The position numbers and the translations under genes are program-made. Positions 1-64,000 of a stretch of 64,000 nucleotides of DNA are shown here, one piece after another. The notes under the pieces were generated by a model. It saw only the letters and a list, made by a program, of their open reading frames with translations. It searched no databases and was not told the DNA's origin. Each line of letters starts with the position of its first letter. Position 1 is the first letter of the stretch. The stretch comes from a virus. The stretch is taken from positions 1 through 64,000 of the IMG/VR virus record IMGVR_UViG_3300027749_000080. The stretch is one strand, 5' to 3'.

Positions 1-140
1 CTTCGCAAGAAGACTTAACTCGACTACTTCAATCTGGCATGGAAGTTGTAATCGAAGAGTATATTCAAAGAATCGAAAATCAATCTAAAATTATTCTAAA
101 TGAAGCTGGAAGTATTCGAAAAGATAGTAACTCAAATTAA
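1..140 (+). CDS. 3' end of a truncated unknown gene
   Basis: An open frame enters from the left edge and stops at 138-140, giving about 45 C-terminal residues beginning SQEDLTRLLQSG. The composition is hydrophilic and helix-prone, typical of a C-terminal tail. It overlaps the start of the next gene (ATG at 100) by about 40 bases, longer than most overlaps here, so one of the two ends may be misjudged. No function can be assigned from this fragment. Confidence 0.5.
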   Translation, partial: SQEDLTRLLQSGMEVVIEEYIQRIENQSKIILNEAGSIRKDSNSN

Positions 141-471
141 GGAGCAACAGGATAAAAGCCGAACTCTGTATCGATTAGGAGTTGACTTGATGGACTATGA
201 GGATTCTTATTGTGCGACTATTACTTTATTACTTAGAGCGTATTATGGAAAGGAGGCAGAGGATTGGATTTCTTGGTTTATTTATGAGAGGGATGACTTA
301 GCCGAAGAGCCAAATCAAGCTTGGGATAAAGACGGTAATCCAATTTGTTATGATATTCCAAGTCTTTGGAAATGTGTTGAGGAAATGAGATGCTCAACTG
401 ATTTTGTTGAGTATGGTCTTGAAAAAACTAATCTTGACCTATTTGAATCTATTTTTGGCAGGCCTCATTAA
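100..471 (+). CDS. Hypothetical protein, 123 aa
   Basis: The protein is acidic and rich in aromatic residues (for example a YYGKEAEDWISWFIYE stretch around residues 48-63), and has no signal peptide or membrane segment. Its look is that of small conserved phage proteins encoded near replication or head genes of T4-like phages, but I do not recognise a named family. The ATG at 100 follows an AT-rich leader without a Shine-Dalgarno sequence, as is usual in this genome. It is the first complete gene of a plus-strand series running to 6829. Confidence 0.8.
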   Translation: MKLEVFEKIVTQIKEQQDKSRTLYRLGVDLMDYEDSYCATITLLLRAYYGKEAEDWISWFIYERDDLAEEPNQAWDKDGNPICYDIPSLWKCVEEMRCSTDFVEYGLEKTNLDLFESIFGRPH

Positions 472-490
472 TATTTAGTATAATAGCTAT

Positions 491-949
491 ATGATACACT
501 CAAATCAAAATAAACTAGTTGATAAGATTAGTCGAATGCATAGATTTAAAAGGCTATCTCAACTACTTGCGCTTCGCATAGCTAAAGCACTTGATCCAAC
601 TACAATTAAGTCAAAAAACTTTGATAATAGCGAGCGTGAAGCCGCTAGCGTTTTTAAAAAAATGATTAAATTGTCAAATAGTGAATTGTTAATTAGTCCA
701 GTACTTGGCAAACACTATGTTAAAAATGATGAGAACCATATTTTAATAATAATGGATCAAAACGAACTTACTGTTATTAATCATGTATTTGGTTATAATA
801 TTAGTCTTTCACCAAAAACCTATAAAACTTTATACAATGCATTTGTTGGAGAAGTTGAAATACGGCGAAATGAAATGGAAGCTAATTTTAGAAATAATGT
901 CAAACACTCATTAAAAACCTTAATTACTAAAATAGATGAACAAGTTTAA
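491..949 (+). CDS. Hypothetical protein, 152 aa
   Basis: The N-terminal third is basic (HRFKRLSQLLALRIAKAL), followed by a mixed alpha/beta segment and a helical C-terminus. No family is recognised. The ATG follows a TAGTATAAT-like box at 476-484 that resembles the early-type motif described elsewhere in this window, so transcription may begin just upstream. The 3' end overlaps the next gene by 14 bases, which suggests translational coupling. Confidence 0.8.
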   Translation: MIHSNQNKLVDKISRMHRFKRLSQLLALRIAKALDPTTIKSKNFDNSEREAASVFKKMIKLSNSELLISPVLGKHYVKNDENHILIIMDQNELTVINHVFGYNISLSPKTYKTLYNAFVGEVEIRRNEMEANFRNNVKHSLKTLITKIDEQV

Positions 950-1217
950 TAGATTATTCATAACCGGCGCAAGTATTATTATACTAGCAACAGCACTGGT
1001 AGTTACAGGTACAGTCTTTGCTGTATTTAAACCTCAGTCAGCTAAGGTTATATTAGAAGTAGACTCGATCCAGCATGATACAATTAGAATTGAAACTAAG
1101 ATTGTCATTCACGATACACTAAGGATACCGGCGTCATGTAAAAAAAATCACTGTGATGTAGTTGTAACAAATACTGTTTCAAGTACACCAGACACAATTA
1201 AAAAACAAATAGATTAA
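936..1217 (+). CDS. Small membrane-anchored protein, 93 aa
   Basis: Residues about 7-30 form one strongly hydrophobic segment (LFITGASIIILATALVVTG within it), preceded by the basic N-terminus MNKFNR. This fits an uncleaved signal anchor with about 60 residues outside the inner membrane. The outer part is rich in Thr, Ile and Asp and has two cysteines in a CKKNHC arrangement. It could be a spanin-like or superinfection-related membrane protein, but nothing shows that directly. It overlaps the preceding gene by 14 bases and lies 2 bases from the next, so the three are probably co-transcribed. Confidence 0.75.
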   Translation: MNKFNRLFITGASIIILATALVVTGTVFAVFKPQSAKVILEVDSIQHDTIRIETKIVIHDTLRIPASCKKNHCDVVVTNTVSSTPDTIKKQID

Positions 1218-1219
1218 TT

Positions 1220-1855
1220 ATGGAAATAGGATTTGCTGATACATTCTTTGATAGTTTCAAAAGAATGATTAATAGAGAACGCTGGTATTGGAAAACCTGG
1301 GATTTTTTCAGATATGATTTACCTAGAGGTTTAAAAAATATGTGGATGTTTCGCAAAGCTGTCTGGAATTATAGATGGTGGAGCGGTCAACACGCAGTAT
1401 TACCGTTATTACAAGTTGCGCTCCATAATATAGCAATCCGAATTGAAAGAGACGGCATTGAAGAAGAAACCAGCTCAGGTAAAAAGGTTAAAGCTATGAA
1501 ACGCGCAGCAGAACTTATGCAACATTTTATTGATGATGATTTTATCCAACTGGCTGAGGCTGAATTAGGCGAAACCATACATCATCCATGGGAATTTGAA
1601 GATGTTCCAGATAAACCAGGATATTCTCAATTAGTAGATCACGATACGCCGGAAGAACGTGAACATAATCGTAAAGTATTTGCACGATCTCGTGAAATTG
1701 AAGAGCAAGAATGGAACGAATTATGTCACCTAATAAAGGGTCAAGATTATTCAAAATTTGAAAAGGATACTAATGGAGATATTGAACATAAAACCGCATG
1801 GGACAATTGGCAAAAACAATTTGACGGTAGCGGATTACGCGGCTGGTGGGACTAA
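1220..1855 (+). CDS. Conserved phage protein rich in Trp and Tyr, 211 aa
   Basis: The N-terminal half is unusually rich in Trp, Tyr and Arg (RWYWKTWDFFRYDLPRG and WNYRWWSGQHAVLP near residues 20-62). The C-terminal half is acidic and helical with many Glu and several Trp. Proteins with the FRK-x-x-WN-[FY]-RWW pattern occur in many large tailed phages as conserved proteins without a known role. I therefore call it a conserved phage protein and give no function. It sits 2 bases after the membrane protein and 23 bases before the Clp gene. Confidence 0.8.
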   Translation: MEIGFADTFFDSFKRMINRERWYWKTWDFFRYDLPRGLKNMWMFRKAVWNYRWWSGQHAVLPLLQVALHNIAIRIERDGIEEETSSGKKVKAMKRAAELMQHFIDDDFIQLAEAELGETIHHPWEFEDVPDKPGYSQLVDHDTPEEREHNRKVFARSREIEEQEWNELCHLIKGQDYSKFEKDTNGDIEHKTAWDNWQKQFDGSGLRGWWD

Positions 1856-1878
1856 TAAAATAACTACAATACATATAC

Positions 1879-3858
1879 ATGGCAAAACAGAATAGCAAAA
1901 CCGGCAAAACACCAATGCTTGATTCATTCGGTAAAGATCTTACTCAACTTGCACTAGAGGGCAAATTAGATCCAGTAGTTGGCAGAGAGAAAGAAATACG
2001 CAGATGTAGTCAAATCTTGGCTCGTAGAAAGAAAAATAATCCTCTCTTGATTGGGGAACCTGGAGTAGGTAAAACTGCAATCGTTGAAGGTCTTGCTAAA
2101 ATGATTATTGATAAAACCTGTCCGCGAGTTTTATTTGATAAGAAAATAATAACTCTTGAACTGGCGAATTTAGTAGCAGGTACAAAATATCGAGGTCAGT
2201 TTGAAGAGCGCATGGAACAAATAATAGAAGAGGTTCAGGTAAATCCAAATGTTATTCTGTTCATTGATGAAATTCATACCTTAATTGGAGCAGGTTCTGC
2301 AAGTGGATCATTAGATGCTGCAAATATCCTAAAACCAGCACTTAGTCGTGGAGAAATTCAGTGTATTGGTGCAACCACACTAGACGAGTTTAGAGGATCA
2401 ATTGAAAAAGATGGTGCTCTTAGTCGCCGCTTTCAACAGGTAATGGTAAATCCATCTACCCTAGAACAGTCACGCCAGATCATTGAGAATATCAGATCTA
2501 AATATGAAGATCATCATTCAGTTAAGTATACTGATGAGGCACTTGATGCATGTGTTGCATATAGTGACCGATATTTACAGGACAGATTTTTACCAGATAA
2601 AGCAATTGACTTAATGGACGAAGCTGGTGCAGCAGTTCATATCAATGGAGTAGTTGTGCCAGAAGCAATTAAAAAATTAGAAGAAAAATTTGTTGAGGTA
2701 AGTGCTAAAAAACAAAAAGCAGTCGATGCACAACAATACGAAGCGGCTGCAAAACTTAGAGATGATGCTCTTAAAGTAATGAAAGATATTGATGATGAAA
2801 AGGTTCAATGGGAAGAGTCGTTAAAGATTAATCGACTAACTGTATCAGAAGAAGATATTGCAAATGTTGTTGCAATTATGACAGGTATACCGGTTACCCG
2901 ATTAAAAGGTTCGGAGCTTGAACGGTTATCAACAATGGCTAAGTGGTTAAAAGAAAGAGTTATTGGTCAATCTGAAGCCGTGTCTAAATTAACTAAAGCA
3001 ATTCAACGCTCAAGAGCAGGTCTTAAATCTAAAAATCGGCCAATCGGTACATTCATGTTCCTAGGCCCAACTGGAGTTGGTAAAACCGAATTAGCTAAAC
3101 AGTTAGCAAAATTTCTGTTTGATACAGATGATTCCCTAATCAGAATTGATATGACTGAATTTGGAGAAAAATTCACATCAACCAAATTAATAGGAGCTCC
3201 TCCAGGCTATGTAGGATATGAAGAAGGAGGGCAGTTAACCGAAAAAGTAAAACGCAAACCCTATTCAGTTATCTTATTAGATGAAGTTGAGAAAGCCCAT
3301 CCAGATATTTTCCATACCCTATTGCAAGTATTAGACGAAGGCCATATGACTGATGGACTTGGCCGAAAAATAGATTTTAAGAATACTGTAATTATTATGA
3401 CTTCAAATTTAGGAGTTAAGGAATTACAAGATTTTGGTGGAGGTATTGGATTCTCATCATCAACTCCATTTGAACAGCAAAAAGAATTAGCGTCAGGTAT
3501 TTTAAGAAAAGCGGTTAGTAAACAGTTTGCACCAGAATTTATTAATCGACTAGATGATATTATTATATTTGAGTCCCTAAAGAAAGAGGATGTTGCTCAA
3601 ATAATTGAAGTTGAATTATTAGATCTTTATTCAAGAGTAAAGGAAAACGGTTATACTGTTGAATTAACGAAGTCAGCAAAAGAATTCTTAATTGAAGCAG
3701 GTTACGATCATAAATTTGGAGCTCGTCCATTAAAAAGAGCTATTCAAACTCATGTTGAAGATCTTATAGCTGAAGCATATATTGATGGTAAAATTAAAGA
3801 TGGAGATCAATTAGTGATTAACCATAAGGCTAAAGATACAAAGTTAACTATTAAATAA
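1879..3858 (+). CDS. ClpC/ClpA-type AAA+ unfoldase without the N-domain
   Basis: A protein-unfolding ATPase of the Clp/Hsp100 family with two AAA+ modules. Module 1 has Walker A GEPGVGKT at residues 59-66 and Walker B VILFIDE at 125-131. Module 2 has Walker A GPTGVGKT at 396-403 and Walker B VILLDE at 464-469. A short UVR-like middle segment ([14 protein letters not shown], about 285-298) is characteristic of ClpC. An IGF tripeptide at 523-525 lies where ClpA, ClpC and ClpX carry the loop that docks on ClpP. The family's N-terminal adaptor-binding repeats are missing, so the protein begins almost directly at module 1, which makes it about 150 residues shorter than cellular ClpC. No ClpP gene is present in the window, so it probably uses host ClpP or acts alone. 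Its stop codon shares a base with the next start. Confidence 0.93.
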
Positions 3859-4694
3859 TGAAGATACTTGTAACTGGCGATCAGGGATTTATCGCAAAAA
3901 ATCTAATAGGTAAATTAGATAAAAACTTGACGGTTTATGGAATAGACGTTAATGATTTTATGGTGGTTGACGATTGGCAAAGTCAATTAATTGATATTGT
4001 TGCAAGCTTATCGCCTGACGTAATATTTCATGTTGGAGCATGTTCTGATACGCTAGAACAGAATGTAAATTACATGATGAATCTTAATTATGAAGCCACT
4101 AAAATATTATCTGAATATTGTTATATGGCAAATTGTAAAATGATCTATTCATCATCTGCTGCAAACTATGGGGTTAATGGAAAGAACCCATCTAACCTAT
4201 ATGGCTGGAGCAAATATGCAGCTGAAGATATAGTAAAAGCAAAGGGCGGAATTGCACTTAGATATTTTAATGTGTATGGACCTGGTGAAGAACATAAAGG
4301 CAAAATGGCATCAGTTGCATATCAATCATGGTTAAAAAGGCAAGCTGAAGAAAGGGTAATATTGTTTCCAAAGAAACCAACTAGAGATTTTGTTTATGTT
4401 GATGATATTGTTTCTGCAAACTTACATGCACTTGAGAATTACGAGCAATTTGCAGGCAATCATTTTGATGTAGGCAGCGGAGAGTCAAGATCTTTTGAAG
4501 AAGTTATGCAATTGATGCAAATACCATTTGAATACACTGAGGACTCAATAATTCCTAGCGGATATCAATTTTTTACAATAAGTAACAAAAATGAATGGTT
4601 ACCTGGCTGGACACCTTTATGGACAATTGATACTGGAGTTCCAGCATATTTAGAATATTTAAAAAAATCAAAAGAAGATGGGTCATCAAATTAA
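3858..4694 (+). CDS. NAD-dependent sugar epimerase/dehydratase (extended SDR)
   Basis: A nucleotide-sugar modifying enzyme of the extended short-chain dehydrogenase family. The N-terminus has the Rossmann glycine motif GDQGFIAKNLIG (residues 7-18). The catalytic Tyr-x-x-x-Lys is Y115-G-W-S-K119, and a YSSSA segment supplies the usual Ser. A later RDFVYVDDIV segment is also typical. It forms a tight cluster with a cupin and a HldE-type kinase. The combination recalls ADP-heptose synthesis, where HldD is an epimerase of this fold, but substrate cannot be read from sequence. At 278 aa it is slightly short for the family. It overlaps the following gene by 17 bases. Confidence 0.88.
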   Translation: MKILVTGDQGFIAKNLIGKLDKNLTVYGIDVNDFMVVDDWQSQLIDIVASLSPDVIFHVGACSDTLEQNVNYMMNLNYEATKILSEYCYMANCKMIYSSSAANYGVNGKNPSNLYGWSKYAAEDIVKAKGGIALRYFNVYGPGEEHKGKMASVAYQSWLKRQAEERVILFPKKPTRDFVYVDDIVSANLHALENYEQFAGNHFDVGSGESRSFEEVMQLMQIPFEYTEDSIIPSGYQFFTISNKNEWLPGWTPLWTIDTGVPAYLEYLKKSKEDGSSN

Positions 4695-5058
4695 ACCAAC
4701 AGTTTGCAAAGGTTGTGAAGTTCCAAAAGGTTGGGGCAGAGAAATTATAATTGAAAATAATGATAAGTACTGTGGCAAGATTTTACAATTTAACGAAGGT
4801 TGTAAATTCTCAATGCACTATCATTTGCTTAAGGATGAAACTTGGTACGTTAACACGGGAGCATTCATATACAGATGGATTGATACTGAAACTGCTGAAG
4901 TTCAAGAGCAGACTCTTACGGTAGGCGATGTAGTTCGTCAGTTACCTGGGCAACCTCATCAAATTGAAGCACTATCTGATGGAGAAATATTTGAGGTCTC
5001 AACAACTCATATGGATGAAGATTCATATCGCGTGTGGAAAGGCGACAGTCAAAAATAA
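4678..5058 (+). CDS. Cupin-domain protein (sugar-phosphate isomerase/epimerase type)
   Basis: A single small beta-barrel cupin. The first metal-binding motif is SMHYH-x4-E (H47, H49, E54), and the second is LPGQPHQI with H94. The GWGREIIIEN opening resembles the cupin domain of mannose-6-phosphate isomerases and of sugar 3,4-ketoisomerases. It overlaps the epimerase upstream and is 9 bases from the sugar kinase downstream, so a role in making an activated sugar is likely. The exact reaction is unknown. Cys12 and Cys15 are close to Lys-rich surroundings but show no full zinc motif. Confidence 0.8.
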   Translation: MGHQIKPTVCKGCEVPKGWGREIIIENNDKYCGKILQFNEGCKFSMHYHLLKDETWYVNTGAFIYRWIDTETAEVQEQTLTVGDVVRQLPGQPHQIEALSDGEIFEVSTTHMDEDSYRVWKGDSQK

Positions 5059-5067
5059 TTTAATAGC

Positions 5068-5850
5068 ATGAAAAAAATTCTTGTAATAGGCGAAGCCTGT
5101 ATTGACATATTTGAATATGGTAAATGTACCCGACTTAATCCTGAAGCCCCAACTCCAATTTTTCAATCAGATCATATTGAAACCAATGGTGGAATGGCAA
5201 GTAATGTATACGGTAATATCAGAAGCATTGCTGGAAATTGGGAAATTGATGTTGATTTTATAGGTCAAGCAAATGGAAAAATTACCAAACACCGATTTGT
5301 AGATATTAATTCAAACTATATTCTATTACGGGTAGATAATGATGGACCAGTTGAACCACTTACAATTGGTTCGCTTGATTCGGAAATTTTATATCAAATT
5401 ACATCCGCTGATATTGTAGTAGTTTCTGACTATAATAAAGGTTTTCTAACTGAAGAAACCTTAGAAAAGATTGCACGCCACGCTAAATTAAGTTTTATTG
5501 ATACTAAAAAACCTCTAGGCTGGTGGGCTAATGATTTTAATTTTATTAAGATTAATAAAAAAGAGTTTGAGAATCCAGCACACAATAAGGACTTCATTAA
5601 GGGTAGTATGGATAAGCTAATTATTACGCTTGGAGCAGAAGGCGCCAAATGGAACGGAACTCAAGTATATCCGCTTAACCCAACTGAAGTAAAGGACGTA
5701 TCTGGTGCTGGTGATAGCTTTATTGCTGGCTTGGTGGTTGAATATCTAAAAAGTAATGATATTATCCAAGCTATTCAATTTGCTAATGTCTGTGCAGGTA
5801 TAGCAGTTTCACAAAAGGGCGTAGTTTCAGTAGAGTGTCCAGATAAATAA
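5068..5850 (+). CDS. PfkB-family sugar kinase resembling HldE/RfaE kinase domain
   Basis: A ribokinase-fold sugar kinase. The N-terminal RLNPEAPTP at residues 22-30 closely follows the R-[IL]-x-PEAPVP motif of the heptose-7-phosphate kinase domain of HldE, and NGGMASNVYGN (40-50) follows its GGAANVA motif. The C-terminal signature DVSGAGDS (210-217) carries the catalytic D216. The cytidylyltransferase half of HldE is missing, and at 260 aa the kinase is shorter than the usual 310 or so. With the epimerase and cupin before it, this suggests synthesis of a heptose-like nucleotide sugar, perhaps for virion glycosylation or alteration of the host surface. That role is inference. Confidence 0.85.
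   Translation: MKKILVIGEACIDIFEYGKCTRLNPEAPTPIFQSDHIETNGGMASNVYGNIRSIAGNWEIDVDFIGQANGKITKHRFVDINSNYILLRVDNDGPVEPLTIGSLDSEILYQITSADIVVVSDYNKGFLTEETLEKIARHAKLSFIDTKKPLGWWANDFNFIKINKKEFENPAHNKDFIKGSMDKLIITLGAEGAKWNGTQVYPLNPTEVKDVSGAGDSFIAGLVVEYLKSNDIIQAIQFANVCAGIAVSQKGVVSVECPDK
5842..5850 (+). promoter_or_regulatory. T4-like late promoter core, overlapping a stop codon
   Basis: GATAAATAA matches the T4 late core TATAAATA at seven of eight positions. It coincides with the final Asp-Lys-stop codons of the sugar kinase and lies 19 bases before the next ATG at 5870. As the motif can arise from the codons alone, support comes only from its recurrence elsewhere. Confidence 0.3.
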
Positions 5851-5869
5851 TTAAAAATATCCATACACA

Positions 5870-6829
5870 ATGGGAAAATTTGGTAAAAATAAACTACCTA
5901 AGTTCATGAATAAACCTGATGATAGAATAGGTTCAAACCCTCACATCCAAGAGGAACACCAGGATGATGAAATGCAACCAACAATAGTATCTATGTCTGG
6001 CCACGGAGATGACCATGCAATGATTGTAATTAGAACTAAAAGCGGCGAAGAATTAGAGCTTCAATTTAATTATGATGGAGAAGGAATGTTAACTGCTCAA
6101 CACGGTGAACATGAATATTCTATTCCAGTAGAGGTTGAATATGTAGAAACTGAAGAAGTTGATGAAAAACTTAAGGGCAAACAGGTAAAATTAGATAAGA
6201 ATCATAACGGTAAAATTGATTCAGAAGATTTTAAATTACTTAATAAATCTAAAAAGTCTAAAAAAGATACTGAAGGTAAAGTTGCTGAAACTTTTGAAGG
6301 TTTTGTAAATGAGTGCTGGACTCCTATGGAAGAAGGTTACAATCTAGCAATGTCAGAAGAAGCTAAAAGAGCAATAAAAGCACTATGCGAAGAAATGTTA
6401 ATTCAAGAAGCTCAAAGATGTGATGAAGATGCTGACCCAATGCATACTTACGAAAACTATTTAAACGAATGTGGTTCATATATGACTGAGTGCATGATGG
6501 AAGCTGCTGCTAGTATGCCAGTAGAAGAGTCAGAGGAAGACTTAACGGCTAATCAATATTACCCTAACCGAAAATTAAGAGGTTTGGACAGAGAGGCAAA
6601 GCTTGCAGCAAATGCAGACTTTGCAAACGATCCAGAAATAGCAAATCCTACTCCTAGAGGAATATATTCATGTAAAAACTGCGGAACTAAATACGATGGT
6701 TACCCAGGTCATAAATGCAAAAAGTGCAAAGCAGAAGGAATGTCACAGGATCCAGATAGCCAAAGTAATGAATTAAGGCGCAGACATCCAATACGTGATG
6801 AAGACGATACTGCTGGGCTTTATTATTAA
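5870..6829 (+). CDS. Acidic protein with EF-hand-like loop and zinc ribbon, 319 aa
   Basis: Three features are visible. An EF-hand-like calcium loop DKNHNGKIDSED lies at residues 109-120, with acidic or Asn residues at positions 1, 3, 5, 9 and 12. A capsid-targeting-like motif TFEGFVNE lies at 141-148. A C-terminal zinc ribbon reads CKNC, then about eleven residues, then CKKC, around residue 270 onward. The middle is strongly acidic and Met-rich. The protein may belong to the prohead core or be packaged, by analogy with other proteins here carrying the same F-x-x-F-[IV]-x-E motif, but no family is recognised. A strong terminator follows. Confidence 0.8.
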   Translation: MGKFGKNKLPKFMNKPDDRIGSNPHIQEEHQDDEMQPTIVSMSGHGDDHAMIVIRTKSGEELELQFNYDGEGMLTAQHGEHEYSIPVEVEYVETEEVDEKLKGKQVKLDKNHNGKIDSEDFKLLNKSKKSKKDTEGKVAETFEGFVNECWTPMEEGYNLAMSEEAKRAIKALCEEMLIQEAQRCDEDADPMHTYENYLNECGSYMTECMMEAAASMPVEESEEDLTANQYYPNRKLRGLDREAKLAANADFANDPEIANPTPRGIYSCKNCGTKYDGYPGHKCKKCKAEGMSQDPDSQSNELRRRHPIRDEDDTAGLYY

Positions 6830-6850
6830 TAGCTCTAATTATTTTAAATT

Positions 6851-6878
6851 AAAAGCCCGTTTATCGGGCTTTTTTTAT
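6851..6878 (+). terminator. Rho-independent terminator
   Basis: AAAAGCCCG (6851-6859) pairs with CGGGCTTTT (6865-6873) around a five-base loop and is followed by a run of T. It ends the plus-strand series that starts at the left edge. A late-promoter-like sequence follows at once. Confidence 0.9.
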
Positions 6879-6893
6879 TTAGGCTGGAACGGG

Positions 6894-6903
6894 AATAAAT
6901 AAT
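6894..6903 (+). promoter_or_regulatory. T4-like late promoter core, close to the ATG
   Basis: AATAAATAAT lies directly after the terminator. With T4 geometry the transcript would begin at or next to the A of the ATG at 6907, giving a leaderless message. Confidence 0.45.
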
Positions 6904-6906
6904 CCT

Positions 6907-7179
6907 ATGGATATGCACAATTCAAAAATGTCATCTGGTGAAGTTACGGTTCCTGCAAGTTCGTTTAATCAACAAACTGACCGGAATATTCAACCCAGCC
7001 CTACTGGAATCAGTATGGGTGGAATACCGACATTCTGGTTATCAAGTCAACCTATTTCTAGACGTGATATGACAGCTAACTCAACACCGCTTGGCGCAAA
7101 CCCAAAGAGCTATAAAGTTCTTAAGTTTGAGGAATTCCATTCTGGTAAATACCAAGGCGATCCAGAAATTGATAAATAA
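6907..7179 (+). CDS. Hypothetical protein, 90 aa
   Basis: The protein is polar, with little predicted secondary structure, and rich in Ser, Pro and Gly in its N-terminal two thirds. Near the C-terminus it has KVLKFEEFHSGKY, which resembles the F-x-x-F motif at the start of the next protein and of other small proteins here. No family is recognised. Start choice is uncertain: ATG at 6907 or, two codons later, ATG at 6913. The late-type promoter lies only four bases before the first. It ends Asp-Lys-stop, and these codons form the next promoter-like motif. Confidence 0.7.
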   Translation: MDMHNSKMSSGEVTVPASSFNQQTDRNIQPSPTGISMGGIPTFWLSSQPISRRDMTANSTPLGANPKSYKVLKFEEFHSGKYQGDPEIDK

Positions 7180-7180
7180 C
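7171..7180 (+). promoter_or_regulatory. T4-like late promoter core, overlapping a stop codon
   Basis: GATAAATAAC spans the Asp-Lys-stop of the 90-aa gene and lies 15 bases before the ATG at 7195. It is the same arrangement as at 5842. Confidence 0.35.
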
Positions 7181-7194
7181 AAAAAACAATTACT

Positions 7195-7566
7195 ATGAGT
7201 AACAAAATTTTAAATTTCAAAGACTTTAAAACTGGTGGAAAACTTAGTGACCCAAAAACTGCAACTAGCGTAAAAGCAGCAGATCCAGTTAAAAAGGAAA
7301 AGTCAATAGACCAAGTAAAAAGAGCTGACTTAACTCATCCTAAAATTACCGTGCCTGACTATTCAAAAACAGTCAAGACTCCAGTAATGGAAGGTGTAAT
7401 TGAAGATACTCAAGTTAAAATTGATGATCTTAAACTGCAATTATCTAAATTAAGCCAGACTGATGCAACATATTTACAAAAGAAAAGGGATATGGATGCT
7501 CAAATTGCAACATTAACTAAGGCTAGTGAAGATGCTGCGAAAGTAGCAACTACTGCAACAAAATAA
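7195..7566 (+). CDS. Lys-rich hypothetical protein, 123 aa
   Basis: It opens with MSNKILNFKDFKTGGK, an N-terminal F-x-x-F motif similar to that of several head-associated proteins here, but without the Glu of a cleavage site. Residues 20-70 are Lys- and Pro-rich and probably disordered. Residues about 75-120 form a predicted coiled coil (IDDLKLQLSKLSQTD and onward). No family is recognised. The coiled coil and the gene position next to tail and head genes suggest a structural or assembly role, which is inference. Confidence 0.75.
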   Translation: MSNKILNFKDFKTGGKLSDPKTATSVKAADPVKKEKSIDQVKRADLTHPKITVPDYSKTVKTPVMEGVIEDTQVKIDDLKLQLSKLSQTDATYLQKKRDMDAQIATLTKASEDAAKVATTATK

Positions 7567-7579
7567 AAAAATTAACTAA

Positions 7580-8320
7580 ATGACTTTAGACGAATTAATA
7601 TTAGATGTACAGAATGAATTGACATTTGCTAAAGCATTGCCGTATTCAATTCCTGAACAAGAGATTAAGCGTATTATTACAATCGCTGAAAGATATTTTT
7701 ACGATAACTGGAAACATGCAGTTGAGCCAAGATATTTACTAATACCGAATAACGTATTTACAAATCCAGCATTTAAAGTTGACCGTTCAATTCAATTACC
7801 TGATTGTGTAGGATTTGTACATAATGTAATGGAAGCAAAGGGTGGAGCATCAATGTTTGGGACAATGGATTTAGACTTTGCGGATAATAAATTTATTGGA
7901 TCAGAAATGTTCCTAACTCCATTTATTGGAGAGTCAATTATGTATCGTACTGTTATATTTTCTTTTCTAGACCTGGTTAAAGGTTTTACAATTGATACAT
8001 TTGCATACGACTATAATAAAAATACCCGAAAATTAGCAATTCTTGGAAGAACTCCAAAGGGTTCTCAAATGGTAGTTCATATTGCTAAAAAGATTCCAGC
8101 TGATGATCTATACAATGATGAGGTATTTCAAAGATACGTTAGAGCAAAAGCTAAATTGAGACTTGGTGATCTACTTACAACCTTTGACTATAATTTACCA
8201 GGTGGAATAAAACCTAATTATGCAAACTTAGTAACCAAAGCCGAAGCTGAATTAGCTGGAGTTATGGAGATGATGAAAACTGAAAATACTGCCGACTTCT
8301 TGTACTTTGCAAGATGGTAA
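7580..8320 (+). CDS. Conserved phage structural-type protein, 246 aa
   Basis: A well-folded alpha/beta protein opening with MTLDELILDVQNELTFAK, followed by a WKHAVEPRYLLIP segment and an AYDYNKNTRKLAILGRTPK segment. I associate this pattern with conserved virion-type proteins of large myophages, but I cannot name a T4 counterpart with certainty. It lies 7 bases upstream of baseplate gene 25 and is surely co-transcribed, so a neck, tail or baseplate role is plausible. Alternatives are a head-tail connector or an assembly protein. Confidence 0.8.
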   Translation: MTLDELILDVQNELTFAKALPYSIPEQEIKRIITIAERYFYDNWKHAVEPRYLLIPNNVFTNPAFKVDRSIQLPDCVGFVHNVMEAKGGASMFGTMDLDFADNKFIGSEMFLTPFIGESIMYRTVIFSFLDLVKGFTIDTFAYDYNKNTRKLAILGRTPKGSQMVVHIAKKIPADDLYNDEVFQRYVRAKAKLRLGDLLTTFDYNLPGGIKPNYANLVTKAEAELAGVMEMMKTENTADFLYFARW

Positions 8321-8327
8321 TTAATAT

Positions 8328-8714
8328 ATGATTCAACCAGTAGGAAAAGACCTTTATTTAAGAGCACCAGGCGATCCAAATTATCAAGAAGGGGTATTTG
8401 AATCAAATGACTCGATTGAAAATGCGCTTCAGCAGGTACGTATGGTATTACTAACCAGACCAGGTGAAGTATTAGGTGAAGATATTGGATTTAATGCTGA
8501 AAAATATCTTTTTGAATTTGAATTTTCAAGTCTTGAACCTATGGAAAAAGATGCAAATGACCAAATTAATGAATATGTGCTTTTTTCTAAACCGTATAAG
8601 ATAACTGCTGCTGGATTTACAATGGAAGATATTGGTGATCCATATAAAGTTGGATTGGGCCTAGATATTAAAGTAGATGGTAAATCTGCATTTGCAACAA
8701 TGTTTGACCTTTAA
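8328..8714 (+). CDS. 25: Baseplate wedge protein gp25-like (GPW/gp25 family)
   Basis: The protein belongs to the GPW/gp25 family of baseplate wedge proteins, which link the wedge to the central hub and help start sheath assembly. The diagnostic stretch is IENALQQVRMVLLTRPGEV followed by LGEDIGFNAEKYLFE (about residues 31-66). This corresponds to the family's core helix, the strand with R-P-G-E, and the conserved phenylalanine after G-x-G or D-I-G. Length (128 aa) matches T4 gp25 (132 aa). It is the last plus-strand gene before a bidirectional terminator. Confidence 0.85.
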   Translation: MIQPVGKDLYLRAPGDPNYQEGVFESNDSIENALQQVRMVLLTRPGEVLGEDIGFNAEKYLFEFEFSSLEPMEKDANDQINEYVLFSKPYKITAAGFTMEDIGDPYKVGLGLDIKVDGKSAFATMFDL

Positions 8715-8736
8715 TTACTGGTTAGACCTAATAAAA

Positions 8737-8762
8737 AAGCGAAGAGTTATCTTCGCTTTTCT
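8737..8762. terminator. Bidirectional terminator between convergent genes
   Basis: AAGCGAAGA (8737-8745) pairs with TCTTCGCTT (8750-8758) around GTTA. It is flanked by A-rich sequence on the left and T-rich sequence on the right, so it can work for gene 25 (plus) and for the LamG gene (minus). Confidence 0.85.
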
Positions 8763-8788
8763 TGTTTATATTAAAATGTAATAATTGG

Positions 8789-9733
8789 TTATAGGTCCCA
8801 ATCAGTTGATGCCGGAACAGTGAAGTAGCTGGTACCATCAAAGTTAACACTACCTCCACCGCTTGTGAATGGAGAGTCTGAACTCCAAGCAGCTGAACCA
8901 ACATTGGTAATTGTTCGAGCAAACGTAGATGAATCAGTTGTTAAACTTCCACTAGCTGTTGCAAGTATTAAGAATTTAGTATCATCAACCGCGGTTAATG
9001 GAGAAGTTGGAACGCTGAATGACGATCCAGAATAAAGAGATCGAGCAGTCCATCTAAAGTTAGTCATTTTACCTTTAACTTGACTATCTGGCCCTGGCTC
9101 TGCTCCAATATATAAAACATTAGAATTAGACGGAATTGCGGCATTCCATGTTCCAGTTGCTTCACGTGTACCATTTATATAAAGTGAAAGACTTCCGTTT
9201 GATCGAGTTACTGCCATATGATGCCATGTATTAGTAGCTAGAGCTAATGAGCCTTTATCAACTTTATAACCTCCGCCAGTCCACCAATAAACGTGACCTC
9301 CAGTTTGTTCAATTGAAACGGCATTTGGTGCAGGGAATGCTCCCAATGAATATGGTCGTGGATGTCCAGTAGGAGTAGCCCAACTTGTAACTTTAATCCA
9401 CCATTCAATTGTAAAGTCAATACCCGGTACACTAGTTGTAGTTGTTGTAGTTGCAGCAGCTGTTGTAGTTGTTGTAGTAGGAGCAGCGGTTGTAGTTGTG
9501 GTAGTAGGAGCAGCGGTTGTAGTTGTGGTAGTCGGAGCAGCGGTTGTAGTTGTTGTAGTTATTTGTCCACCTCCACCACCAGCAGCGGCCGCTGCATTTG
9601 CAGCTTGATTACCAGCCTGACGGGCTTCCATTATATGTTTATTAATTGCAAGTTCTCGCATTTCTTCTTCATATTTAAGACGAGCCACTTTTTGATCAGG
9701 AGTTTCTTCACCCCAGTTAATAAATTTATCCAT
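8789..9733 (-). CDS. LamG/concanavalin A-like virion protein with Thr-rich linker
   Basis: Three parts are visible. Residues 1-55 are helical and then Ala/Gly-rich. Residues about 57-100 are a Thr-rich linker made of TTTTTTAAP units. The rest is a jelly-roll lectin-like domain (LamG/laminin_G_3 type) with FTIEWWIKV, NTWHHMAVTRSNGSLSLYING and an SVNFDGTSYFTVP strand near the end. Such domains bind carbohydrate on tail fibres or decorate heads. Thr-rich linkers are flexible and can be O-glycosylated in Bacteroidota. A sugar epimerase gene lies just upstream in the same direction. The role as fibre or head decoration is inference. Confidence 0.82.
   Translation of the reverse strand: MDKFINWGEETPDQKVARLKYEEEMRELAINKHIMEARQAGNQAANAAAAAGGGGGQITTTTTTAAPTTTTTTAAPTTTTTTAAPTTTTTTAAATTTTTTSVPGIDFTIEWWIKVTSWATPTGHPRPYSLGAFPAPNAVSIEQTGGHVYWWTGGGYKVDKGSLALATNTWHHMAVTRSNGSLSLYINGTREATGTWNAAIPSNSNVLYIGAEPGPDSQVKGKMTNFRWTARSLYSGSSFSVPTSPLTAVDDTKFLILATASGSLTTDSSTFARTITNVGSAAWSSDSPFTSGGGSVNFDGTSYFTVPASTDWDL
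9434..9562 (-). repeat. 27-bp tandem repeats coding a Thr-Ala-Pro linker
   Basis: About four and a half copies of a 27-base unit encode TTTTTTAAP within the LamG protein. Copies differ mostly at silent or near-silent positions. The repeats also create a Cys/Ser-rich open frame on the other strand, which is an artefact. Confidence 0.9.
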
Positions 9734-9758
9734 TCGATAGTAGTATTTTTAATTAGAG

Positions 9759-9768
9759 TTATTTATTT
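9759..9768 (-). promoter_or_regulatory. T4-like late promoter core, overlapping a stop codon
   Basis: Read on the minus strand this is AAATAAATAA followed by C. It includes the Asn-Lys-stop end of the epimerase gene and lies about 25 bases before the ATG of the LamG gene. Confidence 0.4.
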
Positions 9769-10652
9769 TGACCGCTAATCCAAGTTTCAAAATCAGTCTC
9801 AGGTTTCCAAGATAATATTGAATCTGCTCTATCAATATTTGCAAGACTTGCCTTTGGTTCAAGCCTAAAACCAATCGATTCAGTCTTTCCGCCTAGCATC
9901 GCTGCAATTTGATTAACGCTAAGAGATTTTCCTGAGCCTATATTAATAACTGAGTGCAGAAATTTAGATGACATTGCTAAAAAGTTAGCTATGGCAACGT
10001 CTTTAACGTGAATAAAGTCTCTGGTTTGATTACCGTCATTTACAATCGGTAATTTTTTACCGAGTTTAGAATTTTCTAAAAAGATTGGAATAATCGACCG
10101 GTATGAACTTTTTGGATTGGTTCTTTCTCCAAATACATTAAAATATCTTAAACAGGTTGTAACTATTCCATAATTATGCGAATATAACTTACAATACTGT
10201 TCACCAACTTGTTTACTTAAAGCATATGGTGAAATTGGATCAGGTTCAACTTGTTCAGAAGTAGGCGTAATCAAAGTATTTCCATATACTGAGCTTGATG
10301 AACTAAATACGAATTTTTTAACCTCAGCGATTCTGCATGCTTCAAGCATATTAACTGTACCAGTAATATTAACTTGGTTATAAGGTTTAGGATCCTCTAA
10401 TGATCCCTGTACTGAGGTTAATGCTGCTAAATGGAATACACATTCAGAACCTTTAATGATGGTAGCAATCTTCTTGGGATCATCTGCAATATCATAGACC
10501 CTAAGATCAACTTTGCCCTTAGGTAAATTTGAACGTTTTCCACTAGACAAATCGTCTATTACGGTTACTACATAACCTTCCTGTAAGAGAAGATCAACTA
10601 GGTGAGAGCCGATAAAACCTGCTCCACCAGTTACTGTTACTTTTTGAGTCAT
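9759..10652 (-). CDS. GalE-type NAD-dependent nucleotide-sugar epimerase
   Basis: An extended SDR enzyme of the UDP-sugar 4-epimerase type. The Rossmann motif TGGAGFIG lies at residues 8-15, with acidic VIDDLSSGKR at 31-40 as the NAD-binding loop. A long Ser stretch plus VYG follows at 117-124, the catalytic pair is Y143-A-L-S-K147, and RYFNVFGERTNP is conserved in GalE and WbpP-like enzymes. At 297 aa it is slightly shorter than GalE (about 338). It is a second epimerase, not closely similar to the one at 3858. It lies between portal gene 20 and the LamG gene, which hints at sugars for virion glycosylation. Confidence 0.9.
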   Translation of the reverse strand: MTQKVTVTGGAGFIGSHLVDLLLQEGYVVTVIDDLSSGKRSNLPKGKVDLRVYDIADDPKKIATIIKGSECVFHLAALTSVQGSLEDPKPYNQVNITGTVNMLEACRIAEVKKFVFSSSSSVYGNTLITPTSEQVEPDPISPYALSKQVGEQYCKLYSHNYGIVTTCLRYFNVFGERTNPKSSYRSIIPIFLENSKLGKKLPIVNDGNQTRDFIHVKDVAIANFLAMSSKFLHSVINIGSGKSLSVNQIAAMLGGKTESIGFRLEPKASLANIDRADSILSWKPETDFETWISGQNK

Positions 10653-10663
10653 CTATATTAAAA

Positions 10664-12343
10664 TTAAAGTTGTCCTTTAGTTCCAACTTCAGAAGAGGTT
10701 TCACCAGTTGGGGCAGTTTCTCCAGCTGGAGCAGCAGGTGCTCCACCACCAGCAGCAGCAGCTCCACCTCCACCAGCCGCAGCTTCTGCTGCTTGGCCAA
10801 AGGCAGCTAAGTAATTACGATTCTTGTCAATATCTTCATCACTTAGTTTTAAGTATTCCTTAATTAGGTACTCTGTTGAGAAATACGGTTTGTTTTCATC
10901 GTCAACTACAGCTTTCATTGAATTTAAGGTTGCAAGACGCTTATTCAATAATTCTTGATTCTTGATTTCTTCAAACACATTATCATCATGCCATACCATA
11001 CCAACGGCATTTGCAAATTTGTGATCGGCTTTAAGATCTTTAACATCCAAACACATTTGTAAATAAAGAGGTTTTGTAATAAGTTCTTTATAGGCAGAGC
11101 GTAACCGTTTTACAAATTTATTGTATCTAATCTCTTCGCGTGAAATACCTTCAGCATTCATAGTATATGCACCTTGACCTTCAGACCAACGTGAATAAGG
11201 TAATTTAGAATCAAGCTTTAATTTATCATGAAAGTACTTTAATAATTCTGAACCTGATAAATTTGGTCCAGGATATTCAAGTGCTTCAATCTCAATTTTC
11301 TCTCCACGATCATTTACTGGAAGAACGTAATTTTTATAGAATAGAATATTAGGTTTTCCATCAACACTTAATTCTCCAGTAGAACCGTCAAATGAAATAT
11401 CTTCTTTTAGGGTATTTGTAAATTCCCTAACGTCTTCTTTTGCTTTTTGCATTGATTTTGTTCCAACTGGCACGGTAGTCTTTAAGCGGATTGGCGCATT
11501 CATTGTATGCCAAATAACTTTAGAGTGTTCAATTAAACGAAGTAGATTAAATGATCTAACTAGACGTTCAACAAAACTTACCCGCTTTGTTCTGAATTCA
11601 TTTGAGTATGAAATATAGATTATTTGAGAGTCAGTTAATGTGCGATTCATTTTATTTAATGGATCACGCTGTGCCCATTGTAGATAAATCAAACCTGCCG
11701 CATCTTTTTTAACTTCAGGATAAAGAGTAGATGGATCTAATTCTTTAAATCCAATAATATCTTTTGGATTTGTTAAGTTATCATAAATAATCTCAAAAGC
11801 CAAATGGCCCTCAATTAACCATTGATAAAAATACTGCCATGCAGAAATACCACGATCAAAACTCCAAGCACTATAAATCTTTTCAAAATTTTCACGATAC
11901 TTATCAATTACCTTTTCTTGGTAGTTAAGACGTTCTTCTTTATTTTTACCTCGATAGTTAATTTCTCCAAGTAAGTCATTTGGATAACAGAATCGGTTAT
12001 CTTCATCATATACAATTGCATCATCAGTAATTGTCTCAATTATAAACTCAATTTCACCGTTTGATGCAAGATCACGAAGACGTTCTCTTTTTTGAACATA
12101 ATCTAATTGAAAAAATGCAATTGATTTGTTTTTTAATGATGAAGTTGTATCAGATAAGGCAAGGGTTGCTCTCATTAGATCATCGCCCATTGCATTATTA
12201 AAGCCAGTCATCTGACCTTCAATATAACCAATTGCTTGAGAGTTTTTTACCAAAAGGTCATCGTACTTCATACCAAAACGGCTTAGAGCGGTTAAACCTG
12301 ATCTAAGGCCTCTTAATGGGTTACTATCTAAAAATCCTGCCAT
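10664..12343 (-). CDS. 20: Portal vertex protein gp20-like
   Basis: The protein forms the dodecameric DNA entry channel of the head and nucleates prohead assembly. The T4 gp20 core is recognisable: an ELDPSTLYPEV segment, VIWHTMNAPIRLKTTVPVG near residues 278-296, and the KFVKRLRS helix near 435. Length (559 aa) is close to T4 gp20 (524 aa). The C-terminal 45 residues are an Ala/Gly/Pro-rich low-complexity tail (from about 517) absent from T4. It lies 9 bases after the 221-aa gene and is transcribed with gp4 and gp61. No late-promoter motif is seen just before it. Confidence 0.95.
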   Translation of the reverse strand: MAGFLDSNPLRGLRSGLTALSRFGMKYDDLLVKNSQAIGYIEGQMTGFNNAMGDDLMRATLALSDTTSSLKNKSIAFFQLDYVQKRERLRDLASNGEIEFIIETITDDAIVYDEDNRFCYPNDLLGEINYRGKNKEERLNYQEKVIDKYRENFEKIYSAWSFDRGISAWQYFYQWLIEGHLAFEIIYDNLTNPKDIIGFKELDPSTLYPEVKKDAAGLIYLQWAQRDPLNKMNRTLTDSQIIYISYSNEFRTKRVSFVERLVRSFNLLRLIEHSKVIWHTMNAPIRLKTTVPVGTKSMQKAKEDVREFTNTLKEDISFDGSTGELSVDGKPNILFYKNYVLPVNDRGEKIEIEALEYPGPNLSGSELLKYFHDKLKLDSKLPYSRWSEGQGAYTMNAEGISREEIRYNKFVKRLRSAYKELITKPLYLQMCLDVKDLKADHKFANAVGMVWHDDNVFEEIKNQELLNKRLATLNSMKAVVDDENKPYFSTEYLIKEYLKLSDEDIDKNRNYLAAFGQAAEAAAGGGGAAAAGGGAPAAPAGETAPTGETSSEVGTKGQL

Positions 12344-12352
12344 TTATTTGTT

Positions 12353-13018
12353 TTATTTTATTTCAAAGAGTGAAAAACTTGATCTTGCTGATATCATTTC
12401 ATCAGTTGAATAGTTTGCTAGGTGTAATTTAGGCACATCATTCCAATCTATTAATGACAAATTTCTCATCTTTTCTCTATTGTATTTATTCACCAGAAGA
12501 TTGAATTTAATATCGGGTAAACCAGATACAGCTTTAATAAAGTCTAAGTTAACTCTATAAAAGGCAGAAAGTTCACTCATTCTGAGCCGTTTATCAATAT
12601 CAATCAAGGTTCCATCTGAATAGCATTTATCAAGCAAATTTGCAACCTGCTTAAGATACGTTCGGATAAACTTTTTACGTAAAGGTTGTGACATTAACTT
12701 GACATTTAAGCCAAATCCATCAGTACTTAGTGCCAAAAAGATTGGCCGATTATCGTAAAATGGCTTTTTAACTTTTGGATACCGTTCAATTAGTGAATCT
12801 TCTCTAGTTGATGGGTTCTTCATCATTTCATATTCGTCAAACGTTGGAACCTGATCAGGCCCAATTGGGTCAAGCTCTATGTGAGTATAAAAATGCCCAG
12901 GCATTAAATAGGTCTTTGATGTATTTGTATTTGAACCGAATATATGATTTGGATTTGGACTAAACTCTGGGTCTGTTCCATTTTGATAAAAGTCCTTTAA
13001 TTTCTCTAATTGATTCAT
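12353..13018 (-). CDS. Conserved phage protein of unknown function, 221 aa
   Basis: The protein has an early MPGHFYTHIELDPIG segment, a central block NRPIFLALSTDGFGLNVKLM, and a predicted helix PLRKKFIRTYLKQV right after it. A pattern of a strand block followed by L-x-x-x-x-R-x-x-[FI] occurs in structural proteins of several large phages, but I cannot name the family. It is encoded between the head-completion gene and the portal gene, with gaps of about 10 bases, so a head or connector role is likely by position. Confidence 0.8.
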   Translation of the reverse strand: MNQLEKLKDFYQNGTDPEFSPNPNHIFGSNTNTSKTYLMPGHFYTHIELDPIGPDQVPTFDEYEMMKNPSTREDSLIERYPKVKKPFYDNRPIFLALSTDGFGLNVKLMSQPLRKKFIRTYLKQVANLLDKCYSDGTLIDIDKRLRMSELSAFYRVNLDFIKAVSGLPDIKFNLLVNKYNREKMRNLSLIDWNDVPKLHLANYSTDEMISARSSFSLFEIK

Positions 13019-13027
13019 TTATATCTT

Positions 13028-13534
13028 TTATATTGATTTGAACAGAAAGTTTTCGGTTATTATGCCAAATTTTAAACCTCTTACTGATGCAAACTCTTTA
13101 GCTGCTTCAAATTTAGCCTGGTTCACAATATATTGTTTTGCAGCATATACATAATTAGCAGTTTGTTTGTCAGTCATTCTGGCTGGAGCAGTTGGCGGTT
13201 TTGTATACTTATCAGGTTTTACTTCAATTAAGTATTTTGATTCAAGACCGCTTGCATCTTTAACTATAATTAAGAAATCAATATAATATGTGTGAGCTCG
13301 TTTATCTAATGGCGAGTAATATGGAATTCCAATTGGTTCACTTGCGTATTTTATAACGGTTGGGCTGCTATCACACCATTTTAGGAACTTAAATTCCCAT
13401 GAACTTCTAAACACAATATTATTGGGATCACCTAAATATTTCTCTGGTTGTGCAGGTTTAAAATAACCCTGTCTAATTTTACCTGCTCTAGGTTTTAGGA
13501 AGTCTTGAATCTTCTTTGGTTCTTTAGGTTTCAT
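13028..13534 (-). CDS. 4: Head completion protein gp4-like (nuclease fold)
   Basis: This is the T4 gp4/gp50 head-completion family, which trims or seals the packaged DNA end before tail joining. It shows a QGYFKP start, then VFRSSWEFKFLKWCD (residues 41-55), ASEPIGIPYYSPLDKRAH and YYIDFLIIV, and the nuclease-like motif KYLIEVKPDKY. The conserved Glu in W-E, Asp in Y-x-x-D-F and E-V-K form the TnsA/restriction-enzyme type active site. Length (168 aa) fits T4 gp4 (150 aa). A late-type promoter stands four bases before its start codon. Confidence 0.92.
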   Translation of the reverse strand: MKPKEPKKIQDFLKPRAGKIRQGYFKPAQPEKYLGDPNNIVFRSSWEFKFLKWCDSSPTVIKYASEPIGIPYYSPLDKRAHTYYIDFLIIVKDASGLESKYLIEVKPDKYTKPPTAPARMTDKQTANYVYAAKQYIVNQAKFEAAKEFASVRGLKFGIITENFLFKSI

Positions 13535-13537
13535 ATA

Positions 13538-13548
13538 GTTATTTATAG
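13538..13548 (-). promoter_or_regulatory. T4-like late promoter, four bases before the ATG
   Basis: On the minus strand the sequence is TATAAATAAC, an exact match to the T4 core TATAAATA. By T4 spacing transcription would start at the A of the gp4 ATG, giving a leaderless message. It allows gp4 and gp20 to be expressed late although the genes upstream are for replication. Confidence 0.55.
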
Positions 13549-14664
13549 GTACGCCATGTCAAACACGGAATCGCTAAAATAACTGTTGAGCCAAAGGTTA
13601 AAGTCTTTAAGTGAATATTGGGAATCCCTATCATGTATATAGCAGAATAGGTCATTAATGTCTTTGACTTTATTTAATGAAACTTGGTCATCAACCGAAC
13701 TAAATTTTCTTTTTAGGTCGCCAATTGCTTTATTCCATAAAAATACGGAATATCCTTGTTTAATAAAGTTCATCATTTGGGTTTTACCAGCCTTGTCTCG
13801 GTCAAATAAGACTTGAGTTGCGCCTTTTGCTCCAAGATTAGAAAAAATACTTCGGGCCTTTGATGCTCCAGAGGTTGCAATTGCATTATCTACAAATAGA
13901 GAGTCAAATTGGCCCTCAGTCATTCGGATAGGTTTACTAAAATCAATATTTAAGATATTAAAATAATTATTTAGAAAATTAGCATCCTCTACTAATTCTT
14001 TGGTTAAACCCCTTTGTGAAAATATTTGAGAAAGATCAGTATATGATTTAATAATATATTTACGCTCAGTATTTGGATCAAGATTACGAATTGAAAATCC
14101 TAATAACCTACCAGATCGCTTGTCAAAATTAAAAATATAAACCTTATTATCAGAGGAGTCAGTATAGAGGCAATCTCCAAAATCTTCAATTAAGTTAAGT
14201 CCTCTACCTTTTATGTATTGGTATGCAGTAGAAGTTTCATCAACTAAGTCAAGTCTTTTTAACGAAAACCTGTTAATTACATCAGTTATTTTAACTAATT
14301 GTGAAGTATCAGAAGTTAGGAATCGGATTAATTGATTCTCGGTTCGCTTTGACTGAACAGGTTTGTACTCATCCTCTAAAATAAAACTTGGCAACATTAT
14401 TCCATGCTGCTTGCTCATTCGCGCTACAAATTCTCCAACTGTCATGTATGCCATGCAGCCATCGTTAAAACATTTGTAGGCTCCAGTATCTAAATATAGA
14501 TTACCACGCTTCTTAGCAACTTTTTTATCAGAGTCACCGCAAATTGGACATGCAAAATTTAATTTACGGCCAGTATCACCATCAATTTTTTGTTTTTCTG
14601 GCACATCATGGAATCTCTTACGCAGAAGAGTTTCAATGAATGCGGTTATTTCTTCAATCTTCAT
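13543..14664 (-). CDS. 61: DNA primase gp61-like
   Basis: This enzyme makes RNA primers for lagging-strand synthesis and works with the gp41 helicase. An N-terminal zinc-binding module carries C39-P-I-C42 and C65-x4-C70. The centre has a TOPRIM-like region, with RMTEGQFDSLFVDNAIA-type sequence and later FDRDKAG supplying acidic residues. Length (373 aa) is close to T4 gp61 (342 aa). Its start overlaps the end of the polymerase half-gene by 11 bases, so the two are translationally coupled. Confidence 0.9.
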   Translation of the reverse strand: MKIEEITAFIETLLRKRFHDVPEKQKIDGDTGRKLNFACPICGDSDKKVAKKRGNLYLDTGAYKCFNDGCMAYMTVGEFVARMSKQHGIMLPSFILEDEYKPVQSKRTENQLIRFLTSDTSQLVKITDVINRFSLKRLDLVDETSTAYQYIKGRGLNLIEDFGDCLYTDSSDNKVYIFNFDKRSGRLLGFSIRNLDPNTERKYIIKSYTDLSQIFSQRGLTKELVEDANFLNNYFNILNIDFSKPIRMTEGQFDSLFVDNAIATSGASKARSIFSNLGAKGATQVLFDRDKAGKTQMMNFIKQGYSVFLWNKAIGDLKRKFSSVDDQVSLNKVKDINDLFCYIHDRDSQYSLKDFNLWLNSYFSDSVFDMAYL

Positions 14665-16276
14665 TAGTTACGGCTACTGCCTTTACTGGTTTGGGTTTAA
14701 TTGCGTTTTTATAAGCCTTTTCTAAATCGTATCCCATTTTAGAATAGTCTTTGCCAGTTTTAACGGCTTTTTCGTATTTGTCAGTCTGTAACCATACTCT
14801 TCCATCTGGTGAATTAATTTCAGTCCAACCATTCTCTGCTAAATAGGCTTCCATAACTTCTTGTGGAATTGCAAATGGATCTTCAACTTCAATGCCTAAC
14901 TTCTTTGCAACTCTGTCTCTATATTTAGCAAGCTCGTGTTTTGGAACAATTACTGTAGTTAAGCCATATTTAGAAATAGCTGAAATATAGGTTGTAAATA
15001 ATTCTGGCGGTACTTGTAAATCCGGATTACCAATAAACGTTTGGCAACTTTCTGGAATTTCACAATATTCTAAAGTTTCAGTATTTACTGAATATAGTGG
15101 GAATGTTTCTTCTGGCGTAAAATCTTTGCTGCGACTTCTTGATTTAACTACTTCAATTTTTCGGGTTAATTTTGGAGTTAACTCAGTAAATCCAATTGCA
15201 ACCAATAATTTATTGATTGGCTCAATAATTAATCTAAAGAATTGCTGATCGCGATCCATAGGTACTGCAATTTCTTCAGGATAAGAACCTGGAGCATAGG
15301 CAAAAATATCAAAGTTATATGCATTCTGTGCTGCATAATAAAATTTAATTTTTGAACCACTGCGAATTAGTGGATACTTTTGATTGTTTGTTGATTTAAT
15401 TAAGTGATTATGATAGGCAACTGCTCTACCGTAAATTGGCATTCCAGTTTCTAATACTAGTGGAACTAAACTTTTTAGGTACTCTTCATAAACTCTAACT
15501 GAGAAGTTAAATGCAATTTCTTCAACTGGTAAAGCATCGCATTCAGTTTTTAGTGTTGCCAGTTTTGGAATAAGATCACCTTCTAAGTCAATATTATAGC
15601 CAATATCAAGTAGATAGGAATAAAGTGTTTGTAAATGTTGTCTTGCCCAAACTGGATATGAGGCTTGAATTGCCTCAAGCCCTTTAATAATTAATGACTC
15701 TTTATCTAAAAGGCGTTCGTGCTTATTATCTTTATACGAAACTTTTAAAATATATTTTTTCTTAGCTAACCAAATTCCAGATCTAGATAAATTTTCAAGT
15801 TCAAAATTTTGGCGGTTATCTGTATTAAAGTGAACTGCGTATTTTTCAAACGCTTGTTCAAAATAATTTTTAAGTCGATTACGATTAATTGCCAAACAAA
15901 ATTCAAGAGATTGAGTATCAGTTAATTCAAAATCTTCAATTGAGCGTATTGCATAATCAAAGCACACATAAACTGAATCGGTATCAGTATACACAGCTGC
16001 TTCTTTCTCAATTTGATTGATTGTTTTACCTGAAATACCTAATTTCTCATGCAATTCTGTGTCAAGGTGCCACTTTTGTTGGAAATAGTGGTTGATTGCC
16101 TTGATTGAAAATTTAATTAAGTCTTGGCCTTGTAAAGTAATAGACTGCGCTATTTCGTTATTATGAAAATAGAAATACTTATTACCAAATGCACCATAAA
16201 ATGAGTTAATCAAGATCTTGATTGCATTTTGTTTTAAATCAAGTGACTTTATTTGTTGTTCTAGTTGTTTTGACAT
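14654..16276 (-). CDS. 43B: DNA polymerase gp43, C-terminal half (palm/thumb)
   Basis: This is the C-terminal half of a family B DNA polymerase. Motif B is K20-x3-N24-SFYGAFG, and motif C is Y96-TDTDS101, carrying catalytic Asp residues. The N-terminal exonuclease and motif A are missing and are encoded by a separate gene at 54015-55397. The protein starts in the fingers domain just before motif B, and the other half ends at the same region, so together they make a complete enzyme. No intein sequence is seen at the N-terminus. The C-terminus (KPVKAVAVTNED) lacks an obvious clamp-binding peptide such as T4's. It is followed by primase gp61 and preceded by an early-type promoter motif. Confidence 0.93.
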   Translation of the reverse strand: MSKQLEQQIKSLDLKQNAIKILINSFYGAFGNKYFYFHNNEIAQSITLQGQDLIKFSIKAINHYFQQKWHLDTELHEKLGISGKTINQIEKEAAVYTDTDSVYVCFDYAIRSIEDFELTDTQSLEFCLAINRNRLKNYFEQAFEKYAVHFNTDNRQNFELENLSRSGIWLAKKKYILKVSYKDNKHERLLDKESLIIKGLEAIQASYPVWARQHLQTLYSYLLDIGYNIDLEGDLIPKLATLKTECDALPVEEIAFNFSVRVYEEYLKSLVPLVLETGMPIYGRAVAYHNHLIKSTNNQKYPLIRSGSKIKFYYAAQNAYNFDIFAYAPGSYPEEIAVPMDRDQQFFRLIIEPINKLLVAIGFTELTPKLTRKIEVVKSRSRSKDFTPEETFPLYSVNTETLEYCEIPESCQTFIGNPDLQVPPELFTTYISAISKYGLTTVIVPKHELAKYRDRVAKKLGIEVEDPFAIPQEVMEAYLAENGWTEINSPDGRVWLQTDKYEKAVKTGKDYSKMGYDLEKAYKNAIKPKPVKAVAVTNED

Positions 16277-16309
16277 ATCGTGTTATACTTGGCTTTGCAT
16301 ATTTTGGTT

Positions 16310-16319
16310 TAATATACTA
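16310..16319 (-). promoter_or_regulatory. Putative early promoter (TAGTATATTA box)
   Basis: TAGTATATTA on the minus strand lies 34 bases before the ATG of the polymerase half-gene. TTAAC occurs 15 bases further upstream. The same box precedes the genes at 45659 (minus) and 20728 (plus) at similar distances. Confidence 0.45.
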
Positions 16320-16328
16320 ATAAATAAC
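16319..16328 (+). promoter_or_regulatory. T4-like late promoter core
   Basis: AATAAATAAC on the plus strand lies 18 bases before the GTG at 16346, in the gap between divergent genes. It abuts the early-type box of the opposite strand. Confidence 0.5.
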
Positions 16329-16345
16329 CTAAAAGTTAAGGAACG

Positions 16346-16957
16346 GTGAAAGAAATCACTAAAGACGAACGCTTGATTACTCAAACTTATCCATTTTTGG
16401 TAAATTTCCCATTTAGGGATGAATTTACTATGGAAATTGCAAACTCTCCGGTTCTTGCAGCAATGTTTGATGATGAATTTGAACCGGTTAGAACCTCTAA
16501 ATCACCAGTTGTAATTGATTTTATTCATAATGGTAGCCCAATAAAGTCAAAAATTTCAATATTTAAAGAAGACTTACTGTGGATAGATGAAGTTGCTAGC
16601 TCTGTTAAAAAACTTGATAAAATATCAAAACAAATAGATCGTGGACTAAAGTCAAAGGATCTATTGGTAAAACGCAATATTTCAATTGAAACTGATGAAT
16701 GGTTGACTGGTGTAGCTGATCCAAAGAGCGCATTAAGTAAAGAAGTTTTTAATGAAGTACTTGGAAGCCTTGTATCAAATCAACCCGTTGCAAAGGTTAG
16801 TGAACTTGTAACTACCATCAATAAGCTATATTTAAAAAAGGGAATAATTAAATTATCTCAAACTGATGCAAATTTAATATTTACGTTTATTCATTTTAGA
16901 TTAATTTATGCAAAGCTTATTTTGGGAATTGTTATCTCATCAAAAATATCAATATAA
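16346..16957 (+). CDS. Hypothetical protein, 203 aa
   Basis: The start codon is GTG. The protein has an alpha/beta N-terminal half with VVIDFIHNGSPIKSKISIF near residues 54-72 and a helical C-terminal half. No family is recognised and no signal peptide is present, although the last 25 residues are hydrophobic (FRLIYAKLILGIVISSK). It is the first gene after a late-type promoter and precedes two genes with head-targeting motifs, so it is probably expressed late and may be head related. Confidence 0.75.
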   Translation: MKEITKDERLITQTYPFLVNFPFRDEFTMEIANSPVLAAMFDDEFEPVRTSKSPVVIDFIHNGSPIKSKISIFKEDLLWIDEVASSVKKLDKISKQIDRGLKSKDLLVKRNISIETDEWLTGVADPKSALSKEVFNEVLGSLVSNQPVAKVSELVTTINKLYLKKGIIKLSQTDANLIFTFIHFRLIYAKLILGIVISSKISI

Positions 16958-16960
16958 CAA

Positions 16961-17338
16961 ATGGAGCAGCTAAATCAATTTATTGAATATCTTTATACAG
17001 TTGAAGAAAATTCGTCCTCCTTAAACCAAGAGCAGGTAAAAAAACTTCAAATGATTCAGTCAAAGGTTACTGAGATTGTAAATAAAGTTGAATCTATTGC
17101 AACAAATGCAGTCAATCAATTACAAACGGCTCCCCAACCTCAACTAGAATTACAGTTAGCTGAAAATTCAGTATTTAGATTTGGTGAATTTATTGAAATT
17201 AATGAGAAAATTGTACAACGAGGTAAAAACTGGGTTGTTATGAATAAAAAAGGTACTAAAGTTTTAGGTACACATCCAACCAGAGAAAAAGCAGTTAAGC
17301 AGTTACAAGCAATTGAAATAAGTAAAGCTGGCCGCTAA
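16961..17338 (+). CDS. Small protein with K-V-L-G-T-H-P motif, 125 aa
   Basis: The N-terminal half is helical. The C-terminal half has NWVVMNKKGTKVLGTHPT (residues 90-107), then REKAVKQLQAIEISK. This motif of the type W-V-x-x-x-[KS]-x-G-[KT]-K-V-L-G-x-H-x-[ST]-x-E-x-A is often appended to phage head maturation or structural proteins, where its role is unknown. Just before it lies FRFGEFIEINE, which resembles the capsid-targeting F-x-x-F-[IV]-x-E pattern. The stop overlaps the next ATG (TAATG). Confidence 0.78.
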   Translation: MEQLNQFIEYLYTVEENSSSLNQEQVKKLQMIQSKVTEIVNKVESIATNAVNQLQTAPQPQLELQLAENSVFRFGEFIEINEKIVQRGKNWVVMNKKGTKVLGTHPTREKAVKQLQAIEISKAGR

Positions 17339-18102
17339 TGAAATTACAAAGATTCCAACAGTTTATTAATGAGGCCAGGCACTGGTCAGAGGAGCCGTTT
17401 TTATATGGCAGATACGCAGAGGTGTTTACTGATTTTGGTTTTGAAGCAGATATTCCTGACTTGATTCATGCAGTTGAACAAAAATGGACGGACTTAAAGA
17501 ATAGCTATTGGTGGAATCGAGAGCAATGGCGTAAAGATCATTTTGCACTTGATGTAAAGGTACACTCTTGGCCAGAGGCTGATACTGTTAGAGAAATACT
17601 AGGAGAACCTGATATGCCAGAAGAGGCAATTGATGATGAATGGTGGGTATGGATGAATGACACACGTGAAGGATTTGTTGACGACCTGTTTAGCCTCTAT
17701 CCATGGATTGATGATATTAATTGGGGAGGTAAAAGCGGCGGCTGGTTATTATTAGCACCACCATTTGATGATGAATCTACCCGAAATGATATTGAAGAGC
17801 GATGTGACGAATATAATAGTGAAAAGCAAGACCTAAAGGAAAATGGAGATTGGGAAAAGGCTGTGGCTATTGAAAATAATCCAAATTTTCAAAGATTAAA
17901 ACAATTAGGAATAGCAAATGAACATAGCGACCTTATTGTGCTAGTCTCGCAGATTGAAGGATTTAAAAACAATTTAACTGGAACTATTGAACAATTAACA
18001 CAATGGGAATCTGATATGGAAGCAATACAAGCTAGAGTTGGTAAATTTGAAGATAATGCAGAAGAATATTTTTATGCATGGTTAAGAAGTAGAGAAGATT
18101 AA
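17338..18102 (+). CDS. Putative packaged head protein with capsid targeting peptide
   Basis: The first residues MKLQRFQQFINEA closely match the N-terminal capsid targeting sequence of T4 internal proteins (MKTYQEFIAEA), which the prohead protease cuts after I-x-E. Cleavage would be after E12 here. The rest (about 240 aa) is Trp-rich and acidic (SWPEAD, DDEWWVWMND, WGGKSGGWLLLAPP) with a helical C-terminus. It shares NFQRLKQLGI with two other small proteins. Predicted to enter the head with the core, be cut, and perhaps be injected with the DNA. The biochemical function is unknown. Confidence 0.8.
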   Translation: MKLQRFQQFINEARHWSEEPFLYGRYAEVFTDFGFEADIPDLIHAVEQKWTDLKNSYWWNREQWRKDHFALDVKVHSWPEADTVREILGEPDMPEEAIDDEWWVWMNDTREGFVDDLFSLYPWIDDINWGGKSGGWLLLAPPFDDESTRNDIEERCDEYNSEKQDLKENGDWEKAVAIENNPNFQRLKQLGIANEHSDLIVLVSQIEGFKNNLTGTIEQLTQWESDMEAIQARVGKFEDNAEEYFYAWLRSRED

Positions 18103-18124
18103 AGATATACGGACTTAGGACCGT

Positions 18125-18178
18125 AATAGCCTCGGCTATTTGAACCTCTCGATATCGCTATCCGAGAGGTTCTTCGTT
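18125..18178. terminator. Double hairpin terminator between convergent genes
   Basis: A first hairpin pairs AATAGC (18125-18130) with GGCTATT around CTCG. A second, stronger one pairs GAACCTCTCG (18142-18151) with CGAGAGGTTC (18163-18172) and is followed by a T run. Positioned between the end of the head gene and the end of uvsW, it can serve both strands. Confidence 0.8.
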
Positions 18179-18179
18179 T

Positions 18180-19715
18180 TTATCGACCAATAAATTTAGT
18201 AAGATCAAATCTGTGTTTGCTGACAATAAATTTCTCTTTAAGATAAATGGTTTCTCTGGCTTTTCCATGTTTTACAATATAGCCATCAAGATCATCAATT
18301 AAATCGTATACGGTAACTTCATGTTTTCCAGCAAGCTTACGCATACCTCGACCAATTGCTTGACGAATTGTAACTTCTGATTTATAGCTCTCAGCAAAAA
18401 TAATTTGGTTAACCCGCTTTAGGTCAATACCAGTTGCAAAAGTACCATAACTTGCAACAATGACTGCTCCAACTTCTCGTTCCATCGCCTCTTTATAATC
18501 AGCACGATCTCCGCCATCAACTCCACCGTCTATATAATATGCATGTTCATTCCACTCTTTTATTTTATCGCAAATTCTTTGACCGTATTGGTCCTTTACA
18601 TTAATGAATAGGATTAAGGTATTACCTCCAAGTTTTTGGACAAATGAAGAAATAAACTCAATTCTGGGTTCGTATGAAATAATAAATGCACGTTCTGCAT
18701 CAAATAAGTCCTTACCAGCTTTACCTGATTCCCTAAGTGCTTTATATTCTCTAACAAATGGCTCGGTTATTGGATAGTCTAGGTTAACCATTTTAATATA
18801 GACATTTGGCGAGTGCTCTTGATCAATTAAGAAACTTGACTTAAGAGTCATACTTAATGGACCTAAAAATTCTTGAATCTTAAAAAAATCTGAATACTGT
18901 TCTTCAATTTTAATTGTACCAGAGAGTCCAAGTTTATATTCAACATTAGTTGATGCCAACAAAATATCTTTAATTGAAGCGCCTCTTGAGGTATGGCACT
19001 CGTCTATACAAATAACTGAAAATCGTTTAAAAAATTCAGGTTCTTTATTTTTTAAACTTTGATATGTAGAAATAACCAAGTCAGCCTCTTCAAATTTCTC
19101 TTCAGAATACTTGTTTTGACCACCAACTGATAGCACTGAATAATTCATTAGGCCAGTATGGTAATCCTTTTCAAATTTCTCGGCAGTTTGGCCGACTAGT
19201 GAAATATTAGGAACTACAATTAGGGCTTTTTTATCTTTAGTGATAATTCCTTTACGTTTTAGGAAAGAGATATAAATGTATAGGATTAGGGTTTTACCAG
19301 CAGAGGTTGCAAGTTCCTGAGAACAGAATTTATATTTTAAGGCTCGATGAGCTGCTTCAAGTTGATAATCATATGCCGTAATTGATAAACCGTCTAATAG
19401 TACAGATGCAAATTTATCTAATTGGTCCTTGGTAAATGATAGGTTAAGTAGATCCTCTAAGCCTTCAATGTTTATTTCGTAATCGTATTTCTTGCCGAAA
19501 TTAATAATTTCCTTCCATAAACCAACACCAATCTTAAAATCCTTATCGATAAATTTATCATAACCATCCCATAATTTTCGTTTGTATAGCTTATTAAAAT
19601 GATAGCCTTTTTGTCTCTTCCTAAAATAAAGTTGCAGGTCCTTAAGCTCGCGCTTCATTTCGTGCTTAACTAATTGTAGGTGCTGACGGTCATCCGTTAA
19701 TTTAAAAGTTAACAA
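18180..19715 (-). CDS. uvsW: UvsW-like DNA/RNA-DNA helicase
   Basis: A superfamily 2 helicase that in T4 unwinds R-loops and branched DNA and switches origin use from RNA-primed to recombination-dependent replication. The N-terminal domain ends near residue 60, followed by the Q-motif region and Walker A ATSAGKT at 136-142. Then come the DEAH-like DECHTS, LSGTI (motif III) and the C-terminal QAIGRGMRK (motif VI). Length (511 aa) matches T4 UvsW (503 aa). It follows the UvsY candidate, as in T4 where uvsW and uvsY are neighbours. Confidence 0.93.
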   Translation of the reverse strand: MLTFKLTDDRQHLQLVKHEMKRELKDLQLYFRKRQKGYHFNKLYKRKLWDGYDKFIDKDFKIGVGLWKEIINFGKKYDYEINIEGLEDLLNLSFTKDQLDKFASVLLDGLSITAYDYQLEAAHRALKYKFCSQELATSAGKTLILYIYISFLKRKGIITKDKKALIVVPNISLVGQTAEKFEKDYHTGLMNYSVLSVGGQNKYSEEKFEEADLVISTYQSLKNKEPEFFKRFSVICIDECHTSRGASIKDILLASTNVEYKLGLSGTIKIEEQYSDFFKIQEFLGPLSMTLKSSFLIDQEHSPNVYIKMVNLDYPITEPFVREYKALRESGKAGKDLFDAERAFIISYEPRIEFISSFVQKLGGNTLILFINVKDQYGQRICDKIKEWNEHAYYIDGGVDGGDRADYKEAMEREVGAVIVASYGTFATGIDLKRVNQIIFAESYKSEVTIRQAIGRGMRKLAGKHEVTVYDLIDDLDGYIVKHGKARETIYLKEKFIVSKHRFDLTKFIGR

Positions 19716-19729
19716 AGTATTTGGTAATT

Positions 19730-20173
19730 TTAATGCCCATCCAATAGTTTTTGGACATCTAGTCGTGTTTTTATTCCAAATAGAACAGCGTCAGTTGTTT
19801 TAATTGATTCTGCATAAAATGCAATTTGATTCTCAATCTGTTCTAATTTTTCTTTGATTGTTGCAGTTTTACCGTCAACTATCGTATTCTTTTCATTGGT
19901 ACCATATCGGATTTGATGATTCTTTGAAGCATCAACCCATTCTTCACCTTTCTTTTCTCGATACGTCTTTTTTAATTGAGTAAAGTGCTCAATTAGAGTG
20001 TGGTTTTCTTCTAATAATCGCTGGCGTAGACTTAGGAAGGTAACTTGAGCTTCCGGTATCTTTCGGATATTCTCAAGTAATTTGATTCCAATATAAATTT
20101 CTCCAGAAAAAGATTCTCTCTTTTCTCTGAATACTTCAGCAATTGTTCTTTTTTGGGGAGTTTGTTCTTCCAT
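19730..20173 (-). CDS. UvsY-like recombination mediator candidate
   Basis: An all-helical protein of 147 aa, close to the 137 aa of T4 UvsY, the factor that loads UvsX on gp32-coated single strands. The C-terminal part (residues about 112-145, with IAFYAESIKTTDAVLFGIKTR) resembles the UvsY end in its order of aromatic, Asp, IKSR-like and Lys/Asp residues. Its position next to uvsW supports this. N-terminal similarity is weak, so the call rests mostly on place, size and helical content. Confidence 0.5.
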   Translation of the reverse strand: MEEQTPQKRTIAEVFREKRESFSGEIYIGIKLLENIRKIPEAQVTFLSLRQRLLEENHTLIEHFTQLKKTYREKKGEEWVDASKNHQIRYGTNEKNTIVDGKTATIKEKLEQIENQIAFYAESIKTTDAVLFGIKTRLDVQKLLDGH

Positions 20174-20205
20174 CTAAATATTCTATCAAAAAGCTTAGTT
20201 AAGTT

Positions 20206-20676
20206 TTAACTAACGAAAGAATAATATACTCCTTCTATTTGATAAAAGTCAGATAAAAAGTCAGTAATTGTGGTACTTGCGTAAATTGTATTACCAAGTG
20301 GATGGTTATCGCCATTTTTATAGAATACGGATACTCCGCCATCATACAGACACACGACTGAATCTAAATTATAGTGCTTTATTGAACCCTTTGCCATGTT
20401 CTTAAATTCATCGTCTGTCACTTCAGTACCATGATTAGTAACAAAGATACTTGGAAAACTACGTTTCATTCGGTAACCTGAACCTTCAATTGAGTGTATA
20501 ACTTGTAGAACATAACTTAATTTGCCATAGGAATCAAGGTCAGCTAAGACTTTATTGTATTGATCTGGATCGGTAAAGTTGTAAACAACGAACGGCCTCT
20601 GGTTTTGCACACAATCTCTAACCAGGTTGTACCTGTTTCCATTGTATTCTCTGGTATGTCGTATTGATCTGCTCAT
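20206..20676 (-). CDS. Hypothetical protein, 156 aa
   Basis: An alpha/beta protein rich in Tyr, with N-terminal TREYNGNRYNLVRDCV and a C-terminal FYKNGDNHPLG to TTITDFLSDFYQIEG region. No family or motif is recognised and there is no membrane segment. The reading frame starts with ATG at 20676, after a late-type motif about 28 bases upstream. It ends 32 bases before the UvsY candidate. Confidence 0.75.
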   Translation of the reverse strand: MSRSIRHTREYNGNRYNLVRDCVQNQRPFVVYNFTDPDQYNKVLADLDSYGKLSYVLQVIHSIEGSGYRMKRSFPSIFVTNHGTEVTDDEFKNMAKGSIKHYNLDSVVCLYDGGVSVFYKNGDNHPLGNTIYASTTITDFLSDFYQIEGVYYSFVS

Positions 20677-20680
20677 TATT

Positions 20681-20690
20681 TAGTATATTA
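20681..20690 (+). promoter_or_regulatory. Putative early promoter (TAGTATATTA box)
   Basis: TAGTATATTA lies 37 bases before the ATG at 20728. It is identical to the boxes at 16310 and 45701 on the minus strand. A TTAAC upstream element is not seen here. Confidence 0.4.
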
Positions 20691-20703
20691 GATAAAACTA
20701 CTA

Positions 20704-20713
20704 GGTTATTTAT
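20704..20713 (-). promoter_or_regulatory. T4-like late promoter core
   Basis: GATAAATAAC on the minus strand lies about 28 bases before the ATG of the 156-aa gene. The region between the two divergent genes therefore holds both an early-type and a late-type box. Confidence 0.35.
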
Positions 20714-20727
20714 CAGTAAAATATTCC

Positions 20728-21258
20728 ATGGAAAAAGGACAACACATTAATATATTTGATTTCGATGAAACCTTATTTAGGGTTCCTGGTTATACATGTA
20801 GTGAAGCTAAAGGAAAGAGCCCATACGAATGGTTTGACTCAGCTGAATCACTTGACCAAAAGTTTAATATTTGCGGTATTGCTAATACAATTGAGCATGC
20901 TAGAGCAGATGGTTTGAATTATTTGATAACTCATAGAGTTAAAGCATGTCAACCTAAAGTTCTAGATCTACTTTCAGAGTATAAGATTAGGTTTGAAAAG
21001 ACCTATTTTTTAGGAAGAGAAGGCGATAAAGCAGAGATTGCAATTGACTTAATTAGAGAAACTGAGGCTGATTCAATTACAATATACGAAGATTCTCTTT
21101 GGGAAATTATCAAATATACTTCATGGTTCTTAGATGCAGGGCTTACCATCGATATTAATTTTATTTTTATTGATAAAAGTCGAGTAATTACAATAGATTG
21201 GGATACGGCCCGATCCCTAGAAGAATTTTCAATAACAGAAAGATTAAAATTAATATGA
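20728..21258 (+). CDS. HAD-superfamily phosphatase
   Basis: A haloacid dehalogenase-fold phosphohydrolase. The catalytic DxD motif is FDFDETLF with D11 and D13. Motif II is Thr in YLITHR, and motif IV acidic residues are in TIYEDS. The size (176 aa) fits small HAD nucleotidases or polynucleotide 3' phosphatases. It heads an operon with a P-loop kinase and a ligase/nucleotidylyltransferase fusion. That set recalls nucleic acid end repair or NAD synthesis, but substrate is not shown. Its stop TGA overlaps the next ATG. Confidence 0.8.
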   Translation: MEKGQHINIFDFDETLFRVPGYTCSEAKGKSPYEWFDSAESLDQKFNICGIANTIEHARADGLNYLITHRVKACQPKVLDLLSEYKIRFEKTYFLGREGDKAEIAIDLIRETEADSITIYEDSLWEIIKYTSWFLDAGLTIDINFIFIDKSRVITIDWDTARSLEEFSITERLKLI

Positions 21259-21863
21259 TATTATTTGTAGAAGGCGCCAGACACTGTGGCAAAACATTCT
21301 TAATTAACAAATTTATAGAAAACTGTAATGATCCACGGCTTGAATATTATAAATTCTATTTTGCTGATCACATTAAAACTCTAGATTTAGTAGAGTTAGA
21401 TAGTGATCCAAGTTTACACTATTTCAGTTTAGGCAACATTATGACCATTATGGAAATGAATCTTAGACCTGAATACAAAGATAAAATTTGGATATTTGAC
21501 AGAGCAATCATATCTGCTTATACTTGGGCAATCCTAAGAAAAAGAGTAAGCCGAAATAAAGCTGAGCTTGAATTTTTAAAGTTACTAAATACTACCCTAT
21601 ATTCAAATTCCAAGACACTAGTGGTTAGTGTAGCTGGCCAAACCGGCGATTCAAATCGAGTTAAAGATACTTGGGATGGAGCTCATTCAACAACAGAAGA
21701 ACAACAGTTAATGGCTCATTTACTTGAGTTAGCAGTGACTGAATTAACGGATTCAGCCAAAAATAACAAACTAAGCATTGTTTTTAATAGTTTTGATGAA
21801 GCCTCAGTCAATTCCTTTAATCAAGAGTGCTATGCATTATTAGGAATAGAGCCTAATAAATAA
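21255..21863 (+). CDS. P-loop nucleotide/nucleoside kinase-like protein, 202 aa
   Basis: I chose the ATG at 21255, which overlaps the upstream stop (ATGA), over a TTG at 21198 that would overlap by 61 bases. The protein begins MILFVEGARHCGKTFLINKF, a Walker A (G-x4-GKT). A later FDRAIISAYTWAI resembles the D-R motif in deoxynucleoside and thymidylate kinases. Then follow DTWDGAHSTTEEQQ and a helical end. NadR-type ribosylnicotinamide kinase is an alternative, given the NMNAT-like domain in the next gene. The specificity is not known. Confidence 0.7.
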   Translation: MILFVEGARHCGKTFLINKFIENCNDPRLEYYKFYFADHIKTLDLVELDSDPSLHYFSLGNIMTIMEMNLRPEYKDKIWIFDRAIISAYTWAILRKRVSRNKAELEFLKLLNTTLYSNSKTLVVSVAGQTGDSNRVKDTWDGAHSTTEEQQLMAHLLELAVTELTDSAKNNKLSIVFNSFDEASVNSFNQECYALLGIEPNK

Positions 21864-21864
21864 C
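21855..21864 (+). promoter_or_regulatory. T4-like late promoter core, overlapping a stop codon
   Basis: AATAAATAAC coincides with the Asn-Lys-stop of the kinase gene and lies four bases before the ATG at 21869. Confidence 0.3.
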
Positions 21865-21868
21865 CAAT

Positions 21869-23749
21869 ATGGCAGGATTATCGCACTTACGAGATGTTTA
21901 TGAAAAACGTGGAAAAGAATTTTTAGAAAATCTTCTTAATAAAACAGTTATCATTAATGAAAAAAATGATGGTGCCTATTTTGGTGCCAAACGGGATGCA
22001 AAACAAAATAACTTTAACTTCTTTAAAAAAGACAGTAAAATTGGTTACATCGACCGAGTTCTTAGTAAGTACTACGAGCCGGGTATTAGACATTTTGAAA
22101 GTATTGGGGGTAATTTAACCTCAATACCTGAAAATTATGTATTTGGAATGGACTACAATCCTTCTAAAGAGGTACCACTAACTCTAAGTCATATTAAAGT
22201 GCTTGATGAAAATTATCAAACCTCTAAACTTATTCACGATAAAACTGAATTAGATAAATGGGCTGGAGTACTTGGAGTTAACTCACCAACTATTATATTT
22301 CAAGGAAAATTAAATGATGAGCAAAAGGTAAAAATTCAAGAATTTATATTTACAAACTTGCCAATGCTTGCTGAGAAATTTAAAACTCAATCATTTAGCA
22401 AACATATCCTATCTGTATTAAATCCAGTAGTTGATGAAAATGCTCAACCTGAATTAAGTGATAGAGAAATTAGTGAAATTGTATTTAGGTTCTTTGATGA
22501 AGAGGATCCAATTGGCGATTCGTCTACTTTAGCAAAGATTATTGATCCAGTATTTTATGATAATGCAAAGAACCTACCTCAGGAAAAGGTTCAAAAGAAA
22601 AGCGATGATTATGTTTGGATCATTGTTACTGACTTAATGAATTTTATTGAAAGTTACCGCATGTCTGATCTTAGAAGTTTTACAATTTCTGGAGAAACAG
22701 CGGATGAGCGATTTATTTCATTAATTAATCACCTTTTTATTGAGTTCATTAAGGAATATGGAGATAAATTTAATGATTTAGAAATTCAAATACCCCAGTT
22801 TTTAACTAGACCTGAATTTGATATTAATCCAGAACTAATCAATGACCCAACTGTAATTGATATACTTAGTAAGAATCCAAACTACAAAGAAATTTACAGA
22901 ATATTCATTAATATTTTTAGAAAAAAGAAAATCAAAGTTAATTCAACTCTATTTACTGATGCAATGAAAACTAATTTAATTGATCAAATTGACAAACTTT
23001 CAAAAGTTGCAATGGGTGATCAATTATTTGAAAATTATTTTCCATCATTTAGTGAATTTGTTGGAGACGATAAGGTTCCTGGATATTTTGAAACATATGA
23101 TGTTGCTGAAAACGAAGAACGTAAAGTAAAAAAAGTTAATCTATTAGTATCGGATTTTCAACCAATACACAAAGGTCATCTTAAAAGTGCAAAATTGTTA
23201 ACTGAAAAAAATGGGCTACCTACTCTATTTGTATGTGTTCACCCTGGCAAATCTGGAAAAATGTTTCCATTTAAGAAAGAAACTTTAACTAATTCATTAG
23301 CTAAATTAGCAGCACATGATAAACAAAATATTGCTGGTCACGTAATGGTGAAAGACGGTAACATTGAAACTATCCTAAAAGCAATAAAACCAGGCTTTGA
23401 GCCTCTTAGCATAGCAGCTGAACCCAGTAGAATAAAAGATCTAGCACTACAATTAGAACTTGCAAAAAAAAGATCTAGAAACTTAAATATTAAACGCGAG
23501 ACTCGATTAATTGAATTACCGGTAACCACAGTTGGTGATTCAATCCTAAAGTCAATTAAAGATCGAGATTTTGCAGCATTTAAAGAAGCATCACCATCTC
23601 CAATCCATTCAGAATTCTATAACTTAAATAAAGACTTAATTGAATCACTAAATGAAAGTGTAAATGAACAAATAACTGATGCAGTTACTGAAATAGTATC
23701 AGGCGTAACCTTTGCTACGCCAGAACCAATAATTCAAATAGAATCATGA
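21869..23749 (+). CDS. Ligase-like / HxGH nucleotidylyltransferase fusion protein
   Basis: A 626-aa protein with two recognisable ends. Near the N-terminus, INEKNDGAYFGAKRD (residues 30-43) resembles motif I of ATP- or NAD-dependent nucleic acid ligases (K-x-D-G, lysine K32). The C-terminal domain has LVSDFQPIHKGHLKSA, the nucleotidylyltransferase signature H434-x-G-H437 found in NMN adenylyltransferases and cytidylyltransferases. The middle 250 residues are helical and unassigned. The end (from about 590) is low in structure. Ligase motifs III-V were not confirmed, so the first domain is tentative. It follows a kinase and a phosphatase gene. The whole may serve NAD synthesis or RNA/DNA end repair. 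Confidence 0.75.
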   Translation: MAGLSHLRDVYEKRGKEFLENLLNKTVIINEKNDGAYFGAKRDAKQNNFNFFKKDSKIGYIDRVLSKYYEPGIRHFESIGGNLTSIPENYVFGMDYNPSKEVPLTLSHIKVLDENYQTSKLIHDKTELDKWAGVLGVNSPTIIFQGKLNDEQKVKIQEFIFTNLPMLAEKFKTQSFSKHILSVLNPVVDENAQPELSDREISEIVFRFFDEEDPIGDSSTLAKIIDPVFYDNAKNLPQEKVQKKSDDYVWIIVTDLMNFIESYRMSDLRSFTISGETADERFISLINHLFIEFIKEYGDKFNDLEIQIPQFLTRPEFDINPELINDPTVIDILSKNPNYKEIYRIFINIFRKKKIKVNSTLFTDAMKTNLIDQIDKLSKVAMGDQLFENYFPSFSEFVGDDKVPGYFETYDVAENEERKVKKVNLLVSDFQPIHKGHLKSAKLLTEKNGLPTLFVCVHPGKSGKMFPFKKETLTNSLAKLAAHDKQNIAGHVMVKDGNIETILKAIKPGFEPLSIAAEPSRIKDLALQLELAKKRSRNLNIKRETRLIELPVTTVGDSILKSIKDRDFAAFKEASPSPIHSEFYNLNKDLIESLNESVNEQITDAVTEIVSGVTFATPEPIIQIES

Positions 23750-23829
23750 AAAAACTACTTAATTTTTTAGCAATAATTGAATCATATAGAATTAACTGTA
23801 TGATCCATCAAGGCTGGGGTAAATTATAA
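23746..23829 (+). CDS. Possible 27-aa small protein
   Basis: An ATG overlapping the stop of the fusion gene (ATGA) opens a frame coding MKKLLNFLAIIESYRINC plus nine residues. The start has the basic-hydrophobic look of a membrane-associated peptide, and the overlap suggests translational coupling. Its small size gives little statistical support, so it may be a chance frame. Confidence 0.35.
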   Translation: MKKLLNFLAIIESYRINCMIHQGWGKL

Positions 23830-23860
23830 CCGCCTTTTTTATGTGAGGTAATTTAAAGTA

Positions 23861-25432
23861 TTAAGTTAAGGTTGTAAATTCTCCCTTAATGAAGTTAATG
23901 TGTTGAGCCTTACCATCATGATGAATGATTACATGTGATTGCAGCCATCCACTTGGACCTACATTATAGTTAACTCTTAGTTTAGTAGAGGTCCCGACAG
24001 CTAATGCGCCGTCCCTACGTCCAGGAGAATGGTAATGGCCTACAATAATTTTAGTATTTAGTTTACGGAATTGAAGTAGAGATCCACGTGAACCGTTTGA
24101 ACCAACATCTCCATGTTGAGCTAATTCCCAACCATTTACTACAAGACTATCACTTCTTCCTAGGGTTTTAAATTTAGGAAATTTTTGATTAATTAGGTAT
24201 GGAATAACTCCGTTTGGTGCAACTCCTCTTAGTAAGAGAGCACTATATTCCATATATTCCAAAGAATTCTTTAAGGTTGATGCTTTTCTCCAATCAGTAG
24301 ATTTTAACCAACGATCTAAAAAGTCATCATGATTACTTCGGACAATTGATACATTATAATCTTTAAAATCTTCAAGTCCGTTTAACATTGCATCAACCTC
24401 TTTTCTTAAAGAGTTTGAACCGTCTAATTCTCGACGGTATTGCATAAATGGATCATTTATCTCATGATGATTAATTGAGAGTCCATCAAATACATCATGT
24501 AAAATAACATTTTCAGGTTTTAATTTTTTAAATAGGTCTAGGGTTTTGGAAATTACTCGTGGATCGTGTTGGCCATAGTGTAAATCTCCTAAAACTGCAA
24601 CTGCAATTGAATTTACTTGACTAATTTCGCTAGTTTCATAGTCTTCATTATATTCAACTCTATTATAAAGGTCAGTAAAGTTTCCATCTTCAGTCGCGGT
24701 TACTTGTCTAGCAAAGAAGGTATTTACATCCTTTATTTCAATAACAACAAAACCTAGAGTATGATGAAATTCTCCCTTTTTACCTGATTTTGAGTCAGTA
24801 TAGTTAGAAACCGTACACGCTCCAGTTGTCATCATCATTTTTGGAAGATTGCCTTCCAATACTGGAATTGTTTCTAGATGTACTCTAGGCGACCCAAACA
24901 CGCATGAATTAATACCGCTCATTCCTTGTAAACCAGTCATTGGATCAACCGAAGTTGGCTGAATCTTAATATCTGACATGATCCACATGTGTTTATGGAC
25001 TTCATGACGACCTGCGTCTAGATAAGTTTCGATTCTTTCAGCCCAAGTTTCATAATTCTTATCAGAAAATACAGAAGTTGGGTTTTTATATCGACCAGCA
25101 ATTACATGAATGTCAGCATTAATGTGCTCTGCATACTTTTCAAGATTTGATACAAATTCTTCATGCGCTGGTGTATCGTTTTGAGCCCAGGTGATGATAA
25201 ATCGCTTTTTCTTTTTGTTAAACTTACGTTCTCTAGCTTTAATTAATTGCGGAGACTCTTGTATTGAACTTTCGGTTATTCCAAGTTTGGCTAACCACTT
25301 TTGTACAGTTCTTTCAGATTTATTAAGAAACTGGCTCAATTCTTTCATTCGATTATCCCAACTTATGTCCTTGTTCCAATAGAGTTCGGACAATTTTAAA
25401 ATATCTTCTGGTGTTAATTCTTCAAACTTCAT
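23861..25432 (-). CDS. HTH plus calcineurin-like phosphoesterase (T5 A1-like type)
   Basis: The N-terminal 60 residues hold a helix-turn-helix-like segment (LSQFLNKSERTVQKWLAKLG). The C-terminal domain is a metallophosphoesterase with GDLHYGQHD, HDVFDG, RSNHDD, an AQHGD and GHYHSPG motifs in the order of the calcineurin family. This arrangement is shared with phage proteins related to the T5 A1 pre-early protein, which acts in DNA transfer and host DNA breakdown. The middle 220 residues are conserved-looking but unassigned. Being alone on the minus strand between plus genes, it has its own promoter, which I did not find. Confidence 0.8.
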   Translation of the reverse strand: MKFEELTPEDILKLSELYWNKDISWDNRMKELSQFLNKSERTVQKWLAKLGITESSIQESPQLIKARERKFNKKKKRFIITWAQNDTPAHEEFVSNLEKYAEHINADIHVIAGRYKNPTSVFSDKNYETWAERIETYLDAGRHEVHKHMWIMSDIKIQPTSVDPMTGLQGMSGINSCVFGSPRVHLETIPVLEGNLPKMMMTTGACTVSNYTDSKSGKKGEFHHTLGFVVIEIKDVNTFFARQVTATEDGNFTDLYNRVEYNEDYETSEISQVNSIAVAVLGDLHYGQHDPRVISKTLDLFKKLKPENVILHDVFDGLSINHHEINDPFMQYRRELDGSNSLRKEVDAMLNGLEDFKDYNVSIVRSNHDDFLDRWLKSTDWRKASTLKNSLEYMEYSALLLRGVAPNGVIPYLINQKFPKFKTLGRSDSLVVNGWELAQHGDVGSNGSRGSLLQFRKLNTKIIVGHYHSPGRRDGALAVGTSTKLRVNYNVGPSGWLQSHVIIHHDGKAQHINFIKGEFTTLT

Positions 25433-25518
25433 TAATACATACAGTTTTATTAATTACTTATATTTAACAATCAGATAAAGTTTTAGCCGGATCCTCTGGA
25501 AGTTGAGTTAGGTTGGCT

Positions 25519-25528
25519 AATAAATAAC
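25519..25528 (+). promoter_or_regulatory. T4-like late promoter, four bases before the ATG
   Basis: AATAAATAAC with the core at 25520-25527 is followed after four bases by ATG at 25532. By T4 geometry the start of transcription would fall on the A of ATG. Confidence 0.5.
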
Positions 25529-25531
25529 TTC

Positions 25532-25714
25532 ATGGAAAAGACGGCTAAAAATATCGATAACTACCGAAAGGGTAAAGAACCTTTAAAAAATGCGGTTATG
25601 CAACATCCAACAGGTAATGACGTATACGATTTTTTACAAAAAAATATTGAGCGTGACTTCTGGGTGACGCCTTTTTCAAAATGGCAAAACTCTCAAAAAT
25701 ATCATAAAAAGTAA
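25532..25714 (+). CDS. Hypothetical protein, 60 aa
   Basis: A small basic protein, with NYRKGKEPLKNAV near the N-terminus and a Trp/Phe-rich end (DFWVTPFSKWQNSQKYHKK). No family is recognised. The stop codon overlaps the next ATG (TAATG), so it is translationally coupled to the ferritin-like gene. The ATG is close to a late-type promoter and no other start lies upstream. Confidence 0.7.
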   Translation: MEKTAKNIDNYRKGKEPLKNAVMQHPTGNDVYDFLQKNIERDFWVTPFSKWQNSQKYHKK

Positions 25715-26133
25715 TGTTCGGACTAGAAGATTTAACAGAACCTCAAACTGGATCAGAAAATACAATTTCGTATTTTATGTTATCTCTTATGCAGATAGCT
25801 GATCAAGCTAAAATTATACACTGGCAAACCGGGTATGATACCGAACACCGTCACTTTGGAATGTTTTACGAAACTTTCATTGAGCAAATGGATACACTAG
25901 TAGAGGCAATTGCTGGTAAATACGGTTCACAACACCTTAAATTTGGAGAAGCGGCAATTATTGTATACGATTATGAACTATCAAGACCTGAATTTTTTAA
26001 TCTGGTTCAAGAAGCTCTTCGTGGAACATTTTGCGAAATTTTTGAAAAAGACAAAGACTCTGAATTATATAATTTAGTGGATGAAATTTTAGACTTAACA
26101 AACAAAACTCAGTATTTACTGCAACAAAAGTAA
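25714..26133 (+). CDS. Ferritin-like helical phage protein (DUF5856 type)
   Basis: A helical protein of 139 aa with ADQAKIIHWQTGYDTEHRHFG (split: His near 35 and 46) and FYETFIEQMDTLVEAIAGKYG. These helices resemble the Dps/ferritin-like phage family in which a His-Trp-Gln and a later Glu/His pattern are conserved. Whether it binds iron or DNA is unknown: the classical ferritin metal residues cannot all be identified. It lies between a 60-aa protein and a head-type protein, so it is likely a late product. Confidence 0.72.
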   Translation: MFGLEDLTEPQTGSENTISYFMLSLMQIADQAKIIHWQTGYDTEHRHFGMFYETFIEQMDTLVEAIAGKYGSQHLKFGEAAIIVYDYELSRPEFFNLVQEALRGTFCEIFEKDKDSELYNLVDEILDLTNKTQYLLQQK

Positions 26134-26134
26134 T

Positions 26135-27697
26135 ATGTTTCTAAACGTAAAACGATTATCAATATTTGAGAAGCTAATTCTTGAGACTGACCTGATTCAA
26201 ATAGGCTCAGGTATCAATGACCTAGTTACTAAGATTAAAGATTCTAGCAATAATAAAAATCAAGGCTCTGATAAAAAGATTGATATAACTGCTCAAATTA
26301 ATCAATTATTAGATTACCTATTTAGCCTGGGCGAAGAAGGTCTTAATGATAAGTTAAGTGAACCTGAATTTATGAAAGTATTTGGAGATCCAGAAGTAAA
26401 AAAAGCACTGGATCTATATTTTGGCTATTTAGAAACTGAATTAAAAACTTTTCGTGAAGAGTTAACGGCTGCGCTTAATGAACCTGAAATTAATGTTCAA
26501 AAAGTTGAGAAGATAAGTCAAAAAATGATGAGGTTTGCGGCTAGAATTCATGTGGTTGAAAGAATTTATGCAAAGCAATCTGAAGCCGGCCAATCAGAAT
26601 TCAGTAATGAAATTAGTGAAAAGGTCAAAAAGATTCAAGAAGAATTACTTAACATCTATTCATTAAAAGTTATGGTACCTGCTAAAAAAACTCAGGAATC
26701 ATATTCAAAATATCAAGCAGCGCAAACTGACGAAGAAAAAACTGAGGCAGCTACTGAAATTTTATCAAATATAGAAGCAGCTGATCAAATGTCAGAAGAT
26801 ATGCCAGCTGAAGTTATTTCAGGAATTGAAACTGCCAATACTGAATATAAGAATAAGATTGAGAAAGATTTAGGTAAAGAAACCCTAGCTAATATATTAT
26901 CTGGAGTTCATGTAAATAAAAATGTTGCCTCATTAATTCGTAGGATATTTCAATTTCAATATACAATGTGGACTAATGAAGACGATATTAATCGTGAAGC
27001 CAATTCGCTTAAGGTTAGTATTAATGGTTTTCCTGATGTATCAGAAGATGCTAAAGAATATTTGCGTAGACTTGTTGAAAATATCCAGGCTGACTTGCTT
27101 AAAAAGGCAAAAAGTAAAGACTTTGATACCAAGAAATATAAAGGAATTCATTATGATTTTAATAAGAAATTACCACTATATGAAAGAACTGCACTACCTG
27201 TTACTGGTAAACAAATAGCAGATGATTCTAAATTAATGAAATTCAGAAAAGCTTCACAAGATCTAATGGATCTTTTCTTTGGTGGAGGTTCTGGACCAGG
27301 AACTGAAGCAGGTAGAGCATTTGCCGCAACTGGTAAATATTTACATGCAATTTATGCAAAAAGTCTTAATGGTTTAGGTAAGGTAATTGGAAAAGCAATC
27401 GGTGGTAGAGAAGGAGAAATGAAAGCTGATGCTTATACCCGAATGTTTATATTAGATACGTCAGTTGTTGATCAACCAAAACCAAAACAAGTTAGCGAAG
27501 ACGGTGGAGTATCTGCGCCAGGAGTAGCTATTCAAACACCTGGTTCAATTGGGTCAATGGGAGCAATTACGCCTCCTACTCAAACCTCACTAGGTTCGGG
27601 AGATAATTTTGGCCCAAAAATTAATAAAAAGAAAACCAAAAAATCTTCATCCATTCTTGGATTTGCGGATTTTATAAAAGAACAAAATAATCTATAA
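26135..27697 (+). CDS. Putative prohead core/internal protein, 520 aa
   Basis: A mostly helical, charged protein with capsid-targeting-like motifs at both ends: RLSIFEKLILET near the N-terminus and SILGFADFIKEQNNL at the C-terminus. Residues 469-478 read PGSIGSMGAI, followed by a Thr/Pro/Gly stretch and GSGDNF. The major capsid protein carries PGSISSIGAI and GSGDKF in the same order near its own processed N-terminus. These features suggest a core, decoration or packaged head protein, processed by the prohead protease. No T4 homologue is recognised. Confidence 0.75.
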   Translation: MFLNVKRLSIFEKLILETDLIQIGSGINDLVTKIKDSSNNKNQGSDKKIDITAQINQLLDYLFSLGEEGLNDKLSEPEFMKVFGDPEVKKALDLYFGYLETELKTFREELTAALNEPEINVQKVEKISQKMMRFAARIHVVERIYAKQSEAGQSEFSNEISEKVKKIQEELLNIYSLKVMVPAKKTQESYSKYQAAQTDEEKTEAATEILSNIEAADQMSEDMPAEVISGIETANTEYKNKIEKDLGKETLANILSGVHVNKNVASLIRRIFQFQYTMWTNEDDINREANSLKVSINGFPDVSEDAKEYLRRLVENIQADLLKKAKSKDFDTKKYKGIHYDFNKKLPLYERTALPVTGKQIADDSKLMKFRKASQDLMDLFFGGGSGPGTEAGRAFAATGKYLHAIYAKSLNGLGKVIGKAIGGREGEMKADAYTRMFILDTSVVDQPKPKQVSEDGGVSAPGVAIQTPGSIGSMGAITPPTQTSLGSGDNFGPKINKKKTKKSSSILGFADFIKEQNNL

Positions 27698-27699
27698 AA

Positions 27700-28131
27700 A
27701 TGAAATTAATTAAAACATTTGAAAATTTTATGCACAGTGAACTAGACACTGAACTAGCTCATCAAGCAAATACATTAGATATTCCACAACACGCAGCAGG
27801 CATGGACCATGAGGCTAATCATGAAGTTGAGAACTATATGTTCTTTGGCAATTTAAAAACAATTCAACGATTAATCGAGATCATGTTGGACATGGATCCA
27901 ATGAAGGTTGATCAGTTATTAAAAAATGGTCATAATTGGGCAGAAGATCATGTAACATCGTCAAAGGACGATCTTGAAGAAGTTGCAGATTTCTTAATGG
28001 GAGAAATGACTAATCATGAAGTTCAAGAAGCTAGTGCAATGACCTATTCATGTAATGAATGTGGTACAATGTATGAAGCGCATGAGATTAACGAAGACCA
28101 TATGTGTTCGTGTGGTGGTAAAGTAGAATAA
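27700..28131 (+). CDS. Small protein with zinc ribbon and targeting-like N-terminus, 143 aa
   Basis: It starts MKLIKTFENFMHSE, matching the F-x-x-F pattern of the head proteins here with the Glu one residue late. The middle is His- and Glu-rich and helical. The end has CNECGTMYEAHEINEDHMCSC, a zinc ribbon-like arrangement of CxxC and CxC. It may bind zinc, and its genes before and after also have the targeting-like start. Function is not known. Confidence 0.72.
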   Translation: MKLIKTFENFMHSELDTELAHQANTLDIPQHAAGMDHEANHEVENYMFFGNLKTIQRLIEIMLDMDPMKVDQLLKNGHNWAEDHVTSSKDDLEEVADFLMGEMTNHEVQEASAMTYSCNECGTMYEAHEINEDHMCSCGGKVE

Positions 28132-28145
28132 AATTAGGAATAATT

Positions 28146-28640
28146 ATGAAAAGCACCTTTGTTAAATCGTTTGGGTTATTTAATGAATCATTAGAAGACT
28201 CAACCTTAAATACAGCAGAATGGTATTATGGAATTGCAGACTGCCATGGATTAGAATCCTTTATTAAGGAGCCTTCATTGACTCATGCAGCAAATTTAGA
28301 TAGATTAAAGCAATTGGGAATTACTGATTTTGGGTCAGAGGCTGATCCTGCAAAAAAAGCGTATGGCGGTAATTTAGCAATGATGCAAATGAGATGCAGG
28401 TTTAATGGCCAACGCCATCCAGTGGTTTATAGAGCTAAATTATCAGAAGACGATGCTGATATGGTACAGGATCTATTGGATAGTGGTGACTATATTAATG
28501 CACTTAATGTGGTTAAAGGAAATTCAAAAGAAGTTCAATTAGCTAGAGGTGGAAATGGCTCAGCTGAAAAGGCGTGGAAGATGATTCCAAATCCAGATTT
28601 AGACCCAATGCACAATGATGATAGCTTAGGATATCATTAA
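28146..28640 (+). CDS. Hypothetical protein with targeting-like N-terminus, 164 aa
   Basis: It starts MKSTFVKSFGLFNESL, similar in layout to the other F-x-x-F-bearing proteins. Residues about 51-61 read NLDRLKQLGIT, a motif also present in the 177-aa protein at 28981 and the 254-aa protein at 17338. No enzyme motif is seen. Shared motifs suggest the three belong to a set with a common fate, probably the head. Confidence 0.72.
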   Translation: MKSTFVKSFGLFNESLEDSTLNTAEWYYGIADCHGLESFIKEPSLTHAANLDRLKQLGITDFGSEADPAKKAYGGNLAMMQMRCRFNGQRHPVVYRAKLSEDDADMVQDLLDSGDYINALNVVKGNSKEVQLARGGNGSAEKAWKMIPNPDLDPMHNDDSLGYH

Positions 28641-28672
28641 AAATAAATATTAAAAAATAAAAACCAAAAACA

Positions 28673-28978
28673 ATGAAACTCTCAGTAGGTGACAAAATTA
28701 GGATTCACGTAGATGTGGAAGAACTGCAAAATGATTTGCTTGAAATGGTAGATGGCCAAGAAGCAGTCATTACCGAAATCTATCAAAATAGTTATGAACC
28801 TGACGTTGACCGAATTGAAGTTGAATTAGTTAATCCAGTTGAGTTTCATGGACAGAGCCTGGTGGTTGTTCCTGGTTTGTATATGGATAATATTGAAAAA
28901 ATTGAAGGCCTTCAAGAAAGTAAAAAAACTGCTAAAAGATACCTAAGTAGATTCGTTGGAACTTTTGCAAATTATTAA
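28673..28978 (+). CDS. Hypothetical protein, 101 aa
   Basis: A beta-rich start (MKLSVGDKIRIHVDVEEL and AVITEIYQN) with an SH3- or KOW-like rhythm of G-D-K-I-R-I and E-A-V-I-T-E, followed by a basic helix at the end (SKKTAKRYLSRF). No family is assigned. It is two bases upstream of the next gene and is coupled to it. Confidence 0.68.
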   Translation: MKLSVGDKIRIHVDVEELQNDLLEMVDGQEAVITEIYQNSYEPDVDRIEVELVNPVEFHGQSLVVVPGLYMDNIEKIEGLQESKKTAKRYLSRFVGTFANY

Positions 28979-28980
28979 TT

Positions 28981-29514
28981 ATGAAATCTGGTATAAAATT
29001 ATTTGAAGCATTTTACGGAAAGGACTATTTGGAGCATGAATTTCACAGATATGATAGTGATATTGATTTTTATAAGACGGTTAAAATAAAGACTGCGGGT
29101 AATCCGGATAATTTAAAAAGATTAGCTGAATTAGGAATAACAAAGGATGTTGAAGAAATTGAAGATATTAGTTTTGATACAGTTAGGGTTACATATGAAA
29201 TGAAACCTTATTTTGATAATGCTGGGATTCATGATATTGACTTTATCCTAAGGACCGTTTATATTTCTGGCGAATATACAATTTGGGATGAAGCTAAACA
29301 GGAAGAAACTCGGTATGATTTTGAAATTGAAGATGCTGGGCCGTTTGACGGTCGAGTTCAGGCAAAATGGGGTAGCTTACCGTTTTATCCAAAAAATATA
29401 GCAATTACTACTCCATGGTCAACTATTAAAAATGGGGTTCAAACTAAACATCCATTTGACCCATCTGCACCAGATGCATCTAAATTTACATATGAAGTAG
29501 AAATTGGTGAATAA
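28981..29514 (+). CDS. Hypothetical protein with N-L-x-R-L-x-x-L-G-I motif, 177 aa
   Basis: It starts MKSGIKLFEAFYGKDY, with F-x-x-F but no Glu for cleavage. Residues 40-50 read NLKRLAELGIT, shared with two other proteins in the window. The rest is beta-rich and Asp/Glu/Tyr-rich. A terminator follows. A virion-associated role is inferred from the shared motif. Confidence 0.7.
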   Translation: MKSGIKLFEAFYGKDYLEHEFHRYDSDIDFYKTVKIKTAGNPDNLKRLAELGITKDVEEIEDISFDTVRVTYEMKPYFDNAGIHDIDFILRTVYISGEYTIWDEAKQEETRYDFEIEDAGPFDGRVQAKWGSLPFYPKNIAITTPWSTIKNGVQTKHPFDPSAPDASKFTYEVEIGE

Positions 29515-29538
29515 TTCTTAAATTGATTGATATTAAGT

Positions 29539-29572
29539 AAAAGGAAGGTCTCATACTCTTCCTTTTTTTATT
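29539..29572 (+). terminator. Rho-independent terminator
   Basis: AAAAGGAAG (29539-29547) pairs with CTTCCTTTT (29558-29566) around a ten-base loop, followed by T and a TTTAGG sequence that also follows the terminator at 6851. It separates the head-associated block from the baseplate block. Confidence 0.8.
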
Positions 29573-29577
29573 TAGGT

Positions 29578-29588
29578 CGATAAATAAC
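29578..29588 (+). promoter_or_regulatory. T4-like late promoter
   Basis: CGATAAATAAC with core at 29580-29587, 24 bases before the ATG at 29612, directly after a terminator. A clear intergenic case. Confidence 0.55.
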
Positions 29589-29611
29589 CTTATAAAAAAT
29601 AGTTTAATAAT

Positions 29612-31636
29612 ATGTCTGGACTAAATCCAACCTTTGGGCTAGAGTTAATAACAGCAGAAGCATTTGCTGGGGTTAATTATATGCGCACATTAGCTGAAAA
29701 AGCAAAAACTCCAGGGTTTGCGTCATTAACTAAAGCATTAGATGAGGCGCCTACTGGAAATGGTGGGTTTTTACAGACAAACGTAAGTTCAATATTTAAT
29801 AAGTTTACAGTATTCCAGTATTCGGCTTTGACGATCGGTTCAATATATAAGCCAGAAGGTCACTTTATTGGATTTTCAACTAATTTAAAATCGGATAAAG
29901 ATTACATATCTGACTCGCTTACTGATCTTGTCCTTAAAAAAACAGTTCTTGACAACATTGAAGATGGCGTAATTAGTAGTGATACTAGTCCTAGGAGAAG
30001 AAGAATAGATTCAGCCTTAGCTGGACTTGAAGCAACTAAAGCAGCGGCCAAAGGCGCTGCTGCTAGTTTTAAATCAAATGTTGAAAATACATTATCTAAT
30101 CCAACTGCGCCAGTTTTAATAAAATGGGGAGCAACAAAATCTCCAGCCTCAGCAATTGGATTTCAGCCATATTCACTAACTGATTTTATGTTTTGTAAAG
30201 ATTATGGTAAAATTCCAAATAATCGATTGATAACTTTACGCAGATATCCATTTCCAATTGATGATTCATTAAGATTAGGCCAAACTGACCAAAAGCGTAA
30301 TGCATTACCGGTTGCGCAAGCAGTTACTTGGTTTGGTAGTGATACTGGTAATTCATTAAATAGTATTGGACTTTTTAAATGGGATATGACATTTACTGAT
30401 GTTGAAGTTCAGGAACAAATTATTACAGGTAATGAAGTAACGTTGGATGATTTAGCTGAGGTATTTACAAAGATTGGAAAAGGCGGCGACGCTGTTGTTG
30501 GCCTTTTAAAAACTGCATATGCAACAGTTAATGGATCAGATGAATCTATGCAACAAGCAAGCGGATTTGATAAAGAGATGCAAAAATATCAAAGGAATTT
30601 ATATGATTCAACATCCGGTCCATATTGGAATCGTATATACGGCCCAGTAAACGTAATTCATAAATCAAGTAAACGTACTAGAGGAATGCAAAATCAAAAT
30701 TGGAATACAACATTTACAATAAACTTTAGATATTCGTTTAGATCGTTTAATGGTATGAGCCCAAAGATTGTAGCCCTAGACCTAATTTCAAATTTTATTA
30801 ATTTGACATATAATGATGCCCAATTTTTAGGCCAACTTGCTAGATATTTTCCAAAAACTGGATTAAAAATGAGCCCAACCACAACTGAGGCATTTGGTAA
30901 AATTTTAACAAGTTGGGGATCAAGCTATACTGGAAATAATGCTGATGAGTTTAGTAAAATTTTAACAAATATGAATAGCGCATTAGAAGCAGCTGGAAGT
31001 GCAATTCAAAATAATTTGATGGAGACAATAGGTAAAGGTCTTCAAACTGCATTAATGTCTCCTGATAAATTAGGAAAGGCAATTCCTGAGCTTATTTCTG
31101 TGAAAGCCGCATTATCCGATAGGCCAGTTGGAGAATGGCATATTGTTGTAGGCAATCCACTTAATCCAATTTTTGTAATGGGAGATTTATTATGCACAAA
31201 TGTTGAAATGAAATGGGATGAAGAACTTGGGCCTGATGATTTTCCAACTGGTGTTAGTTTTGGAGTAACCCTAAAACAGGGAAAACCTAGAGATAAAACA
31301 TCAATTGAAAGAATGTTAAATCATGGAGAAACTAAATTAACCTCAGGTATGCTTAGAACCTCTTCAATTAGTGATACCTTTGGTAAAGAAAATAATAATG
31401 TGTGGTCAGAAGTTAAGGCAACTTCTGAGGGTAAGCAAGACGAATCCCTTGCTGCATATTATGAGCAGTTAGGAGCACCAGCTAAAGCCAGGTATGACCA
31501 ATTTAGAAATAGATTTTTAGTTGGATATGGATTAAGCGAGGCCCCAAAAGCAGTAACCGATAAAGCACTTAAGCCTGACATAATTGATGATAATTTACTA
31601 TTATTTTATTATCAACGCCAATACGGTAAAAACTAA
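29612..31636 (+). CDS. Virion (tail/baseplate) structural protein, 674 aa
   Basis: A large beta-rich protein. The C-terminal half has PVGEWHIVVGNPLNPIFVMG, then ELGPDDFPTGVSFGVTLKQG and PRDKTSIERMLNHG (about 500-575), patterns I associate with baseplate or tail structural proteins of large myophages. The N-terminal third includes Ala-rich helical stretches and RRRRID. The following genes (gp53-like, gp27-like, gp5) place it in the baseplate block. Name and T4 counterpart cannot be fixed from sequence alone. Confidence 0.75.
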   Translation: MSGLNPTFGLELITAEAFAGVNYMRTLAEKAKTPGFASLTKALDEAPTGNGGFLQTNVSSIFNKFTVFQYSALTIGSIYKPEGHFIGFSTNLKSDKDYISDSLTDLVLKKTVLDNIEDGVISSDTSPRRRRIDSALAGLEATKAAAKGAAASFKSNVENTLSNPTAPVLIKWGATKSPASAIGFQPYSLTDFMFCKDYGKIPNNRLITLRRYPFPIDDSLRLGQTDQKRNALPVAQAVTWFGSDTGNSLNSIGLFKWDMTFTDVEVQEQIITGNEVTLDDLAEVFTKIGKGGDAVVGLLKTAYATVNGSDESMQQASGFDKEMQKYQRNLYDSTSGPYWNRIYGPVNVIHKSSKRTRGMQNQNWNTTFTINFRYSFRSFNGMSPKIVALDLISNFINLTYNDAQFLGQLARYFPKTGLKMSPTTTEAFGKILTSWGSSYTGNNADEFSKILTNMNSALEAAGSAIQNNLMETIGKGLQTALMSPDKLGKAIPELISVKAALSDRPVGEWHIVVGNPLNPIFVMGDLLCTNVEMKWDEELGPDDFPTGVSFGVTLKQGKPRDKTSIERMLNHGETKLTSGMLRTSSISDTFGKENNNVWSEVKATSEGKQDESLAAYYEQLGAPAKARYDQFRNRFLVGYGLSEAPKAVTDKALKPDIIDDNLLLFYYQRQYGKN

Positions 31637-31646
31637 TCAATATAAT

Positions 31647-32246
31647 ATGATAGATTTTAAAATATTTCAAAATAAGCTAAGTTTTACAAAAACAAATGGC
31701 GATGTTGTTACTGACTTAACTCGACGCAGTGTTTCATTTAAAGGAGTTTTAGTAAATCAAGGCAGAAGTTTAATAGTTGATGATGGATTACAAATGAGAG
31801 GAGACTTACTTTCAAAAATTTTATATCAAACCACTTCATTTATGTGTGTGTTATTTAAGTATAATGGAATATCTAATCCATTTTCATTAGATATTAATGA
31901 TTTTATTAAAGCGCCAGATGGTGCAGTATTATCAGCAATGTTAACTAATCCTGCTAATATTAATGGAAGTAATAATAATTGGGAGACTTCTACTAGAAAA
32001 AAGAAAAAGACTGCACTAATTTCTCCAAAAACTAAACAGGATAAAATGCGGCTTGATTATTTACAGAAAAATACAAATACAGCAATCGCACCTCCTAATA
32101 TAGCCAAAGACACCTCAGTAAAAGTGGTGAATGGTAAGATTATTTTTGGAGCTGATGTTACATCAGTGAAAAAGGAGGACTGCCCTGATCCAATCTCTAG
32201 GACTAAGCTACAAGCAGCATTGGTAAAAAATAAAATATTTGGTTAA
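31647..32246 (+). CDS. Baseplate protein, gp53/LysM-like candidate, 199 aa
   Basis: I chose ATG at 31647 over an in-frame ATG at 31584, which would overlap the previous gene by 53 bases and code a hydrophobic artefact. The protein has SKILYQTTSFMCVLFKYNG followed by ISNPFSLDINDFIKAPDG. This resembles the T4 gp53 or tail protein X segment of the type W-x-x-I-x-x-x-N-[GD]-I-x-N-P-F-x-L ending in a Pro. The rest is polar, with Lys-rich RKKKKTALISPKTK near 112-125. It lies directly before the hub gene (overlap of one base). Confidence 0.55.
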   Translation: MIDFKIFQNKLSFTKTNGDVVTDLTRRSVSFKGVLVNQGRSLIVDDGLQMRGDLLSKILYQTTSFMCVLFKYNGISNPFSLDINDFIKAPDGAVLSAMLTNPANINGSNNNWETSTRKKKKTALISPKTKQDKMRLDYLQKNTNTAIAPPNIAKDTSVKVVNGKIIFGADVTSVKKEDCPDPISRTKLQAALVKNKIFG

Positions 32247-33742
32247 TGGCAGCGGTTAAAGACTTAATTATACAAACACTTGAGCCAACAATTACTCCAC
32301 CAAGTATTAGTTTACTTGATCTTGAAACTGCTGGTCCAGATACAAGCGTTAGGTCTGCTTCCCAGTCAGGCTATGCTCAACAGTTAGGTAAAAAATCTCC
32401 ATTAATTAGAATTGGAAATTCTACAATTGCTCCAGAGAACGTAATATCAATGTCAGTATCAATGAATTCAATTATACCTACAATTCATGTAGCTGTAATT
32501 GATACAATGGGAACACTAACTTCACGAACATATCCTAGGACTAATTTATTAATCACTGCATTTGTTGCACAAAGCCATCCAAAATTAAAATCCTTTTCTC
32601 AATCATTCTTAATTACAAATGTCAATTCAATACCATTGGGTTTTGGAGAAACCAGATATGATTTCTTTGGGGAATTGTATATTCCAAATTTGAATGGTAA
32701 TTTTATTAAATCATATAATGGTCTAACTTCAGCACAAGCACTAAAAAAAGTAGCAGAAGAATTAGGATTAGGTTTTGCAACAAATGAAGATACGACTGAT
32801 GATAAAATGACTTGGATTAATCCTAACTTAAATTATAAATCATTTATTAAGCAAGTAACAGATCACTCATATAAAAATGAAAAGTCTTTTTTTGAATGTT
32901 TTATTGACCGGTATTATGTACTTAATTTTATTAATGTTGAAAAACAATTTAAACAGTTTAATGATGATAAAGAAATATCAGACGGATATCCAGCAATATC
33001 AGCTGAATCAATTGATACTTCTAGAGCAGAAAATGGAAATACAATATTATCACCAGATACAACAATTAAGCTTATTTTAACAAATTCATCTAGCGGAAGT
33101 AAATTATCTGAGATGAAAATTTTAGAATATTCAATGATTGGCGAAAATGGAGATATTTTAAAAAATAATGGTTTTAGAAAAAGAATTTTTATTTATAAAC
33201 ATGGAGAGACTGATCCACTTAACACCTGGTTTGTTGAACCTCTATCTGAAGCATCAGCGGATGGAGTAAGTGTATATCAATTGCCTGATCTAAAAGATTA
33301 TATTGATAATGATGTTGTTAAATGGATGGGAACTGATTATAACAATGCTCATCTAAATTATAAATTTGCAAAATTATTAAATAATCATAATTTAGTTGAA
33401 TCAAATAAAAATGCACTTTTGGTTAAATTGCCTGGGTTTAATCATAATATACTTAGAGGAAGTAGAATTAAGGTAAATATATATTCAACCAGAACTCAAC
33501 AAATGAGTCATGATAAAATACAAAATGATTTGGCAGTACCTAGTGATTCTCAAAAATCCGATAATCCAATGGAGAGTAGTGCATCTGCTGAAATATTAGA
33601 TACATATTTAAGTGATACATATTATGTAAAGAGTATAGATTATCATTATAATACGCAGGACCCGGCATATAAATTTACAACAACAATGATTTTAAGTAGA
33701 AAAAATTGGTTACCTGAACCAAAGGTAGAAAATAAAGAATAA
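32246..33742 (+). CDS. Baseplate hub protein, gp27-like candidate
   Basis: A 498-aa protein with the layout of T4 gp27 and phage D-type hub proteins. SQSFLITNVNSIPLGFGETRY lies near residues 113-133, a helical segment SAQALKKVAEELGLGF follows, and then TDHSYKNEKSFFECFIDRYYVLNFIN. The C-terminal domain has LLVKLPGFNHNILRGSRIKV, typical of the OB-like barrel domains. It forms the hub with gp5, which is two genes downstream. Similarity is at the level of pattern, so the specific gp27 assignment is moderate. Confidence 0.65.
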   Translation: MAAVKDLIIQTLEPTITPPSISLLDLETAGPDTSVRSASQSGYAQQLGKKSPLIRIGNSTIAPENVISMSVSMNSIIPTIHVAVIDTMGTLTSRTYPRTNLLITAFVAQSHPKLKSFSQSFLITNVNSIPLGFGETRYDFFGELYIPNLNGNFIKSYNGLTSAQALKKVAEELGLGFATNEDTTDDKMTWINPNLNYKSFIKQVTDHSYKNEKSFFECFIDRYYVLNFINVEKQFKQFNDDKEISDGYPAISAESIDTSRAENGNTILSPDTTIKLILTNSSSGSKLSEMKILEYSMIGENGDILKNNGFRKRIFIYKHGETDPLNTWFVEPLSEASADGVSVYQLPDLKDYIDNDVVKWMGTDYNNAHLNYKFAKLLNNHNLVESNKNALLVKLPGFNHNILRGSRIKVNIYSTRTQQMSHDKIQNDLAVPSDSQKSDNPMESSASAEILDTYLSDTYYVKSIDYHYNTQDPAYKFTTTMILSRKNWLPEPKVENKE

Positions 33743-33744
33743 TT

Positions 33745-34830
33745 ATGGCAGTAAATTTTAAAACAAATGGACCAAGAAGATGGAAGCAGTTTGTAAAAAC
33801 TTCGCTTAATGATATACAGGATCCAATATTCCTGACATTTGACTTGGACTTTTTTCCACCAATACATCAACAAACTGCATCAAATGATGGATTATATTTT
33901 GATGGATTATTTAAGAAGGGACATGTGGCAACCAAAGACGAGAGTGAATATAACTTGGTTGAATGGGCAGCAATTGACTGGTTGTATGCATATGGTTCTC
34001 CATGGACAAAAAAGAATTTTCAATATTTAGGAGATGCCACAGTATTATTAAAACAATTACAAGAGAGCCCATGGTATTTTCAATCTATTATGGGAGTAGA
34101 TAGTTTATGGAAAGCTGCAAGTAGAGTTAAAGAAGGGGATAAAAAGATTGAAATTACTATAAATTGCCTTGATTCAATACAGCAACCATTACTTAGATTT
34201 GCTGAAGCATATCGCCGCGCAATTTATGATTTTGATAAACTATGTTATACACTACCAGATAATCTTAGAACATTTGATATGACAATTACTCTATTTGAAA
34301 TTAGAGATATTAGTGATGACTCTGGTAATTTAGAAAATGGACTTCACCAGTTAAAATATAGACTACAACGCTGTGAATTTGATTTTTCAGATATACTTAA
34401 TGGTGCAGGTACTACTGAAATTAAAGCGTATACTGAAGATAAACCTTTTAGTACATCATTTAAAATTAGAGCAGCATGGGTAATGGAAGAGTCAGAGTCC
34501 TCAAACGTGTCTAATTATCAGTCATTAGGTATTTTTTCAGGCCTAGCAAGTTCGCTTGGAAGTAAAGCTCAAGGCTTTTTACAAAGTGCAGCACGACTAC
34601 CGGCCCGAATACTTGGGGATCTTACCAACCAATTACAAACTAAACTTGAAACCGCATTAGGCCAAAATGTGTATAATAGAACTACTGAAGTACTTGGAAC
34701 AAATCAACTATTTGGTAGAACTTCACCAGTTGGACCAGGCGGTGGAGCTGTTGTTAATGACGATGTTTATCCAGGAGTGGATAAGAAGCCTGTAATTAAG
34801 GATGGCGGTTTGGGTGATGTTTATCCATAA
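33745..34830 (+). CDS. Baseplate/tail tube junction protein candidate, 361 aa
   Basis: The central part has YTLPDNLRTFDMTITLFEIRD (about 171-190), a pattern of the type L-P-x-N-[LM]-R-x-F-x-M-x-I-x-[VL]-[FY]-E that I link with tail-tube initiator or cap proteins (gp48/gp54 group). CEFDF follows at about 209-213. The C-terminal 100 residues are Ser/Gly/Pro-rich. Located between hub and gp5, a baseplate tube role is likely. The T4 identity is not certain. Confidence 0.55.
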   Translation: MAVNFKTNGPRRWKQFVKTSLNDIQDPIFLTFDLDFFPPIHQQTASNDGLYFDGLFKKGHVATKDESEYNLVEWAAIDWLYAYGSPWTKKNFQYLGDATVLLKQLQESPWYFQSIMGVDSLWKAASRVKEGDKKIEITINCLDSIQQPLLRFAEAYRRAIYDFDKLCYTLPDNLRTFDMTITLFEIRDISDDSGNLENGLHQLKYRLQRCEFDFSDILNGAGTTEIKAYTEDKPFSTSFKIRAAWVMEESESSNVSNYQSLGIFSGLASSLGSKAQGFLQSAARLPARILGDLTNQLQTKLETALGQNVYNRTTEVLGTNQLFGRTSPVGPGGGAVVNDDVYPGVDKKPVIKDGGLGDVYP

Positions 34831-34869
34831 TTCTAATAATAGGTAAAGTGAAAAGTTAAAAAGTGTAAA

Positions 34870-35673
34870 ATGATAGGACCAAATCACGATATAGACAAGG
34901 ATCCAACTGGATCGGATAATTTAACTACTAAATTTCTTGGTGAAGTAGTTGATGTTACTGACCCATTACGTGAGGGTCGGTGTAAAATTAAAGTATTTAG
35001 TATTTTTGATACTTTACCAGTTGAGGATATTCCATGGGCAACACAGTCTCAAAAACCTGCATTTTTTGGGCAAGATGCAAAGGCTGGCTCAATTTCAATT
35101 CCTAAAAAAGGAGCAATTGTAAATGTCCGATTTAATAATGGCGATCTTTATTCTCCAGAGTATGAACAGGTGCAGGAAATTGGAGATGATATTAAAGAAG
35201 AACTTAAGAAGAGTACGGATTACGAATATGAAGGCGCTCACTATATCTTATTTGATGGAGATGAACAAATTAAATTTTGGTTTAATAAAGGTAAAGGCTT
35301 AACCCTTGAGATGAAAGACTCTTACCTAAACATTGATCAAAATTCCAAAATTGAACTTTATCATAAAGATGGACTATCGTCAGTTGAATTAGATGGAAAT
35401 GTTATTACAGTAATGAGTCAATCTCAAGTAAATGTAGTTTCAAATTCAATTAAAACCAGTGCTCAAAATGTTCACATTGACGGTAAAACAACCCGAATTG
35501 GATCATCTAATGTTGTTGAAAGTGCAGTAATGGGAGATACTTTATACGCTGCATTATACGGCTTAGCTGCCATGATTGATGCTAAAATGCCTGCAACACC
35601 AGGTGCAGCACAACAATATATACAAAATTTAAGAGATGCAATGCTTTCTGAAACAGTAGCAATTGGCCATTAA
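34870..35673 (+). CDS. 5: Baseplate central spike gp5-like protein without lysozyme
   Basis: An OB-fold domain at residues about 20-110, with DPLREGRCKIKVFSIFDTL and VEDIPWATQ resembling the N-terminal domain of T4 gp5 (DPLxxGR-x-[KQ]-V-[KR]-[IV]-F). A C-terminal repeat-like, beta-rich region follows (NIDQNSKIELYHKDG, VELDGNVITVMSQSQVNVVS), as in a spike beta-helix. The lysozyme domain of T4 gp5 is absent, so peptidoglycan digestion must come from another protein or not occur. At 267 aa it is less than half of T4 gp5 (575 aa). Confidence 0.82.
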   Translation: MIGPNHDIDKDPTGSDNLTTKFLGEVVDVTDPLREGRCKIKVFSIFDTLPVEDIPWATQSQKPAFFGQDAKAGSISIPKKGAIVNVRFNNGDLYSPEYEQVQEIGDDIKEELKKSTDYEYEGAHYILFDGDEQIKFWFNKGKGLTLEMKDSYLNIDQNSKIELYHKDGLSSVELDGNVITVMSQSQVNVVSNSIKTSAQNVHIDGKTTRIGSSNVVESAVMGDTLYAALYGLAAMIDAKMPATPGAAQQYIQNLRDAMLSETVAIGH

Positions 35674-35719
35674 ACTTATTTAGTCTAATTAGTATTAGAT
35701 AGTAAATTACAATTCACAT

Positions 35720-36631
35720 TTGTTGAAGAATCATTACCAAACGCTTGGGGTCTCAGAAACCTCAACCCATGACGATATCCGAAAGGCATATCGAAAACTT
35801 GCAACCAAATATCATCCAGATAAAAATGGTGGAAGCTCTGAGGCGGAAGATAAATTCAAAGAAATTGCAGAAGCTTATGAGACCTTAGGTAATGAAGATA
35901 AACGTACAACTTATGATAATTCCAGAAAATTTGGTGATTCACGGAATGCTGATTTTTTTGGTAATTTTGGATCATTTAGAGACTTTTCATTTGGTGGAAA
36001 CAGATCACATGATTTTAGAAACTTAACAATAATGGTTGATAAGTGGGCCACTATTAAGGAATTAATGGATGGAGCTGTATTTGATATACAATATATTGTA
36101 AATAAAACAATTTCAGGCTCGGCAAAATCTGAAAATAAACAGGTTAGGGTTAAAATTGACTTGGCAAATGAAAGTTATCCAATTTCATTTGATAATGGCA
36201 GATATTTAATTACTTTAAAAGTTAGAGGCGGTGGCTCAGGTCAAGAAATTGAAGATTTTGACTATTTGGGTAAAAAAAGAAATTCAGTAGTTACTGGTGA
36301 TTTAATAGTTCGTATAAACATTGATATGTTAGGACTTACCCTTGACCAAAGTGATATTATTCAGGACTTTGAGCTAAGTTTACATGATATATTATTCACT
36401 GAAGAAGTTATCCTGGAAAGCCCAATGGGCAAAAAGTATCGAATTAAATCGTTTAATCGAGATACTCTAAATAATATAACCGTCAAAATACCTAATCAAG
36501 GCTTGCTCTCTGCATTTGGTCACAAAGGAAGCTATGTGTTTAAGATATTGGTTAAAAAGCCAAATTTTTCAAATATTAGTGAAGAAAACTTACAAATTTT
36601 AAAAGACTTGCTGATTGACGTTAATAAATAA
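35720..36631 (+). CDS. DnaJ-like J-domain protein
   Basis: The N-terminus is a J-domain ([19 protein letters not shown], then [13 protein letters not shown] with H32-P-D34), the module that stimulates Hsp70/DnaK. A Phe/Gly-rich linker follows (residues about 75-95, with [15 protein letters not shown]). Two beta-rich domains at the end resemble the client-binding domains of DnaJ class B, including LPL-like KVRGGGSGQ and VIL-type segments. No zinc finger is present. The start codon is TTG (35720) or the next TTG (35723), both unusual. The gene is between the baseplate block and the prohead protease and probably recruits host DnaK for assembly. Confidence 0.85.
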
Positions 36632-36669
36632 TGTTAGTACGGCCTACCTAGAGTAATAGGAATGGACTC

Positions 36670-36680
36670 GTATAAATAAT
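36670..36680 (+). promoter_or_regulatory. T4-like late promoter
   Basis: TATAAATAAT contains the exact T4 late core TATAAATA at 36671-36678 and is 19 bases before the TTG start of the prohead protease gene. Confidence 0.6.
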
Positions 36681-36698
36681 CAAAAAAGTCTAACTAAG

Positions 36699-38687
36699 TT
36701 GACTACTACTAATATTAAAAGTTTAAACCAACCTGCTATCCCAGAGAATTCAGTGTTTATCATTGAGCATCTAAATGAAGCAGTTACGGTAACTAGAGAA
36801 AACAATGATGTTATTCTTGAAGGTACTGCGGCAGTTTTCGGAGTAATGAATGAAAACAATCGTATTTACGAAAAACAAGAATACTTACCTCATTTAACTT
36901 ACTTAAATGAGAAGATCAAACAACGCAGACTATTTGGTGAACTTGATCATCCACAAAAATTTGATGTTTCGTTAGCTAATGTATCTCACGTAATTGAGGG
37001 ACTTACTTATGATGAACCAACTAATAGTGTAAAAATTAGACTGCGTTTATTAGATACACCATGCGGTAGAATTGCAAAAACCTTGGTTGAAGCCGGTTGT
37101 ACCACTTCAATCTCTTCAAGAGCTGCAGGTAATGTTGCTGAGAATGGAAAGGTTAAATTAGCAAAAATATTCACATACGATTTGGTTGCAGAACCTGGTT
37201 TTGCACAAGCTGCGCTTGGCCAAGTATCTGAAAGTTTGCAAAATAACTATTCTGCAATATTTGAATCACTAGATTCATTAAGAACTACTGCAATCACTAC
37301 CAAGTTAACAGATATTTCTGAAAACTTTGGTTTTGAGGATTCTGTGAAGATTTACAGAATAAATAATCAAGAAATACCAACTAAACAAAATAATACACAG
37401 CAAATGGCTAATGAGTTTGTAACAAAAGAAGAGATGAATCAGTATTCTGAACTGGTTAAAAAGAAATTTTCTTCTCTACAAGAGAATATCTCTAAAAACA
37501 ATAAAGGTCTTCAAAAGATCAGCGAAAATGCAACCGAAGGAGAATCTCCAGTTGTTGCTAAAATGGTAGAATACGTTAACTACTTAGCTGGCGAAATGGA
37601 GCAGTTAGTTGAATACTCTAACTATCTTTCAACAATGTTAAATCAAGGTATTAATTACACTGAGCACGTTGCAGAGAAAGTTAATACTGTAATCGATTAT
37701 TCTGATTACTTAGCAGAAAAAGTAGAAAAGAATATTCAATACTCTGACTATTTAGGAGAGAAAGTTAATCAAAATATTAACTATTCTGAATATATTGCAG
37801 AAAACGTAGAAAAAACAGTTGAATACGCTAACTACATTGCAGAAAACGTAGATAAAGGCATTCAATACACTGAATACGTTGCTGAAAGCGCAGAAAAAGG
37901 AATTCAATTTTCAAATTACCTAGCTGAGAATTTAGATGCAGCAATTAAATACTCTAATTATCTTGGAGAAAACCTTGATCAAGGTATTAAATATTCAGAA
38001 TATATTGCTGAATCATTAAATGAAAAAATCACTCCTTCAGCTTTAACTAAAACTCGTTCTTTACTTGGAGAAGTTAAAAAATTAAACGAAGGTGTAGAAT
38101 TTGAAGTTAATGAAACTTCTTCAGTTGATGATCTAGTTGGAGCAGTTGATGGAATCTTAACTCACATTAAATCAAATTCAGCTAAAGCTGTTTTGGAAAA
38201 CAAATATCCATTCCTAAAATTGTTAAACGAAGGTCGTAAGCAAGCATTCTATAATTTAGATCAAGCTACTAAATCTGCAATTGTTGAAACAATGCAAGGA
38301 GCTATTTACTTTAACGAAGGTGAAGTAGTTAATATTATGGAAGCAGTTCTTAACAAGCAAGTTGAAAACACTCCTAATTATATTAAACTTATGCCAGCTG
38401 CATACAAGCAATTATTTGAAGGTATGACTGATGGAGAGAAAAATTGGATGGCTTCTCAAGCTAATAACTTCACTCTAAATACTTCATATCAAGTTAAGTC
38501 TTTCTGGGATTCTCGCGATTTCAGAGGAATTAATGAAAGAATTGCAACTGAAACAATTATAAATAATAATTCTATTAACGAAAACCAAGGTAAAGAAGGT
38601 TACGTATCGTTAAACCAAATAAACGAAAGTCTACGTGGTTATTCTAATAACTACATGGACGCTCTTAAAAGAAGAGCACAAAATTAA
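36699..38687 (+). CDS. 21: Prohead protease gp21-like fused to a repeat scaffold
   Basis: Residues 1-180 are a gp21-type prohead protease of the herpes assemblin-like fold, with FGELDHPQKFD (H84) and TTSISSRA (S139 and S140, the family's Ser-Ser-Arg motif). T4 uses His85 and Ser140. The rest (about 230-662) is a long helical scaffold-like part containing eleven 14-residue repeats at 290-443. In T4, protease and scaffold (gp22) are separate proteins. The start codon is TTG. The protein is full of hydrophobic-x-Glu sequences (for example LNE at 27-29, and in nearly every repeat), which are likely self-cleavage sites. It lies right before major capsid gene 23. Confidence 0.92.
   Translation: MTTTNIKSLNQPAIPENSVFIIEHLNEAVTVTRENNDVILEGTAAVFGVMNENNRIYEKQEYLPHLTYLNEKIKQRRLFGELDHPQKFDVSLANVSHVIEGLTYDEPTNSVKIRLRLLDTPCGRIAKTLVEAGCTTSISSRAAGNVAENGKVKLAKIFTYDLVAEPGFAQAALGQVSESLQNNYSAIFESLDSLRTTAITTKLTDISENFGFEDSVKIYRINNQEIPTKQNNTQQMANEFVTKEEMNQYSELVKKKFSSLQENISKNNKGLQKISENATEGESPVVAKMVEYVNYLAGEMEQLVEYSNYLSTMLNQGINYTEHVAEKVNTVIDYSDYLAEKVEKNIQYSDYLGEKVNQNINYSEYIAENVEKTVEYANYIAENVDKGIQYTEYVAESAEKGIQFSNYLAENLDAAIKYSNYLGENLDQGIKYSEYIAESLNEKITPSALTKTRSLLGEVKKLNEGVEFEVNETSSVDDLVGAVDGILTHIKSNSAKAVLENKYPFLKLLNEGRKQAFYNLDQATKSAIVETMQGAIYFNEGEVVNIMEAVLNKQVENTPNYIKLMPAAYKQLFEGMTDGEKNWMASQANNFTLNTSYQVKSFWDSRDFRGINERIATETIINNNSINENQGKEGYVSLNQINESLRGYSNNYMDALKRRAQN
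37566..38027 (+). repeat. Eleven 14-residue (42-bp) repeats in the scaffold
   Basis: The period is 42 bases, with unit consensus I-x-Y-S-x-Y-[LI]-A-E-[KN]-V-x-x-x. Eleven consecutive copies can be counted from V290 to K443. Nine of them contain a hydrophobic-[AG]-Glu tripeptide. The DNA copies have diverged, so this is an old protein repeat, not a DNA-level array. Confidence 0.93.
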
Positions 38688-38705
38688 AAAAACATTTTTT
38701 AAAAA

Positions 38706-40427
38706 ATGGCAACAAAAATTTTCAAAAAATTGAACGACGCTTCAATTAAGGAAACTTGGACCCCAGTTTTAGAAGGTTATGGTGCAAACGTTACAGCTCG
38801 CCCTTGGTTAGTTGACTACGCTCACAATCATGCTATCTTCGATAACGCAGGTTCAATTAATGAATCAAACTCAGGAGTAGCTCCAGGTTTATTCTTACAA
38901 CAACCTGGTTCTATCAGTTCTATTGGTGCAATTAGTTCTCCAACGAGTTCTATGACTCCATTCACTGGTGGTGCTAAAAACGGTTACGGTGCTTCTGTAT
39001 CTGGTTCTGGTGATAAATTCCCAAGCCTTTTACCAGTTGCAATCCAAGTAGCTGCTAAAACTATTGGTTTCGACCTAGTTGGTGTAGTTCCTATGGATTC
39101 TCCAGTAGGTTTCCTACCTTACTTGGATTATGTATACCAAGGTGGTAACATCGACAAGCAATACGAACCATATTTGATCAAGATCACTGGTGCATTGGAA
39201 AATGCTGCAGGTTCTACAGTAAATGGTATCGCAAATGGTTCTAAATTCACAGTAGCAACTCTTCCATTCGCTGAAGGTTCTAACTACGGTGTTAACGAAA
39301 GCAACACTGACCTAGTTCTACAATTCGTTGGTAAATCACGTGTTGATGGTTCTCCAATCTTCAAAGTTATCCTATCTCATGATGGTGGTACTCTTGCTGA
39401 TTACTTTGCAGCTGACGTTGATATTCAACCAGCAAATGCAACTGACGTTTCAGGTACTGCGGTAGTAACTTTCCGTACAGCTGATAACAAAGTTGAATTA
39501 GTTTCTGCTTTAGAAAACCATATTTCTGGTTTTACTTCAGTATCTGACGCTGATTACGCTACATCTGATTTCAATGGTCCTTACATGGGATCTACTGGAT
39601 CTCAAATGGAAGGTATGGCTCGTCAAACAGCTGAATCTTCTAAATTCCGTCAAATGGGTCTTCGTATGTTCACTAAGTTCATCGAAGCAAAAGGAGATCA
39701 AGTTTCTATTTCAGCAACTGTTGAACAAATCCAAGATCTTAACCGAGTTTGGAACTTTGACGTAATCTCTATGTTAGAGAACGTAGCAGTTAACGAATTA
39801 GCTCAATCAATCAACAAAAAGTTAGTTGACCGTGTTCTTAATTTAGGATCAGTTCATGCTACTGCTGTTGAAGGTGTTGAAGGTGCAGGTATCACTACTT
39901 TGGACCTAACTGTTGGAACAACTGGATTTGAGAACATCTCAACTCTACAACGTCGTGTTGTAACTAAAATTCTTGAAATGGCTAACTTGATTTATCATAG
40001 AGGTCGTTTCGGTGCAGGTACATACATCGTTACTAACGGTCGTGTTGCTTCTGCTTTAGCAGATGTAGCTGGTTACTCTTTCGCTCCATTCAATAATGAT
40101 CTTCCATCTACTGCTGGTCAATTGTACCCTGCAGGTAAAGTACATGGTTTAACCATCTACGTTGATCCTAACTTGAAATTCAGCGATAACCGTATCCATA
40201 TCGGTCGTAAAGGCGCTGATGAAGAGCCAGGTGTTAAATTCCTTCCATATATCATGGCAGAGAGTCTTCAAACAATTGCAGAGGGAACTTTCTCTCCGAA
40301 AATTGGTATGAAATCTCGTTATGCTATTACCGAAGCTGGATGGCACCCAGAAACTCAATACATTACTTTGGCTGTAACAGGTCTAGGAGTATTGACTGGT
40401 TCAACTCGCCCTGCTTCTTCTTACTAA
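38706..40427 (+). CDS. 23: Major capsid protein gp23-like
   Basis: A 573-aa protein with the T4 gp23 layout: N-terminal propeptide, then the HK97-type fold. DLVGVVPMDSPVGFLPYLDYVY at about residues 126-147 corresponds to the gp23 motif PMNSPTGQVFALR. The C-terminal part has GTYIVTNGRVASAL and LPYIMAESLQTI plus GMKSRYAI. The propeptide would end at GSINE53/S54, a hydrophobic-x-Glu cleavage site for the protease. PGSISSIGAI (67-76), right after the new N-terminus, recurs in the 520-aa protein at 26135. Codon use is more regular than in the neighbours, as expected for a very abundant protein. Confidence 0.94.
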   Translation: MATKIFKKLNDASIKETWTPVLEGYGANVTARPWLVDYAHNHAIFDNAGSINESNSGVAPGLFLQQPGSISSIGAISSPTSSMTPFTGGAKNGYGASVSGSGDKFPSLLPVAIQVAAKTIGFDLVGVVPMDSPVGFLPYLDYVYQGGNIDKQYEPYLIKITGALENAAGSTVNGIANGSKFTVATLPFAEGSNYGVNESNTDLVLQFVGKSRVDGSPIFKVILSHDGGTLADYFAADVDIQPANATDVSGTAVVTFRTADNKVELVSALENHISGFTSVSDADYATSDFNGPYMGSTGSQMEGMARQTAESSKFRQMGLRMFTKFIEAKGDQVSISATVEQIQDLNRVWNFDVISMLENVAVNELAQSINKKLVDRVLNLGSVHATAVEGVEGAGITTLDLTVGTTGFENISTLQRRVVTKILEMANLIYHRGRFGAGTYIVTNGRVASALADVAGYSFAPFNNDLPSTAGQLYPAGKVHGLTIYVDPNLKFSDNRIHIGRKGADEEPGVKFLPYIMAESLQTIAEGTFSPKIGMKSRYAITEAGWHPETQYITLAVTGLGVLTGSTRPASSY

Positions 40428-40452
40428 TCATAAGAATTAATAAGCTTAATAC

Positions 40453-40486
40453 GAAAAAGGCTCCTCACAAGGGAGCCTTTTTCTTT
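40453..40486 (+). terminator. Rho-independent terminator after gene 23
   Basis: GAAAAAGGCTCC (40453-40464) pairs with GGAGCCTTTTTC (40472-40483) around TCACAAG, with T-rich sequence after. It ends the capsid transcript. Confidence 0.9.
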
Positions 40487-40502
40487 TTTAAGGACGGGTC
40501 GC

Positions 40503-40513
40503 TAATAAATAAC
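40503..40513 (+). promoter_or_regulatory. T4-like late promoter
   Basis: TAATAAATAAC with core at 40505-40512, 33 bases before the ATG at 40546. It lies straight after the capsid terminator. Confidence 0.55.
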
Positions 40514-40545
40514 ATTCTAAAGTACTTAAAAAATAATACAAACAA

Positions 40546-40911
40546 ATGAGCAATTCTGTTTTAAACTACTCACAATTTCTTTTAGAAAAGAAAGCAATCA
40601 ACCAAGAAATGGCTGAATTACCTAAAGGTAAAGATTCAAAATCTAACACTACTGTAAAACCAGCAATGTCTGAACTTCCAAAAGGTAAAGGTAAAGGTAT
40701 TAGCAAATCAGTAAAACCTGAAATGGCTACTCTTCCTAAAGGAAAAGGTAAAATGATTGGCAAATCAGTAGATACGAAAGTTTCTAAATTACCTACAACT
40801 AAAGGTTCTTCACCTAAAAAATCAGTAGACTCTAAAATGTCTAAATTGGTAATTAAAGGTAAAGCTATCAGTAAGAAAGTTGAGCCTAATATGGCTAAAA
40901 TGCCTAAGTAA
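40546..40911 (+). CDS. Lys-rich repeat protein with capsid targeting peptide, 121 aa
   Basis: It starts MSNSVLNYSQFLLEKK, with F-L-L-E as a likely protease site. The remaining hundred residues are four to five imperfect repeats of about 20 residues built on M-[AS]-x-LPKGKGK-x-[IS]-x-K-S-V. Twenty-eight of 121 residues are Lys, with few acidic residues. The protein is thus very basic and low-complexity, as expected of a DNA-binding internal head protein that helps condense packaged DNA. No homologue is recognised. It is encoded just after the major capsid gene. Confidence 0.78.
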   Translation: MSNSVLNYSQFLLEKKAINQEMAELPKGKDSKSNTTVKPAMSELPKGKGKGISKSVKPEMATLPKGKGKMIGKSVDTKVSKLPTTKGSSPKKSVDSKMSKLVIKGKAISKKVEPNMAKMPK

Positions 40912-40930
40912 TTAAAAAACCCATTCTGAA

Positions 40931-41236
40931 ATGTCAGATCAAAGAAAACATAAGGTCACGTCCTTTCAGTCGTTCGTTATTCAAGAAAATTCAATCAAGG
41001 ATTTAGTTGGAAAAACTGATGATGAGCAATTGGACTTAGATGATGCTCGTAGTATCGGAAAGAAGATTTCCAAAATGAAAGGTGAAGATCGTAAGAAATA
41101 CGTTGGGATTGTTAATTTCATGGGAGCGTCTTGTAGAATTTACAATGAGATTTGGGCTAACTATAAACCAGTTGATCCATCAACCAAAAAATCAAACCGT
41201 GGAAAAGAATTCCAAGGTGAAAAAGAAGTAGGTTAA
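40931..41236 (+). CDS. Small protein with targeting-like N-terminus, 101 aa
   Basis: The N-terminus has KVTSFQSFVIQENS, an F-x-x-F-[IV]-x-x-E pattern with I-Q-E as a possible cleavage site (after about E18). The body is helical, with DARSIGKKISKMKGEDRKK and a C-terminal Lys-rich tail. No family is recognised. Neighbours are the Lys-rich protein and a tail-type protein, so it probably goes to the head. Confidence 0.75.
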   Translation: MSDQRKHKVTSFQSFVIQENSIKDLVGKTDDEQLDLDDARSIGKKISKMKGEDRKKYVGIVNFMGASCRIYNEIWANYKPVDPSTKKSNRGKEFQGEKEVG

Positions 41237-41239
41237 TAA

Positions 41240-42256
41240 TTGAGCGCACAAGGAGTAATAGCTGAATCAGTAGCAAGTTTTAAAATAACTTGGGATAATC
41301 CAGGCAATGGTCAACAACCAAAGTGGGATCAAACCAAACAGTCAATTGAGTTACATCAAACTGACGTTTATCCTGATTTACAATATGTGTCAGCATTTGC
41401 AGCTCCAATCTATACCAAATATACGTCTGGATCACTTCTAAACGACTTAATAGTTGAGATTAATAAAGTTATTGACTCTAAATTAACTAGTAAGTCTGAT
41501 GATAAAAAAGAAAAAGTTGACGAGTTATATCTTAATGCTGGACCGGCTGCCTCTAAACAACTAGGAGCTGGACCATCTGCCCCTAAACAGTTAGGAGCTG
41601 GGTCAAAAGAAGAGGACCTGGTTAAAGCAGATGATGAGAAGCCGGCTGAGATTATTGATACTAATAAGGAAACTAATAATGAACCTAAGGTGACTACAAA
41701 TGATCAGGAACTTGTTACTACAACTACTACCATTGCACCACAAAAAACAGAGTCATCTGCTTATACAGTTACAGTGTACGGAGATAACCTAAGATTTTTA
41801 GAAGGTCAAGAAGGTCGCGGAGCTTATTCGTCAGGAATTAAGTTTTTATATAAGGTTTCAAATAACCTAACTAAACAAGTAGCTGGCGAACAAATTGATA
41901 ACCGAACAAAGATTTGGGCAGAAGTAACTTCTTCTGGCTTATTATCAAAAACAACTCGTCTTGAATTTGCAGAGTTTGATGAAATTGAATTTAAGTTTGG
42001 AGGTAATTTACTTGCTCAGATACTACCTTCAATTGAACTAAGTTTTACACCAGATCCAAATTCAGTTTACTCAAAAGAAAAACCTGAACTTGATATCGCT
42101 GACGTTATTAAGGCAACTAATATTACATTAGGCACTAAAACAACCTCTGAGATTAAGTCTTTACAGAAACAAATACAAAAAGAAATCGACTCACGTGAAC
42201 CTGTTGAAAAACAAAAGCAACCTGGTAAACAAAGTGCTTCGGTTGATAATAAATAA
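41240..42256 (+). CDS. Hypothetical structural-type protein with linkers, 338 aa
   Basis: It starts with TTG at 41240, with no ATG nearby. A globular N-terminal domain spans about 1-95. A linker follows with two copies of AGP-[AS]-A-[SP]-KQLG (98-118) and an acidic, Thr-rich stretch (TTTTTIAP near 162-169). The second domain has YTVTVYGDNLRFLEGQ and ELSFTPDPN. Thr-rich linkers also occur in the LamG protein. Its position before tail tube gp19 and after head genes suggests a virion protein, but this is not confirmed. Confidence 0.7.
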   Translation: MSAQGVIAESVASFKITWDNPGNGQQPKWDQTKQSIELHQTDVYPDLQYVSAFAAPIYTKYTSGSLLNDLIVEINKVIDSKLTSKSDDKKEKVDELYLNAGPAASKQLGAGPSAPKQLGAGSKEEDLVKADDEKPAEIIDTNKETNNEPKVTTNDQELVTTTTTIAPQKTESSAYTVTVYGDNLRFLEGQEGRGAYSSGIKFLYKVSNNLTKQVAGEQIDNRTKIWAEVTSSGLLSKTTRLEFAEFDEIEFKFGGNLLAQILPSIELSFTPDPNSVYSKEKPELDIADVIKATNITLGTKTTSEIKSLQKQIQKEIDSREPVEKQKQPGKQSASVDNK

Positions 42257-42257
42257 C
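42249..42257 (+). promoter_or_regulatory. T4-like late promoter core, overlapping a stop codon
   Basis: ATAAATAAC includes the Asn-Lys-stop of the 338-aa gene and lies 20 bases before the ATG of gp19. Confidence 0.4.
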
Positions 42258-42276
42258 TAAAAAAATACGAGATAAA

Positions 42277-42864
42277 ATGGCAGGTCTACCACATTTTAAA
42301 AATTCAGCAGCTGGTCCAGGTAAATATGAACCCCTGTACCTTAATCAATTTGAGGTGATTATTACTCCGCCACCATTGGTATCAGGTAAAATTGGATTTG
42401 GAAATAATTTAATGCTTGAGCACGTGCTTAAAGTAACAAGTTTACCAGAATATTCAGGATCAGGTTCAGCAGTAGTTACACAAAACTATAAATTCTCTCA
42501 AAGAGCCTATGCTCCAGCTAAGCCTACTCAAACTTATCATCAATTTAATATTGAGTTTGAGGTTAACTTAAATAACAATAATGATATGTATATTTACAAT
42601 GCTCTTAGATCATGGGGAGATTTAATATATGATCCATTAACTGGTCGTCAAGGCCTAAAGGCTGATTACGCAGCTGCAACTATTCAAGTAACAATGTTTA
42701 ATAGAAGCGGTGTAATTTATAGAGATTTTGTATTTGGCCCAGTATTTCTTGGTCCAACTAAAATGACTGAAACTGTTCTTGACTATACAGCAGATAATTC
42801 AATTTATAAGTTAACTGCTCAATTTACAGCAGACACTTACAAAGAAACCCGAATTGGTCAATAA
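42277..42864 (+). CDS. 19: Tail tube protein gp19-like
   Basis: The protein polymerises into the tail tube through which DNA passes. The N-terminal LPHFKNSAAGPGKYEPLYLN region and the block MYIYNALRSWGDLIYDPLTGRQG (about 107-129) are typical of the gp19/T4-like tube family. TADNSIYKLTAQFTADTYKE follows near the end. Length (195 aa) is close to T4 gp19 (163 aa). It is placed, as in T4-type phages, among structural genes, while the sheath gene is 13 kb away. Confidence 0.9.
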   Translation: MAGLPHFKNSAAGPGKYEPLYLNQFEVIITPPPLVSGKIGFGNNLMLEHVLKVTSLPEYSGSGSAVVTQNYKFSQRAYAPAKPTQTYHQFNIEFEVNLNNNNDMYIYNALRSWGDLIYDPLTGRQGLKADYAAATIQVTMFNRSGVIYRDFVFGPVFLGPTKMTETVLDYTADNSIYKLTAQFTADTYKETRIGQ

Positions 42865-42882
42865 AATAACAGTTATTATACG

Positions 42883-43530
42883 ATGGACATATTTAATGTA
42901 AAACGCCGAGACAATCCTTCAATGGATAATTATATGGACCTAAAGAAACCAGGTTTCGGTGGTCCAAATTCAAAGGAAGACTTTGATAAATCAAAAAGAA
43001 AATCGCTTGAAGGATACCAACGAGTAGTTGACAGAAATGCCGATTTTGAAGGTGGAAATTTCAATCATAATTATGATCCAACGTGGAAAGCAGTAACCCG
43101 CGACCTAATTTCAAGAACTGCAAAGAAAAAACCATTTAATCCAATGTACGCAAAACAAACAATTGCAACAGTTAATGCTGTTGAAGAAGGTACTATCAAA
43201 CGCTTTGAACAATTCGTTAATGAAAACGAAGGTTTTAATATGTTTGCTGAAGCTGAAGACGAAACTCCAGAAATGGAAGAAACTACTCCAGAAATGGAAG
43301 AAGTTGAAGTAGATCAAGAACAAGTAGAAATGCTAATGGCAGACTTCGGAGATGATCTTGAAGAAATGATTGATGAAATCGCTGAAAAAATGGAACTTGA
43401 AAAAGAAGAAGTTTGCGATATTCTATGTGCAGCTATTAAAAAGATGTGCGCTCCTGCTGAAGAAGAGGAAGAAGAAGAAGAAAATCCAGAAGGTGAAGAA
43501 CCTACTGAAGAAGAAGAAACCGAAGAATAA
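42883..43530 (+). CDS. Acidic prohead-core-like protein, 215 aa
   Basis: The N-terminal 100 residues are basic and polar. IKRFEQFVNENEG at about 105-117 matches the capsid-targeting and cleavage pattern (V-N-E). The C-terminal 100 residues are extremely acidic, with runs of Glu such as EEEEEEEENPEGEEP. A basic head, a cleavage motif and an acidic tail suggest a prohead core protein comparable in composition to T4 gp67, but no homology is visible. Length and position (between gp19 and the 117-aa protein) support a head assembly role. Confidence 0.72.
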   Translation: MDIFNVKRRDNPSMDNYMDLKKPGFGGPNSKEDFDKSKRKSLEGYQRVVDRNADFEGGNFNHNYDPTWKAVTRDLISRTAKKKPFNPMYAKQTIATVNAVEEGTIKRFEQFVNENEGFNMFAEAEDETPEMEETTPEMEEVEVDQEQVEMLMADFGDDLEEMIDEIAEKMELEKEEVCDILCAAIKKMCAPAEEEEEEEENPEGEEPTEEEETEE

Positions 43531-43533
43531 TTA

Positions 43534-43887
43534 ATGAAGCTGATTAAATTATTTGAACAATGGGTTTCTGAAGAAGACTCTAATGTAGATTCTCCTAAAG
43601 TTGAGGATATTGAAAATCCTGTTGAGTCATATACTCTTATGTTATCAACTAATGAATTTGGAGATTTTGAAGTTACTGCAATTATTGATCCAGACTTTAC
43701 AACTGACTCAACTAAAGCGTTTAAGGTAATTAGTTCAAATAATTCAAATATTGAATTAGGATCAACCATTATGGTTTCATCAACGGTTGACAAGAATTAT
43801 GATTCTGATATTGTTATAATAAATGACAAAAATAAACCAGAAGAGTCATTAATTTATTCAGGAAAAATTAAAATTGACAAATCCTAA
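43534..43887 (+). CDS. Small protein with targeting-like N-terminus, 117 aa
   Basis: It starts MKLIKLFEQWVSEED, with F-x-x-W in place of F-x-x-F and V-S-E as a possible cleavage site. The rest is acidic, beta-rich and Ser/Asn-rich. No family is recognised. The gene follows the acidic core-like protein by 3 bases, and the operon ends at a terminator, so both proteins probably act together in the head. Confidence 0.72.
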   Translation: MKLIKLFEQWVSEEDSNVDSPKVEDIENPVESYTLMLSTNEFGDFEVTAIIDPDFTTDSTKAFKVISSNNSNIELGSTIMVSSTVDKNYDSDIVIINDKNKPEESLIYSGKIKIDKS

Positions 43888-43909
43888 ATTTTAAAAGTAA
43901 TTAAACTAG

Positions 43910-43935
43910 AAAGGGGCTTTATTGCCCCTTTTTTA
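43910..43935. terminator. Rho-independent terminator between convergent genes
   Basis: AAAGGGGC (43910-43917) pairs with GCCCCTTT (43924-43931) around a TTTATT loop and is followed by T. The minus-strand stop of the 133-aa gene lies in the loop, so the terminator serves both sides. Confidence 0.85.
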
Positions 43936-44320
43936 TTGTATCTACACCGGTTAGTTCCCCAATCTCTAGTTCCGAATCAATTAAGTGTGGAACAAAATCA
44001 ATTGTTGTGTATGCAGTATTTAAGAATTTAACAGTATTGTTAATATTACTTGCACTTAGTCCAGCATTAACATAAATTATTCGATTGTATTTTCGGTTTC
44101 TTACGTTAATTGCTTTATCAATTAATTTCTTAATTTCATAATTAATTAAGAATGATTGTATTTTATTAGGAACTAAAATGTCCTGATCAAATTTTTCTTT
44201 AATGATTTTATTTACATTTAGTAAATAATCGCATTTTTGCTTTTTAGTAAAAATTTGAATGAATTGTTTTTGATCCTTTACGAAAATTATTTCGAGAGTA
44301 CGATCTACTGAATCTATCAT
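43919..44320 (-). CDS. Hypothetical protein, 133 aa
   Basis: A basic alpha/beta protein, with RNRKYNRIIYVNAGLSASNI near residues 75-95 and a hydrophobic Ile-rich N-terminal half. No family is recognised. It overlaps the dCMP deaminase gene by 4 bases (ATGA), so it belongs to the nucleotide metabolism operon that begins at 45659. A role in nucleotide or DNA metabolism is suggested by position only. Confidence 0.7.
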   Translation of the reverse strand: MIDSVDRTLEIIFVKDQKQFIQIFTKKQKCDYLLNVNKIIKEKFDQDILVPNKIQSFLINYEIKKLIDKAINVRNRKYNRIIYVNAGLSASNINNTVKFLNTAYTTIDFVPHLIDSELEIGELTGVDTIKKGQ

Positions 44321-44772
44321 ATTGAATCATGGTCGATTTTTTTAACCTCAATTCCAGCACGACGTAAAAAATCTAATCCGTTTATATCTCGGTATTCTTC
44401 AAGATATACAACTCGTTTAATACCAGATTGTAGAATTAATTTGCTACAGTCAGTACATGGGGAATAAGTAATATATAAGGTTGCACCATCACTACTTTGG
44501 GTAGATTTAGCGACTTTTGCTAATGCGTTGGATTCGGCATGCAAAACATACCATTTAGTTTTATATTCTTTAAAAGAACCATCGTTATTATGAATAGCCT
44601 CTTCACATTCATTTTCAAAACCAGACGGAGTTCCATTAAATCCATCAGCAATGATTGTGTTATTTTTTACAATTAATGCACCAACTTTTTTTCTAGTTGC
44701 ATAAGATAGCTCTGCCCAAACTTGGGCCATTTTAATGTAGGCTATATCTATTTTATGTTGCTTTTGAGACAT
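44317..44772 (-). CDS. cd: Deoxycytidylate (dCMP) deaminase
   Basis: Converts dCMP to dUMP, feeding dTMP synthesis. The zinc site is H78-A-E80 (in LHAESNA) and P105-C106-x-x-C109. VGALIVKNNTIIADGFNGTPSG is the family's N-terminal block. Length (151 aa) is somewhat shorter than T4 dCMP deaminase (193 aa), missing the extra zinc insertion. It lies directly after a gp42/thymidylate synthase-like gene and is coupled to the 133-aa gene. Confidence 0.93.
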   Translation of the reverse strand: MSQKQHKIDIAYIKMAQVWAELSYATRKKVGALIVKNNTIIADGFNGTPSGFENECEEAIHNNDGSFKEYKTKWYVLHAESNALAKVAKSTQSSDGATLYITYSPCTDCSKLILQSGIKRVVYLEEYRDINGLDFLRRAGIEVKKIDHDSI

Positions 44773-44774
44773 TT

Positions 44775-45659
44775 TTATTTAGCTTGAAAAGTTTTATCAT
44801 ATATCCATTTAAAAATATCTTCTCCATCTTGGAATAGGATAATATCATTGGAATCTGAGGTAATTGAATTAAATAGGGTTTTAAAATCTGATGTTTGGCT
44901 GCCATCTATTTCAATTAAATCTGATACAATTGGAGGTAGTGTTATTGAGGTAAATGGTTCAGCTAACATTCTTGAAGCAAGGTCATAATGTCTATCATAG
45001 ACGTGATATGAATTTGCAACATGAGTGTAGGTTCCTAATTCAAGATCTGGATAAAAATGTTTTAGATGAGATAGGATTTGCATTTGTAATGAACAAAAGA
45101 AGGCTACATCGGTTGCTGTACCCCATATTGCATCATTACTTCTCATAAATACGCTCATGTATAACTTGTTTTGTCTGATATGTAAATTTGCATACATTGT
45201 ACAAACAAAATCTTTATTTGAAGAGTATTGGTGTTTTGGTTTATTAAAGTGCAATACTGCCTGTCTGGTATTTTGATCAGTTGCTAAGCTTTGAATTGCC
45301 CATTGATATTGACTAATTGCATGCTCATTCTTTTCAGTAAATATGAGGTTTCCATATGCGGAATTGACAGTTCCATCAATATTTTGAATTTCTTCCCAGA
45401 ATTTTGCCCATTTTGAAATAAAGGCTGCATCACTACGACCTGCATAATACCATAAAAACTCAGCAGCAATATACTTCTGCTGAGAACCCCTAACTGAATT
45501 TTCATAAAGACATTGAGTTGGGTCTTCAATAACTAGCGCAACATTTAATAATTCTTTACTAGTAGTGCCTCGTGCATTATTAACAACTCCATAATTTAAT
45601 AAAAACTTAATAGAATCATGATATGCATCAGCAAATGTTAAACCTTTAAATAGTATCAT
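44775..45659 (-). CDS. 42: dCMP hydroxymethylase-like enzyme of the thymidylate synthase family
   Basis: The catalytic Cys is C153 in KDFVCTMYANL, and SVFMRSNDAIWGTATDVAFF follows. At the position where thymidylate synthases have an Asn in PFNIA, this protein has Asp184 (TATDVA). T4 dCMP hydroxymethylase gp42 has Asp there (its NDYAW segment), and its DFMCT and NMRSNDVVFG blocks match this protein well. SYHVYDRHYDLA matches the T4 SLHVYSRHFYL. The likely reaction is therefore dCMP to 5-hydroxymethyl-dCMP, making modified cytosine for phage DNA. It could still be a divergent thymidylate synthase. The 294-aa length lies between gp42 (246) and T4 Td (286). Confidence 0.75.
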   Translation of the reverse strand: MILFKGLTFADAYHDSIKFLLNYGVVNNARGTTSKELLNVALVIEDPTQCLYENSVRGSQQKYIAAEFLWYYAGRSDAAFISKWAKFWEEIQNIDGTVNSAYGNLIFTEKNEHAISQYQWAIQSLATDQNTRQAVLHFNKPKHQYSSNKDFVCTMYANLHIRQNKLYMSVFMRSNDAIWGTATDVAFFCSLQMQILSHLKHFYPDLELGTYTHVANSYHVYDRHYDLASRMLAEPFTSITLPPIVSDLIEIDGSQTSDFKTLFNSITSDSNDIILFQDGEDIFKWIYDKTFQAK

Positions 45660-45700
45660 ATAGTTTATTAATTTTAATCCAACTCACCGTTAGATCTTAT

Positions 45701-45710
45701 TAATATACTA
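45701..45710 (-). promoter_or_regulatory. Putative early promoter (TAGTATATTA box)
   Basis: TAGTATATTA on the minus strand lies 42 bases before the ATG of the dCMP-hydroxymethylase-like gene, with TTAAC 15 bases further upstream. It shares box and spacing with the site at 16310. Confidence 0.45.
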
Positions 45711-45742
45711 TGAAAATGAAAAAGGGTTAACTTAGCTATACA

Positions 45743-47404
45743 TTAAATGACAGTTAGGTCTGAGAAGTGATCAGTATTTTCAACTTGGATTTTAGTATCA
45801 AAGTATTCTTCTGGTAATGGGTCATGTGAAATTACAAATACGGTCATATTATATTTCTTTGAAAAGGTTTTAAGTAGATCAACTACTCTAAATATTGAGT
45901 CAACGTCTAATGATGAAAAAACTTCATCTAAGAAAAGAAGATTTACCTTATTATGCTTTAATTTAATTAATTCAAGAATGCATAGCAACACAATTAAATT
46001 CATTTTCTTTTGCTCTCCAGAAGATAATGAGTCTGGCGAAACTTGCATACCTAAATGGGTAATGATTGGATTAAATTCTAAATCAAACTCAAATGCAAAT
46101 TTGAATTCAAGAACCTTGGCTGTTTTTAAGATCTTTTTATTTAATAATGGAATAATTTGACTCATTAGCATACGCTTCATACCATTATCAGATAGAATCA
46201 TTTCCATTTCTTGAGAAACTTTTAATTTTTCAGTTTGACCAGCCAGGCTAGTACCAGCAGTACTTAGTTCAGTCTCAATATTTTTTATTACTTCAACTAG
46301 ATGTTTATCTGATGTTTGTTTTCCTTGTTGAGATAACTGCTGAATTTCTCTTTTTACCGTAGAGACTTGAGCATCAATTTTATAGAATTTGTCCTTTGCT
46401 TTATTTTGGTCTGCTTCTATTAATGAAAAACCTGATTCATTACTCTTAATCGTTTGAGAAATAGTTGGAATAGAGGACTCTTGTGACTCTTTTAATTTTA
46501 ATAATTTATCCTTAATTTGACTATGAATTTCATCAGTTAAGTCAGATAAACAATGTGGGCATTTATTTTTATTGTAAAGATCAAGTTTCTTTTGTATTTC
46601 TGAAATATTTGCTCTAATTGTAGTTAATTCATCACGTGATGTTCTAACCATTGTTTGTATTTCTGAAAGCTTTGTTGTAAAACTGCCCGCTTCAACTCTG
46701 GCTGACTCTTTTAAATCAACTAATTTTTTCAATTCAATATTAAGCTCTTCAATTCTAGCAGTATTAGTTGCTTGAATTTCATTTTTTAAATTTTCAAGTT
46801 GATTAACTGATGACTCTAATAATCTTTGGTTACTTGCAATTGAAGATTCAAGTGGAGTAATTTCTCCTTTAACTCGTTTAGTATCTTCTTTGGATATTTT
46901 AGACATGTCATTAACAATATCTAATCCAAAAATCTTATCAATGATCTGGCGTTTATCCGCTGGGCTTAATTTAACAAAACTTTTAAAGTCATTTACTGAT
47001 AAGCTAATGGTATTTGAGAATACATTAAATGGTAATTTAGTTAATTCCTCTTCAATAAAATCGTCTACTCGTCTTTTATCTGGTAAATTATATTCAGCAC
47101 CATCAATTGAAAGCTTTGAGAAATTAGGCTCAAGACCACGTTCTATATCAATAAGCCTACCATTGCCGGTTGTAAATTTAATTTGAGTATAGGCATTCTT
47201 ATTAATTCGGTTTGGAATTTCTTTGGTTTTACGAATTGCCGACTTTCCATAAATGGCAACAGTTAATGCATCAGAAATTGATGATTTACCACTGCCGTTT
47301 TTACCCTGAACCAAGATTAATCTAGGATCATCGGTAAATTTAAAAGTCTGTAATTTATTGCCGTATGAGCAAATATTTCTAAAGGAAAATTCGTGTATCT
47401 TCAT
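45743..47404 (-). CDS. 46: Recombination endonuclease subunit gp46 (Rad50/SbcC-like)
   Basis: The ATPase half of the T4 gp46/gp47 nuclease that resects DNA ends for recombination and replication restart. Walker A is GKNGSGKSS at residues 34-42. The central coiled coil carries the zinc hook C282-P-H-C285. The signature LSSGEQKK and Walker B LLFLDEVFSSLD follow near the C-terminus. Length (553 aa) matches T4 gp46 (560 aa). It overlaps the SET-like gene by one base. Confidence 0.95.
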   Translation of the reverse strand: MKIHEFSFRNICSYGNKLQTFKFTDDPRLILVQGKNGSGKSSISDALTVAIYGKSAIRKTKEIPNRINKNAYTQIKFTTGNGRLIDIERGLEPNFSKLSIDGAEYNLPDKRRVDDFIEEELTKLPFNVFSNTISLSVNDFKSFVKLSPADKRQIIDKIFGLDIVNDMSKISKEDTKRVKGEITPLESSIASNQRLLESSVNQLENLKNEIQATNTARIEELNIELKKLVDLKESARVEAGSFTTKLSEIQTMVRTSRDELTTIRANISEIQKKLDLYNKNKCPHCLSDLTDEIHSQIKDKLLKLKESQESSIPTISQTIKSNESGFSLIEADQNKAKDKFYKIDAQVSTVKREIQQLSQQGKQTSDKHLVEVIKNIETELSTAGTSLAGQTEKLKVSQEMEMILSDNGMKRMLMSQIIPLLNKKILKTAKVLEFKFAFEFDLEFNPIITHLGMQVSPDSLSSGEQKKMNLIVLLCILELIKLKHNKVNLLFLDEVFSSLDVDSIFRVVDLLKTFSKKYNMTVFVISHDPLPEEYFDTKIQVENTDHFSDLTVI

Positions 47405-47898
47405 TAATTTAAAAAATAGGTAAGTTCTTGATCTGGATCAATATCTTGTACTGTATAGAATTTATATAGTTTTTTCTCAGAATCATAGTCCCAATTAATA
47501 TTAGGCGAAGCTGATCTTCGATAAATTGAGCCAAATCCTAATAGAATTGCATGAGAATCTATGTGCAACATTTTATTTGGATTAATTGCATCATATACAA
47601 TTGCTTTGAATTGATCAGTTGAAATAAGCCCGCGGTCTAGTCTCTCCTGTAAATTAAGTTCGGCAAGTCTTTCAGCAATCTCTCGTTCTTTATTCATACC
47701 GTCTGAATTGACAAATAGTCGGTTGTCTAATGCTTGATCATGCCTATTAAGTAAAAGTTGAGTTTTTTGGCTTATTGGAATCCATGCGCAAAATTCAATG
47801 GTTGAATTTCTATAAATTTGGGTACTACTAAATACACCAAATTCTTTAGAATTTACCGGTTTTACATATAAACTAGATAGGATACTTGGGTTACTCAT
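47404..47898 (-). CDS. SET-domain-like protein, 164 aa
   Basis: The features of a SET-type lysine methyltransferase are present in order. KEFGVFSSTQIYRNSTI (18-34) fits the first S-adenosylmethionine-binding strand (G-x-G-V-F), RRSASPNINW (127-136) fits N-H-S-x-x-P-N, and DPDQELTYFL (154-163) fits G-E-E-L-x-x-[DY]-Y. The Arg-Arg in place of Asn-His is a departure from the active consensus, so activity is uncertain. It lies between gp47 and gp46 with overlaps of 8 and 1 bases. It could methylate a phage or host protein, or be a relic domain used structurally. Confidence 0.65.
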   Translation of the reverse strand: MSNPSILSSLYVKPVNSKEFGVFSSTQIYRNSTIEFCAWIPISQKTQLLLNRHDQALDNRLFVNSDGMNKEREIAERLAELNLQERLDRGLISTDQFKAIVYDAINPNKMLHIDSHAILLGFGSIYRRSASPNINWDYDSEKKLYKFYTVQDIDPDQELTYFLN

Positions 47899-49003
47899 CA
47901 GTTGCTTGTTGTTTTACTAAGTTATGAATTTCTATAAATTTTTGAGCTAATTCAGTTTTAAAAGTGTGTGAATAGTCTTTTGTCTTTATGTAGCTTTTAA
48001 ATATATCAATAACATTAAATTGATCTTCTGGATTAAAGTCAGTTGAGGTAGACTCATCGGTTACTTGATCAACGTATGTAAAAAATTCAACTTTCCTATG
48101 TGTTGATTTTGAAATAAGTTCTAAAAATCGAGTTACTGAGAATTTATTAACAAAATTTACGCTAATCATAATATCAACAAACGAATTATTTAATTTTTCA
48201 ATTACTTCATTTGCTGGCATTTCTAATAATTGAAATATATCAAATTTCTTATAGACTGGAGATTGAGTATTCTCAATGAACCTCTCAGTTAAGACTTGAG
48301 AAGATACGTCTAATTGATAAAAACCTTTAGTATTATCACGATCTCCTCTGTCCATTTGATATGGTGTTCCAGTATAGAGAACATTTTTAAATTCTTGACG
48401 ATGATGAATATGCCCGGCATAAACGCGTCTATAAGAAGATAGCATATCTACTTCAATTCCGTGTTCAACCTTTGTCCATTTATTAAAACTAAGCCCTTTA
48501 ATATCTGCGTGGCAAACAATATATTCACATAAATCTTTATGATCAGTTATTATTTGGTTTAACCGATTAGTGTCTTCAACCCATGGTAACATTAAAAAGT
48601 TATGGGCTCCGTTAATCGTAATAATTTCAGGATTTTCAAATACATGAATATTATCAGCAATATGTGAGATTGCTTTTAACGAGTGAACTACATTTCTATC
48701 TTTATAGTAAACATCATGGTTTCCTATAATAATATAGATACCTCTTTTAAATTTCTCAGAAAGCTTCTTAAAGATAGTTAAGGCTTCATCATGCACTCTA
48801 ACATTAATTGATTCACGTGAATGAAATACGTCGCCTTCTAAAAATAACACATCTCGATCTTCATCAAAATCTTCATCTACTTTATTAATTAAAAAGTCCA
48901 ATAGAAAATCCTTTTGTATTTGGATCCATTCGATTGAATTATTTTTAATACCTAAATGTAAATCACCAACTAGTGTTATTTTTCTGATATTTGTAAGCTT
49001 CAT
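47891..49003 (-). CDS. 47: Recombination nuclease subunit gp47 (Mre11/SbcD-like)
   Basis: The metallophosphoesterase partner of gp46. Motifs in order are VGDLHLG (D14, H16), LEGDVFHSRE, IIGNHDVYY, an IVCHAD segment and AGHIHHRQEF, which bind two metal ions. Length (370 aa) is near T4 gp47 (339 aa). Genes for gp47, a SET-like protein and gp46 are tightly packed on the same strand. Confidence 0.95.
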   Translation of the reverse strand: MKLTNIRKITLVGDLHLGIKNNSIEWIQIQKDFLLDFLINKVDEDFDEDRDVLFLEGDVFHSRESINVRVHDEALTIFKKLSEKFKRGIYIIIGNHDVYYKDRNVVHSLKAISHIADNIHVFENPEIITINGAHNFLMLPWVEDTNRLNQIITDHKDLCEYIVCHADIKGLSFNKWTKVEHGIEVDMLSSYRRVYAGHIHHRQEFKNVLYTGTPYQMDRGDRDNTKGFYQLDVSSQVLTERFIENTQSPVYKKFDIFQLLEMPANEVIEKLNNSFVDIMISVNFVNKFSVTRFLELISKSTHRKVEFFTYVDQVTDESTSTDFNPEDQFNVIDIFKSYIKTKDYSHTFKTELAQKFIEIHNLVKQQATDE

Positions 49004-49004
49004 T

Positions 49005-49676
49005 TTAAAATATTTTATAGTTCTTACCCATGCTATCTAAAAATCCGTATTTACTATTTAATTCAACTAATAAAAGCTCCTTATTTTCATAAGTTAGCAT
49101 ATCGAATATTTTTTTATATTCCATATTAAGAGTTGAAGAAATTGATTCAAGTACCTGGATTGGGCTAATGAATACGGTTGTATTTGTTCCAGCACTCAAC
49201 CCGTTTAAAATTATACCAAATATTTGGTTAATTTGTACTTTTGTAAATTTTTGCTTTTCAGGCTCATCACCTAGGATCTCCAGCAGTTCAGAGCAACCTT
49301 TGATAAAGTTGTATATGTCTCTTTGTACAATTGTATAGTCTACATGATCAGAATATCTGTCTGGATCGGACATTGAATGAGCAGCCGAACCACTTTCTAA
49401 TTTAATAGCTGAACCTGAAGTTGGTGAATTATTATCGTCTTCGTCATTATGTTCGTATCCTAAATTATAAGTATTTCCAAAAATCTTATCATTTCTTTTT
49501 AGGTCAGAATAGGCAACCTTACGGCGTTCTAATTCTTCTTCGTCATATTCTCCTTCAATTAATCCATCTTCTTCAATAATGACGTCTTCATCGTCAAATT
49601 CTAAGGTATCGTCTTGTTCAACGGTTAAATCATTATCTAAATCTGAAAAATCGTCTGGGTGTTTTCTTGGTGCCAT
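49005..49676 (-). CDS. Acidic hypothetical protein, 223 aa
   Basis: The N-terminal 55 residues are highly acidic (LEFDDEDVIIEEDGLIEGEYDEEELERRK, given here as features from 24-52). The central part is a Ser/Gly/Asn linker, and the C-terminal half (about 115-223) is helical. No motif is recognised. It sits between helicase gp41 and nuclease gp47, so a link with replication or recombination is likely by position. Acidic tails in this context can mimic DNA or bind basic partners, but that is a guess. Confidence 0.7.
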   Translation of the reverse strand: MAPRKHPDDFSDLDNDLTVEQDDTLEFDDEDVIIEEDGLIEGEYDEEELERRKVAYSDLKRNDKIFGNTYNLGYEHNDEDDNNSPTSGSAIKLESGSAAHSMSDPDRYSDHVDYTIVQRDIYNFIKGCSELLEILGDEPEKQKFTKVQINQIFGIILNGLSAGTNTTVFISPIQVLESISSTLNMEYKKIFDMLTYENKELLLVELNSKYGFLDSMGKNYKIF

Positions 49677-49692
49677 TTGGTTATGTGTATTT

Positions 49693-51228
49693 TTATATCG
49701 AATTTAGCAAATCATCATAATCTGCAGAAGTTCGATGGGATTGGACTGGTACTGGCATAGCTAGTGCAACATCCATTGGTATTAAATTTTGAGGTAACGT
49801 TGTAGTATTAGTATGAGCAGTTTGGTATTGAGTTCTCATTTGATTTTCAAGAGATTGAGTATCATCGTCATCTGAATAAAATTCGCTAGCTGGATCGTAT
49901 TCTTCAGTTAGTTTAGCAAACTCATAACTCATTCTATACATTTTAAAACTTTCAGTATAGCCACCATCTCTATTTGCAATTAACTTAATCTTCATACGCT
50001 TTTCCATAGGTCCACGAATTAGTCCAAATAGGGAATCTACTGTATGTACTAGACCGAATGATTCTGCAATATCTGACATGCTTAAGTCTTGATCATCAAC
50101 CGCATCTCGTTTAATTTGAGTTGCTGTAATAATGCACCATTCATTTCGGATTGCAACTGCTCTAAGTTCTTCAGAAATAACCTTGATCTTTTCATAAGTA
50201 TTGCCCTGTTCTCTAAGCGGTCTCATTAAGTTAATATAGTCAACTACAATTACGGTAAATTTAATTCCAGAATTTTGTTGAACTTTTAAAAAGTAGTTTT
50301 CTACATCAATTGCTGAGGCAGTTCCAGTAGGAAATTCCTTAACAATTAATTGGCCAAGTTGAGGCATATCTAACTTAAGCTTTTGTATTTTACTAGTAAC
50401 TTCAGATACTTGATTATTATCAAGCATTGAATCATAGTCCTTAAATGGAATACTTAATATACTTGAGCCAAGCCTCTTCATGTATTTACGGTCAGATAAT
50501 TCAAGAGTTCCTATGCCTACATGACAGCCTGCCATAAATGCTCTGGCTGCAATATTTGAAAGAACCATTGATTTACCTACTTTAGGTCTTCCTTGAAAAA
50601 CTACTAATGTTTTTGGATTCCAACCTCCACCTAATGTTTTATCAAAGAATGGGAAGCCGGTTGGATTTCCAATTTTTGAAAGTTGAACGTGATCTATTGA
50701 AGTAAAAAAGTTTAGACCAGACTCTGCGCTTGTAAATGAAACATTTAATTTGCTATTGAATTTTTCTCTAACATCATTTGTAATTAATTCAACATTCTCC
50801 GGATTAATATCGGTTGTCTTTAAATACGACAATACATCAATTACTGATGCATTTAAGTTTTTATAGAAAATAAAAGCCTTTGTATATTTAAAAAGAAACT
50901 CATAATTATAACTAGATAAGTCTACTTCAAATAGTGAATTAAATTTTTGTTCTGAAATATCTAGATTTGAAAGATTTGCAATTTGGCGTAATTCATTTCG
51001 AGTTGGAATTTTAGAGTATTCAATGAACCATTTTTTAGCTTCACGATATAGTCTTTGTAAGGTATCATCGTTAAAGTAATGAGCTTTAATTAAAGGAATA
51101 ACTTCGCGTTTGTCTAATGAGTCGAAGTTTTTAGGCTTAATGATTACATCATTGTCATCTTCGGTTAGAACAAAGTTAAAAATTATTTTTTCGAGAAGCT
51201 CAATGTTCTCTTTGAAATCTATCATCAT
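49693..51228 (-). CDS. 41: Replicative DNA helicase gp41-like (DnaB family)
   Basis: The hexameric 5'-3' helicase that unwinds DNA at the fork together with gp61. The C-terminal RecA-like domain has Walker A GRPKVGKS (213-220), preceded by TGFPFFDKTLGGGW. TATQIKRDAVD and VVDYINLMRP follow. The N-terminal 190 residues form the helical collar. Length (511 aa) is close to T4 gp41 (475 aa). It lies 5 bases after a small unknown gene and downstream of uvsX. Confidence 0.94.
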   Translation of the reverse strand: MMIDFKENIELLEKIIFNFVLTEDDNDVIIKPKNFDSLDKREVIPLIKAHYFNDDTLQRLYREAKKWFIEYSKIPTRNELRQIANLSNLDISEQKFNSLFEVDLSSYNYEFLFKYTKAFIFYKNLNASVIDVLSYLKTTDINPENVELITNDVREKFNSKLNVSFTSAESGLNFFTSIDHVQLSKIGNPTGFPFFDKTLGGGWNPKTLVVFQGRPKVGKSMVLSNIAARAFMAGCHVGIGTLELSDRKYMKRLGSSILSIPFKDYDSMLDNNQVSEVTSKIQKLKLDMPQLGQLIVKEFPTGTASAIDVENYFLKVQQNSGIKFTVIVVDYINLMRPLREQGNTYEKIKVISEELRAVAIRNEWCIITATQIKRDAVDDQDLSMSDIAESFGLVHTVDSLFGLIRGPMEKRMKIKLIANRDGGYTESFKMYRMSYEFAKLTEEYDPASEFYSDDDDTQSLENQMRTQYQTAHTNTTTLPQNLIPMDVALAMPVPVQSHRTSADYDDLLNSI

Positions 51229-51233
51229 ATTTT

Positions 51234-51572
51234 TTAGTTCGAAATTATATAAAATTTTAAAAATTCAGATTGATCAATTATTATAAATTCACCTTTCTTA
51301 ATTAGGGTAGTGTCTTCTATTAAGTCTTTCATTAATAGTTTTAGTTTTTCTAAAAATTCAGCAGTTAATTTATCTCCAAATACATATTTTAAAGTCTTTG
51401 TTGAAAACTTAATATCTTCTGGGTCAAAATCTTTAGACTTGACTTGGGTAACTTTTACAATGTATGAAAGAATATCAAATATAAAGTCTTGCCTAGTCGG
51501 ATAGCTAGGCAAGACTGTATGCGAATCTAGTAAATATTTAAGCGGAATATTTGGCTGTAATTTAAAGGTCAT
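51234..51572 (-). CDS. Hypothetical protein between uvsX and gene 41, 112 aa
   Basis: A Leu/Lys/Asp-rich protein with KYVFGDKLTAEFLEKLKLLM near residues 62-81 and a hydrophobic C-terminus. No family is recognised. The start overlaps the end of uvsX by 11 bases. Its small size and location between uvsX and gp41 recall small accessory replication genes, and a role as a loader such as gp59 is possible but the sequence does not show it. Confidence 0.68.
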   Translation of the reverse strand: MTFKLQPNIPLKYLLDSHTVLPSYPTRQDFIFDILSYIVKVTQVKSKDFDPEDIKFSTKTLKYVFGDKLTAEFLEKLKLLMKDLIEDTTLIKKGEFIIIDQSEFLKFYIISN

Positions 51573-52752
51573 TGTCAGAATCAGTTAAATCTTCTAATTC
51601 ATCTATTTCCATTTCGTCTATTCCATCTTGAGTTTCAGGAAATTTAAACTTAGGTTTAATGGTAGTCTCATCTAATTGAGTTAGCACTTCATGAGTAAAT
51701 AGCCTAGCTGAGAAAAATTCTTTAACTGGAACCGCATCACCATTGTGTTTAATGATATATGTTTTTCCAAGTTTTTTTGGTAGAAAATAGAAAGTCTCTC
51801 CAGCCACTTCAAATTTTGAACATAATTCGGATTCATCTGGTTTTAGTTTAGAGAATTCCTTTTCAGTTAACTTATTACCTCTACCAACTCCACATGTTTC
51901 CCAACTAACATACTGCTCAAGGCCGACAAATGGATTCATACCTTTATGGAATGAAATATGAAATTCAATATCAATCGGTCGAGCTAAACGATTCTTTTTA
52001 GTTTTAGAACGAACAATAATTCCAGTAGTGGTTTTAGCTTCATCGCGAAGAGTTCCTTTACTCAACATCAAAATAATTGATGCAGAGAATTCTGGACCGC
52101 CACCGCCGGACATACCCTTTGGAGTGTATTGATCCATTGAGGCATATGTGTGGTTTGTAAAAATAAATGGAACTTTATAATTTGAAAGATCCAAAGTTAA
52201 TGATTTGAATAGTGACCTCATTTCTTTTGCACGAAGTCCCATATCTGCAGCATTTTTACCTGCATCCATATCGCGTTGACTCTTATCAGTATCAAGCATT
52301 CCTACTGAATCTACAAATAGTGCAATTTTAAGTCCTGGATTCTCCTTGATTGTGTCAATTAGATCATGAACATAGAATTTAACTTCACTAATAAGACCCA
52401 TACGTAAATATTTTAATTTAGTTAGGTCTACTCCAAATTTAACATAGTCACTTGAATCAATTGCACCTTCGGTGTCAATATAAATTACCATGTAATCCAT
52501 TTTTTGTAATTCACGAACTGCATTTAAGCATAGGAATGTTTTACCTGAACCTGAATCTCCAGCAATTCCAATACTTCGAGTATTGGGATAACCTCCAAAT
52601 AAGGATCCTGACATTTGTGCATTTAATAAGTAATTTCCAGTTGGAATGTACTCTTCAATATCAGAGAAGCCTCTGATTTCAATTTTTGATTTGACTTTTT
52701 TCTCGAGCAAGTCGTTAAACTTGGCGAATGCGTCCATTGTTGATTTTGCCAT
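51562..52752 (-). CDS. uvsX: RecA-like recombinase UvsX
   Basis: The strand-exchange protein for recombination-dependent replication and repair. Walker A is GDSGSGKT (65-72). MVIYIDTEGAID, IALFVDSVGML and PKGMSGGGGPEFSASIIL are typical of UvsX. Length (396 aa) matches T4 UvsX (391 aa). The C-terminal 30 residues are acidic (DEMEIDELEDLTDSD). It is preceded by a TAGTA-type early promoter candidate and is first of a series going down to gp46. Confidence 0.95.
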   Translation of the reverse strand: MAKSTMDAFAKFNDLLEKKVKSKIEIRGFSDIEEYIPTGNYLLNAQMSGSLFGGYPNTRSIGIAGDSGSGKTFLCLNAVRELQKMDYMVIYIDTEGAIDSSDYVKFGVDLTKLKYLRMGLISEVKFYVHDLIDTIKENPGLKIALFVDSVGMLDTDKSQRDMDAGKNAADMGLRAKEMRSLFKSLTLDLSNYKVPFIFTNHTYASMDQYTPKGMSGGGGPEFSASIILMLSKGTLRDEAKTTTGIIVRSKTKKNRLARPIDIEFHISFHKGMNPFVGLEQYVSWETCGVGRGNKLTEKEFSKLKPDESELCSKFEVAGETFYFLPKKLGKTYIIKHNGDAVPVKEFFSARLFTHEVLTQLDETTIKPKFKFPETQDGIDEMEIDELEDLTDSDNDL

Positions 52753-52784
52753 GTGTATAAAATTAATATTTTAATATCTTTTAC

Positions 52785-52795
52785 AAAGGATACTA
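52785..52795 (-). promoter_or_regulatory. Putative early promoter (TAGTATCCTT box)
   Basis: TAGTATCCTTT on the minus strand lies about 33 bases before the uvsX ATG, with TTAAC 11 bases upstream. It is a variant of the box at 16310 and 45701. Confidence 0.4.
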
Positions 52796-52803
52796 AAATG
52801 GGT

Positions 52804-53373
52804 TTAGTTAAAATATGAAGCTAGTAAAAAAGATCCAGATAGGATTGTTGTATCTGGAAAATCACCATTAACTACTTGATGAAATCCTATATTAATGATT
52901 TTTGAATCGTCCTTTGTAAAATTATCTTTTGAAAGATTTCTGGTAAATTCAAATCCATCTTTTGCAGGTTTACCTAAATCAATTCCATAACAGTGCATGG
53001 TTAGAGTTATTGGAGAATTCATTGCAATATCTCCCAAATAAAATATTTGGTTCTCAGTTAAACCGAGTTGTTCAATATTTAAGCCAGCTTCTTCAACTAG
53101 CGCTCTACATACCGAATCATATGGAGTACGGTCTAGGTCTGAATTGACTTCGTCTATAATTAAGGTATGTGCAGTTTGACCATTTGCCTTATTTGAAAAC
53201 TCAAGAGCATAAATTGACTTAATTGTATCCTCAGCCGTTTTAGTAAATGGTATTAAACAAATATATTCTGAATCAACTGATAAGTATTGAGCTGAGTGTT
53301 GATCACGGTTAACTGTTAATAAGTTAAATTTTCCTATTTTGCTAGGGGTTTCATTAGATACTTGATTATGCAT
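52804..53373 (-). CDS. Divergent Nudix-like protein, 189 aa
   Basis: The middle has RALVEEAGLNIEQLG (about 89-103), like the Nudix box core R-E-x-x-E-E-x-G with the first Glu replaced by Ala. The flanking beta strands and YLGDIAMNSP are consistent with a Nudix fold. The replaced Glu and missing upstream Gly/Glu may mean it is inactive or uses a changed site. The gene overlaps the 221-aa gene by 8 bases and precedes uvsX. Assignment is tentative. Confidence 0.6.
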   Translation of the reverse strand: MHNQVSNETPSKIGKFNLLTVNRDQHSAQYLSVDSEYICLIPFTKTAEDTIKSIYALEFSNKANGQTAHTLIIDEVNSDLDRTPYDSVCRALVEEAGLNIEQLGLTENQIFYLGDIAMNSPITLTMHCYGIDLGKPAKDGFEFTRNLSKDNFTKDDSKIINIGFHQVVNGDFPDTTILSGSFLLASYFN

Positions 53374-53995
53374 TAGCTGTAGATTTTTTAGTAGGTGTTG
53401 TACTCAACATTTTCTTCATAGTCTTTTTAATTGAGTCAGCAGTTACGTTATTATTTATATAGTCAGACAATTTTGTCAAAAACTCTTCTTTATTCTTAGA
53501 GTTTGAATACATCATCTTTAATAAATTTTTACTAGGTAATTTAATTTTAACAGAAAGAGCTAAATCCGTATCTTCTAGTGAAAACATACCGAATAAGTCA
53601 CCTGGATCAGTAGATACTTTAAGTTGAACCGGTTGAGGTGGTGGAGCTATTGGTTTTGGCGCAATAATTTCAGACCTAAATTCGGCTGGAATTTCTTCAG
53701 TTACTTTAAAATCTTCATTTAATGAAGGAATATAATTGATTGACTGAATTTCGGCCATTGACATTGGCTGTTGATCTTCAGAAATCATCATTAGGTCAGA
53801 AGAAACTCGGTCAGTATCAAGTTGAGTACCGTCTGATAGTACTGCCATAAATCTGCCATTCCTAGAAGGCAGGACATCTCTAACTTGGACTACTTTCCCT
53901 AGTTTAGTTTTATCATTGGTTTTTATCCATTGAAAGTCGTTTGATTGGAAGCTGCTTTTTATTGCAACTAAGGTATCAATATCGTAGTTATTCAT
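53366..53995 (-). CDS. Hypothetical protein near the polymerase half-gene, 209 aa
   Basis: I prefer ATG at 53995 over ATG at 54031. The first twelve codons of the longer form are very A-rich and would overlap the upstream gene by 17 bases. The N-terminal 75 residues form a small beta-rich domain with KLGKVVQVRDVLPSRNGRF. A Pro-rich linker (APKPIAPPPQPVQ) follows, then a helical C-terminal half. No family is recognised. Position after gp43A and before the Nudix-like gene suggests a replication-related role. Confidence 0.68.
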   Translation of the reverse strand: MNNYDIDTLVAIKSSFQSNDFQWIKTNDKTKLGKVVQVRDVLPSRNGRFMAVLSDGTQLDTDRVSSDLMMISEDQQPMSMAEIQSINYIPSLNEDFKVTEEIPAEFRSEIIAPKPIAPPPQPVQLKVSTDPGDLFGMFSLEDTDLALSVKIKLPSKNLLKMMYSNSKNKEEFLTKLSDYINNNVTADSIKKTMKKMLSTTPTKKSTANA

Positions 53996-54014
53996 AATTA
54001 TGTTTTTTATTTTT

Positions 54015-55397
54015 TTAAGCCACTTTTTCACTTGACAATTGTTCTTCTAATTTTTTCATTTGATTCTTTGTATCTACTCGACCATTATATAATTTAGTAA
54101 GAATTGTTCGAGCAGCTGAATCCATTTTATTTGTGAAGACTGTATCGTTTTTTGTTAATATTTGGTCAGGTTGTAGTTCAATACCGGGTTTAATTTTTCC
54201 CAAATACGCATCTGGCGAAATATTAAATTGAATTTGAATGTTTGGATACATTGAGGCAAAGTCAAAACATGAAACATACTTGTAATAGCCAGGTTCAGGT
54301 TTTGCAACATACGCTCCATCATAAGTTGCATCTTCTTCTAGGTCTCTTCTGTCATTTGCCATATAACGGCCTCTATCTAAAAACTCACGACACATTAATG
54401 ATTCAGTAATGAATACAGCGGAGAATACTTTTGAAACATCAACCTTTGCAAATTTTGAAATTGCAAATGCAACATCAAGTAGTCCAAGTTTATCTTCAAT
54501 TAGCTTAATAAGAATGGTATCAATAATATTATACTTGATAAAGTTTTCAATATCTTGTTGGGCCTCCATCATGGTTGCATATTCACTATGAAGTTTAGTT
54601 GTTCCTAATACTAGGTTAGCAATATAATCTAATTTATAATTTTCAACTACTTTATAAGGTTTAGTATTCATGAATACTTCCATGTAATCTAAAAGACCTA
54701 AATGAACTGGCATTTTTGATTTACCAATTAAGGTTTTAGACGGCATTGTTTGCATTGGATCAATATCCAATTTTTTACAACGATTAATTAGATAAATCCA
54801 GTCAAATCCAATAACATTCCAACCAGTTAAGAATGGAATTTTTGGAAGAACTTTATGAAAGAACGTTTTCATTAACTCTTCTTCAGTTTCAAAGAAGAGA
54901 TATTTAAGAGTAAAGGTTTGACCATGTGCTTTAAAGTAGTCATTCACTTCATCTTGCATTTGTAAAATTGGAGACTCTTCCAATTTCTTCATGGTTGACA
55001 TTACAAAACAAACATTGTCCTCATTAACAAAAGTAATTAAATTAACTGGCATTGCTGCTTTTGCTGGATCAGGAAACTCTTGTGAAGTTAACTGAATCTC
55101 AATATCTAAATAATATTTTTTTGGACTGTCATCTGAATAAATTGAGGCAAGCTCAGTTTCATCTAATCTGGTTTGTGTTAATTCCTCAAGTCTAAATTTA
55201 CTTAACCATTTACCTTGAACTTTTTTTAGGAACTTTCCATCCCAATTTCTGTGTTCAGTTGGGGTTGGAGTTAAGTTCCAATTATAAAGATCATGAGGGA
55301 GTATTGGCTTTTTCATAAAGCCGATTGTACCATCCGGTTTATAATAAGAAATGACTAGAGTCGAGTCTTCTGTGTGAAATTCTGTGCTTACAATCAT
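54015..55397 (-). CDS. 43A: DNA polymerase gp43, N-terminal half (exonuclease, motif A)
   Basis: The N-terminal half of a family B polymerase. The 3'-5' exonuclease motif I is YLDIE (D98, E100), and motif II lies in GWNVIGFDWIYL (around 193-204). Motif III is in KYNIIDTILI (around 289-298). Polymerase motif A is FDFASMYPNIQIQFN with D379. It ends in the fingers at EEQLSSEKVA (460), before motif B, which is in the gene at 14654-16276. Both genes are transcribed from the minus strand, about 38 kb apart. The C-terminus shows no split-intein start. It directly follows the dUTPase gene. Confidence 0.94.
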   Translation of the reverse strand: MIVSTEFHTEDSTLVISYYKPDGTIGFMKKPILPHDLYNWNLTPTPTEHRNWDGKFLKKVQGKWLSKFRLEELTQTRLDETELASIYSDDSPKKYYLDIEIQLTSQEFPDPAKAAMPVNLITFVNEDNVCFVMSTMKKLEESPILQMQDEVNDYFKAHGQTFTLKYLFFETEEELMKTFFHKVLPKIPFLTGWNVIGFDWIYLINRCKKLDIDPMQTMPSKTLIGKSKMPVHLGLLDYMEVFMNTKPYKVVENYKLDYIANLVLGTTKLHSEYATMMEAQQDIENFIKYNIIDTILIKLIEDKLGLLDVAFAISKFAKVDVSKVFSAVFITESLMCREFLDRGRYMANDRRDLEEDATYDGAYVAKPEPGYYKYVSCFDFASMYPNIQIQFNISPDAYLGKIKPGIELQPDQILTKNDTVFTNKMDSAARTILTKLYNGRVDTKNQMKKLEEQLSSEKVA

Positions 55398-55403
55398 ATT
55401 AGT

Positions 55404-55413
55404 TAATATACCA
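55404..55413 (-). promoter_or_regulatory. TAGTATATTA-like box before the polymerase half-gene
   Basis: TGGTATATTA on the minus strand is one base from the early box but lies only 6 bases before the ATG at 55397 and inside the dUTPase operon. A true promoter here would need a different spacing, so support is weak. Confidence 0.2.
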
Positions 55414-55417
55414 AAAA

Positions 55418-55855
55418 TTAATGGGTTCCAGTTGAACCAAACCCGCCTTCTCCACGTTCAGTTGTCTCAGAATAAAGCTCTTCAAATGGAACATCCTCAA
55501 TTATATCATAAAATACTGGAACAAGTACAAACTGGATCAATTTTTGACCTGGTGTTATGATTTGGGTTTCGGTTCCAACATTAATCACATGGATATGAAT
55601 TTCTCCTTGATAATCTTCATCGCAGACTTCCGCACCTTTAATTAATAATTGTTTAGTTGCAACCCCGGACTTGTTAAAGGCAGTTAACATATACCCAGTA
55701 GGAATGTCAGCTTTAATACCAGTTGGAATTAGTGCAGAGTTCCCAGGAAGTAATGCTAGTTCAGGATAATCATTTGGAACAAAAAAATCTATACCTGCAG
55801 ATTTAGAGGTTCCCCTGGTTGGGATCTTAACGTCCCGAATTCTTGAAATTTTCAT
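55418..55855 (-). CDS. dut: dUTPase
   Basis: Hydrolyses dUTP to dUMP and pyrophosphate. All five family motifs can be seen: SAGIDFF (motif 1, about 18-24), NKSGVA (motif 2, 64-69), GAEVCDEDYQGE (motif 3, 76-87), GQKLIQFVLVP (motif 4) and ERGEGGFGSTG (motif 5, near the end). Length (145 aa) matches trimeric dUTPases. It is the first gene of a minus-strand replication block and supplies dUMP for thymidylate or hydroxymethylated nucleotides. Confidence 0.96.
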   Translation of the reverse strand: MKISRIRDVKIPTRGTSKSAGIDFFVPNDYPELALLPGNSALIPTGIKADIPTGYMLTAFNKSGVATKQLLIKGAEVCDEDYQGEIHIHVINVGTETQIITPGQKLIQFVLVPVFYDIIEDVPFEELYSETTERGEGGFGSTGTH

Positions 55856-55934
55856 TAAATATTGGTTTTATATAGTATTACTTGTTCTTTTACCCCCAAA
55901 GTGAAAAAAGTTTAACTTTGGATACAATATTGCT

Positions 55935-55944
55935 GATAAATAAC
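55935..55944 (+). promoter_or_regulatory. T4-like late promoter, upstream copy
   Basis: GATAAATAAC in the gap between dUTPase and sheath genes, about 86 bases before the sheath ATG. A second, tandem copy lies 50 bases closer. Confidence 0.5.
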
Positions 55945-55993
55945 TTTATCAACTCGTAGACCGTTTTTAAATTTATGAATTTGGGACGAATGC

Positions 55994-56007
55994 GATAAAT
56001 AAATAAC
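55994..56007 (+). promoter_or_regulatory. T4-like late promoter of the tail sheath gene
   Basis: GATAAATAAATAAC contains two overlapping ATAAATAA cores (55995 and 55999). It is 23 to 27 bases before ATG at 56030. Tandem copies fit the strong expression expected for sheath. Confidence 0.6.
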
Positions 56008-56029
56008 TTCAAAATAATACGCAAAAGCG

Positions 56030-59000
56030 ATGGCAGAAAAATTAAATCTGAACAGATACAAGTCAAGCGGTGTCTACACAGTAGAAATTGATGAGAGTAC
56101 TAACCTTTCATTACCTCTTTCAACTGGAAGATTGGTAATTGGCTCAAGTAAAAAAGGCCCAATCAATTCAGTAGTACTAGTTAATGACTTACGTACATTA
56201 TCAGCAGTATATGGTGATATTGACTCTAAATTAGAAAAAAATGGTAATTATTTTCATAGAACTATCGAAGTCGCATTAAGAAATGGACCAGTTTATGCAC
56301 TAAATTTATTGCCTATTGCTGATTCGGATGTTGCATATTTTACAACATTTAATACAGAAGCAGCTTCAAATAACTCAAGTTGGTCAGCAAGTTCTTACCA
56401 AAGCAGCATAGCTGATTTTTATAATACTCAAAAACTATGGTTTGCTGATGTTGACGCTGTTAACAAATATAAAAACTTAGCATTAGGCGATTCATTCCCA
56501 GCAACTGGAACAGTAGATAAAGATGCAAACAAGCTGTTAAGCTTAGTTAACTTGTCTAAGAAACATGTTACCTCATGGGCTAGAATAGCTGATACAACCG
56601 GATACGATATTAAAGTTAAGGAATATTATAAATTACTTGGAGATAAGGTTGAAGTTCCTGATTTCTTACACCCTGACGATTATGTTTCTGACTATTTTGT
56701 AGAACTAGCAGTAGTTGAAGGAGACTGGTCAGATGCTCTTAGATTATCAAAAGACCCAATTTACCAACAGTACTTTAATGCAAGCGGTATCATTTTATCA
56801 AAGTTAAATGATTTCCTATCATTAAAAGAAGTTACCGTTGTTAACCGTACAATTGGAGCCATTATCCCAGACTTTAGAGACCTAGCTGGATCACCAGCTG
56901 CATTAGATCATTTATTTAATAATAAGTTTTCTACTTCTGGAGTTTATTGTGCTCTTGACTACAAGAAAATTGATATGATCGATTTGCTAAACAATCCAGT
57001 ATTCGATGGTGGACCAGGTTCGCCAGAAAATGTTGAAACCCAAAGATTAGACCTAGTAGGTTACGGGTTTGATGAAATTGATGCTCAAGTTTATTCAGTA
57101 GATACAGGTAACCCAGATTTATCAATTGAGCCAGTTAAATTAATTGATGTACTAAGTTACAAAAAAACTGCTGGTTACAAATATTATTTCAATATTCCAA
57201 CCACTTCACCTGATAACTACGATATTTTACCAGGCGCAGCACTTAGCCTTGGCGAAATGTATACGGTTAATCCAACTGGTTCTGACAATAATTATATTAT
57301 TGCAACAATCGGTAGTCCACTGTATAATGCATGGGCAAATGGATTTATTAAAACTGGAGATACTTTACTTACAGGATCTACTAGATACTTATCAACTGAT
57401 GGAGTAATTAAAACAGTTATGAATGGTATGGTTAAAGTTAGCTATATTGAATTTTATGCATATAGCGATTTAACTTATACTAACCAAGTTGATGCAGCTG
57501 CAATAACTAGTGGATCTAATAAGTATCTACATATTGTGTCATCTACTTCTACTGAATTTAATATTGATTTCGATTTAACTGACACTGACATATTTATGCC
57601 AGGCTTTAATTATTTTGCGCCTAACCAATTAGTAGTTACCCTAACTCCTACCCTTTATGGAAATCCAGCAAAGAAAGAAACGCCAAATGGAAATGCTGCA
57701 TATAATGCAGACCTAAGAGGTGATATTGACAACTTTATTAAAACTGGTCAATACGTTAAAGCTAGAGTACTTACAGACGGCAATGGTGACCCAGTTATTC
57801 GTGAACGTTTATTAAGGATTAAAACTGTGTATGCAAAAAAAGTAAGTGTTACTTATTTAGGAGATCCTACTAGCACGCTACAATATACAATTACAGTAGA
57901 TTCTCCATTAGATACAAATGTAACTGGAATTGATCTTACTGATTCAATATTAAAGGTATATAAAGGAATTAAAAATTATGTAACTGATCTTACTGGTTTT
58001 TATGTACCGGCAATGTCTCTTGATGAAACTGGTTTATATCCTAACGGAACATCTACTCGTCAAAATAAGATTCTTGACTATATGTTTGAGAATACTAATA
58101 TTGCATCAACTATTGCAGATAATGAGACCCTAAACTTCCGATATATTATCGATTCATTTGAAGGTCAAATTGCACCTGCTTCTAAACAGCAACTTGCACA
58201 GCTTGCAGCAAATCACGGAAAAGCACTAGCTATTTGTAATGCTCCATCTTTTGCTCAATATGAGAAATCAATTGACCCAAGCTTTATCGATTTTAACACT
58301 AACTTAGTATCAACTGAGTATATTTCAACTGGTGGTAATCTATCTTCAAATCCTGAATTTACATTTGGATTTGCAAGTGGAGATAAGAATGGTATTGCAA
58401 TTGCATCTTACGCTGCATATTTTATGCCTAACCTAGTAATATTTGACAATGGTAGAAGTAAATCAGTTCCACCTGCTGCATATATTGCAAATACGTATAT
58501 GAAAAAATATACAGGCGGAAATACTTTCTCAATTGTTGCAGGTAAGCGCGGTATTATTACTGAGCCAGAAGTAACTGGACTAGAGTATGACTTAACTAAT
58601 GACGACCGAGATTATTTAGAACCAGTAGGTTTTAATATGATCGTTAGACGTAGAGGTTTCGGAGTAATGATTTTCTCAAATAACACAGGTTATCAAAGAG
58701 TAAAATCTGCACTTAATAACATCCACGTTAGAGAGGCATTAGTAACAATTGAAAGAGATATTGAAAGAATCTTATTGAATTATCTCTTTGAATTTAACGA
58801 TCCAACTACTAGACTAAGAGTTAAAACACTAGTTAAAAACTACTTAGAAGCAGTTCAAGATGCTAGAGGTATTGCAACATTTGATGTAATATTTGATGAT
58901 TCAAATAACGGTTCTGAGGTTCTTGAAAATAATGCTGGTGTAATTGATATTATTGTTGATTTCCCAAGAGGTATTCAAAAGTTTATCAACCGTATTACAA

Positions 59001-59059
59001 TCACAAGAGCTGGAGGCCAATTAGCTTCTGCTTCTACTGGATTTACTCCTTCATTCTAA
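56030..59059 (+). CDS. 18: Tail sheath protein gp18-like
   Basis: The contractile sheath subunit. The N-terminal SSGVYTVEIDES and TGRLVIGSSKKGPINSVVLV opening is typical of gp18. The C-terminal domain, which is the most conserved, has NGIAIASYAAYFMPNLVI (about 786-803), AGKRGIITEPEVTG and the end with VREALVTIERDIERILLNYLFEFND and FDVIFDDSNNGSEV. Length (1009 aa) is much more than T4 gp18 (659 aa). The extra residues lie mainly in the middle (about 100-640), so added surface domains are likely. A strong terminator follows. Confidence 0.92.
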   Translation: MAEKLNLNRYKSSGVYTVEIDESTNLSLPLSTGRLVIGSSKKGPINSVVLVNDLRTLSAVYGDIDSKLEKNGNYFHRTIEVALRNGPVYALNLLPIADSDVAYFTTFNTEAASNNSSWSASSYQSSIADFYNTQKLWFADVDAVNKYKNLALGDSFPATGTVDKDANKLLSLVNLSKKHVTSWARIADTTGYDIKVKEYYKLLGDKVEVPDFLHPDDYVSDYFVELAVVEGDWSDALRLSKDPIYQQYFNASGIILSKLNDFLSLKEVTVVNRTIGAIIPDFRDLAGSPAALDHLFNNKFSTSGVYCALDYKKIDMIDLLNNPVFDGGPGSPENVETQRLDLVGYGFDEIDAQVYSVDTGNPDLSIEPVKLIDVLSYKKTAGYKYYFNIPTTSPDNYDILPGAALSLGEMYTVNPTGSDNNYIIATIGSPLYNAWANGFIKTGDTLLTGSTRYLSTDGVIKTVMNGMVKVSYIEFYAYSDLTYTNQVDAAAITSGSNKYLHIVSSTSTEFNIDFDLTDTDIFMPGFNYFAPNQLVVTLTPTLYGNPAKKETPNGNAAYNADLRGDIDNFIKTGQYVKARVLTDGNGDPVIRERLLRIKTVYAKKVSVTYLGDPTSTLQYTITVDSPLDTNVTGIDLTDSILKVYKGIKNYVTDLTGFYVPAMSLDETGLYPNGTSTRQNKILDYMFENTNIASTIADNETLNFRYIIDSFEGQIAPASKQQLAQLAANHGKALAICNAPSFAQYEKSIDPSFIDFNTNLVSTEYISTGGNLSSNPEFTFGFASGDKNGIAIASYAAYFMPNLVIFDNGRSKSVPPAAYIANTYMKKYTGGNTFSIVAGKRGIITEPEVTGLEYDLTNDDRDYLEPVGFNMIVRRRGFGVMIFSNNTGYQRVKSALNNIHVREALVTIERDIERILLNYLFEFNDPTTRLRVKTLVKNYLEAVQDARGIATFDVIFDDSNNGSEVLENNAGVIDIIVDFPRGIQKFINRITITRAGGQLASASTGFTPSF

Positions 59060-59081
59060 TTAAGAAAAGTTTAATACAAAT

Positions 59082-59111
59082 AAAAAGGACCTCAATTGAG
59101 GTCCTTTTTTG
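59082..59111. terminator. Strong terminator after the sheath gene
   Basis: AAAAAGGACCTC (59082-59093) pairs perfectly with GAGGTCCTTTTT (59098-59109) around AATT, followed by T. It is nearly symmetric, so it may also serve the minus-strand nucleotidase gene. Confidence 0.92.
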
Positions 59112-59164
59112 TTTAGGGCCGACAGGATATGTCAGATTCCACCACTTGGTTTAAGTCCAAGAAC

Positions 59165-59737
59165 TTAGTCTTCAATTTCCATAATACTTTCAAGAACTCG
59201 AATAGAGTCAGTTGAGTCATTATGCAAAATACCGGTTCCACCGGCATCAGTCCATTTATTTAGCTTAGTATCAAAATCGTCAATTAGGATATCAAATTCA
59301 TTTCGGGCATATTTCCATTTGTCTTGATCTAAAATAATTCTGGTTTTACTTGTAAAATCTTCAGGTTTAGTAACAGGCTCTTCATCAATGTGAAGGTGTA
59401 GTTTAATCCATTTTGTTTTACCAGCTAAACATTCAGGGCTTCTGCTTGGAGCAGATAGAATAATTGGATCATACTGTTTTAAATAGTCCCATAATTCTCT
59501 ACCATCTTGTGTCCAAGGTAAATCTGCCCAAAAATCTTCTCCTAATTTATCCAGGATTGGCCAAATCGAATTTTTACCATGAAGTTCTTCGTATGCATGC
59601 GGAGAAAGTTTTTCAGGATTTTCTGAAATTTCAGTAAAGCCACGATTAAAGTCTACTAGGACCCCGTCTAAATCACAGAAAATTGTGTATTTTCCGCCTC
59701 TTTTTTCAAAGACAAATTGTTTAAATTTTTTAAGCAT
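59165..59737 (-). CDS. HAD-type 5'-nucleotidase with targeting-like N-terminus, 190 aa
   Basis: The nucleotidase core starts at YTIFCDLDGVLVDF with the catalytic Asp pair D-L-D, as in 5'(3')-deoxyribonucleotidases, followed later by PIILSAPSR and the RIILDQDK/ILIDDF acidic motif IV. The start is set at the internal Met (59737) over 59752 because it gives MLKKFKQFVFEKR, in register with the F-x-x-F-[IV]-x-E head-targeting peptides, and because the longer form overlaps the GroES gene more. The function would be nucleotide dephosphorylation, and the peptide suggests packaging. It could equally be a cytoplasmic enzyme with a chance N-terminus. Confidence 0.78.
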   Translation of the reverse strand: MLKKFKQFVFEKRGGKYTIFCDLDGVLVDFNRGFTEISENPEKLSPHAYEELHGKNSIWPILDKLGEDFWADLPWTQDGRELWDYLKQYDPIILSAPSRSPECLAGKTKWIKLHLHIDEEPVTKPEDFTSKTRIILDQDKWKYARNEFDILIDDFDTKLNKWTDAGGTGILHNDSTDSIRVLESIMEIED

Positions 59738-60062
59738 TTTCTTTAAGTTCAAATTGTGTATCTTGATCTTTATTTATTATGGCTAAAAGATCGTTAGCTA
59801 TTACCAAATGATATCCGATACCATCCCAAGTTACATCAAGGCCTGAATATCTTTGATATAAAACTTTATCTCCAGCTTTAACTGGACATTTTGAATTATC
59901 TGGAACTGAGTGGCCAACTGCAATTACGGTTCCTGTATTTGGGCGCTTGCGTGCATCAACTGATAAAATAATACCAGTTTCGGTTTTTGTCTCTACTGTA
60001 TCTGGTAAAACCAGCAGTCTTTCAAATAGTGGCATAAAGCCTTTTGTTATATCAACACTCAT
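59730..60062 (-). CDS. groES: GroES-type co-chaperonin (gp31 role)
   Basis: The protein has the GroES layout: MPLFERLLVLPDTVE, TGIILSV, KRPNTGTVIAVGHSV, then KCPVKAGDKVLYQRYSG and YHLVIANDLLAII. The mobile loop (about residues 22-36) contains GIIL, the contact with GroEL. In T4 the role is played by gp31, which folds gp23 with host GroEL. This protein is closer in sequence to cellular GroES than gp31 is. It overlaps the RNase H gene by one base and the nucleotidase gene by 8. Confidence 0.94.
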   Translation of the reverse strand: MSVDITKGFMPLFERLLVLPDTVETKTETGIILSVDARKRPNTGTVIAVGHSVPDNSKCPVKAGDKVLYQRYSGLDVTWDGIGYHLVIANDLLAIINKDQDTQFELKENA

Positions 60063-61174
60063 TAGTATTTATAATTTTTTTTGAATTTGTAATAATTAAA
60101 TTTACGGCGAACTGTTAAATCCACACTTGCTTTTATTGCATCGAGTACGTCAGTTGGAAAAAGCTTTGTACTTAATCTTACTAATGTCTTATTACGATGG
60201 ATGTTATTCTGGATTGTCTGCCATTCACCAGGTTCCTTTATCTTTAGAGTATCACATGTTATTTCACGCATTACATCAAGGAACCCAGAATCACCTGAAT
60301 CGATTAGTTCTTTAACATCAGACCACTCATATGATTCTCTAACATGCTCTATTATTTTAGTTACTTTAGAGGCTGTCATTTTTGGATGAACTCTTGGGAT
60401 ATTATCAGAACTGTCTCCAGCTAAGCATTTTGTTAAAATATCCAGAGTTGGATCAATTGTTAAGTGCTGATAGTCTTTTTGGGTTAAGTCATTTATTATA
60501 TTAATAACCGCCGAGTTATCAATTGACTCAATATCAAAATCAAATAGATTAACTTCTGCCGGTTTTTCGTCTTTACCAAAATCTTCAGTTGTATAAATCT
60601 TTTTATATTTTGTCATCTGTTTTGGCATAATTAAAATAACTTTGCGCTTATTGCTTTCCAATAATTGAGTTAAATCTTTGTCAACTGACCAAATACAAAT
60701 ATCTTCTTTTAGATTTTCACAAATGTAGGCAATTAAATCGTCACCTTCTGCTCCAGGTACTCGATTGACTACAACTCCATATTCATCTGAGATTATATTG
60801 AGTACTTCATTTTGAAAGTATTCAAAGAACAGATAAATTTTATCATCGTATTTTCTTTGACCTTTATAACTAAAGTCTCCTTCTCCATGTGTTTCAAAAT
60901 GTTCCTTAATATATTTTTTTCTCCAACTCTTAGAGTCAAATACAAAAAATACAGATTGGATATTTTCTTTAAATGGAGCAAGGATACTACCAAAATAATT
61001 TGTTGAAAATGATTTAAACGAATCTTTACTACCCTGTTTAAGAATAAATTTATCATCGTTTAATAAATCAGCAACGTAATACTTTTCACCAATTCTTTTA
61101 TCGTTTGCAAGAATGTTTTTAACAATACTTACTGCCACGTTTAAAAAAGCATTTCCGTCTATGATTAGATTCAT
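60062..61174 (-). CDS. rnh: RNase H / 5'-3' exonuclease (FEN-like)
   Basis: Removes RNA primers during lagging-strand synthesis. Acidic residues typical of the FEN family are in MNLIIDGNAFL (D6), FFVFDSKSWR, PGAEGDDLIAYI, WSVDKDLTQL and LAGDSSDNIPRV. The helix-hairpin-helix region follows. Length (370 aa) is somewhat greater than T4 RNase H (305 aa). It lies between GroES and a small unknown gene, downstream of gp32. Confidence 0.93.
   Translation of the reverse strand: MNLIIDGNAFLNVAVSIVKNILANDKRIGEKYYVADLLNDDKFILKQGSKDSFKSFSTNYFGSILAPFKENIQSVFFVFDSKSWRKKYIKEHFETHGEGDFSYKGQRKYDDKIYLFFEYFQNEVLNIISDEYGVVVNRVPGAEGDDLIAYICENLKEDICIWSVDKDLTQLLESNKRKVILIMPKQMTKYKKIYTTEDFGKDEKPAEVNLFDFDIESIDNSAVINIINDLTQKDYQHLTIDPTLDILTKCLAGDSSDNIPRVHPKMTASKVTKIIEHVRESYEWSDVKELIDSGDSGFLDVMREITCDTLKIKEPGEWQTIQNNIHRNKTLVRLSTKLFPTDVLDAIKASVDLTVRRKFNYYKFKKNYKY
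60063..60073 (-). promoter_or_regulatory. TATAAATACT at the end of the RNase H gene
   Basis: On the minus strand this is TATAAATACT, an exact match to the T4 late consensus. It is made of the last codons of the RNase H gene, only a few bases before the GroES ATG (60062). A leaderless late GroES message is possible. Confidence 0.3.
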
Positions 61175-61180
61175 TTTATT

Positions 61181-61459
61181 TTAATTAGTAGGTTGTTTAG
61201 GAACTTGCAGTTTCTTTATTGCTTTTACAATAAGTTCAGATTCTTCTAGTGTAAATATTCCTTTAGCTTGGCAATGATTTGCTGAGGCTACTAAAATAAG
61301 AACTGCGTGTTCTGGAGTTAAATTTACCAAAAAGTTTTCATAATCTTCAAGATTAGTATAACTAATTGAAGAAAGTAGTGTAGCGATTGGAGCGGCCTCA
61401 GGTTGATTTGCGTCAACCTGAGGAGCTTCAACTACTGGTGGTGTTTTTGATTTTGCCAT
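61181..61459 (-). CDS. Hypothetical protein, 92 aa
   Basis: Residues 1-27 are Pro/Ala-rich and probably disordered. Residues 28-85 form a compact helical domain with YENFLVNLTPEHAVLILVASA and TLEESELIVKAIKKL. No family is recognised. It lies between gp32 and RNase H in the same direction, so it may be an accessory replication factor. Confidence 0.7.
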   Translation of the reverse strand: MAKSKTPPVVEAPQVDANQPEAAPIATLLSSISYTNLEDYENFLVNLTPEHAVLILVASANHCQAKGIFTLEESELIVKAIKKLQVPKQPTN

Positions 61460-61477
61460 TTTGTAGTTTAATTATTT

Positions 61478-62524
61478 TTATAAAGATGCAAATAAATCGT
61501 CTAAGTCATCTGCCTTTGGGGCAGCTGTTTTAGGTTTAACTTCAGGCGCTGGAGCAGAAATTTCAAAGTCATCATCTAAATTAATTGATGAGCTTACATT
61601 TTTTACTGCTGGCGCTGGAGTGAATTCAATATCTTCACCAAGTGGTGCTTGTGTTCTAGCAACCGGCGCAGATAATTTAAAGTGTTTCTTCATTCTTTCA
61701 TCTTTAGTGTTTGCAACTAAATTGTCAATGATTTGTTTGTAAGGAACAATTGCTTTAATATAGTCTGCAACTTTTTCGTATTCAACATCAGTCCATTCCT
61801 TTAAGAAATATTGACTCATATCTGGCGAATTCTTTTTAAAGTATTCGCTTACAAATTGCATAACCTTAGGCTCAGTAGAAACTGGAATTTCTTTACCTTG
61901 AGTTGAGATAATTAATGGGCTAACTTCATTCATGAATTTACTAGCACTAAAATCTCTCCATGCTTTAGTCTTACGCTTAATAACCAAAACAAAATCCTTA
62001 CCTGTAGTAAGTGAGAATGGATTAATTTTTTGAGTAGTAACTAATTCTTGTTCAGGATTAATTTCTTGTTGGATTAAGTTGTCAATTGTATATCCATAAG
62101 AATATATTTTGATTTTACCTTCCATTGTAGGAAATTGTGGATCCTTCTTGATGTAAACGCAAGAATAGTAATTGTAATAACGATTAAAATACTTTTGAAT
62201 CTCTTCAACAATTGAAGGCTCTTCATTTTTTAATCTCTTTAATTCAAGATCAAGCGTCCAAAGAATTGATGATGCTCCTGTCGTTGATGGACAATCTACA
62301 TACAACTTTTCGTTGGTTAAAGGGTTAGTTAATTTAGCTGCATATTTTTTGTAGCGGCTCTTAGTTGGATCGGTTACCCAAGGGATAAAACGAATAACTG
62401 ATTTGTAAATACCGTTTTGACCTTGGTCTGGACCGGGATTGTACACATTGTCGTCGACTTTGCGACCTGCTGCTGATGATTTACCTGAGAAATCATCGAG
62501 ATTAAGATTGAATAGATCTTCCAT
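61478..62524 (-). CDS. 32: Single-stranded DNA-binding protein gp32-like
   Basis: Coats single-stranded DNA and organises replication and recombination proteins. The OB-fold core has KSVIRFIPWVTDP, KKYAAKLTNPLTNEKLYVDCP and CVYIKKDPQFPTMEGKIKIYSYG. The C-terminus is an acidic tail (DDLDDLFASL) like that of T4 gp32. The zinc-binding Cys cluster of T4 gp32 is largely missing, since only two Cys are in the equivalent part. Length (348 aa) is longer than T4 (301 aa). An early-type box lies 30 bases upstream. Confidence 0.92.
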   Translation of the reverse strand: MEDLFNLNLDDFSGKSSAAGRKVDDNVYNPGPDQGQNGIYKSVIRFIPWVTDPTKSRYKKYAAKLTNPLTNEKLYVDCPSTTGASSILWTLDLELKRLKNEEPSIVEEIQKYFNRYYNYYSCVYIKKDPQFPTMEGKIKIYSYGYTIDNLIQQEINPEQELVTTQKINPFSLTTGKDFVLVIKRKTKAWRDFSASKFMNEVSPLIISTQGKEIPVSTEPKVMQFVSEYFKKNSPDMSQYFLKEWTDVEYEKVADYIKAIVPYKQIIDNLVANTKDERMKKHFKLSAPVARTQAPLGEDIEFTPAPAVKNVSSSINLDDDFEISAPAPEVKPKTAAPKADDLDDLFASL

Positions 62525-62553
62525 ATTGTTTATAATGTTTAATAATTTAATAG

Positions 62554-62563
62554 AATTGTACTA
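62554..62563 (-). promoter_or_regulatory. Putative early promoter (TAGTACAATT box)
   Basis: TAGTACAATT on the minus strand lies 30 bases before the gp32 ATG. It is a variant of TAGTATATTA, with the same first five bases and similar distance. Confidence 0.4.
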
Positions 62564-62586
62564 AATAAATGTGAAGAGTTTTGAAA

Positions 62587-62616
62587 AAAAAAGGACGAGT
62601 TGTAAAACCCGTCCTT
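62587..62616 (-). terminator. Rho-independent terminator for the H1-like gene
   Basis: Read on the minus strand, AAGGACGGGTT pairs with AACTCGTCCTT with one mismatch and is followed by a long run of T (the plus-strand A run at 62584-62592). It ends the short gene at 62641-62832 and precedes the gp32 promoter. Confidence 0.85.
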
Positions 62617-62640
62617 AAATGTGAACTTTTAGTCTAAAAA

Positions 62641-62832
62641 TTAGGCTTTAGTATCAACTTTAGATTCCTGAACGTGAGTTCGGCCTTCTTGACAAAGTGC
62701 TTTAATGTCTTGAAGAACTTTACGAGTTCTAGTTCCAGCTGATTTATTTCCTTTTTCGTAGAATTTTCCAGCTTCTGCTTCTAATTGAGAAACTTGTTCC
62801 TTTAGCGATGTTAACCATGTAGGTGTTGTCAT
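62641..62832 (-). CDS. Histone H1-like (Hc1-type) small DNA-binding protein
   Basis: A 63-aa basic helical protein with LEAEAGKFYEKGNKSAGTR and then TRKVLQDIKALCQEGRTHV. The pattern G-N-K-[SA]-A-x-[TR]-R-x-R-K is that of the short histone H1-like proteins common in Bacteroidota. These bind DNA without sequence specificity. In a phage it could organise phage DNA, or alter the host nucleoid. It is encoded alone between terminator-bounded genes, next to gp32. Confidence 0.8.
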   Translation of the reverse strand: MTTPTWLTSLKEQVSQLEAEAGKFYEKGNKSAGTRTRKVLQDIKALCQEGRTHVQESKVDTKA

Positions 62833-62885
62833 AATTTCAAATATTTTTTTATCTTATATTTGAGAAATCCACCCGGTTTTAAATA

Positions 62886-63611
62886 TTAGTGATATTTGTT
62901 TAAAAATTTAGCTGCTGGGTATACTTTTTTAGCAAAAGTTATCCAAGTTGACATAACTTTATCAGCTTCAGGTTGAGAAATTAACTTGGTCTCAATAAAA
63001 GGTTTTAAGTATTCTTCAAATTCCTGATCAAGAGGTACTCTTTTCTTTTTAGCTGATGCATACATACCTGCAACCATTGCTGGAATTTCATCAGCTAATA
63101 AAAAGTAATGATAATCACTTTCAGCACGAGATCTTACTGATTTTGTGGTATTAATAATATGGCCAGTCTTTTTATTTATGCCTTTTTGTAAAAGGTGTTC
63201 AAGTTCATGTCGTATATTATCAATTAATTTATAATTTAATGCTGGATAACATTGAGGTTCCGCATCTGGACTAATATAAAGGACTACTTCAATTTCAGGC
63301 GACTCCGGCTCGTTTGCCTTTGGAATAAATGAATTTGCATCTATTGCAAACCCTTTATTTTCAAAATTAATTACTTCCCAAGGAAGTCCACTAAAATATT
63401 TAGATTTAGCCGGCTCAAATTCTTCAACTCTAACTAACTTAATTGATAGTGTAAATTCAAGTGGGGTATCATATTCAAATTCTTTGGATATTTCTTTACC
63501 TATCTTAACACCTGCAGTTTTCTTAATTACGCTAAATAGATCTTTAGCGAAAGTTGAAGCAAGTGAATCGTATTTTGATTCAAATATAAATTGTGAAAAC
63601 CTTTTTATCAT
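62886..63611 (-). CDS. Putative packaged zinc metalloprotease with targeting peptide
   Basis: It starts MIKRFSQFIFESK, a close match to the T4 capsid targeting peptide with I-F-E as the cleavage site (after E11). The centre has DNIRHELEHLLQ with H135-E136-L-E-H139, the zincin HExxH motif, and a possible third ligand E175 in ADEIPAM. The N-terminal 120 residues are beta-rich. A virion-carried protease that acts after injection, or in head maturation, would fit. It precedes a truncated gene with which it overlaps by 4 bases. Confidence 0.78.
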   Translation of the reverse strand: MIKRFSQFIFESKYDSLASTFAKDLFSVIKKTAGVKIGKEISKEFEYDTPLEFTLSIKLVRVEEFEPAKSKYFSGLPWEVINFENKGFAIDANSFIPKANEPESPEIEVVLYISPDAEPQCYPALNYKLIDNIRHELEHLLQKGINKKTGHIINTTKSVRSRAESDYHYFLLADEIPAMVAGMYASAKKKRVPLDQEFEEYLKPFIETKLISQPEADKVMSTWITFAKKVYPAAKFLNKYH

Positions 63612-64000
63612 TTTTTAGGTTTAATAAAATTTACTTCTAATTGATTGGTCGAAGGAGATAGTTTAGCATCAAAATCTATATCAATATCACCCTTATCAAT
63701 ACCTAGTTTTTTAGCAGCCATTGCGGATTTTAATTTGTCATAGATTTCTTTATCTAAAAATCCTTTACCTCTAAGGGCATCAACAATTTCAACTTTCTTT
63801 GAGTCTAGTTGATTATCAGTTATCCACTTATCTAAATCAACTTGTTTAACTTGATATTCTTTATATCTTTTAACTCCGCCGCCTCCAGTATATTGAGAAT
63901 GCCATTTCTTATCAGCATCAATTAACACTAGATTAATATCGCCAGTTTGACCAGCGGTTGGAGCTGGTGCATTTGGGTCTGGCGGTAATTCAGCAGTTGC
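63608..64000 (-). CDS. Truncated unknown protein, C-terminal 130 or so residues
   Basis: The frame is open to the right edge, so the gene continues outside the window. An in-frame GTG at 63928 is not needed as a start, because codons upstream code a Pro/Ala-rich linker (ELPPDPNAPAPTAGQTGD). The visible part then has HSQYTGGGGVKRYKEYQVKQ and a helical domain DKWITDNQLDSKKVEIV with Lys-rich ends. No family is recognised. It overlaps the metalloprotease gene by 4 bases. Confidence 0.7.
   Translation of the reverse strand, partial: ATAELPPDPNAPAPTAGQTGDINLVLIDADKKWHSQYTGGGGVKRYKEYQVKQVDLDKWITDNQLDSKKVEIVDALRGKGFLDKEIYDKLKSAMAAKKLGIDKGDIDIDFDAKLSPSTNQLEVNFIKPKK

Follow-up and report, generated by a model that had tools for sequence, protein, structure and literature searches.

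A prohead protease of the T4 lineage fused to a predicted head scaffold whose tandem repeats resemble the capsid-targeting tag

In this study, a single open reading frame (ORF) was found to join a prohead protease of the T4 gp21 type to a long helical region that we take to be its own head scaffold, and this region contains eleven repeats whose core resembles the sequence that targets T4 internal proteins into the prohead. The gene lies in a 64,000-nucleotide stretch of viral DNA (hereafter the window), which is contained in an 84,194-base viral contig. Based on the fusion, the repeats and their conservation, the enrichment of N-terminal tags and its co-occurrence with the repeats, the capsid sites and the lineage-matched upstream elements, all of which are observed, we consider it reasonably probable that the tag-like repeats build, fill and finally clear the core of the head. 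New here are the identity of the repeat core [YF]xx[YF][ILV]xE with the capsid-targeting motif of T4, and an invariant methionine at the protease/scaffold boundary preceded by a promoter-like element specific to the lineage. The original prediction, made from the same DNA, had missed both the tag match and the likely nested scaffold-only product.

The fused gene and its protease

The fused prohead protease-scaffold gene occupies positions 36699-38687 of the window on the plus strand, starts with TTG and comprises 662 codons. As originally predicted, the product joins a gp21-type protease with His84 and Ser139/Ser140 to a long helical region; the ORF is confirmed as real, and its first third is the protease. 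Residues 38-149 match Pfam Peptidase_S77 with 39.9 bits (cut-off 27), and the protease part matches the head maturation protease family PHROG 207 at 1.5e-35. The domain (residues about 36-175; 36804-37223, plus strand) was modelled by AlphaFold with a pLDDT of ~80. With this model, Foldseek returned T4 gp21 (5jbl) as the best solved structure (E=1e-7, TM (target) 0.65-0.71), followed by weak matches to herpesvirus proteases (E 0.008-0.03). Additionally, His84, Ser139 and Ser140 are invariant among 46 aligned relatives. Collectively, a profile score above the curated cut-off and a gp21 fold with conserved His and Ser show that the protease part is of the T4 gp21/Peptidase S77 type, and from the substrate motifs it is predicted to cut after L/I-x-E. 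Candidate sites for cleavage between protease and scaffold are, by sequence, VSE (176-178), IFE (187-189) and ISE (206-208).

We infer that the remainder of the protein is the head scaffold. This role rests on position, helicity and architecture because HHalign, run with small reference sets, detected no homology to gp22 or the scaffold of 121Q (probability 0.1-0.6%). Like gp22, the scaffold part is encoded between the protease and the major capsid gene. Many gp21 sites are present by sequence, and the repeat helices are predicted at low confidence. The C-terminal helical domain (38124-38564, plus strand) has a pLDDT of ~80 over about residues 500-620, is conserved in relatives and contains abundant [LIF]-N-E motifs (LNE, FNE and INE). 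The repeats match phrog_2782 and other PHROGs, which are families of unknown function.

Directly 5' of the fused gene lies a DnaJ-type chaperone gene (window 35720-36631). Besides the fusion, second, short copies of the prohead protease without a scaffold occur in LR756501.1 (11437-11793, minus strand) and LR756500.1 (154846-155151, minus strand), with 181 and 135 residues.

Relatives and origin of the fusion

The fusion is general. A contig scan found at least 576 related stretches among viral contigs, 110 of which were read, and tblastn together with the contig scans revealed full-length relatives in huge phages of 462, 634, 636, 642 and 735 kb. Four contigs of 270-271 kb are close relatives of the window (protein ~83% identical) and are permuted copies of one genome; because of this permutation, and because two of them overlap themselves by ~127 bases at their ends, we place the genome of these relatives at ~271 kb. 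The statement that T4 keeps protease and scaffold apart is also correct: in T4-like phages, 121Q and others they are adjacent separate genes before the capsid gene, and the tblastn alignment with 121Q spans both its protease and its scaffold gene.

Fusions without these repeats are present in Bacillus phage SP-15, Listeria phage LIS04 and the Lak phages, in which the same protease is joined in one ORF to a long C-terminal region. In SP-15 and LIS04, the fusion precedes the capsid gene, as in the window, but its helical region lacks these repeats; in the Lak phages (L043, L044), a long acidic spacer rich in Asp, Ser and Glu replaces them. In the protease tree, all fused proteins lie on one side of a branch with support of 91/91, which requires one change; the branch is moderately supported, and the tree contains some long branches. 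It thus suggests that one fusion event is enough.

A predicted nested scaffold product

At the boundary of protease and scaffold stands Met236 (37404-37406, plus strand), which is invariant in the 46-row alignment; a nested product comprising only the scaffold (residues 236-662) is predicted to begin here. The sequence upstream is A-rich (0.57 A, vs 0.41 at other internal Met codons), and Shine-Dalgarno sites are nearly absent from the window (1 of 63 genes). Lineage A, to which the window belongs, shows three dips in synonymous variation: one 5' of the gene, one in the surroundings of Met236 and one close to the 3' end. The mean pairwise synonymous difference is ~0.45 per conserved codon within each of the two lineages compared, A and B.

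Before the fusion gene (36671-36678, plus strand) lies TATAAATA, the T4 late-promoter sequence; this late-promoter-like element occurs in 22 of 29 distinct relatives of the window's lineage, and synonymous variation there is 0.06 against the mean of 0.45. The same element recurs inside the 3' end of the gene (38558-38565, plus strand), promoter-like for the capsid gene, where synonymous variation is the lowest in the gene (0.06); it lies exactly at -127 from the ORF end in those lineage-A relatives that carry it. In many relatives, TATAAATA keeps a constant spacing to the fusion gene and to the capsid gene. As a window-wide signal, it was rejected (6 sites vs 11.9 expected); our interest is limited to these two sites because of their position and synonymous conservation, the count being uninformative. 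The 271-kb relative (L059-L072) has 14 TATAAATA sites, nine of them no more than 150 nt upstream of a start codon, and these nine include three genes whose proteins have targeting-type or variant N-termini.

Around Met236, synonymous variation falls to 0.13-0.17. Here, lineage A has ATAAATA (37359-37365, plus strand), which may be an internal late promoter and stands 45 nt ahead of the boundary ATG. It is TATAAATA minus the first T; all 29 of the 29 distinct lineage-A sequences contain it at this place, and 45,660 nt of these genes hold no further copy. The element of lineage B is GATATATA, which precedes the gene in 29 of 30 sequences and the boundary Met in 24 of 30, and lineage A has none. 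Shared ancestry inflates all these counts, as members of a lineage are not independent, although each lineage does vary internally by the ~0.45 synonymous differences per conserved codon given above. The lineage-matched promoter reading was found post hoc, by following low synonymous variation. Given the invariant Met and the lineage's own promoter-like element before it, a nested scaffold-only product is therefore predicted; on these grounds, it is likely that a late promoter and a start codon inside the gene serve to make the scaffold by itself, as in herpesvirus UL26.5. Such a product, if made, would let a single locus yield scaffold in excess of protease.

Alternatively, only the full-length fusion is made, and the Met and the A/T-rich element reflect constraint on the protein. 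The conservation of the encoded peptide K-I-Y-x-[IV] and the single base by which the lineage-A element departs from TATAAATA are in line with this alternative, which we nevertheless regard as rather unlikely, because the one peptide is written in different synonymous codons in each lineage (Ile-Tyr is ATA-TAT in 30 of 30 lineage-B and 0 of 28 lineage-A sequences), each choice yielding the lineage's own promoter core. Moreover, the rest of the gene has few or no copies of that core, and the depressed synonymous variation of lineage A falls on the site itself.

Repeats of the scaffold region

Residues 290-443 (37566-38027, plus strand) consist of eleven contiguous, in-register 14-residue repeats with the consensus I-x-Y-S-E-Y-[LI]-A-E-N-[LV]-x-x-x, for which long helices are predicted. 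Identity at a lag of 14 residues amounts to 82 matches; other lags give ~27, and no more than 55 were reached in 2,000 shuffles. The repeat array of the original prediction is thus confirmed. Its second observation, a hydrophobic-[AG]-Glu tripeptide in nine of eleven repeats, also holds: [LIV][AG]E occurs in phase in 9/11 repeats, and 7/11 satisfy the strict T4 rule (L/I-x-E).

The T4 tag reads MKTYQEFIAE. Internal protein III of T4 is directed into the prohead by its ten N-terminal residues, of which positions 4 and 7 are important for targeting and positions 8 and 10 for processing; the gp21 cut falls behind L/I-x-E (PMC9026906). All four determinants of this capsid-targeting sequence (CTS), namely Tyr4, Phe7, Ile8 and Glu10, have their counterparts in the repeat core Y-x-x-Y-[LI]-A-E. 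In the window protein, the targeting-type core [YF]xx[YF][LIV]xE occurs 8 times, vs 0.08 in shuffles. The comparison was prompted by the window itself, while the rule tested came from T4. Representative peptides are INYSEYIAENVEKT for a scaffold repeat, MKLQRFQQFINEARHW for a tag and FDNAGSINESNSG for the capsid protein.

Over 1,329 repeat units, Tyr3 is conserved in 94%, Tyr6 in 92%, Leu/Ile/Val at position 7 in 99%, Ala/Gly/Ser at position 8 in 98% and Glu9 in 87%. In the lineage with 12-16 repeats (373 distinct units), Glu9 reaches 99%, and none of the other 13 positions has an entropy as low; position 7 is Leu/Ile/Val. In the window's 11-repeat lineage, Glu9 is conserved in 73% and lost in 2-6 of the 11 repeats; LR756500 keeps it in 6/11 and has lost it in 5/11. 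The repeats line up with gp21 specificity (L/I-x-E) in nearly all relatives. The proposed digestion by the protein's own protease into 14-residue pieces is supported by Glu9 in the 12-16-repeat lineage but weakened by the fact that the site is not in every repeat. Strict 14-mer digestion is not universal, because Glu9 is incomplete in the window's lineage and in LR756500 and because an acidic spacer replaces the repeats in Lak. Nevertheless, self-digestion of the scaffold, giving a self-dismantling core, is plausible from the sites.

The hydrophobic moment of the repeats is greatest at 103 degrees, as for heptads, and AlphaFold models the repeats as two long helices, although with low confidence (pLDDT 40-55). 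We infer a two-heptad register with Ile1/Ala8 at a and Ser4/Leu11 at d, which would place Tyr3, Tyr6 and Glu9 at c, f and b, on the outward face. The repeats could be a structural coiled coil only, with Tyr and Glu serving packing and salt bridges, the scaffold released by a few cuts elsewhere, and the likeness to cut sites and targeting tags incidental. Fourteen residues indeed make two heptads with the moment at the heptad angle, Tyr and hydrophobic positions persist where Glu9 is lost (as in L166), and many other L/I-N-E sites lie outside the repeats. Yet we consider this unlikely, since in the larger lineage Glu9 is the most conserved position, above both tyrosines, and since the same core is enriched at protein N-termini solely in repeat-bearing phages.

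N-terminally tagged proteins

To count tagged proteins, we used a T4-derived rule in which the motif starts at residues 3-10, took gene starts mechanically from the longest ORFs and derived the expected number from the inner density of the motif. Tagged proteins number 4 in the window contig (0.21 expected), 13 in the 271-kb relative (0.79), 19 in the 462-kb phage (1.08; 400 kb counted), 21 in the 634-kb phage (1.76) and 54 in the 735-kb phage (1.49). For these five repeat-bearing genomes, two of which are close relatives, Poisson P ranges from 7e-5 to 3e-63. In contrast, the three genomes without repeats show no excess: Lak has 1 vs 0.74 expected (520 of 541 kb), SP-15 0 vs 0.09 and 121Q 0 vs 0.20 (180 kb). 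LIS04 stands outside this comparison, and T4 is an exception to the coupling, with tags but without tandem repeats.

The tagged proteins carry the CTS determinants near the N-terminus (aromatic residues 4 and 7, Ile/Leu 8 and Glu 10), whereas the scaffold repeats carry the motif internally; examples are MKLKRFTQFVNEA, MIKKYNTYINEG and MKYIKEYEEFILEA. In the window, proteins with CTS-like N-termini are encoded at 17338-18102 (plus strand; MKLQRFQQFINE|A), 59165-59737 (minus strand; MLKKFKQFVFE|K) and 62886-63611 (minus strand; MIKRFSQFIFE|S). Just 3' of the capsid gene, a small Lys-rich protein (40546-40911, plus strand) has the CTS-like NYSQFLLE|K, and another small protein (40931-41236, plus strand) has, by its N-terminal sequence, a relaxed CTS-like SFQSFVIQE|N. 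An acidic protein encoded behind the capsid gene (window 42883-43530) contains an internal tag-like site, KRFEQFVNE|N, and is a candidate core protein like T4 gp67/gp68.

Could the N-terminal tags have nothing to do with the head and serve another purpose, such as protein turnover or delivery to a membrane or compartment? The tagged proteins are mostly of unknown function, which leaves room for this; among ten that were scanned, a NUDIX protein and a phage lysozyme exceeded the cut-off. However, the rule derives from T4's proven head-targeting tag, cut site included, the tags co-occur with the scaffold repeats, and two tagged proteins lie directly behind the capsid gene, so that we hold another purpose to be improbable. 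If tags address proteins to the head, the shared motif would provide a candidate list, readable from sequence, of the proteins that such phages carry in the head and inject.

Capsid protein and cleavage preference

The next gene after the fusion encodes a gp23-type major capsid protein (38706-40427, plus strand; Pfam Gp23 1e-41). Its propeptide is predicted to be cut after SINE, a hydrophobic-x-E site, at Glu53 (nt 38862-38864, plus strand). Read by eye, each of the 28 capsid proteins listed has an N-terminal region that ends with hydrophobic-x-Glu, for instance SINE|S, SLNE|S or QMNE|N. As expected, these sites fit a gp23-type propeptide. Tags and capsid sites have Leu/Ile/Val/Met at P3, often Asn or Lys at P2 and Glu at P1, and together they give an independent picture of the preferences of the protease. 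P2 differs in that the repeats have Ala/Gly while the tags often have Asn/Lys.

Repeat number

Across 73 distinct arrays, the repeat number is 11-16 (11 in 29 arrays, 13 in 23, 12-16 in the rest), with 11 repeats in genomes of ~271 and 462 kb, 12-13 at 634-735 kb and none in the 541-kb Lak phages. The original idea that repeat number sets core length, and with it head size, is very improbable and was rejected on these arrays and the complete genomes: despite a weak positive rank correlation in six complete genomes (rho 0.80, P 0.055), the number hardly changes while genome size varies 2.7-fold, the large genomes all belong to a single clade, and Lak has no repeats. Total protein length correlates with genome size in eight phages (rho 0.83), which are not independent, and was not relied on.

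Proposed mechanism

In the model that we prefer, a scaffold role, cleavage at the repeats, packaging, a partner shared by tags and repeats, and a second product are added to the observations. The repeats would form a long helix with coiled-coil periodicity, two heptads per 14 residues, displaying outward the Tyr-x-x-Tyr-[LIV]-x-Glu that in T4 serves prohead targeting and tag removal. These phages carry the motif as a tandem array within the scaffold and as a single copy at the start of many other proteins. From the gene would come the full-length protease-scaffold and, through the internal promoter and Met236, a larger amount of scaffold alone. Scaffold rods would form the core, and the tagged proteins are proposed to join it because their tags resemble the scaffold repeats. 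After closure of the shell, the protease would cut behind the Glu of the tags, the capsid propeptide, many repeats and the C-terminal sites; the core would then fall into short peptides, and the cargo would be freed. This offers a concrete model in which a core is filled and then cleared without a separate disassembly factor.

More tentatively, and with somewhat less than even confidence, one motif may be brick, address label and cut mark at once, with repeats and tags binding the same partner and with a nested gene. The shared partner would be each other or the protease; the cargo would mimic a scaffold repeat and be released by the very cut that dismantles the core, and the internal promoter would set the ratio of scaffold to protease. 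If this is true, the tags would allow dozens of proteins loaded into the heads of the largest known phages to be read off the sequence.

Comparison with known systems

The system resembles T4 gp21/gp22 in protease family and fold, in the gene order 21-22-23 and in the cut rule L/I-x-E, and it resembles the T4 CTS in the determinants aromatic-x-x-aromatic-[ILV]-x-E. The gp22 scaffold is cut at multiple sites into many fragments (PMC9026906, PMC5694885). In contrast to T4, which has separate genes, a gp22 without a tandem array and few tagged internal proteins, the window-type phages have one ORF with 11-16 tag-like repeats, and a single genome encodes as many as ~54 tagged proteins. In lambda, C/Nu3 likewise combines protease and scaffold in one protein.

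The herpesvirus UL26/UL26.5 pair is a maturational protease-scaffold with a nested in-frame scaffold (PMC12474303). The window gene resembles it in having an N-terminal protease of related fold and a putative C-terminal scaffold in one ORF, and a nested scaffold-only product is predicted for the window gene as well. The fold match is weak, and the passages of PMC12474303 considered describe no tandem cut-site repeats. Similarly, gpO of phage P2 unites protease and scaffold in one protein that cuts the capsid protein and itself (PMC7552001); neither a repeat array nor cargo tags are described in the passages considered. P2 is not a T4-type phage, and gpO is likened to the window protein by its architecture.

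A size of 735 kb was reported as the largest then described (PMC7162821). A scaffold candidate is now available for a T4-related set of huge phages, including one with a genome of this size. Neither a gp21-gp22 fusion nor such repeats were found described in the literature searched; as most subscription journals lay outside the search, novelty is not proven.

Other proteins with scaffold-type repeats

A few separate proteins carry two to four scaffold-type repeats themselves. A small free-standing protein of LR745206.1 (L117, W04; about 460435-460686, minus strand) consists of nearly nothing but scaffold-type repeats (MNYEDYIAESLEKNISYSEYISENL...). In the 735-kb phage, a protein with Gly/Ser-rich repeats (LR756501.1; L116, W02; 619001-622000, about 751-1380 therein, plus strand) has three scaffold-type repeats near its C-terminus and the terminal sequence VYSQEDPYGEEDWSV. 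A DPYGEE[DN]W tail like that of the L116 protein also terminates the short paralogue of the protease at 11.4 kb, and such a sequence lies near the N-termini of two tagged proteins.
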